From the NCBI GenBank assembly GCA_016195215.1, contig JACPZY010000082.1, positions 1-32,012 of the forward strand: DNA of 32,012 nucleotides, read 5' to 3'. The position numbers and the translations under genes are program-made. Below are positions 1 to 32,012 of this stretch, in pieces. The notes below the pieces were generated by a model that was not told the DNA's origin, searched no databases, and saw only the letters and a list, made by a program, of their open reading frames with translations. Position 1 is the first letter of the stretch, and each line of letters opens with the position of its first letter. Source of the stretch: Actinomycetota bacterium. Lineage in GTDB: Bacteria > Actinomycetota > Actinomycetes > Nanopelagicales > Nanopelagicaceae.

Positions 1-1
1 C

Positions 2-124
2 GCTAAGAAGGTTGTTGCCAAGAAGGCAGCACCAAAGCGCAAGAAGGCCGCTAAGAAGGTTGTTGCTGCTCCTGCAGCTGCACCAAAGAAGCGTCGTCGC
101 AAGAAGGCAGTTGCTGCCAAGTAA
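2..124 (+). CDS. C-terminal tail of HU/histone-like DNA-binding protein (5' partial)
   Basis: The gene enters from the left edge; only the last 40 codons and the TAA are present. They encode almost nothing but Ala, Lys, Val, Pro and Arg, with repeated AKK and APK blocks. This matches the basic low-complexity C-terminal extension of actinobacterial HU proteins (HupB type), which binds DNA and compacts the nucleoid. The HU fold itself would lie upstream, so a histone H1-like protein or another protein with a basic tail cannot be excluded. The stop is followed within about 15 bases by a strong intrinsic terminator. Confidence 0.75.
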   Translation, partial: AKKVVAKKAAPKRKKAAKKVVAAPAAAPKKRRRKKAVAAK

Positions 125-136
125 CGACATTAAGAG

Positions 137-168
137 AAAGACCCGCCATAGAAATGGCGGGTCTTTTT
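137..168 (+). terminator. Rho-independent terminator of the HU-like gene
   Basis: A perfect GC-rich stem (GACCCGCCAT at 140-149 paired with ATGGCGGGTC at 154-163) closes a four-base AGAA loop and is extended by AAA/TTT pairs. A run of seven T follows directly. It ends the HU-like transcript and separates it from the MarR gene on the other strand. Confidence 0.92.
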
Positions 169-212
169 TTATCCCTTATTTGACAATCATATTTGACGAA
201 ATTACCTAATTT

Positions 213-698
213 CTACTCCTCGGGATTTGCCCGCAGGCCATCCCCCACCTTCTCGAATATCTGTGCGATTGCAATCTGATCGGCCCTGGTCAGGTGATCG
301 AGAAAGCGGGACCGAACGCTCTCAACATGGTCAGGCGCTGCAGCGACGATCGCCCTCCATCCCTTTGGGGTCATAACCGCGAAATACCCCCTCTTATCAT
401 GAGGACAGGCCTCTCTTTTTATCCAACCGGCTTTCTCCATCACCTTCATCCGGTGGGAAAGTCGCGAGCGCGAGAGCATTGCTATATCAGCCAGTTCGCT
501 CATTCGCAATCGTCGATCGGGCGCATCGCTGAGTTGGGCGAGGATTTCATAGTCGGGCATAGAAAGATCATGTCCAACCAGATCAGTGTCGAGAGCCTCC
601 AGCAGGTGTCGACTCGCAATGATGTAATTTCGCCAGGCTCTCATTTCGACAGAATTGAGCCACCTGGGAGTTGCTGATGTAGCGTTCTGACGTACCAT
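213..698 (-). CDS. MarR-family transcriptional regulator
   Basis: A 161-residue winged-helix regulator. The centre carries the MarR helix-turn-helix and wing: a MPDYEILAQLSD stretch, the recognition region RMSELADIAMLSRSRLSHRM, then the wing with a DKRGYFAVMTPKG motif, all typical of the family. I place the start at the internal ATG at 698, because the 11 residues before it are not MarR-like and a -10-like TACACT (705-710) lies six bases upstream, which would give a nearly leaderless mRNA. A longer start at 731 is possible. It is divergent from the M13 peptidase, with a palindromic site between them, so autoregulation and control of the peptidase are likely but inferred. The ligand is unknown. 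Confidence 0.88.
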   Translation of the reverse strand: MVRQNATSATPRWLNSVEMRAWRNYIIASRHLLEALDTDLVGHDLSMPDYEILAQLSDAPDRRLRMSELADIAMLSRSRLSHRMKVMEKAGWIKREACPHDKRGYFAVMTPKGWRAIVAAAPDHVESVRSRFLDHLTRADQIAIAQIFEKVGDGLRANPEE

Positions 699-718
699 GT
701 GGGAAGTGTAGCAAATAA

Positions 719-732
719 GTTGAAAGTTCAAC
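719..732. promoter_or_regulatory. Probable MarR operator (6-bp inverted repeat)
   Basis: GTTGAA-AG-TTCAAC is a perfect 6-bp inverted repeat with a two-base centre, in the intergenic region between the MarR gene and the M13 peptidase gene. Its position covers the expected -35 region of the MarR promoter, whose -10-like TACACT is at 705-710. MarR proteins typically bind such TTGAN(n)TCAA palindromes next to their own genes. Confidence 0.6.
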
Positions 733-783
733 TATTTTATGAGGAGAGTTTCCTCCCCTTTTGACGAAAGAGAGCGGTTTCAT

Positions 784-2724
784 ATGAAGAGCGGAATTGA
801 TACCTCATTTATTGATCCCGCAGTTCGGGTTCAAGACGACCTTTATCGCCATCTCAATGGCAAATGGCTCAAGACTCATGAAATTCCTCCAGATCGCGCC
901 TCTGATGGTGTTGGATACAAACTCTACGAGGAGGCCGAGGCGCACGTTCGGGCCATCATTGAGGGGGCGGCGAGTGGTCGCGAGAGTCAAAAAATTACTG
1001 ACCTCTACGCCAGTTTTATGGAGATTGATGCCATTGAAGCCCTGGGGGCCACTCCTATTGGTCGCTATTTAGAGCGAGCTAACCAGATTGAATCGTGCGC
1101 TGATTTCCTGCGGATTTTAGGTGAGTTTGAAGTTGATGGATTTGGTGGAATCTTCTCAGCAGCAATTTATACCGACCATATGGATTCGCAATCAAATATC
1201 ATCTATCTCAGCCAAGGCGGTCTTAGCCTTCCTGATGAGGCGTATTACCGCGAAGAGCAGTACGAGCCAATAAGAGTTGCCTTCCTCGAGCACGTGCAAA
1301 AAATGTTTGAACTCATCGGGATCTCGGACGCGCAGGATCATGCCACTCGCATCCTCGCCCTGGAAAGTAAAATTGCGAGTCGGCACTGGGATCAGGTGAG
1401 AGATCGAGATGCCACCCTCACATACAACAAGTTCAGTCGTTCCGAACTTGAGGCACTATCGCCCGGGTTTGATTGGAATATTTGGCGCGAAGGGGGCGAA
1501 TTGCCGCCAGCAGGATTCGAAAGAACTATCGTTCGCGAACCGGATTTCTTTACGGGGATCGGCGAACTCCTCGGCGATTTCGATTGCGAATCGTGGAGAT
1601 CATGGTTGAAGTGGCAGGTCATCAGTGGAGCAGCCCCGTACCTCCATGAGGCAATCGTGCAACAGAATTTCTCCTTCTACGGGAGAACTCTTTCGGGAAC
1701 TCTCGAACTTCGCGCCCGTTGGAAAAGGGCCGTCTCGGTAGTTGAAAGCGCGCTCGGTGAGGCGGTGGGGCGAATCTATGTAGAGCAACACTTTCCACCG
1801 CAAGCCAGAGGCGAAATGGAAACTTTGGTGGAGAATCTTGTCGCTGCCTATCGCGAAAGTATCACCAACCTTCCGTGGATGAGTGAGTCCACCAAAAAGA
1901 TGGCGCTGGAGAAACTGGATAAATTCACCCCCAAAATCGGTTACCCCGATAGGTGGCGTGATTATTCATCATTGGAAATTCGATCCGCCGATCTCATGGG
2001 AAATATGGCACGGATCGCTCGATTCGCACGTGATTTCGAAATGGCAAAAATTGGGGTCCCGGTAGACCGAACTGAGTGGTATATGACACCTCAGACGGTC
2101 AACGCCTATTACAACCCTGGGATGAATGAGATTGTTTTCCCAGCTGCCATCTTGCAACCGCCCTTTTTCGACATGGATGCCGATGACGCGGCCAACTACG
2201 GTGCCATTGGAGCTGTGATCGGCCATGAAATTGGTCATGGATTTGATGACCAGGGCTCAAAATATGACGGTGATGGCAATCTCAATGACTGGTGGACCGA
2301 ATCGGATCGAGATGAATTTGATAAGCGTTCCACCGCCCTCATAGCCCAATACAACGCACTGGTGCCAGCAGAAGCCCCTGATATCACCGTTAACGGGGCT
2401 CTTACCGTCGGAGAGAACATAGGTGACCTAGGAGGACTGAGCATCGCTTACAGGGCCTACAAATTGGCTCTAAACGGCGGATCTGCTCCGGTTATAGATG
2501 GGTTTACCGGCGACCAACGATTCTTTCTAGCCTGGGCACAGGCATGGCGCGGAAAAGCCAGGCCCGAGGCTATCCGTCGCGAAATTGCGACTGATCCTCA
2601 CTCCCCCAACGAGTTTCGATGCAACCAGATTGTCAGAAATATGGATGAGTTCTATACCGCTTTTGGAGTGGAACCCGCAGATGGCCTCTACTTAGCCCCG
2701 CAAGAGAGGATCCGAATCTGGTAG
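784..2724 (+). CDS. M13-family zinc metallopeptidase (neprilysin/PepO-like)
   Basis: A 646-residue M13 endopeptidase, the usual size of the bacterial PepO-type enzymes that cut oligopeptides. The zinc site is intact: HEIGH at residues 481-485 gives two His ligands and the catalytic Glu, and ENIGD at 544-548 gives the third ligand Glu544 and the conserved Asp548. The N-terminal half is the helical M13_N domain (start GIDTSFIDPAVRVQDDLYRH), the C-terminal third the catalytic domain, ending in RIRIW. There is no signal peptide or membrane anchor, so it is probably cytoplasmic. I chose ATG 784 because the family starts at this point and AGAGAG lies upstream; an in-frame ATG at 739 would add 15 unrelated residues. 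It may recycle peptides brought in by the importer at 3.4-9.4 kb. Confidence 0.93.
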   Translation: MKSGIDTSFIDPAVRVQDDLYRHLNGKWLKTHEIPPDRASDGVGYKLYEEAEAHVRAIIEGAASGRESQKITDLYASFMEIDAIEALGATPIGRYLERANQIESCADFLRILGEFEVDGFGGIFSAAIYTDHMDSQSNIIYLSQGGLSLPDEAYYREEQYEPIRVAFLEHVQKMFELIGISDAQDHATRILALESKIASRHWDQVRDRDATLTYNKFSRSELEALSPGFDWNIWREGGELPPAGFERTIVREPDFFTGIGELLGDFDCESWRSWLKWQVISGAAPYLHEAIVQQNFSFYGRTLSGTLELRARWKRAVSVVESALGEAVGRIYVEQHFPPQARGEMETLVENLVAAYRESITNLPWMSESTKKMALEKLDKFTPKIGYPDRWRDYSSLEIRSADLMGNMARIARFARDFEMAKIGVPVDRTEWYMTPQTVNAYYNPGMNEIVFPAAILQPPFFDMDADDAANYGAIGAVIGHEIGHGFDDQGSKYDGDGNLNDWWTESDRDEFDKRSTALIAQYNALVPAEAPDITVNGALTVGENIGDLGGLSIAYRAYKLALNGGSAPVIDGFTGDQRFFLAWAQAWRGKARPEAIRREIATDPHSPNEFRCNQIVRNMDEFYTAFGVEPADGLYLAPQERIRIW

Positions 2725-2836
2725 ATGGAGACCCGTCCGTTCACTGTTAGGATTTTCCCATTCTGAATGCTCCGTGCATTCCACACCAGATTTACGAAGA
2801 CCCTTAAAGAGTCCCAGAGAAATTAGAGGAGTTCCC

Positions 2837-3346
2837 ATGAAGAAGACCCTGATCGCGGTCCTTTTGATCGCAGGCCTTGCCCTCGCCGGCTGCGGCACAA
2901 AAGCAGATACCTCCGCCAAACCAACGGAGAGCGCTTCACCCTCTGCCACCACGACGGTAAGTAGCGGATTTGGCGTCCCAATCACTGTCGGCACTGCAAT
3001 CACACTGACGATTTCTAAACCAACTAGTTTCAAGCCCGGCCAATTCGCCTCTAACTATCTCCCCGGTCAGGTGGCAAATGTTTTTAGCGTTACCATAAAA
3101 AATGGCACCAGCGCAGAACTCGATCCAGCCACAATCTCCCTCGTAGCAAGCTCTGGAGCGAATACCTGCACCGATGTTCTAGATGGAGATAACAACATCA
3201 GCGGCGCCCCAACAGATCCCATCGCAGCAGGTAGCGAAGTGAATTTTAAATTTGCTATCGGATGTGACGCAAAGAGCGGGCAACCTCTTCGCATCAATAT
3301 CACTATCGGCTCTGACACATCAGCCCTCGACGGGACCCTAGCTTAA
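2837..3346 (+). CDS. Small secreted lipoprotein, DUF4352-like
   Basis: A 169-residue protein with a lipoprotein signal peptide: MKK, a hydrophobic stretch, and the lipobox LALAGC with the lipidated Cys19. A Ser/Thr/Pro/Ala-rich linker (about residues 23-45) follows, then a beta-rich domain with a VFSVTIKNGTSAELDP segment that resembles the DUF4352 (telokin-like) fold of many actinobacterial lipoproteins. Two Cys in the domain (within NTCTD and AIGCD) could form a disulfide. The start is ATG 2837, behind a TAGAGGAG ribosome-binding site; upstream codons open in frame do not encode a signal peptide. A terminator follows. The function is unknown. Confidence 0.85.
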   Translation: MKKTLIAVLLIAGLALAGCGTKADTSAKPTESASPSATTTVSSGFGVPITVGTAITLTISKPTSFKPGQFASNYLPGQVANVFSVTIKNGTSAELDPATISLVASSGANTCTDVLDGDNNISGAPTDPIAAGSEVNFKFAIGCDAKSGQPLRINITIGSDTSALDGTLA

Positions 3347-3368
3347 AGAGGAGCGCTAAGAAGAGATT

Positions 3369-3410
3369 AAAAAACAGAGATTCTGATCAATCCAGGATCT
3401 CTGTTTTTTA
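3369..3410. terminator. Bidirectional terminator between lipoprotein and oppF-like gene
   Basis: Arms AAAACAGAGAT (3371-3381) and ATCTCTGTTTT (3397-3407) form an 11-bp stem with A runs on the left and T runs on the right, so it can stop transcription from both sides. It serves the lipoprotein gene (plus) and the ABC importer operon (minus), whose stop codon begins just past it at 3412. Confidence 0.85.
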
Positions 3411-3411
3411 T

Positions 3412-4398
3412 TTATGCCGCAGGTTCGGGGAAATGGCAGGCTAAGCGGTGATTTGGTGCGATCTGCTGCAGGGCTGGAATTTCGGTCCGGCACTTATCCT
3501 GCACCTTCCAGCAACGAGTGTTAAAGACGCACCCAGCAGGTGGATTCATCGGGCTAGGTAGATCACCGACGAGAATTATTCTTTCGCGTTTTCTACCCTT
3601 AATTGGATCCGGCACCGGAACGGCAGAGAGAAGCGCCTTGGTATAAGGGTGGCGGGGGCTCATGAATAGGTCTTTCTTATCCGCCTCCTCCATCACCTTA
3701 CCTAGATACATGACAATAACTCGATCTGAAATGTGTTGAACGACCGAGAGATCGTGAGCAACGAATAAGTAGGAGAGTCCAAATTCTTCCTGCAGGTCAT
3801 CCAGGAGGTTAACTACCTGAGCCTGAATCGAGACGTCAAGCGCTGAGACGGGTTCGTCCGCCACTATAAGTTTTGGCTTGAGGGCAATAGCGCGGGCCAC
3901 TCCAATACGTTGGCGCTGTCCCCCGGAAAATTCGTGCGGGTAGCGATTGACGTGCTCCGGATTGAGTCCGACGCGCTCCATCAGTCGCTCGACTTCTTTT
4001 TTTACTCCTCCTGGAGGCGTTATGCCTTGAATGTCAAAGGTCGCGCCAATTAATGTTCCTACGGTCTGTCGCGGATTGAGCGAGGCAAATGGATCTTGAA
4101 ATATCATCTGCATCTGAGCCCGCAGTGGTTTCATCCTTTTGCGACTCAGATGGGTGATGTCTTCTCCTTGGAAAATAATCTGACCTTCAGTGGGCTCGTA
4201 TAACTTGAGCACAGTGCGACCGGCGGTGGTTTTGCCACATCCAGATTCACCAACGAGCCCAACGGTCTGACCTGGAAGAATCTCGAGGTCGATGCCATCG
4301 ACGGCTTTAACGACGCCCTTCTTCTTGTTGAAAAAACCGCCCGAAGTGGATTCGAAGTGCTTCTTTAAACCTACGAGTTTGAGAATTGGCTCGGTCAC
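3412..4398 (-). CDS. Peptide/nickel-type ABC importer ATPase F
   Basis: A 328-residue ATPase of the OppF/DppF family, one of the two nucleotide-binding subunits of an oligopeptide-class importer. Walker A is GESGCGKT at 50-57, the signature FSGGQRQR begins at 157, Walker B VADEP has Asp181-Glu182, and the H-loop is in the VAHDLS segment. The C-terminal oligo_HPY extension carries the cysteines of CVFNTRC and DKC, a pattern that in Dpp ATPases can hold an Fe-S cluster. The start is GTG 4398, which overlaps the TGA of the preceding gene as GTGA; reading further upstream only adds residues antisense to that gene's end. It is the last gene of the operon. Confidence 0.93.
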   Translation of the reverse strand: MTEPILKLVGLKKHFESTSGGFFNKKKGVVKAVDGIDLEILPGQTVGLVGESGCGKTTAGRTVLKLYEPTEGQIIFQGEDITHLSRKRMKPLRAQMQMIFQDPFASLNPRQTVGTLIGATFDIQGITPPGGVKKEVERLMERVGLNPEHVNRYPHEFSGGQRQRIGVARAIALKPKLIVADEPVSALDVSIQAQVVNLLDDLQEEFGLSYLFVAHDLSVVQHISDRVIVMYLGKVMEEADKKDLFMSPRHPYTKALLSAVPVPDPIKGRKRERIILVGDLPSPMNPPAGCVFNTRCWKVQDKCRTEIPALQQIAPNHRLACHFPEPAA

Positions 4399-5426
4399 AC
4401 TCGGCTCCCCACAGAAGTTCGCGCTACGGTCAACTGCGCTTCGGTCAGGTGGCAACGGGAGAAATGTCCCTTGATCTTCTCGTCGAGGTTAGGAACTTCA
4501 GTTGCACACCGATTATTTGGAACGAGACGCGAGAAGGTGCAACGCCCCCGGAAGGCACAACCTCTTGGCAGGGAGATAAGCGACGGCGGTTGACCAGGAA
4601 TCGCCAATAGGCGTTTCCCTTCCAGCTGATCTACGCGAGGAATCGAATTGAGAAGGCCGATTGTATAAGGATGATCTGGAGTGTAATAAATATCATCGAT
4701 GGCAGATTGTTCGACAATTTTTCCGGCATACATGACGCAGGCACGGTCGGCTACTTCGGCCACTACACCTAAATCGTGCGTGATCAGTATGACGGCCATA
4801 TTAAATTCCTGCTGCATATCCTTGAGAAGTTTGAGGATTTGGGACTGGACAGTGACGTCAAGCGCAGTCGTTGGCTCATCCGCAATAAGGAGTGAAGGGT
4901 TATTGACCAGAGCCATCGCGATCATTACTCGTTGGCGCATACCACCCGAGAATTGGTGCGGGAATTCCTTGACGCGCTTCGCTGCTTCTGGAATACCGAC
5001 TAAATCAAGCATCTCGACGGCGCGTTTTATGCCATCAGACTTCGAACCCTTGTTGTAAAGACCCCATGCCTCCGCAATCTGATCTCCGATTGAGTAATAA
5101 GGATGCAGTGCCGACATTGGATCTTGGAAAATCATCGCCATCGATTTTCCGCGGAGCTTTCGCACAACCTCTGGTGATGCTGAGATCGTGTCGATTGGGC
5201 CTGTTTCCAAATTCAAAATCGCCTCGCCAGAAATATCGGCGGCATTGCGATTATGCAAGCCCATCACCGCCAGCGATGTCACTGACTTACCAGAGCCGGA
5301 TTCACCAACAATGGCCAACGTCTCACCACGAGCGACGGTAAAGGAAATGTCATTTGAGGCTTTTACTAATCCGTCCTGTGTCGGGAAAGAGACAGAGAGA
5401 TTCTTCACTTCTAGGAACGGCTTCAT
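4395..5426 (-). CDS. Peptide/nickel-type ABC importer ATPase D
   Basis: A 343-residue OppD/DppD-family ATPase. Walker A is GESGSGKS at 41-48, the signature FSGGMRQR begins at 159, and Walker B is IADEPTTALD with Asp183-Glu184. The tail contains the cysteine pattern CAFRGRC, NNRC, SRC typical of the oligo_HPY region. It pairs with ATPase F to drive uptake. Its ATG overlaps the stop of the permease B gene by four bases (ATGA at 5426-5423), and its own stop overlaps the GTG of ATPase F, so the three are translationally coupled. Confidence 0.94.
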   Translation of the reverse strand: MKPFLEVKNLSVSFPTQDGLVKASNDISFTVARGETLAIVGESGSGKSVTSLAVMGLHNRNAADISGEAILNLETGPIDTISASPEVVRKLRGKSMAMIFQDPMSALHPYYSIGDQIAEAWGLYNKGSKSDGIKRAVEMLDLVGIPEAAKRVKEFPHQFSGGMRQRVMIAMALVNNPSLLIADEPTTALDVTVQSQILKLLKDMQQEFNMAVILITHDLGVVAEVADRACVMYAGKIVEQSAIDDIYYTPDHPYTIGLLNSIPRVDQLEGKRLLAIPGQPPSLISLPRGCAFRGRCTFSRLVPNNRCATEVPNLDEKIKGHFSRCHLTEAQLTVARTSVGSRV

Positions 5427-6421
5427 CCAACGCGCACCCTTGGGTCAATGTAGGCATAGAGAATATCGACTATGAGGTTCATGACGACAACAAAGGTCGC
5501 GGCCAAAATAGTGGTCGAGACGATGACAGGTAGATCGTAATCAATCAGTACTGCTCTCAGTGAGAGACGACCAAGTCCCGGCAGATTAAATATCTGTTCG
5601 GTAATGATCGCTCCGCCAAGGAGTCCGGCAAAATCTAAACCGGCAATCGTCACGATCGGTGCGAGAGCGGCCCGGAGGGTGTGCTTGCGTAAAATAACTT
5701 TCTCACTCAGGCCCTTAGCCCGTGCCGTGCGGATGTAATCCTCACTCGAGGTCTCAATAACATTGGAACGCGTAAAACGTGTATAAGTCGCGGCAAATGC
5801 CAGGGCCAATGTGATCCAGGGCAGATAGAAATTTTTCACCCATCCGATGGGATTAGTAAATGGCGACACCCATCTTCCAGATTCAATGGGGTTGATCAGG
5901 TTCAATCTTAGAGCCAGCAGATAAATCAGAAGTCCCGAAATGAAGGTGGGAAGGGAAATACCAACGAGGACAAAAACTGTACTCGCCCTATCCGGCCATT
6001 TACCCTGTCGCCTTGCTGCAAGGACACCGAGTGAGACGCCAAGCAGGAGCCAGAGAATAAATGCTCCGACCGCCAGACTGAATGTGACGGGAAATGCCTC
6101 GGCAATCAATGTGGTGACACACTCGTGCTTATTAAATGAGTACCCAAACGCTGGGGCTCCACATTCGATCTTGGCCTGACCCTGGCCGTAGGTACGGCCT
6201 ACAAATAAGCCCTTTACAAACCGGCCGTACTGCACCTGCACTGGCACATCCAATCCAAGGCGATGGCGGTTAGCCTCAATCACCGGCACGGAGCAGCCTT
6301 TACCGCAGGTGAGGCGGGCCGGATCCATCGGAAGAATGGCAAAAATGAGAAAAACAGAGATACTGACGAGAGTGATGACGATGACGGTCGCCGTCAGTCG
6401 CTTCGCTATGAATTTAAACAT
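5423..6421 (-). CDS. Peptide/nickel-type ABC importer permease B
   Basis: A 332-residue inner-membrane permease of the OppB/DppB family. It has an N-terminal membrane helix (about 9-30), a long external loop with Cys at CGKGC and ECG, then five more helices. The cytoplasmic EAA loop that contacts the ATPases is recognisable as RTARAKGLSEKVILRKHTLR, and ends towards DILYAYIDPRVR, the usual family C-terminus. A ribosome-binding site AAGGCGAGG sits directly before ATG 6421. It lies downstream of the binding-protein gene, separated by a strong hairpin. Confidence 0.93.
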   Translation of the reverse strand: MFKFIAKRLTATVIVITLVSISVFLIFAILPMDPARLTCGKGCSVPVIEANRHRLGLDVPVQVQYGRFVKGLFVGRTYGQGQAKIECGAPAFGYSFNKHECVTTLIAEAFPVTFSLAVGAFILWLLLGVSLGVLAARRQGKWPDRASTVFVLVGISLPTFISGLLIYLLALRLNLINPIESGRWVSPFTNPIGWVKNFYLPWITLALAFAATYTRFTRSNVIETSSEDYIRTARAKGLSEKVILRKHTLRAALAPIVTIAGLDFAGLLGGAIITEQIFNLPGLGRLSLRAVLIDYDLPVIVSTTILAATFVVVMNLIVDILYAYIDPRVRVG

Positions 6422-6440
6422 CCTCGCCTTTCACTTCCAG

Positions 6441-6467
6441 AAAAACTTGAAAAACTTCAAAAACTTG
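6441..6467. repeat. Three 9-bp tandem repeats in the 5' leader of the permease B gene
   Basis: AAAAACTTG, AAAAACTTC and AAAAACTTG stand head to tail on the plus strand, giving three AAGTTTTT blocks on the transcribed (minus) strand just after the large hairpin. The T blocks could help the hairpin act as a leaky terminator; that is inference. Confidence 0.7.
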
Positions 6468-6472
6468 GCGTA

Positions 6473-6506
6473 GTTGAGGGTGGCCCTCATCGGAACCACC
6501 CTCAAC
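6473..6506 (-). terminator. Intercistronic hairpin after the binding-protein gene (partial terminator or mRNA stabiliser)
   Basis: Arms GTTGAGGGTGG (6473-6483) and CCACCCTCAAC (6496-6506) make a perfect 11-bp stem with a 12-base loop, between the binding protein and permease B. The downstream side on the minus strand has spaced T blocks rather than a single run. Such hairpins often let the abundant binding protein be made in excess over the membrane parts. Confidence 0.7.
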
Positions 6507-6546
6507 CCACCTTATCTAACTTATCCTAACTTTTTCTAACTGGGTC

Positions 6547-8316
6547 TTAGCCCTTTACGTAGAGGCCACCGAACCCGAAGGTTCCCTGTGGCTCCCAGTA
6601 GTAAACGCCGCCGACCTTAGAGCCCCAGACATCCTGGCCCTTGTTGAAAACTGGACGGATGATCCAGTACTGATCCATTGCGTACTGTGCGAGTTCCTTC
6701 CACATAGCGGCTTGCTTTGCTCGGTTGGTCTCAGCCAGCGCCCTATCGGACTTGGCCTTGAAAGCAGGGTATGCAGGATCGTTCCAGTTCTGCGATAGGT
6801 CAAATCCACCCTCCTTGGTAAAGAGAGGAGGAATAACTGTGGAGGCATTTGCCCAGTCCGCACCCCAGCCGGCAGTAGAAATGTCATTCTGCTTTGTGGT
6901 GTCCTGAACTGTGGAGTAGTACTGACCGGAGGGAATGAAGTTGAACTTCATGACGATTCCAGCAGCATCCATAGCAGTCTGAATAAGAACAGAGGCCTTC
7001 TGGTTGGTAGCTGTCTTCGCGAGGTCCCACGTGATTCCCTTATTAGGATTCGTTGCTCTGTCATAAGCGGCAGGGCACGATGTTTTAGCAGATGCTAAAA
7101 GAGCTTTTGCCTTATCTGGATTACCGTTAACGCTCCAGGCTGGATCGTGGATATTTCCAGTGGTCTTAGCGTAGTCAAGGCCAAGTACTGGCTTGATTGG
7201 GCTATCTCCCGGATCTCCGTAGAACACTAATCCACCAGATAGGTCGATCAAGGCCTGCATATTAACCGCGAAGAAGACTGCCTTACGTACATCGAGGCAG
7301 TCCATTTTGCCAGGAGATACGTTCATAGCCGCATACCGGACGTAGGGATCATAAACGTTGAAGCGCTGCTTCGCCTTTGATGGGTCGGCAAAGAATGCCC
7401 GCAAGTTTGCTGGCTGCAGGGTATCTAGGTCGACAGTATTTGGAATGCTGTCATCCAACATGATCTGGTCAGCAACGTCCTGTGAGAGACCAAAACGGAC
7501 GACGATGTTATCTGGATATGGCGTGCGGACCTTGTCACTTGACTGCTTCCACTTGGTATTACGTACCAAGCTCATTTCATCACCGATCTTGTAACGAGCG
7601 ATCTTGTACGGTCCGTTTGAGTATGGACGTAGGTCGTACTTGTCGCCGGTGTCCTTGGACTTCTTAACAGGTGCACCTGCTGGGTAAGTAAGGGCGTAGT
7701 TGAAGTCAGCAAATGAACGGTTCAAGTTGAAGGTGACGGTGGTTCCCTTGCAAGTAACTGCCTTGTTGAAGAGAGCTTGACCCGTCTTCTTATATGGACC
7801 CTTATAGACAGAACTTCCATCAGATGCCTTAGGAATTTTAAGAGCACCTACCAAATATTGAGGCCCGTCAGTGATGACGTCGGTAGCAAATGCACGAGAG
7901 ACGCCGTACTGCACATCGGCGCAAGTCACGGCTGAGCCGTCTTCCCATGTACTGCCCGCGCGCAGAGTGAATTTCCAGGTCTTTGCGTTATTGCTTGGCA
8001 CACCAGTATTTGTCGCCAGGTCAGCTACCAGAGATGATCCCGCACTTCCTGCGGTTGGCTTGTATGAAACCAAGTTGCGATACAGATATGAGTTGAAGAA
8101 CGCGATGTCGCGGCCAGTGTAAACACGGGCTGGATCTACGTGATCAAACTGCTGCTGGTTGGTAATAAAGTACAGAGTGCCGCCATTTTTTGATGAGGCG
8201 GCGCTTGCACTAGTTGTCGTTCCTACTAGCGCGACGGCAGCGATGAGTGCAGTTGCTGCGGTCGTGGCTATGAGGCGACGGTTTAAATGGCGTTTAACCA
8301 TTTTCGAACCGGACAT
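6547..8316 (-). CDS. Extracellular solute-binding protein, family 5 (peptide/nickel type)
   Basis: A 589-residue SBP_bac_5 protein that captures the substrate outside the membrane. The N-terminus has a Sec signal: basic MVKRHLNRRL, a hydrophobic core, and a probable cleavage after TTSASA. No lipobox Cys is seen, so it is secreted or held by the importer rather than lipid-anchored. Family marks include YFITNQQQFDHVDPARVYT near the start, LRAGSTWEDGSAVTCADV, the RPYSNGPYKIARYK segment and a C-terminal W-rich end. The start is ATG 8316, set by AAGGAGG five bases upstream. The substrate cannot be read from the sequence; an oligopeptide is the default guess. Confidence 0.93.
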   Translation of the reverse strand: MSGSKMVKRHLNRRLIATTAATALIAAVALVGTTTSASAASSKNGGTLYFITNQQQFDHVDPARVYTGRDIAFFNSYLYRNLVSYKPTAGSAGSSLVADLATNTGVPSNNAKTWKFTLRAGSTWEDGSAVTCADVQYGVSRAFATDVITDGPQYLVGALKIPKASDGSSVYKGPYKKTGQALFNKAVTCKGTTVTFNLNRSFADFNYALTYPAGAPVKKSKDTGDKYDLRPYSNGPYKIARYKIGDEMSLVRNTKWKQSSDKVRTPYPDNIVVRFGLSQDVADQIMLDDSIPNTVDLDTLQPANLRAFFADPSKAKQRFNVYDPYVRYAAMNVSPGKMDCLDVRKAVFFAVNMQALIDLSGGLVFYGDPGDSPIKPVLGLDYAKTTGNIHDPAWSVNGNPDKAKALLASAKTSCPAAYDRATNPNKGITWDLAKTATNQKASVLIQTAMDAAGIVMKFNFIPSGQYYSTVQDTTKQNDISTAGWGADWANASTVIPPLFTKEGGFDLSQNWNDPAYPAFKAKSDRALAETNRAKQAAMWKELAQYAMDQYWIIRPVFNKGQDVWGSKVGGVYYWEPQGTFGFGGLYVKG

Positions 8317-8341
8317 GTGTCCTCCTTGTGGATAGTTCATT

Positions 8342-8363
8342 CCAGTTCGCGGCCGCGGACTGG
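8342..8363 (-). other. GC-rich near-perfect palindrome upstream of the binding-protein RBS
   Basis: CCAGT-T-CGCGGCCGCG-G-ACTGG forms a 22-base palindrome with one mismatched pair, ending about 26 bases before the binding-protein start. It could be a stem that protects the downstream mRNA or a protein-binding site. No T run follows, so it is not a typical terminator. Confidence 0.55.
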
Positions 8364-8425
8364 ACTTTTGCCCAATAACTGCGAAGTTGGTGAACTACTG
8401 CGCAGAGGTAGATATTGGTCATTAT

Positions 8426-8445
8426 TTTCCGTACTGCTACGGAAA
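8426..8445 (-). other. Perfect 8-bp hairpin after the permease C gene
   Basis: TTTCCGTA (8426-8433) pairs with TACGGAAA (8438-8445) around a CTGC loop, 13 bases past the permease C stop codon. A T run is missing, so I read it as an intercistronic stem (processing or stability) rather than the end of the transcript. Confidence 0.5.
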
Positions 8446-8458
8446 CCTAGGTTATTTA

Positions 8459-9448
8459 TCACGATGGACTCGCCTTCGGGTCGAGAGCATCGCGGAGCGC
8501 GTCACCAAATAAGTTGAGCGATAGAACTATGGTGATTAAATAGAGCGATGGAATAATTAAGTAAGCGGGGTCATCGCGCCAGTAGCTCACTGCATCTGCC
8601 AGGACGAGGCCAAAAGTTGATGCGGGAGCTTGAACACCAACTCCCAAGAAGGAGAAGACAGATTCCGCGGCCAAGTATCCAGGGAGTGAGATTGACAAGA
8701 AAACGATTGCCGTGGGCCACAAGTTAGGAAGCAATTCTTTGGTAATAATCCGAAAACTGGAAGCGCCCAGCGCCTGGGCCGCCATGACGAAATCGCGTTC
8801 ACGCATACTGAAGGCTTGAGATCTGATCAGACGGGCAAAGCCCATCCATCCAAAAAAGACAAAGAAGAGAATTAAAACGATTATTCGCGCGCCATTATCT
8901 TTAGCAATTCCCAGTGCTTCAATGCGCTGGGTCATCGGAAGAATAAGCGCGAGAATCATAAAGGTGGAGGGGAAGGAGAGTAAGAAATCTGAAATTCGAC
9001 CGACAACAGCGTCGACCTTGCCGCGGAAGTAGCCGGTTGAGATTCCAATTAACATTCCCAATCCGATTGAAGCGACGCTCGTAATGATGGCAACGGTAAA
9101 GGAAATACGTGAACCATAGAGCATCAGGGCGAGGAGATCGCGTCCTGCACCTGGCTCTACTCCCAGTGGATGGACGGAGGATATTCCCCCGGATGCTCCG
9201 ATGGGCATCGCGAACCCGTCAAGTGCCTCGGGGTAAGTCTTGGTATTGCTCAGGCCTAATATGCGGGTAATCACCGGCGCGAGGTAGGCGATGAGAATAA
9301 AGAAGGATGCAACGCAGGCAGAGATAACCCCGACTTTGTTCTTCTTGAAACGCATCCAGGCAATCTGCCGCGGAGTCCGCTGGACGATTGGCGCATCAAT
9401 CAGCAAGTCATCAACGAGGGCTTCGTCGAGATCTGCATCTCCTGGCAT
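8459..9448 (-). CDS. Peptide/nickel-type ABC importer permease C
   Basis: A 329-residue OppC/DppC-family permease. A cytoplasmic N-terminal segment with RTPRQIAWMRFKKNKVGV leads into the first helix (OppC_N), then five helices with the EAA loop AAQALGASSFRIITKELLPN and a DALRDALDPK ending. The frame opens at a TTG at 9484, but GGAGG lies seven bases before ATG 9448, which decides the start. It is the first gene of the importer operon, an unusual order because the binding protein normally comes first and the two permeases are normally adjacent. Confidence 0.92.
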   Translation of the reverse strand: MPGDADLDEALVDDLLIDAPIVQRTPRQIAWMRFKKNKVGVISACVASFFILIAYLAPVITRILGLSNTKTYPEALDGFAMPIGASGGISSVHPLGVEPGAGRDLLALMLYGSRISFTVAIITSVASIGLGMLIGISTGYFRGKVDAVVGRISDFLLSFPSTFMILALILPMTQRIEALGIAKDNGARIIVLILFFVFFGWMGFARLIRSQAFSMRERDFVMAAQALGASSFRIITKELLPNLWPTAIVFLSISLPGYLAAESVFSFLGVGVQAPASTFGLVLADAVSYWRDDPAYLIIPSLYLITIVLSLNLFGDALRDALDPKASPS

Positions 9449-9582
9449 GGCCAACCTCCGTTCCACGCGCATAAGACCCATCAAAAATTGACGAGCCTGA
9501 TTTAGTACCGAACGGTAGCCAAAATAGAAGGAAATGGAAACCCCATTCGTACCTTTTAAGGCATTTCACCGAGTAGATACCT

Positions 9583-13143
<3,561 letters not shown>

Positions 13144-13145
13144 CT

Positions 13146-14132
13146 CTACACCTTCTTTGGAGATTCGTTGTGGCCGCCGAATTTATACCGCATGGCGCTC
13201 AACACTCGATTGGAGTAGTCATCATTGTTTCGAGAGGCAAACCTTGAAAAGAGCGAAGTGCTTAATATTGGTGCCGGCACACCCAATTCAATTGCGGTCT
13301 CCACCGTCCACCGCCCCTCGCCACTATCGCTGACTTCGGTGGAGTACTCCTTCAGCGTCGGGTTTTCATGTAATGCTTCAGCAGTGAGATCCAGGAGCCA
13401 GGAGGCAACGACGCTGCCTCGGCGCCACACCTCTGTAATCTCTGGAATATTTAAATCGTAAGGAGGTGTGCCTCCCTTTGTTGCTTCAAAGATTGCCAAA
13501 CCTTCTGCCACAGCCGCCATCATTCCGTACTCAATTCCGTTGTGAACCATTTTGACGTAATGGCCCGCGCCTACCGGGCCGCAGTGCAGGTAGCCCACTT
13601 CGCTTGTACTGGGTATGCCACTTCGTCCCTTGGTTCTACTCGCTGAATCAAAGCCTGGAGCGAGGGCTCGGAAGATTGGGTCAAGGCTCTGCACAATCGC
13701 ACTGTCACCACCGATCATCAAACTGTAACCGCGTTCCAATCCATAAACTCCACCGCTTGTACCAACGTCTACGAAATTGATTCCTTTTAATGCAAGCGCA
13801 TTGGAGTTGACTAAATCATTTCTATAATAACTATTGCCGCCGTCAATAATTGTGTCGCCGGGACTCAAATGCTCCGCAATGGCAGCGATAGTTGAATCAG
13901 TAACAGCGGCTGGAACCATAACCCAGACCAATCTGGGTGCCGATAGTTTGCGTACGAGGTCCGCGTAATCCGTTGCTCCTATTGATCCCTCTTTGACCAA
14001 TTCTGCGACGGAATTCGGATTAAGATCCAGAACAACGGATTTAATGTCATTTCTCTCAAGTCTACGAACAATATTTGCGCCCATTTTTCCTAGGCCCACC
14101 ATACCGAAATTCATTTTTTGAGACTCTGACAT
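13146..14132 (-). CDS. gnd: 6-phosphogluconate dehydrogenase, decarboxylating (short form)
   Basis: A 328-residue enzyme that converts 6-phosphogluconate to ribulose 5-phosphate and CO2. It is of the short class (about 300-330 residues) rather than the 470-residue E. coli type. The cofactor motif is GLGKMG at 13-18, IDGGNSYYRND is at 96-106, and the substrate site includes SGG at 126-128. The catalytic Lys194 and Asn198 are in KMVHNGIEY. Short-form enzymes are often NAD-specific; the Asp after the second strand (LDLNPN) supports NAD preference, which is inference. GGGGAAG precedes ATG 14132. It sits between pgl and zwf. Confidence 0.95.
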   Translation of the reverse strand: MSESQKMNFGMVGLGKMGANIVRRLERNDIKSVVLDLNPNSVAELVKEGSIGATDYADLVRKLSAPRLVWVMVPAAVTDSTIAAIAEHLSPGDTIIDGGNSYYRNDLVNSNALALKGINFVDVGTSGGVYGLERGYSLMIGGDSAIVQSLDPIFRALAPGFDSASRTKGRSGIPSTSEVGYLHCGPVGAGHYVKMVHNGIEYGMMAAVAEGLAIFEATKGGTPPYDLNIPEITEVWRRGSVVASWLLDLTAEALHENPTLKEYSTEVSDSGEGRWTVETAIELGVPAPILSTSLFSRFASRNNDDYSNRVLSAMRYKFGGHNESPKKV

Positions 14133-14162
14133 TGATCTTCCCCCGTTTCTCCCATTCGAATC

Positions 14163-14870
14163 CTACTCATTGACCATGGAATCACTATCCACAAAAAGAA
14201 GCGTCTCCACCTGACCATGAACAAGTGTGGCAGGGATCGAGAGATCATTGCCAAGAATCTGAGCGACCGCACCTCGTTTACTTGCGCCTGATGCCATTAG
14301 CCAGACCGACTCTGAAGCATTGATTTTTCTCATAGAAAAAGAAACCCTTAGCGGGGGAAACTTGGGTGCATCAATTACTGCCAGAACATCGTCACCAGTT
14401 TCGTCGGCGACATGATTCGGGAAAATTGATGCGACATGTCCGTCAGGTCCAACTCCCAGGAGAGTCAGATCCATATCAATACCTGCTAGATCAGTTGCAT
14501 ATCTTCTGGCCGCCACCGAAAGAGTGACATTCGAATCAGAGGCGAGAACGGGGTGCAGATGGATCGGGGAATTCCCCTTAAGCTCTTCAAGGACCGATGT
14601 GGCATTTCTATCCTTGCTCGCTGATGGCAAAAAACGTTCGTCACCCCACCACAGGTGAAGCCCTAAGAATCGGTCAGGTTCTACGTTCCATCGAGAAACT
14701 AATTTTAACGCAACAAGCCCCCCAGCTTCCCCGCCTGTAAGAGCCAGGTGAAAACTCCTCTGAGTATCCAGCCGTTTAAGTATTTTTATGTTCACCAAAT
14801 CAGAGACTGTATTCGTCAGCTCATCAATATTTGCAAAGGTCTTCACGAGACGAGTCGGTAGACCATTCAT
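14163..14870 (-). CDS. pgl: 6-phosphogluconolactonase
   Basis: A 235-residue DevB/NagB-fold lactonase that opens 6-phosphogluconolactone, the step between Zwf and Gnd. Family marks are LTGGEAGG near residue 45, WWGDERFLP near 75 and LLGVGPDGHVASIFPNH near 135-152, with the catalytic His in DGH. The start ATG 14870 overlaps the acetyltransferase stop (ATGA), with GGGAGAG five bases upstream. With gnd and zwf it gives the whole oxidative pentose-phosphate branch in one transcript. Confidence 0.94.
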   Translation of the reverse strand: MNGLPTRLVKTFANIDELTNTVSDLVNIKILKRLDTQRSFHLALTGGEAGGLVALKLVSRWNVEPDRFLGLHLWWGDERFLPSASKDRNATSVLEELKGNSPIHLHPVLASDSNVTLSVAARRYATDLAGIDMDLTLLGVGPDGHVASIFPNHVADETGDDVLAVIDAPKFPPLRVSFSMRKINASESVWLMASGASKRGAVAQILGNDLSIPATLVHGQVETLLFVDSDSMVNE

Positions 14871-15472
14871 GCTAACTCTCCCGGTTCTGCCTCCGCAATT
14901 GCATACCTTGTTAGAAATTCCACCCCTGACATTTCGTAAATATCCTCCGGACCATCCTCTTCATCTATCTGCTGTCCTCTGTACTCAAAACCAAAAGATT
15001 GGACGACTCGGACAGAAAGCAAATTCTCGGGTGAGACGGTATACCGAAGAGTTTTAACTTCGGGATGCGAGAGAACCCAGAGCCACATGCCCTTAAGCGA
15101 CTCACGCGCAAATCCCCTGTTGCGGAATTGCTCATGTATTCCCAGTCCGATTTCAATCATTCCATCAGGATTGGGAGCGCTATGAAAACTGGCACTGCCG
15201 ATAATTTCGCCCGTCTCTCTCAGAACAATCCACCTAACAAACCATTTAATAAGTGTGGGGTCCACTTTCACTTGCGGAACCCGCCAAGCAAGAGGTCCGG
15301 TCTCATCCATCAGGACCCGATATGGGTTGGCATACGGCTTGTTCTCATAAATAAGAAGATTTTCGGGTTCTTCAAAGAGTGTTATCAAGTCGTTGGCGGA
15401 TATGTGGTGTAGATCGAGCCTGGGTGTATGAATTACATCCTGCACTCTCTCCAGCTCGTCCATGATGCTCAC
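14867..15472 (-). CDS. GNAT-family N-acetyltransferase (RimJ-like)
   Basis: A 201-residue single-domain acetyltransferase. The acetyl-CoA motif is visible as EIGLGIHEQFRNRGFARESL, followed by VSPENLLSVRVVQSFGF, the asparagine-containing motif B of the RimJ/RimL group. The first 20 residues carry the TPRLDLHHIS strand common to this group. The start is GTG 15472 or ATG 15463; no good ribosome-binding site is seen for either. It leads the pgl-gnd-zwf operon with a four-base overlap to pgl, but a functional link to pentose-phosphate metabolism is not evident. The substrate could be a protein N-terminus or a small amine. Confidence 0.88.
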   Translation of the reverse strand: MSIMDELERVQDVIHTPRLDLHHISANDLITLFEEPENLLIYENKPYANPYRVLMDETGPLAWRVPQVKVDPTLIKWFVRWIVLRETGEIIGSASFHSAPNPDGMIEIGLGIHEQFRNRGFARESLKGMWLWVLSHPEVKTLRYTVSPENLLSVRVVQSFGFEYRGQQIDEEDGPEDIYEMSGVEFLTRYAIAEAEPGELA

Positions 15473-15537
15473 GATACCGAATTGAGCATGTACCAGGTAT
15501 CGAATTAGACCTGAGCAAGCGATATTGTTCTGCTCTT

Positions 15538-16185
15538 ATGGGGCTTACCTTGCGACTTGTACTGGCAGTCACTTCTTCAACCGCACTTCTTGAAGTTAAC
15601 AAAACGCCGAGCCTTATTAGAGCCATCCATGGTCTACAGGAGTACTGGCCGACACTCCCACTCACGGTGGCGGTGGATGAAAAGCATTCATCGGCAGTCT
15701 CTGAATTACTTGAAAAGAATCGGATTTCCCACGAGTTACTTCTCTGTAATCCAGGTAATCCCAATGATTTTGCGAAAGCCCTGGCTCCCGAATCTAAGAT
15801 TTGCGATGCACTCCTCATTCATGATGCTTCTCGACCGTTGACAAGTCGAGAGCAATTTTCGCGAATAATTGAGGCATTTGGCGAATCGATCGATGCGGTG
15901 AGGCCTTCTATAGCATTCACTGAAACATTAAAGATTATTGAATCAGGCTCACGTATTAAGGAGACTCTAGACCGAACCTCAGTAAGAAGAATTTCGACTC
16001 CTGAACTCATTCGTACTTCGGCAATAGATATCAAGGGTGATGACCGAGGTTGGTTTCTACCGCTCACGCGGAACGCCGCACTAGAACACGTTGAAGGAAG
16101 TCCTGAAGGTCTGAGAATCAATTCAGAGGCAGAGCGAGATCTCCTTGAGTCCTTCCTACATTGGCGTCAAAGAACCGTCAAATGA
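15538..16185 (+). CDS. IspD-like protein lacking the CTP-binding loop (paralogue A)
   Basis: A 215-residue protein with the IspD (2-C-methyl-D-erythritol 4-phosphate cytidylyltransferase) fold. It keeps HDASRP (Asp96, Arg99), the ETLK strand (Thr130, matching E. coli Thr140) and ETLDRT (Arg146, matching Arg157), the arm that binds methylerythritol phosphate. It has lost the N-terminal nucleotide loop: where IspD has AAGxGxR...K this protein reads AVTSSTALLEVNK. The GGxxRxxS segment is replaced by NPGNPNDF, and the Lys of NIKVT is Arg193. It cannot be a complete cytidylyltransferase alone. No ribosome-binding site precedes ATG 15538, so it may be leaderless. It converges on the zinc-ribbon/IspD-B pair. 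It may be a partner subunit of IspD-B or an inactive relict. Confidence 0.82.
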   Translation: MGLTLRLVLAVTSSTALLEVNKTPSLIRAIHGLQEYWPTLPLTVAVDEKHSSAVSELLEKNRISHELLLCNPGNPNDFAKALAPESKICDALLIHDASRPLTSREQFSRIIEAFGESIDAVRPSIAFTETLKIIESGSRIKETLDRTSVRRISTPELIRTSAIDIKGDDRGWFLPLTRNAALEHVEGSPEGLRINSEAERDLLESFLHWRQRTVK

Positions 16186-16198
16186 GTGCCGGGGCTAA

Positions 16199-16510
16199 TT
16201 AGCGGAATAGAGATTTTATCTCTCCCCAGAACTTTCCTGGTTGTTGCATCATTTTCCGGGGCATGCTCCACATGAGACCAACCGGAGACTTCCAGAACCG
16301 TCTCCATAGTCGCGCCGGCTTCGTTGCGATCCGATTTTCAAGGTCTTTGATGTAATGAATTCTTAGGTCGCCGGGTTCGTGTTTCACCTGCATATGACAA
16401 ATCTGGCAGGTACTTGAAACTATTAATCGGCCTGCGTACACAAGTGCATGGAGAGTCTCCTGGTCACAGTGAGCACAATGTAATTCTGCATACATCACTT
16501 CATCTGTCAT
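16199..16510 (-). CDS. Small zinc-ribbon protein of unknown function
   Basis: A 103-residue protein. The N-terminal half holds two CxxC pairs (Cys12/Cys15 in HCAHC and Cys35/Cys38 in TCQIC), the layout of a zinc ribbon. The C-terminal half is basic, Trp- and Arg-rich (ARLWRRFWKSP, MWSMPRKMM) and ends in FWGEIKSLFR. It resembles small 'bh'-type zinc-ribbon proteins I recall from other Gram-positives, but I cannot name a function. Its ATG overlaps the stop of the upstream IspD gene by four bases (ATGA), so the two are translated together. It ends 13 bases from the convergent IspD-like paralogue A. Confidence 0.8.
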   Translation of the reverse strand: MTDEVMYAELHCAHCDQETLHALVYAGRLIVSSTCQICHMQVKHEPGDLRIHYIKDLENRIATKPARLWRRFWKSPVGLMWSMPRKMMQQPGKFWGEIKSLFR

Positions 16511-17226
16511 TCTACATACCCCCGCATTTCAAGGACGTGTTCAGCGATAACGAGGTCTTGCGGATAAGTAATTTTAACATTCTGAGTTTCGCCAGCGACG
16601 GCAATATTCTTATTCTCTGGGAAGTATTCCTCCATGCACGCGGCCGTATCTGTGCCCACGAACTTGTCGTGGTGTGCCTTCTGGTAGGCGGATAGGAGTT
16701 CACTCGCCCTGAAGGCTTGTGGAGTTTGGACTCGGACAATCTGATTCTCGCACTTGTAATCAATTTCGAACGGGTCTACCACGATTGCAGGAACGGCACC
16801 TCCATGTTGGTGGGCAGTCCGTGCGACATCATGGAAGAGCATGCTCGTTGCTAGCGGGCGTGCTCCATCGTGAATGAGCACCACATTTATCCTTCCGTCA
16901 GTAATCGCTGGAGCAAGATGGATAAGTGCGTTGTACTCAGAATCGTGACGGGTCTCTCCGCCCTCTACGAGTTCGACTTCAACGTCTGAAGCCTCCCGTT
17001 CGAGAACCTGATTAGCCAACAGAGCGTCCTGCGGACTGATGACCAGAACTGTCCGACAGCCCGGAAAACTCTTCACTGCGTTGGCGATGGAGCGAGAGAT
17101 TATGCGGCGGCCACCCAGAGGAAGCCATACCTTATTAGTCGCGCTACTAAAGCGAGATCCACTTCCCGCTGCCAGAATGACCACGGCAATCCGCATGGGC
17201 TCGAGCAGGGCCGTACGCGCTTCCAT
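16507..17226 (-). CDS. ispD: 2-C-methyl-D-erythritol 4-phosphate cytidylyltransferase-like (IspD, paralogue B)
   Basis: A 239-residue IspD-family nucleotidyltransferase of the MEP isoprenoid pathway. The CTP-binding part is intact: AAGSGSR at 19-25, Lys32, GGETRHDS at 89-96, HDGARP with metal-binding Asp120 and Arg123, and NVKIT with Lys218. The methylerythritol-phosphate arm is altered: the DTMK strand reads DPFE (Pro152 where E. coli has Thr140), and about ten residues containing the TVDR motif (Arg157) are missing before TPQAF. The first ATG at 17226 has AGGA upstream; ATG 17196 would remove ten residues. Whether it is active alone is doubtful; IspD-like paralogue A at 15538 has exactly the missing elements. 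Confidence 0.86.
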   Translation of the reverse strand: MEARTALLEPMRIAVVILAAGSGSRFSSATNKVWLPLGGRRIISRSIANAVKSFPGCRTVLVISPQDALLANQVLEREASDVEVELVEGGETRHDSEYNALIHLAPAITDGRINVVLIHDGARPLATSMLFHDVARTAHQHGGAVPAIVVDPFEIDYKCENQIVRVQTPQAFRASELLSAYQKAHHDKFVGTDTAACMEEYFPENKNIAVAGETQNVKITYPQDLVIAEHVLEMRGYVE

Positions 17227-17305
17227 GCGTACATCCTGTCACCAACATCCTGCTGTCTGCATTCTCTTACTAGGTGAGTGGTGGGGTCTGTGGCAGACTT
17301 GAAAT

Positions 17306-17572
17306 ATGGCTCTCACTCGGTGGATTCCACGAAAATCCTTTGAGGAGGCGATGGTGAAAGCTGAGAATCTCAAGAGAGCGGTCGCAGCCAGAGAGCGGCG
17401 CAATTCACTCCTCTTTACTGAAGCCCAAGAGAACTTCCGTCGAGAATTACTCCTGCACCCGCGAGACGAGATGCCCATTGCGCAGAATTACGATTGCCCG
17501 TTCTGCCAGGGCAGCCCTCCTCGAATTAGACCGTCGCGCTCACCCATAAGAGTCCGTATTACGCGTAAGTAA
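17306..17572 (+). CDS. Hypothetical small basic protein with CxxC motif
   Basis: An 88-residue open frame that fills the otherwise empty 330 bases between ispD and the dehydrogenase gene, on the opposite strand to both. It predicts an Arg/Lys-rich amphipathic helix (about 10-50) and a CPFCQG motif near residue 64, followed by a basic tail; it could bind nucleic acid or metal. Codon use looks like that of its neighbours. No clear ribosome-binding site precedes ATG 17306. The end overlaps the dehydrogenase 3' end by 14 bases. I do not recognise the family. If it is not real, this interval holds only the ispD promoter. Confidence 0.45.
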   Translation: MALTRWIPRKSFEEAMVKAENLKRAVAARERRNSLLFTEAQENFRRELLLHPRDEMPIAQNYDCPFCQGSPPRIRPSRSPIRVRITRK

Positions 17573-18848
17573 GTCCAAGATTGTCCTGCATACGCCGTAG
17601 CTGCACGATCAGACTCGATTCATTGAGTTCGACCTGATCATAAGTAATCAATTCTCCTACCCTGATTGTTTTCTGAACGGTCGCTCCTTGAATTAATCCG
17701 ATAGGCACGAAGTTATCGCGCTTTGCATCCTGCGCGATATCGGAATAGCCGCGGACGGCGTAGCCACCAATGCCATCGATCTTCTCGCCTGGATTCAGAT
17801 CCTTCTTCGCCATCGCACAGACCTCCGCTTGCAGATGAGGCGCAAAGAGGGAGGACTCGCGATCGAGAACCGCGCGAGCCACCGAAAGTGGTGCCTCGAC
17901 AGATGCCAAGTGGTACGGACGGTAAAGGGCAAAGTAAGGACCAGCGCCCATGCCAAGGTAGCTCATCTCATGATTGATATATGGCGCATCTGTGCGAACG
18001 ATGACAAAAACACCCGGTGCCACATCACCAGTGCAGTAATCAACAACTCCTGGACGATCTAGGACGCCCCCGTCGCCTTGGAGGGCAAAGACGCTCTGTA
18101 ATGTTGTTCGGGATGCTGCTGGTCCATACATGCCGCGCTTGGACAATTCCAAACCCGTTGTATTCGCAAGGGCCGCCATCTCGATCATTGTCTTTGAACC
18201 ATCGGTAAATGAGCAGAGCATCTTCGGATTCATCTGCTTTGCGATTGCGCGCTCCTTTACGGTATCTGGATTACTCAAAGGTTCGAATGGGTTGTTCTTT
18301 CCTTTGCCTGCGGCAACAATCTCGAATTGAAGATCTCGTGCGAAATCTACGAGAACCTTTGCCTCAACGGGCTCATCTCCGTGACAGACGGTGTATACCG
18401 ACCCGCCGAGTTGGGCGGTGCGATGAAGTAGCGGTCCAATGGTCACATCCATCTCTACATTAAGAACGGCAACGTCCTTCTTCGCTAGAAGGCTCTGATA
18501 AGTAACTCGCGCTCCAATATCTGGCACGCCAGTCGCCTCAACAACAATGTCATACGGAAGTTCTGAAATAAATTCCGTTGTAGTTGTACCAGCGGCCTTG
18601 CCAGCCATCAACGCGTCGGTCAGCACCTTTGGATCGGTGCTTACTACGGCATCGTTGATGCCAATATCTTTAAATAAGGCGTGGATGCGTGCTGGATCAA
18701 TGTCAACAACCAAGGTAAGTGAGAGTCCAGGCATTCTCGCTATCTGGCAGCCAAATCCATGCCCCATCTGTCCGGCGCCAACTAGTGCGACTCGGACATC
18801 TCTTCCTAAAGTTTTTGCGTGATCTTGGAGGCGCTTTGTGTATGCCAT
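17559..18848 (-). CDS. NAD(P)-dependent dehydrogenase with C-terminal SAF domain (COG4091 type, DRL-like)
   Basis: A 429-residue protein with an N-terminal Rossmann domain (GAGQMG at 24-29, Asp at VVDIDP), an EATG strand end, a central substrate domain with CHGDEP and AAGKGKNNPF, and a C-terminal SAF-like domain from about residue 345. Databases usually label this group 'predicted homoserine dehydrogenase'. From memory, the Brucella DXP reductoisomerase-like enzyme (DRL), which makes methylerythritol phosphate, belongs to the same group. It ends the glucitol-type PTS operon, 23 bases after IIA, where a polyol-phosphate dehydrogenase would be expected; no SrlD-type dehydrogenase is present. 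The likely substrate is therefore the phosphorylated product of this PTS, or DXP/MEP. The exact reaction is not proven. Confidence 0.85.
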   Translation of the reverse strand: MAYTKRLQDHAKTLGRDVRVALVGAGQMGHGFGCQIARMPGLSLTLVVDIDPARIHALFKDIGINDAVVSTDPKVLTDALMAGKAAGTTTTEFISELPYDIVVEATGVPDIGARVTYQSLLAKKDVAVLNVEMDVTIGPLLHRTAQLGGSVYTVCHGDEPVEAKVLVDFARDLQFEIVAAGKGKNNPFEPLSNPDTVKERAIAKQMNPKMLCSFTDGSKTMIEMAALANTTGLELSKRGMYGPAASRTTLQSVFALQGDGGVLDRPGVVDYCTGDVAPGVFVIVRTDAPYINHEMSYLGMGAGPYFALYRPYHLASVEAPLSVARAVLDRESSLFAPHLQAEVCAMAKKDLNPGEKIDGIGGYAVRGYSDIAQDAKRDNFVPIGLIQGATVQKTIRVGELITYDQVELNESSLIVQLRRMQDNLGLTYA

Positions 18849-18871
18849 GGTGCCAACACTCGATTCATTTT

Positions 18872-19243
18872 TTAGTTTTGCGCTATAACCTGAAGTCTAT
18901 CTCCGACTTTTACCATCGGCAATTCACGTGCTTCTACATTTACATCACCGGGTAATTCTGCATCCGAAAGTCCATTCGCTTTTAAATCCAGGTGACCAAG
19001 ATTTAATAGATTTTCGCTTGCAACAGAGCCCACCGCAAGCACTGTGAAGTAATCATCATTAAGCGCGATTCTGTCACCAACAATCGGAGCACGTTTGTGA
19101 TTATCAACTCTGTGCAATATGGAAAATTCGTGGAGTTCTTCCGGTGCATTCTCTCCAAACCATACGAGCAGACCCTGTTCGCGAAAGTCGGCAACTAATG
19201 CGCCGACAGCAGTGACCGTTGATGAATAAACGACTTCAGGCAA
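18872..19243 (-). CDS. srlB: PTS glucitol/sorbitol-family IIA component
   Basis: A 123-residue IIA-Gut protein that passes phosphate from HPr to IIB. Family features are the beta-rich fold with EFSILHRVDNH, where His44 is the probable phosphorylated residue, then GDRIALNDDYFTVLAVG, NLLNLGHLDLK and AELPGDVNVEA. The start is TTG 19243 (AGAGG about ten bases upstream). It follows the IIB gene by six bases and precedes the SAF-domain dehydrogenase. The gene symbol marks family membership; the true sugar alcohol need not be glucitol. Confidence 0.9.
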   Translation of the reverse strand: MPEVVYSSTVTAVGALVADFREQGLLVWFGENAPEELHEFSILHRVDNHKRAPIVGDRIALNDDYFTVLAVGSVASENLLNLGHLDLKANGLSDAELPGDVNVEARELPMVKVGDRLQVIAQN

Positions 19244-19249
19244 AGTAAC

Positions 19250-19621
19250 TCAAACCTCTTTGATGTTATCCACTTTTACGCCAGAGACAAAGAGATCGGC
19301 CGTGATAAACATTGCAAGGGGGCCAGCCGGGCTTGCACCGTGAATATCGACAGTGGGCACTTTCTTCATTGGGTAGACACCAACGCGTGCCGTGCCCCCG
19401 CAATCAATTACTGCAACCGCAATCTTATCAAAGGGAACACTGCTTTTAAATCCATCAAATGGAGTACCGCCTGTTAGTTCAGCGATTCGGGCAGCAACCG
19501 GATGAATGCCGCCACCGGTAACCGAATAGATGTAGGGACGATCATCAGTCGGGGTTATGGTGAGTGGTCCGCCCCATCCGCCCTTGCCTGCATCGATCTT
19601 TACGCTCTTAAAATCTCCCAT
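19250..19621 (-). CDS. srlE: PTS glucitol/sorbitol-family IIB domain (N-terminal half of a split EIIBC)
   Basis: A 123-residue protein equal to the N-terminal IIB part of the enterobacterial SrlE/GutE. It opens with the hallmark KGGWGGPL, then VTGGGIHPVAARIAELTGG, the phosphocysteine motif VIDCGGT (Cys74) and GVYPMKKVPTVDIHG, ending SGVKVDNIKEV where the fused protein continues into its membrane part. Here it stops and the rest is a separate upstream gene at 19755-20303. The start is ATG 19621, set by AAGGAG nine bases upstream; earlier in-frame codons (to 19660) are not conserved. A large hairpin separates the two halves. Confidence 0.9.
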   Translation of the reverse strand: MGDFKSVKIDAGKGGWGGPLTITPTDDRPYIYSVTGGGIHPVAARIAELTGGTPFDGFKSSVPFDKIAVAVIDCGGTARVGVYPMKKVPTVDIHGASPAGPLAMFITADLFVSGVKVDNIKEV

Positions 19622-19692
19622 TGCAACTAACTCCTTATTTGATGACGAGGATTTCCTCATCTGCCAGTTTCTACTCTCTATTAACTTACTCG

Positions 19693-19728
19693 GTACGTGT
19701 GCGGGGAACCAGACCCCCGCACACGTAC
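19693..19728 (-). other. 14-bp perfect hairpin between the two EIIBC halves
   Basis: GTACGTGTGCGGGG (19693-19706) and CCCCGCACACGTAC (19715-19728) are exact complements around an eight-base loop. It lies in the 133-base gap between the membrane half (ends 19755) and the IIB gene (starts 19621) on the same transcript. No T run follows, so it is more likely an mRNA stabiliser, processing site or leaky attenuator than a full terminator. Confidence 0.75.
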
Positions 19729-19754
19729 TCGAGATCTACTGCTTTATGTACTAC

Positions 19755-20303
19755 CTATTTGCTTGTGCTGTAGAGGCCGAAAGATGCGAAGTACGCAATA
19801 ACGACCGCCAATGGACCGGTAATGACGCGAGAGAAGAGTACGGCGGGGACACCAATCTCTACTGTCGCAGGCTCGGCCTCTCCAAGAGCCAGACCGACCG
19901 GGATGAAGTCGGCACCAACCTGTGGGTTGATTGCAAAGAGAGCTGGAAGAGAGTACTGGGCAGGAATATTTCCCTTTCCAATTTCAACTCCCAGAAGTGT
20001 TCCAATGATTTGAGCAATAACTGCGCCCGGTCCAAGCAATGGAGAAAGGATTGGGATTGAAATAACGATAGAGATGAGAATCAATCCAGGGAGCGATGAA
20101 GCCGATCCCTTCAGGCCTTTCGCAATCCAGTCACCAATACCGGTCGTAAGGATCAGACCGATAATGAAGGAAATGAATGCCATAAACGGGATTACGTTAC
20201 GAATTACTGTGTCGACGCTGTCGCGGCCGGATTGATACAGAATTCCGACAACTCCACCGACACCGCGGCCAATCTTGACGATAACGCTCGTGAAACTTGC
20301 CAT
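19755..20303 (-). CDS. srlE: PTS glucitol/sorbitol-family membrane domain (C-terminal half of a split EIIBC)
   Basis: A 182-residue membrane protein equal to the C-terminal domain of SrlE (EII-GUT_C). It begins with RGVGGVVGILYQSGRDSVDTVIRNVIPFMAFIS, then has four or so membrane helices, the conserved LLGPGAVIAQIIGTLLGVEIG and GADFIPVGLALGEAEP segments, and a final helix. With the IIC protein encoded just upstream it should form the transport channel. GGAGG lies eight bases before ATG 20303; the gap to the IIC gene is three bases. Gene symbol given for the family only. Confidence 0.9.
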   Translation of the reverse strand: MASFTSVIVKIGRGVGGVVGILYQSGRDSVDTVIRNVIPFMAFISFIIGLILTTGIGDWIAKGLKGSASSLPGLILISIVISIPILSPLLGPGAVIAQIIGTLLGVEIGKGNIPAQYSLPALFAINPQVGADFIPVGLALGEAEPATVEIGVPAVLFSRVITGPLAVVIAYFASFGLYSTSK

Positions 20304-20306
20304 GAT

Positions 20307-20909
20307 TTAGGCCTCCCTCTCGGCTTTGGTCATCATTCGCGCTGTGATTGCCTCAGTGACAATTCCGCGGATGAAGATAACGACCAGACCAACTAGCAAG
20401 TAACGAACTGCTAGATCTCCTAATCCATATCCCAATTGCTGAATACCGGTTGCAATTCCCAGGTAAACAAAGAGTTCACCAGGATTTGCATGCGGAAAAA
20501 TACCCAGAATTGGATGGACAAAAGAGACTGCTGAGTCGTAGAACGCCGGTTTGAAGCGCTCGGGTAAGAAACGACCCATCGTGTATGCCATTGGATTGGT
20601 CAGCAAAAAGACCGAGACAAAGGGGAGAACGATGTAGCGCACTGGGTACCACTGGAAACCAGGACGCGCAGCAGCTCTTCCGAGATTTTCGATTTTCTCT
20701 GGACCAATCAGTCGTACGAGAGCATTCACTGCAGTCAACAGGACTATCAGTGTCGGAAGAATTCCCCCCATAAGACTGAGAAGAACCGATCCGCCTTTAT
20801 TGAAGACTCTGATAAAGTCTTCAGCGGCTGTAGCCAACGCGCCCAGAAAGCCCGTTGGTTTATCAACCGTAACTGCGGCTGCGTATGCAACCAATCCACT
20901 TAATGCCAC
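20307..20909 (-). CDS. srlA: PTS glucitol/sorbitol-family IIC component
   Basis: A 200-residue membrane protein of the EIIC-GUT family, with about four to five helices. Typical stretches are GGILPTLIVLLTAVNALVRLIG, LPFVSVFLLTNPMAYTMGRFLP, HANPGELFVYLGIATGIQQLG and a C-terminal RGIVTEAITARMM. It forms the channel together with the C-terminal half of the split EIIBC encoded three bases downstream. The start is GTG 20909 behind GAGGAGG; the nearby ATG is out of frame and closes at once. Confidence 0.92.
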   Translation of the reverse strand: MALSGLVAYAAAVTVDKPTGFLGALATAAEDFIRVFNKGGSVLLSLMGGILPTLIVLLTAVNALVRLIGPEKIENLGRAAARPGFQWYPVRYIVLPFVSVFLLTNPMAYTMGRFLPERFKPAFYDSAVSFVHPILGIFPHANPGELFVYLGIATGIQQLGYGLGDLAVRYLLVGLVVIFIRGIVTEAITARMMTKAEREA

Positions 20910-20966
20910 TTCATCCTCCTCACGGATAAAGGCCGCACGAGCGGCGATTGAAAAGGTCCGGTTGGA

Positions 20967-21386
20967 TTAATATTCCCGGCCCATTTTTTCCCCTTGGTCC
21001 GACCGAGATAGGTAATCCTTAATGTGTTGCGCTGACATCACTGCTGCTTCACGCACTTTATTAGGCTCATCTACCTCCTCTCGATTTCCCGAGAGAATGC
21101 CGTCCAGTGAGAAACCTATGTAGTTTGTTAGTTGGCTCGACTTAGCAAAAACCGTGAAACCTTTGAGCACCAATCCATCTTGCACAATTCCACCATTGTC
21201 AACCGCGAGTGCGACAAAGGCGCGGCCACCTCGGTATCGACGTCCGCCCATTCCCACCGCAACCGTTCCCTTCTTGCGGAGCCCCGAGAGATCGGCTTGA
21301 AATCGCTTTGCCTGCATGTAAGCCAGGGCTAACTGCGACGCCCACATGGCGGCAATAACAAGCAGAAGTCGGGTCAGGAATGTCAT
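20967..21386 (-). CDS. gutM: GutM-family glucitol operon activator protein
   Basis: A 139-residue protein with one N-terminal membrane helix (about residues 3-22, LLLVIAAMWASQLALAYMQ) and a GutM domain: GLRKKGTVAVGMGGRRYRGGRAFVALAVD, then VLKGFTVFAKSS. GutM was described in E. coli as an activator of the glucitol operon, but its mechanism is unclear and the membrane helix suggests action at the membrane. The start ATG 21386 overlaps the SorC-type regulator stop as ATGA; the longer upstream frame lies inside the regulator gene. It sits between regulator and IIC, as in classical gut operons. Confidence 0.88.
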   Translation of the reverse strand: MTFLTRLLLVIAAMWASQLALAYMQAKRFQADLSGLRKKGTVAVGMGGRRYRGGRAFVALAVDNGGIVQDGLVLKGFTVFAKSSQLTNYIGFSLDGILSGNREEVDEPNKVREAAVMSAQHIKDYLSRSDQGEKMGREY

Positions 21387-22360
21387 GCGCTGCGAACCGC
21401 CTTTGCTGGGGTGATGAGTTTGAGAAGTTCGGTTGCACAAGCGACATCAGTGATAAGCGTGTCTATCAAGCGAGCTCGAGCCGCACCAAGAACTCCAAGA
21501 GCTTTTTCGACTCCCGCTGCAACGCCTATGACAAGAGGAATATCGGAGATCTCTTCCAAAGTAAGACCGACTACTCGATTATCCATTTCGAGACTGACAG
21601 CTCGCCCCTGGCTATCGTAAAAACGGGCGGAGATATCTCCGGCATAATTTTTTGCAACGCTCTCGTGGACTGTTTTACTCAGGTTAAATTGTTTGAGAAC
21701 ATCTTCACTAGACGGCGAACCGCGTGAACCGATTCCGACCAGGGCGATATTTGATTCACGGGCGATTTCAAGAACACGGTCAATGGAAGATTCATTCAGA
21801 AGAGTGTTCCGTGTTTTGGAATTACTCACTACCGCCGGTGAGAGCAATGGCACAAACTGGGCATGAAGATTCTGCGCCAACGTCCGCCCTAATTCTTCAG
21901 CACTGACAGAGCTCGCCACAGAGGAGAGTCCACCCATTAATTGAGTCACTCTTAACCCCGGGAAAGTTTCATTCTGTACTTCCACAATCGCAGCCTCTAC
22001 ACCGCGTCCCCAAGAAATTGCGATCGTCATGTTTGGTTGCAATGCTCGAGTCAGCGCCATAGCCGCGGCGCGCCCAACAGAGGTAAGTGTGGTTTCGGAG
22101 CGATCAGTACCAATCACTTGCACTTCGCGAATGCCAATGGCCTTCTTTAACTGATGAGAGAGCGAATCATGACGTGTAATTGGTGCAACAATCTTTATCT
22201 GCACAAAGCCCATCCGCTTTGCATCCGAGAGCATTCGAGAAATATTTGAGCGGGAAGTACCCATCACTCGCGCAACCTGATCTTGCGACTGTCCCTTTTC
22301 GTAGTAGAGGCGCGCAACCCGGAGAATCGACTCCGTGTCTCGAGGTTTCACTATCGTCAC
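21383..22360 (-). CDS. SorC/DeoR-type sugar-binding transcriptional regulator
   Basis: A 325-residue regulator. The N-terminal helix-turn-helix (about residues 12-57) reads RLYYEKGQSQDQVARVMGTS RSNISRM in sense order, followed by the SorC sugar-phosphate-binding domain with SVGRAAAMAL, ISWGRGVEAA, QLMGGL, VGIGSRG and VIGVAAGVEKALGVLGA. It probably senses the phosphorylated polyol. The start is GTG 22360 (an alternative GTG lies three codons on). It is the first gene of the glucitol-type PTS operon and overlaps gutM by four bases. A palindrome just upstream (22365-22379) is the likely binding site. Confidence 0.92.
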   Translation of the reverse strand: MTIVKPRDTESILRVARLYYEKGQSQDQVARVMGTSRSNISRMLSDAKRMGFVQIKIVAPITRHDSLSHQLKKAIGIREVQVIGTDRSETTLTSVGRAAAMALTRALQPNMTIAISWGRGVEAAIVEVQNETFPGLRVTQLMGGLSSVASSVSAEELGRTLAQNLHAQFVPLLSPAVVSNSKTRNTLLNESSIDRVLEIARESNIALVGIGSRGSPSSEDVLKQFNLSKTVHESVAKNYAGDISARFYDSQGRAVSLEMDNRVVGLTLEEISDIPLVIGVAAGVEKALGVLGAARARLIDTLITDVACATELLKLITPAKAVRSA

Positions 22361-22364
22361 ATCC

Positions 22365-22379
22365 GTTCAGTCGGTGAAC
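22365..22379. promoter_or_regulatory. Probable operator of the SorC-type regulator
   Basis: GTTCA-GTCGG-TGAAC is a perfect 5-bp inverted repeat with a five-base spacer, beginning five bases upstream of the regulator's GTG. Its place at the promoter of the PTS operon fits autoregulation by the SorC-type protein. Confidence 0.5.
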
Positions 22380-22472
22380 AATAGAGTCAGTGTGCTGCCC
22401 GCCACAGCAATAAGCAAGCATTTGCCGCGGAAATGTCAGATACTTTTTAAAGATTTTTGGCGATCTCGAAAG

Positions 22473-22482
22473 CCCCCCCCCC
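22473..22482. repeat. Homopolymer tract of ten C
   Basis: Ten consecutive C (plus strand) stand between the enzyme I stop codon and the PTS operon promoter region. It is non-coding. Such tracts can slip during replication, and they are also common sequencing-error sites. Confidence 0.8.
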
Positions 22483-22496
22483 ACAAGAGGGAGCAT

Positions 22497-24200
22497 CTAG
22501 AGGCCCAGGGCGGACAATGGGTGGAGGTGCTCTCGAGCAAAGTTTTTTGCATCCTCTGCGTTACGGGCACGCAGAGCCGCTTTAGCTGCCTTCCGCATTT
22601 CGAGGTGTGAAAGAGAAGTCAGAGCAGTTGCCACATCTGCAAGGGTGCTCACATTGCAAGAAAGAGAAGTAACTCCAAGACCCATGAGCACTGCCGCGAG
22701 AGTCGGGTCGGAAGCCGCCTCTCCACAAACGCCGACTGGGCAATTATTCGCACTCCCGGAAGACGCGACCCGATGGACTGCATTGAGCAGAGCGGGTTGC
22801 CAAGGATCATTAAAATGTGCCAACGCTGCTGACTCACGATCGGCAGCATGCAGGTACTGTCCAAGATCATTTGTCCCAATAGATACGAAGTCGCATACGG
22901 AAGTAATCTCATCGGCAAGGAGCACGGCTGATGGAACCTCAATCATCACACCTGCACTCTTGATTCCAAAATCTTTTGCTAGAACTACAAAATTCTCTGC
23001 CTCCTCCGGCAATGTAATCATGGGAGCCATAACCCACACCTCTGCACCAGAGGTCTTCGTTGCATCAGCGATCGCTTCGAGTTGAGTAGTGAGCAATTCT
23101 TTGTTAATTGCAATCGTACGATAGCCACGTACCCCCAAAGCAGGATTAGGTTCGTCTGCAAAACTAATAAATGCCATCGGCTTATCAGCGCCAGCGTCAA
23201 GAGTCCGAATGACAACTTTCTTACCAGCAAAAGGAGTAAACGCCTGAGTATAGATATCACGTTGCTCCTCCAGGGTTGGAGGCGTCTGTCGATCCAAATA
23301 GAGAAGTTCAGTACGAAGAAGTCCGACACCATCGGCTCCAGCATTTATCGCGACATCAACATCTGCAAGCCTGCCAATGTTCGCGTAAATAGGAATGGTT
23401 ACTCCATCGGTTGTCTCATAACCACTTCGACCACGAATCGCCTTCTTGGAACGTCGAGCTGTAATGGACTGTGTGAGCGCTGCGAGTTCTGCCGCTAGTT
23501 CTGGACTTGGATTAAAAGTCACAACACCTCCGCGCGCATCTACGCCTACGATGCCACTTCCAGCCTTCTCTTCCTTTTTAGCAGCCTCTACAACGCCTTT
23601 GCAGGCAACCACTGCCGGTATCCCAAGGGTGCGAGCAATAATTGCCGTGTGGCTAGTAGGGCCGCCTTCTTCGGTGACAATCGCAAGAACCTGGCCCGGC
23701 TTCAAATCAGTAGTGTCCGCCGGCGATAGATCACGTGCAATGAGGACAAATGCCTGGTCTAGATGTGGAATTTCAGGATAACCAACGCCTGAGAGAACGC
23801 AGATGATTCGATCTCTGATATTTCCAACATCACTTGCACGTTCTGCGAGGTATCCCCCCGCTTCTATGAGGAGTTGTGAGAAAACCTCGCTCGCTTCCCA
23901 CATAGCGTAGGCAGATCCGTACCCTTTATTAATCAAGGATTCCGCGGTCGAGAGCAATGCGCTGTCTTGGGCAATTTCACTTGACGCCTCCAAGATCTCC
24001 TTTGCCTCGCCAGTAGTACGAGAAGCGCGCGCAGCCAATTCATCGGAGATAGTTTTTGCTGCATGATGCAAATTTTCAAGCTCCTGCGCCGGAACCAACG
24101 TCGACTTGGTCGAGGAGGGTCTCGGAAGTGCGGCAGCCATAACCTGAAATGGGCCTAATGCAGCTCCAGTGCTCGCCGAAATTCCTTGGAGTGCGTCCAT
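22497..24200 (-). CDS. ptsI: PTS enzyme I (phosphoenolpyruvate-protein phosphotransferase)
   Basis: A 567-residue enzyme I that transfers phosphate from PEP to HPr and releases pyruvate. The N-terminal HPr-binding domain leads to the phosphohistidine motif EEGGPTSHTAIIAR with His184. The TIM-barrel PEP domain has GVGLLRTELLY near 291-301, RTLDAGADKP near 332-341, GIGTNDLGQY near 441-449 and the catalytic Cys492 in PVGVCGEAASDP. Length and motifs are complete. GAGAGGGG precedes ATG 24200. It is the last gene behind E1alpha, E1beta and E2, 22 bases after E2, which links PEP use to pyruvate oxidation; HPr is at 27410 on the other strand. Confidence 0.95.
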   Translation of the reverse strand: MDALQGISASTGAALGPFQVMAAALPRPSSTKSTLVPAQELENLHHAAKTISDELAARASRTTGEAKEILEASSEIAQDSALLSTAESLINKGYGSAYAMWEASEVFSQLLIEAGGYLAERASDVGNIRDRIICVLSGVGYPEIPHLDQAFVLIARDLSPADTTDLKPGQVLAIVTEEGGPTSHTAIIARTLGIPAVVACKGVVEAAKKEEKAGSGIVGVDARGGVVTFNPSPELAAELAALTQSITARRSKKAIRGRSGYETTDGVTIPIYANIGRLADVDVAINAGADGVGLLRTELLYLDRQTPPTLEEQRDIYTQAFTPFAGKKVVIRTLDAGADKPMAFISFADEPNPALGVRGYRTIAINKELLTTQLEAIADATKTSGAEVWVMAPMITLPEEAENFVVLAKDFGIKSAGVMIEVPSAVLLADEITSVCDFVSIGTNDLGQYLHAADRESAALAHFNDPWQPALLNAVHRVASSGSANNCPVGVCGEAASDPTLAAVLMGLGVTSLSCNVSTLADVATALTSLSHLEMRKAAKAALRARNAEDAKNFAREHLHPLSALGL

Positions 24201-24222
24201 TTCAAAACCCCTCTCCCGGAAT

Positions 24223-25314
24223 CTACAGCGCGTCGATGAGTTGGTCGAGCAGACTGGCGGCTTCTAAGGCATCACAGTAGCGAAGGTCAACCGTGAGATT
24301 GATTTCTGATTCGCCAAATGACGCATGAGGTGCCCCAACAGATAGAGCTGTCGTATGCGAGGGAAGTAACATAGGAATGGCTGAAGCAATTTTTCTGTGC
24401 GAGAGATCAAAGATAGAGGTCGTCGCACCACTCAACATCTGAACCGGAACTTTACCTTCGGCCGCCTGCACTCGAGTGGTTTGGATCCACTCTTGAAGAT
24501 GCGCACCAGGTGACAGATCTGGATCTCTAAAAACGGGAATCGCTAGTCCGTACTTCGATTCCATAATGAGTCCCACGCCAACGAAATCATGAGCACTTTC
24601 GTCGTGAGTTGAAAGATTAATGTGAGTATTTTTCCGTACGATGCGCGCCCACGTAGAAACTATGTGCGCGCTTCCTTGAGCAAGAGAAGTAGTCGTATGC
24701 GAACTAAATCGCGACAGGGTTATTTGTGGAATCCCCCGAGTCATCTCAAGTGCTTGTGCCACTTTCTTGCGATTTGCTGCTTTCCGACTCTCAAGTCCGC
24801 TGACTGGCTGGGGAGCGGCTCCGAGAGATTTGTTGACATCCTCGTATGTGATAGTGCCGTATGGACCCGTTGGAGCAATATCTTGCAGGTTAATCCCCCT
24901 ATGTTCTGCCAGAGCACGAGCCTTCGGCACTGCCATCACAGTTTTTTCCACGACTGGGACGATTACCGGTTCTGGCGCCGCTACTTGATCAGCCTCAGGT
25001 GCGATGACTTCTTCAATAGCCGCCTCTGGAGTTGAAGGAGTGTTGAAATCGAAACTCATCACCTGGGTCTCAGTGAAAAGAACGAGAACCGGCGCGCCAA
25101 CTGCCATAGTCGACCCAATTTGTCCGACAATTTCCTTCACTACTCCATCTGCCGGAGATTCGACTTCCATATCTATCTTGTCTGTTGCAACATCAAAAAG
25201 TATGTCGCCGGATTTCACCGCATCTCCCACATTGACTCGAATGCTTAAGAGTTCGCCCTCCTCCATTGTCATGCTCATTTTCGGCATGATCACCGCGTAC
25301 TCAAATTTGTTCAT
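24223..25314 (-). CDS. 2-oxo-acid dehydrogenase E2-like protein with degenerate catalytic motif
   Basis: A 363-residue E2 of the pyruvate/acetoin dehydrogenase type. It has one lipoyl domain (1-80) with the lipoylated Lys46 in TDKIDME, an acidic/Val/Pro linker (about 92-130), a peripheral subunit-binding domain (about 131-165, PKARALAEHRGINLQDIAPTGP in sense order) and a shortened acyltransferase domain (about 175-363). The catalytic HxxxDG motif is degenerate: DHRxxDG reads DLRYCDA, so His is Leu344 and Gly is Ala349. The domain is also shorter than the usual 220-230 residues. Either the protein is a lipoyl carrier and scaffold without acyltransfer, or it uses another residue. The start overlaps the E1beta stop by four bases. 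Confidence 0.85.
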   Translation of the reverse strand: MNKFEYAVIMPKMSMTMEEGELLSIRVNVGDAVKSGDILFDVATDKIDMEVESPADGVVKEIVGQIGSTMAVGAPVLVLFTETQVMSFDFNTPSTPEAAIEEVIAPEADQVAAPEPVIVPVVEKTVMAVPKARALAEHRGINLQDIAPTGPYGTITYEDVNKSLGAAPQPVSGLESRKAANRKKVAQALEMTRGIPQITLSRFSSHTTTSLAQGSAHIVSTWARIVRKNTHINLSTHDESAHDFVGVGLIMESKYGLAIPVFRDPDLSPGAHLQEWIQTTRVQAAEGKVPVQMLSGATTSIFDLSHRKIASAIPMLLPSHTTALSVGAPHASFGESEINLTVDLRYCDALEAASLLDQLIDAL

Positions 25315-26309
25315 CTCCAGTTTGCCACCACTTCGCGAGCAGCCTTCACAATATCCGGAATCTGGGGAACGGCAGCCTTCTCCAATTGAGGTGCATACGG
25401 AATTGGAATGTTCATGCCAGCCAACCTGGCAACGGGGGCAATAAGGTGACCAAGCGCGGGTCCAGTAGCGACCTTTGCGATGACCTCATTGAGGAATCCT
25501 CCATGCTCTGGTGCTTCCTGCACAACCATTAACCGACCAGTCTTTTCCAGGGAGGCGTAAACCGGATCCATGTCCAACGGCGAAATCGTCCTCGGGTCTA
25601 TGACGGTGAGAGTGACTCCATCTTTATCAAGTTCATCCGCAGCCGAGAGCACCCGAGAGACCATGATCCCCGTCGCAACAACGGTTAGATCCTTGCCCTC
25701 TCGAAGTACGCGAGATACACCAAGGGGAATGCGGTACGCACCCTCCGGCACGGGTTCGCGTCCTGGAATCTTGTAGAGAAGTTTGTGCTCAATGAAGATG
25801 ACTGGATTTGGATCATCGATCGAAGAAAGGAGAAGTCCCTTCGCCTCATACGGGGAAGATGGAATAACAACTTTCAACCCCGGAACATTGGCAAACCAAC
25901 CTTCCAGACTCTGCGAATGCTGGGCTGCTGCTCCCGTACCCGAGCCTCCGGCCGCTCGAAGCACAAGCGGCACGTGCAGGCCTCCTCCCACCATGAAATG
26001 AATTTTGGCGGCCTGATTAACAATCTGATCCATCGCTTGAGCCGTGAAATCTGAAAATTGAATCTCGACTATCGGGCGCATGCCAGATAGCGTGGCGCCA
26101 ACCGCTGCTCCCACGATTCCTAACTCGGAAATAGGGGTATCTCGAATCCTCTCTTTGCCAAATCGGTGGTACAGATCGCCGGTTACGCCGAAGGCGCCAC
26201 CATAAATACCGATATCTTCGCCGAGGATAAATACCTCGGGGCGTTCCTCCAACGCGATGGACATTGCTTCACGTAGCGCCTCGGACATCGTAAGCATGCG
26301 ATCACTCAT
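25311..26309 (-). CDS. 2-oxo-acid (pyruvate/acetoin) dehydrogenase E1 component, beta subunit
   Basis: A 332-residue transketolase-like beta subunit of an alpha2beta2 E1. Typical motifs are FILGEDIGIYGGAFGVT at the N-terminus, RDTPISELGIVGAAVGATLSGMRPIVEIQF, the potassium/TPP region and the transketolase C-terminal domain with DPRTISPLDMD and VVQEAPEHGGF. It pairs with the alpha subunit, decarboxylating a 2-oxo acid (pyruvate most likely, or acetoin cleavage as in AcoB). Start and stop each overlap the neighbouring genes by four bases (ATGA), so subunit ratios are coupled by translation. Confidence 0.93.
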   Translation of the reverse strand: MSDRMLTMSEALREAMSIALEERPEVFILGEDIGIYGGAFGVTGDLYHRFGKERIRDTPISELGIVGAAVGATLSGMRPIVEIQFSDFTAQAMDQIVNQAAKIHFMVGGGLHVPLVLRAAGGSGTGAAAQHSQSLEGWFANVPGLKVVIPSSPYEAKGLLLSSIDDPNPVIFIEHKLLYKIPGREPVPEGAYRIPLGVSRVLREGKDLTVVATGIMVSRVLSAADELDKDGVTLTVIDPRTISPLDMDPVYASLEKTGRLMVVQEAPEHGGFLNEVIAKVATGPALGHLIAPVARLAGMNIPIPYAPQLEKAAVPQIPDIVKAAREVVANWR

Positions 26310-27307
26310 GAATTCACCTTCTTAAATACTGCATCCAGCAAATTGGCGGGATCTGCGGGTTTCCCCTTCATCGCTTCGTTTACTGCCGCTATTACTTGAG
26401 ATGTTGCCAGCGCGTGAATTTCAGCAATCTCTTCATCGTTAAGAAGTCCCTTATCTCTCACCACATGTTCGAAAAAAAGTATCGGGTCTTTCTTTTTCCA
26501 CTCATCAATCTCCTCTTTAGTTCTGTAGAGATTTTTATCTGAACGTGAGTGACCCTTCCAGCGATATGTGACAAATTCCAGAATAGTTGGACCTTCTCCG
26601 GCCCGAGCGCGCTTGACTGCCGTCTCCGTTGCTTCGTATACCGCTGCAACATCATTACCGTCGAAGGTGAAACCGGGTATTCCATACCCGAGACCTCGCT
26701 CCGAAAGATTGTCGATAGCGAAAGCGAGCTCGGTTGAGGAACTCATCCCGTACTTATTATTTTCACAGACAAAGATGACTGGTAACTTCCAAATTGCCGC
26801 AAGGTTGGCCGCTTCGTGAAATGCACCTTCGTTCATTGCCCCATCGCCAAAGAAGGACACAACCACTGTTCCCTTGTTCATCAATTGCGAGGCAAGCGCT
26901 GCGCCGACGGCAATCGGAATTCCACCTCCTACAATTCCATTGGCTCCAAGATTTCCAGTCTCGACATCTGCGATGTGCATCGATCCCCCACGACCACCGC
27001 AGTAGCCATTCTCCTTGCCCAGAAGTTCCGCGACCATCCGTGTTAAGTCAGCACCCTTGGCGACGCAATGTCCATGTCCGCGATGCGTCGAAGTAATCTG
27101 ATCGGAAATATTCAGGGCCATGCAGACACCTGTTGGTGATGCTTCCTGTCCAATAGATAAGTGCATCGTTCCATGCATCATGCCTCTTCCGAAAAGATCC
27201 TCAACCGCCTCTTCAAGTTTTCGGATTCGCGACATTGTCAGAAGCGCATAGCGCGCATTCTCAGGTGATTCGAGTGGGTGGCCAGTAACGAGCTCCGCAG
27301 TAGTCAT
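26306..27307 (-). CDS. 2-oxo-acid (pyruvate/acetoin) dehydrogenase E1 component, alpha subunit
   Basis: A 333-residue TPP-dependent subunit, the size of PdhA/AcoA of two-chain E1 enzymes. It has THRGHGHCVAKGADL, the GGRGGSMHIADVETGNLGAN stretch, and the TPP/Mg motif GDGAMNEGAFHEAANLAAIWKLP ending in ENNKYG (sense order, GDG...NN). SRSDKNLYRTKEEI is the phosphorylation-loop region. The sequence looks as near to AcoA as to PdhA, so the substrate (pyruvate or acetoin) is open. The frame opens at TTG 27331, but ATG 27307 with TAGGA just before fits the family start. It is the first gene of the E1-E2-ptsI operon, divergent from HPr. No E3 gene is in the window. Confidence 0.93.
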   Translation of the reverse strand: MTTAELVTGHPLESPENARYALLTMSRIRKLEEAVEDLFGRGMMHGTMHLSIGQEASPTGVCMALNISDQITSTHRGHGHCVAKGADLTRMVAELLGKENGYCGGRGGSMHIADVETGNLGANGIVGGGIPIAVGAALASQLMNKGTVVVSFFGDGAMNEGAFHEAANLAAIWKLPVIFVCENNKYGMSSSTELAFAIDNLSERGLGYGIPGFTFDGNDVAAVYEATETAVKRARAGEGPTILEFVTYRWKGHSRSDKNLYRTKEEIDEWKKKDPILFFEHVVRDKGLLNDEEIAEIHALATSQVIAAVNEAMKGKPADPANLLDAVFKKVNS

Positions 27308-27409
27308 TTTCCTACTTTCACATATGTGCAAGTGTCTGGATGGATGTGTCTATTAAACACCACTTCTTCCCGTTATACGATCTCCTCCCCCAAAAAAGAT
27401 TGGTCGACC

Positions 27410-27685
27410 ATGCAAGAATTTCGCACCACTGTTGCATCCCCTGTGGGATTGCACGCTCGGCCCGCCTCCCTTTTCTCGCGGAGCGCCAAGGAGTCGGGGT
27501 GCGTGGTCCGCTTAGCGAAGGTGAGTGATGGACTCCTCTCCGATTTTGTCGATGGCTCCAGCATCCTTCGCGTTATGACTCTCGGGGTGAAGTGCGGAGA
27601 CGAAATCGTCGTTCAAGTCGAAGGGGAGAATGAAATTGTGGCGGCTAACGCGCTACGTACACTCGCTGAAAGTTCTGACCACTAA
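27410..27685 (+). CDS. ptsH: PTS phosphocarrier protein HPr
   Basis: A 91-residue HPr. The active histidine is His15 in the classical GLHARPA motif; the family's second helix region reads DGSSILRVMTLGVKCGDEI, with a Ser near the usual Ser46 position although no HPr kinase is visible here. The start ATG 27410 puts the histidine at exactly residue 15; the longer open frame upstream covers the promoter region. A -10-like TATACG lies at 27374-27379. It is divergent from the E1alpha-E1beta-E2-ptsI operon, so HPr and enzyme I are probably transcribed from back-to-back promoters. Confidence 0.94.
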   Translation: MQEFRTTVASPVGLHARPASLFSRSAKESGCVVRLAKVSDGLLSDFVDGSSILRVMTLGVKCGDEIVVQVEGENEIVAANALRTLAESSDH

Positions 27686-27829
27686 ATCGAAATTCTGATC
27701 ACTTAAGAACTGACAGAGTATTGACAGGGTTTAAACCAATCTACTCACCAAAACGATCCCGCGTGGCGCCACTTAGGGCTACCCTCAAAGATGAGAAACA
27801 TCGAGCCTCGATGACGAAGCAGATAATAA

Positions 27830-28729
27830 ATAACAGAATCAAACTCTGCAGCTGGCCCAACCGTAACCCCGGGAAGCACATCTACATTTGCCGTCCTGGC
27901 TGGCACAACGATTACAAACACTGGTCCATCTGCAATTAGCGGAACCACTGGCGGAAATGTCGGACTCTTTCCAGGATCCGCCTTCACGGGAAGCTCAACT
28001 GTGACAATTTCTGGCACTCAGCACATAGCAGATGCCGTCGCGAATACTGCACAGACTGATCTGGTGGCTGCTTACAACAGTGTAAGCGCGCCGACTCCAA
28101 CTATTCTTGCCTCTCCAGAACTTGCCTCAAAAGTTATTACCCCAGGAACATACTCAACTACCGCTGGAACTTTCGAGAACTCTGGCGCACTTACGCTCGA
28201 TGCTCAAGGTGATGCAACTGTGATCTTCATTTTCCAGGCTGCAACAACCTTAATTACATCTGCAGGAAGCACGATGACTCTTGTCAACGGTGCTCAACCA
28301 TGTAACGTGTATTGGAGAGTTGGAAGTTCTGCAACCCTCGGAACCAACTCGACCTTTATTGGTCGAATCTTTGCCTTAACAACAATTTCGGCCAATTCAG
28401 GTGCTGCAGTCCGCGGTCAGTTGCTCGCACAGACAGGTGCTGTCAACCTTAATGCCAACGTCATTACAAATGACGGCTGCGTTGTTGCCACGCCAACTCC
28501 TACTCCTACTCCTACGGCCACGCCAACTCCTACGGCCACGCCTACTCCTACGGCCACGCCAACTCCTACACCAACCCCAACACCGGTGGTTACACCCAAA
28601 TCAACTGTTAAGGGCGGCAAGTTGCCTAATACTGCTTCACCTTGGTTTAACCTGCTAGCAATCTCTGCTGGACTGGTTCCTCTTGGTGGGATTGGGATGA
28701 GATCAAGAAGATATTTCGGCAACAAGTAA
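27830..28729 (+). pseudogene. DUF3494 ice-binding-like surface protein with LPNTA sorting signal; 5' end missing or broken
   Basis: An open frame of 299 codons encodes nearly a whole DUF3494 (type-1 ice-binding) beta-helix: STFAVLAGTTITNTGPSAIS, then IADAVANTAQTDLVAAYN, PGTYSTTAGTFENSGALTLD, FIFQAATTLITSAG, CNVYWRVGSSATLGTNSTF and GQLLAQTGAVNLNANVIT. A Thr-Pro-Ala linker (about 28487-28595) and a cell-wall sorting end follow: LPNTA, a hydrophobic helix and RSRR. There is no in-frame ATG, GTG or TTG between the TAA at 27827 and GTG 28001, which lies inside the domain, and none of the three frames upstream encodes a signal peptide. I read it as a gene that lost its signal-peptide region, or carries a sequence error. 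An intact protein would be a wall-anchored ice-binding adhesin. Confidence 0.65.
28511..28564 (+). repeat. Three 18-bp tandem repeats in the Thr-Pro linker
   Basis: CCTACGGCCACGCCAACT occurs at 28511-28528, 28529-28546 (one base changed, CCT for CCA) and 28547-28564, coding for PTATPT units. Shorter degenerate CCTACT repeats flank it. It is a coding minisatellite that could vary in copy number between strains. Confidence 0.9.
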
Positions 28730-28786
28730 AGAGTTAAGTAAAGAGTAAGGAAGTTTCCGCTCCTCACCTTTGCAGATGAGATAGAT

Positions 28787-28833
28787 GAGTATCAGTTCTG
28801 GTAGTTCCGTGCTACCAGAACTGACTCATACTC
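28787..28833 (+). terminator. Long imperfect hairpin after the ice-binding gene
   Basis: CAGTTCTGGTAG (28793-28804) pairs perfectly with CTACCAGAACTG (28812-28823) around a seven-base loop. The stem is extended by GAGTAT/ATACTC across a four-base bulge. A strong T run is missing, so termination is likely but not certain. Confidence 0.55.
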
Positions 28834-28903
28834 CAACAGAGAGATAACCGCCTCTTTTATGAGAAAGTTTTTCTGAGTTCAAATCTGTGAGAAACTGCCC
28901 TAC

Positions 28904-30502
28904 GTGATTGCAACTCAGAGCCTTGAACTTCGGGCTGGTGCACGCCTACTTGTTGCCGGAGTGACAGTCCGTATCAACCACGGAGATCGAATCGGATTTG
29001 TGGGTAGAAATGGATCCGGCAAAAGCACCCTGGCCAGAGTATTAGCCGGAGAAACGATGCCCGCAGGAGGGCAGGTCTTACGAAGCGGCGCAATCGGATA
29101 CCTCCCCCAAGATCCCAGGACCGGTGACGAGGAAGGCACAGTTGTAGAGCGGATCCTCTCAGTACGCGGTTTGGATCAGATTGTGGCCCGCATGCGGCAG
29201 GCGGAGGAGGCGATGGCTACTGCGCAAGGTGAAGATTTAGAGTCCGTAATGAATAGGTATACCCGCGCAGATAACGAATTCAATGCAGCCGGCGGATACA
29301 GCGCGACCGCCGAAGCCGAGGCGATTGCCACGAGTTTGGGAATCCCAGAGCGGCTCTTTGACCAACCCTTGGAATCCCTCAGTGGCGGTCAACGTCGCCG
29401 GATCGAATTGGCGCGAATTCTTTTTAGCGCGGCAGAGACCCTTCTCCTGGATGAGCCAACCAACCACCTGGATGCAGACTCAGTGAGCTGGCTCCGCGAT
29501 TACCTCCTGAAATACTCAGGAGGCTTGGTAATCATCAGTCACGATGTAAACCTGATCGAGACGGTAGTGAATAAAGTCTTCTATCTCGATGCCAACAGAA
29601 ATGTTATTGATGTATACAACATGGGTTGGAAGAAGTACTTGCTTCAACGGGAGCAGGATGAGCACCGTCGAAAAATCGAGCGAGCAAACGCCGAGAAGAA
29701 GGCGGCAATTCTCGAGAAACAAGCTGAGAAGATGCGTGCCAAAGCGACAAAAGCCAAGGCCGCGCAGGGGATGTTCCGACGTGCAGAGAAATTGCTCTCT
29801 GGTCTTGAAGATGTGCGCAAGGTCGATCGCGTCGCAAGACTCCGCTTTCCTACTCCCTCTCCCTGCGGCAAAACTCCGCTTTCGGCAACAGGTCTGAGCA
29901 AATCTTACGGATCCCTTGAAGTCTTCACCGACGTTGACCTCGCGATTGATAAAGGCTCAAGGGTCGTCATCCTCGGTCTCAACGGCGCCGGAAAGACTAC
30001 TCTCTTGAGAATGCTCTCTGGCGATCTTGAACCGGATACCGGAGAGGTCGTTGAAGGGCATGGATTGAAGATCGGCTACTACACCCAAGAGCACGAGTCG
30101 TTAGATTTCGAACGAACGGTTTTGGAAAATATGTCGAGTGCACATGCAGATTTACGTGAACCAGAGGCCCGTAATGTGCTTGGATCTTTCTTATTCTCAG
30201 GCGATGACGTCCACAAACCAGTGAAAGTACTCAGCGGTGGCGAACGAACCCGTCTCGCACTGGCAGTTTTGGTAGTGAGTGCAGCAAACGTTTTACTTTT
30301 GGACGAGCCAACAAACAACCTTGATCCTGCATCCCGACATGAAATTCTCGGCGCCCTTGGTGGATATCAAGGTGCTGTAATCCTTGTCTCACACGACGAA
30401 GGCGCTGTGCGTGCTCTCAATCCCGACCGAGTGCTCCTGCTTCCCGATGGCGATGAGGATTTCTGGAACGAGAGCTATCTTGACCTGGTTGAGATCGACT
30501 AA
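28904..30502 (+). CDS. ABC-F family ATPase (ribosome-associated type)
   Basis: A 532-residue protein with two ABC domains in one chain and no membrane part, which defines the ABC-F group acting on ribosomes rather than in transport. Domain 1 has Walker A GRNGSGKST near 34-42, signature LSGGQRRR and Walker B LLLDEPTNHLD. A charged coiled linker (about 245-305, rich in Lys, Glu and Ala) follows. Domain 2 has GLNGAGKTT, LSGGERTR and LLLDEPTNNLDPASR. The wording is very close to the widespread actinobacterial member, so a housekeeping role in translation is more likely than antibiotic resistance. The start is GTG 28904 without a clear ribosome-binding site. Its TAA overlaps the TAG of the convergent MFS gene. 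Confidence 0.93.
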   Translation: MIATQSLELRAGARLLVAGVTVRINHGDRIGFVGRNGSGKSTLARVLAGETMPAGGQVLRSGAIGYLPQDPRTGDEEGTVVERILSVRGLDQIVARMRQAEEAMATAQGEDLESVMNRYTRADNEFNAAGGYSATAEAEAIATSLGIPERLFDQPLESLSGGQRRRIELARILFSAAETLLLDEPTNHLDADSVSWLRDYLLKYSGGLVIISHDVNLIETVVNKVFYLDANRNVIDVYNMGWKKYLLQREQDEHRRKIERANAEKKAAILEKQAEKMRAKATKAKAAQGMFRRAEKLLSGLEDVRKVDRVARLRFPTPSPCGKTPLSATGLSKSYGSLEVFTDVDLAIDKGSRVVILGLNGAGKTTLLRMLSGDLEPDTGEVVEGHGLKIGYYTQEHESLDFERTVLENMSSAHADLREPEARNVLGSFLFSGDDVHKPVKVLSGGERTRLALAVLVVSAANVLLLDEPTNNLDPASRHEILGALGGYQGAVILVSHDEGAVRALNPDRVLLLPDGDEDFWNESYLDLVEID

Positions 30503-31731
30503 ACCTCAACATCACTCACGGGACGATCTGGCAATTTAAGCCTCAGCGCAAAGAAGGCGACGAGTAGCAATCCACCGACGAGAAGAGAAATCCAAAGAGC
30601 CCAAAGACCGGCACCCAGCAGCACACCTGCCGCGGCCGGTCCCATAATCATTCCTATTTGCCACGTATTCGTTGCCGCAGAGTTATAACGACCCCGTAAG
30701 TGATCTGGAGCAAGTTGGTTGACGACTGCGGGAAGGATGGGAGACCAGACCATCTCACCGATTGCAAAAATAAACTGGCAGACGATGATTGCTGGAACGG
30801 CTACACCGGGCGAGATTCCCGCCAGCGCTAACGACACCCATGCCAGAGCCCAGAATCCCGCAGCTATCGCCAGACCTTTTGCTCTGGGCAACCTCTCTAA
30901 TTTTTTAATAACCCAGAGTTGGAAAATCGCAATTACTGCCGTATTGACTGCGTAAGCCCAGGCGAGGCGTGATGGTTTAACATTCCCGACCGTTGTTGCA
31001 AAGGAAGTGAATCCCACTTCGAGTTGGCTGTAACTCAAGAAAATTGCGAAAAGAGCAACGATCCAGACTTTACGGAAAGTCTTATCTTTTATGACATCGC
31101 CCCATCCTCCCTCGAGTGAGGCGTGATGTTCACGTTGCGCTCGGGTTCGATTGCCGGCCTCTTTCAAGGAGAGCACGACGAAGAGATAGACGATGAATGA
31201 AAGTCCATCACCAATATAAAGCAGTTCGAAAGTGACTGGCTTATCCAGCGAAATAATAAGTGAAGATAGAAGTCCGCCTATACCAAGTCCCAAATTCAAG
31301 AGAGCGAACTGCGATCCGTAAATCCTCTCTCGCAGGTGATCTGGAGTGAGCTCTGTGTTGAGAGCCCCCTGACTTTGCCACATAGCAGATTGACCTATCG
31401 AACAGATGGTAATGACAAGGAAGGCTTGCGATGCGGTGCGAATAAGAGAGAGGGATGAATAGCCCACCGCAGAAATCAGAAGTGAGGCAATCAATATCGG
31501 TTTTGGTCCCCATTTATCAATCAATGTTCCGATTCCTGGAGCTGCAACAAGCGAGACCAATGCGCCGTAACTAAAAATCAATCCCGCGGTCGATGTCGGA
31601 ATATTTCGAATCGAGTGGAAGTAGACAAAGGCAAATGGCAGAACCAATCCGTTACCTAGAGCACTCAGTGTTATTCCTAAGAGCATCCGGCGAACGTGGG
31701 GCGGTAATCGGTCAGTCGATTGTGAGGACAT
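30499..31731 (-). CDS. Major facilitator superfamily transporter (drug-efflux-like)
   Basis: A 410-residue membrane protein with about 12 helices and the loop 2-3 motif A seen as GTLIDKWGPKPIL. A central cytoplasmic loop (KEAGNRTRAQREHHASLEGG, sense) divides the two six-helix halves. A second motif-A-like loop, APDHLRGRYNSA, occurs in the second half and ELTPDHLRERIYGS in the first. This is the pattern of the MdtH-like multidrug-exporter group; the real substrate is unknown. No ribosome-binding site is visible before ATG 31731, but a -10-like TAGACT lies about six bases upstream, so the mRNA may be leaderless. It is tail-to-tail with the ABC-F gene. Confidence 0.9.
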   Translation of the reverse strand: MSSQSTDRLPPHVRRMLLGITLSALGNGLVLPFAFVYFHSIRNIPTSTAGLIFSYGALVSLVAAPGIGTLIDKWGPKPILIASLLISAVGYSSLSLIRTASQAFLVITICSIGQSAMWQSQGALNTELTPDHLRERIYGSQFALLNLGLGIGGLLSSLIISLDKPVTFELLYIGDGLSFIVYLFVVLSLKEAGNRTRAQREHHASLEGGWGDVIKDKTFRKVWIVALFAIFLSYSQLEVGFTSFATTVGNVKPSRLAWAYAVNTAVIAIFQLWVIKKLERLPRAKGLAIAAGFWALAWVSLALAGISPGVAVPAIIVCQFIFAIGEMVWSPILPAVVNQLAPDHLRGRYNSAATNTWQIGMIMGPAAAGVLLGAGLWALWISLLVGGLLLVAFFALRLKLPDRPVSDVEV

Positions 31732-31858
31732 CGAGCAAGTCTAGGGGAGCCACACCCGCTCCTATCTATTATTTATCTAGATTGGAATTATGCTTAAGGA
31801 ATTCGAAAGTGATAGACGACCTCACTCCTTCGCCCTGCTCCCCCTAAGGAGAGAAAAG

Positions 31859-32012
31859 ATGTTACAAAGAACGAGACTGGGTTCCGTCGCAACAATTGTT
31901 GCTGGAGTCATTCTCATTCTCCTCTTCTCCCCTATCGCAAAAGCGAAAGCAGATGATGCACATTGGACTAAGCGAGATCCCAGTTGTTCGTGTCAGTCGA
32001 TCGCCTCATCGA
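31859..32012 (+). CDS. Secreted protein of unknown function (3' partial)
   Basis: The first 51 codons of a gene that runs off the right edge. ATG 31859 follows a strong AAGGAGAG ribosome-binding site. The product begins with MLQRTRLGS, a hydrophobic segment VATIVAGVILILLFSPIA and a probable signal-peptidase site after AKAKA, then DDAHWTKRDPSCSCQSI. The closely spaced Cys pair (CSC) could bind metal or form disulfides. Too little is present to name a family. Confidence 0.75.
   Translation, partial: MLQRTRLGSVATIVAGVILILLFSPIAKAKADDAHWTKRDPSCSCQSIASS

Follow-up and report, generated by a model that had tools for sequence, protein, structure and literature searches.

Can two IspD-like proteins that each lack part of the active site together serve as the methylerythritol phosphate (MEP) cytidylyltransferase of a cell? 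The question is raised by two neighbouring genes in a 32,012-nucleotide window, the whole stretch of DNA that was analysed, from a draft genome of 2.05 Mb and 95% completeness of the Nanopelagicaceae, a freshwater actinobacterial family. Protein A (215 aa) is encoded at 15538..16185 on the plus strand and protein B (239 aa) at 16507..17226 on the minus strand, so the two genes are convergent; both open reading frames were found as originally predicted, which had left the minus strand of B unstated. Evidence from about a hundred genomes suggests that in many actinobacteria two related proteins have taken the place of IspD, an essential isoprenoid enzyme; each is broken by itself, and the two probably join into one working enzyme.

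Both proteins scored above the Pfam cut-off for IspD (PF01128). B matched over its whole length (8.2e-40), and the match of A (5.5e-13) was restricted to profile positions 20-166, which places the N-terminal CTP loop outside it. The equivalog cut-off of NCBIfam ispD (TIGR00453, 181.3 bits) was missed by B (152.4 bits) as well as A (63.1 bits), indicating that present family models under-score the pair. The TarI model NF001183 (cut-off 166 bits) gave 78.7 bits with B and no match with A. AlphaFold2 models had a pLDDT of 94.7 for A and 91.1 for B. Foldseek grouped both proteins with IspD and TarI structures; the best PDB matches of A were of these two kinds, and that of B was the B. subtilis IspD-CTP structure 5hs2 (32% identity). 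The model of A has long arm strands (120-134 and 140-152), and that of B has none.

In the 1INI structure of homodimeric IspD, Thr140 and Arg157 reportedly cross into the site of the partner subunit. According to PMC11770629, the two IspD subunits are linked through the beta-arm (E. coli residues 137-159), which also holds the MEP site. We aligned the A and B proteins of 39 Nanopelagicaceae genomes with E. coli IspD, which served for numbering only, and with 30 canonical IspDs; 12 key positions of the E. coli sequence showed the expected residues. The alignment bore out the original prediction that A and B have lost opposite halves of the active site. A has Thr130 (E. coli Thr140) and Arg146 (Arg157) in its MEP-binding beta-arm (residues 127-146, FTETLK...LDR; 15916..15975, plus strand) and the HDASRP motif; it lacks the AAGxGxR loop and the GGxxR segment and has Arg193 at the Lys213 position. 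B contains the AAGSGSR loop with Arg25 and Lys32 (residues 19-32, AAGSGSRF..NK; 17131..17172, minus strand), Asp120 and Lys218. Its arm is truncated by nine residues, and Pro152 lies in the Thr140 region. The segment-length comparison and the absence of Thr140 locate the scar of the lost arm to residues 146-166 (PAIVVDPFEIDYKCENQIVRV; 16729..16791, minus strand).

This division is conserved. The CTP loop and Lys27 were missing from all 39 Nanopelagicaceae A proteins, which have Arg in place of Lys213 and have kept the arm motif Phe-Thr-Glu-Thr-Leu-Lys, with Thr140 in 38 of 39 and Asp156-Arg157 in every one. Half of the 12 invariant columns of A in the 39-sequence alignment are in the arm (Phe127, Glu129, Leu131, Lys132, Asp145 and Arg146). 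All complete Nanopelagicaceae B proteins kept the CTP loop, Lys27, Asp106, Arg109 and Lys213, and the Thr140 segment was gone. Among 102 A and A-like proteins (excluding two fragments, L183 and L177), Thr or Ser at position 140 and Arg157 were found in all and Lys27 in none; among 102 B and B-like proteins, Arg20, Lys27 and Lys213 were found in all and Thr140 in none, and Arg157 was missing in nearly all. Of 27 core columns that are invariant in canonical IspD, B kept 22 and A kept two, whereas of the canonical arm columns B kept none and A kept Arg157 and Thr/Ser at 140 throughout. The complete CTP site (Gly18, Arg20, Lys27, Gly82, Asp106, Arg109 and Lys213) thus occurs in B and not in A, the arm residues Thr140 and Arg157 occur in A and not in B, and only the pair together has the full set. 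The pattern is not due to chance, since 39/39 Nanopelagicaceae pairs show it and so does every outgroup pair examined.

The two proteins also differ in how their arms vary in length. The arm segment is 33 aa long in 39/39 Nanopelagicaceae A proteins and 32-33 aa in other A-like proteins. The corresponding segment (P133-P166) measures 24 aa in all Nanopelagicaceae B proteins, compared with 33 for the canonical median, and its length varies between 23 and 36 aa in the remaining B-like proteins. A constant length in A and drift in B are expected if only the arm of A works. Overall, A changes more quickly than B, with a mean column identity of 42% vs 70%. The A and B distances correlate (r = 0.91, n = 99 pairs, a few of which may be one genome reached by two routes), which can arise from vertical inheritance alone.

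A heterodimer with a single composite site, formed by the core of B and the arm of A, would be expected to show this loss pattern. We therefore consider it highly probable that A and B constitute the MEP cytidylyltransferase of the host as an obligate heterodimer with a single composite active site. B, the proposed nucleotide-binding and catalytic subunit, would bind CTP-Mg and provide the catalytic core with P-loop residues Arg25 and Lys32, Asp120 and Lys218. A, an IspD fold without a CTP site and the proposed arm-donating subunit, would insert its beta-arm so that Thr130 and Arg146 hold methylerythritol phosphate in the site of B, as between the subunits of the homodimer. This site would be intact, and the other one, composed of the core of A and the arm of B, would be dead through the loss of both halves. 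With this second composite site dead, the CTP loop of A and the arm of B could both have been lost. The sequences themselves show the homology, the reciprocal residue losses, the co-occurrence, the exclusion of canonical IspD within the family and the MEP-gene context, and from these we infer the physical complex of A and B, its substrate and its catalysis. A broader statement, which we hold to be likely, is that an essential homodimer has become an obligate heterodimer in several actinobacterial groups, the native ispD keeping only the arm and a second IspD-family protein only the nucleotide core. A literature search, with subscription papers mostly beyond its reach, found no described heterodimeric IspD, and we know of none.

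A third complete ispD was sought in the host genome and none was found; A and B were the only IspD matches. The suggested co-occurrence of A and B in relatives proved strict, and within Nanopelagicaceae the pair excludes canonical IspD. It was present in 39 genomes of this family (38 besides the host), always adjacent or close, and none of these 39 gave a canonical-level IspD match. Among 48 sampled Nanopelagicaceae genomes of at least 95% completeness, 11 had the pair, 37 had canonical IspD, none had both and none had neither. These family-level counts rest largely on draft genomes; the pattern was unchanged in the single-contig genomes G287, G361, G464, G525 and G550, of which the last four are mycobacterial and contain the pair and other nucleotidyltransferases only.

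The pair noticed in the original prediction is real, but it extends beyond one genus to several actinobacterial groups. A scan of the genome collection identified B-like genes in Mycolicibacterium, Nocardioides, Rhodococcoides, Hoyosella, Amycolatopsis and others. A-type and B-type proteins co-occur in Mycolicibacterium, Nocardioides, Hoyosella and others, and in Amycolatopsis the two genes are unlinked. Outside Nanopelagicaceae, an A-like gene lies next to the B-like gene, in convergent orientation, at 39 of 48 B-like loci. For the other nine, an unlinked A was found in seven genomes; of the last two loci, one is truncated by the end of its contig and the other lay outside the check. Nocardia amamiensis (G333; L191, L202) carries canonical IspD as well as the pair, possibly a transitional or redundant state.

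Two genomes (G324 and G369) combine the pair with a third IspD-like type. Proteins of this type (L162, L164, L169, L170, L172-L176, L178-L181, L185-L187, L189 and L199) have the CTP loop, Thr140 and Arg157 all present, and at least two are fused to a short-chain dehydrogenase. Several Actinomycetia families with IspF have the third type as their sole IspD homologue and lack both canonical IspD and the pair. Consequently, a missing canonical IspD is by itself no proof that the pair is IspD.

The neighbourhood of B offers evidence of another kind. Directly upstream of B lies a homologue of DXR-II (DRL)-type DXP reductoisomerase (17559..18848, minus strand), which matched PF21135 (1.2e-61) and Brucella DXR-II (PDB 3upy/3upl, 3e-96; 326 bits to 3upy). 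Thr229 and Arg320 (Brucella numbering) mark functional DXR-II (PMC3847144). Both are conserved in the alignment to 3upy, with His250 replaced by Tyr and Val351 by Gln. The protein would catalyse the MEP-pathway step preceding IspD. It adjoins B in nearly all Nanopelagicaceae pair loci that are not cut by a contig end. Ordinary Dxr was missing in 11 of 12 Nanopelagicaceae pair genomes tested, compared with none of three canonical relatives; in the one pair genome that has it (G275, L067), the DRL gene is 2.6 kb from B. IspE and IspF are present in the host genome and in the pair genomes tested. The genomic context supports a putative role of the pair in CDP-ME formation.

Since the nucleotide site of B is complete, B could be the IspD on its own, with A as a prozyme-like regulatory or stabilising pseudoenzyme that gives no active-site residues. 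Allosterically activating dead paralogues do exist, e.g., in trypanosomatid deoxyhypusine synthase (PMC3663545). We consider this explanation unlikely, because B lacks Thr140 in 102/102 sequences and Arg157 in nearly all, and changing the Thr140 equivalent of Francisella IspD to Asp or Glu removes 75-100% of the activity (PMC3111433). Furthermore, conservation in A is highest at the arm residues, for which a partner acting purely by allostery would have no use. That A is a functionless, decaying ispD remnant would fit its lost CTP site and its faster evolution, but we find this scarcely credible for an intact open reading frame with a conserved arm of constant length in about 100 genomes of several families. 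On the basis of this conservation, A was rejected as a pseudogene.

The substrate could also be a different one. Within the IspD family, TarI, for one, uses ribitol phosphate, and glucitol-type (sugar-alcohol) PTS genes flank B in many loci. The pair might accordingly be a cytidylyltransferase for another polyol phosphate, with CDP-ME supplied by an unrelated, unrecognised enzyme, and some Actinomycetia indeed manage on a TarI-like IspD homologue alone. However, such a role is very improbable given the mutual exclusion of the pair and canonical IspD within Nanopelagicaceae, the occupation of the carD-ispD-ispF slot by A or the module in several groups, and the retention of IspE and IspF in the pair genomes tested. 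In addition, the neighbour of B is DXR-II, and mycobacterial loci are without a PTS match near B.

For the heterodimer, the origin of the two subunits was traced from a phylogenetic tree and synteny. Canonical genomes have the ancestral order carD-ispD-ispF-cysS intact. Amycolatopsis and relatives have carD-A-ispF, with A in the native ispD slot. The slot is empty (carD-ispF) in the host genome, four mycobacteria, Hoyosella and Rhodococcoides, as it is in most pair genomes examined other than the Amycolatopsis group, and the complete genome G287 has the order carD, A, B, DRL, ispF, cysS. In the tree, A forms a clade (support 0.92) within actinobacterial canonical IspD and B a separate clade (support 1.0). 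Subfunctionalisation after a duplication, as first proposed, does not agree with this: A nests in native actinobacterial IspD, B stands apart, and either A or a gap marks the ispD slot. A duplication within the host lineage was rejected on the same tree. A is best read as a degenerate native ispD whose CTP site would have been abandoned. B probably represents a different lineage of the IspD family, which would have assumed the nucleotide-binding part. The sequences are short and divergent and the root of the tree is arbitrary, so an ancient duplication may lie behind A and B.

Compared with homodimeric IspD (E. coli 1INI/1I52, B. subtilis 5HS2, M. tuberculosis 2XWN), the pair shares the fold, the pathway position and the carD-ispF synteny. 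Its CTP-site residues are alike in B and its arm residues in A, but the residues of one site are divided over two proteins, leaving the second site apparently dead. TarI and the bifunctional CDP-ribitol synthases (IspD-SDR fusions) belong to the same superfamily as A and B, and the third type in some relatives is of this kind; unlike A and B, they contain the CTP loop, Thr140 and Arg157 in one chain. The IspDF fusions of other Nanopelagicaceae concern the same step and gene slot, but consist of a complete canonical IspD fused to IspF. In trypanosomatid deoxyhypusine synthase and AdoMetDC, the active enzyme likewise combines an impaired and an inactive paralogue (PMC3663545, PMC5201418). These unrelated enzymes are described as allosterically activated, whereas the complementary loss in the bacterial pair points to a shared site. 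If the heterodimer is confirmed, a two-protein enzyme would run a conserved isoprenoid step, a drug and herbicide target, in many actinobacteria. It would also provide a clear example from nature of complementary losses in two proteins that share an active site, and present-day genomes would display several of its states: A in the original ispD position, an empty slot, and both systems side by side.

The gap between A and B contains a 103-aa open reading frame (16199..16510, minus strand) that overlaps the stop codon of B. Its Cys pairs suggest a zinc-ribbon-like protein; a Pfam search with it gave nothing above cut-off. It adjoins B in many, not all, pair loci, including those of Mycolicibacterium, Nocardia and Kineosporia. 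The Cys-pair protein is kept as far out as Mycolicibacterium and Nocardia and is missing where A and B abut; its presence at the locus is optional. On the far side of A are pgl, gnd and zwf, named from their sequences. Upstream of B, on the same strand, the DXR-II homologue and glucitol-type PTS genes together occupy 17559-22360, and this neighbourhood of PTS genes, DXR-II and B recurs in many Nanopelagicaceae and in two Kineosporia. Speculatively, the PTS could feed an imported polyol or deoxyxylulose to the MEP pathway.
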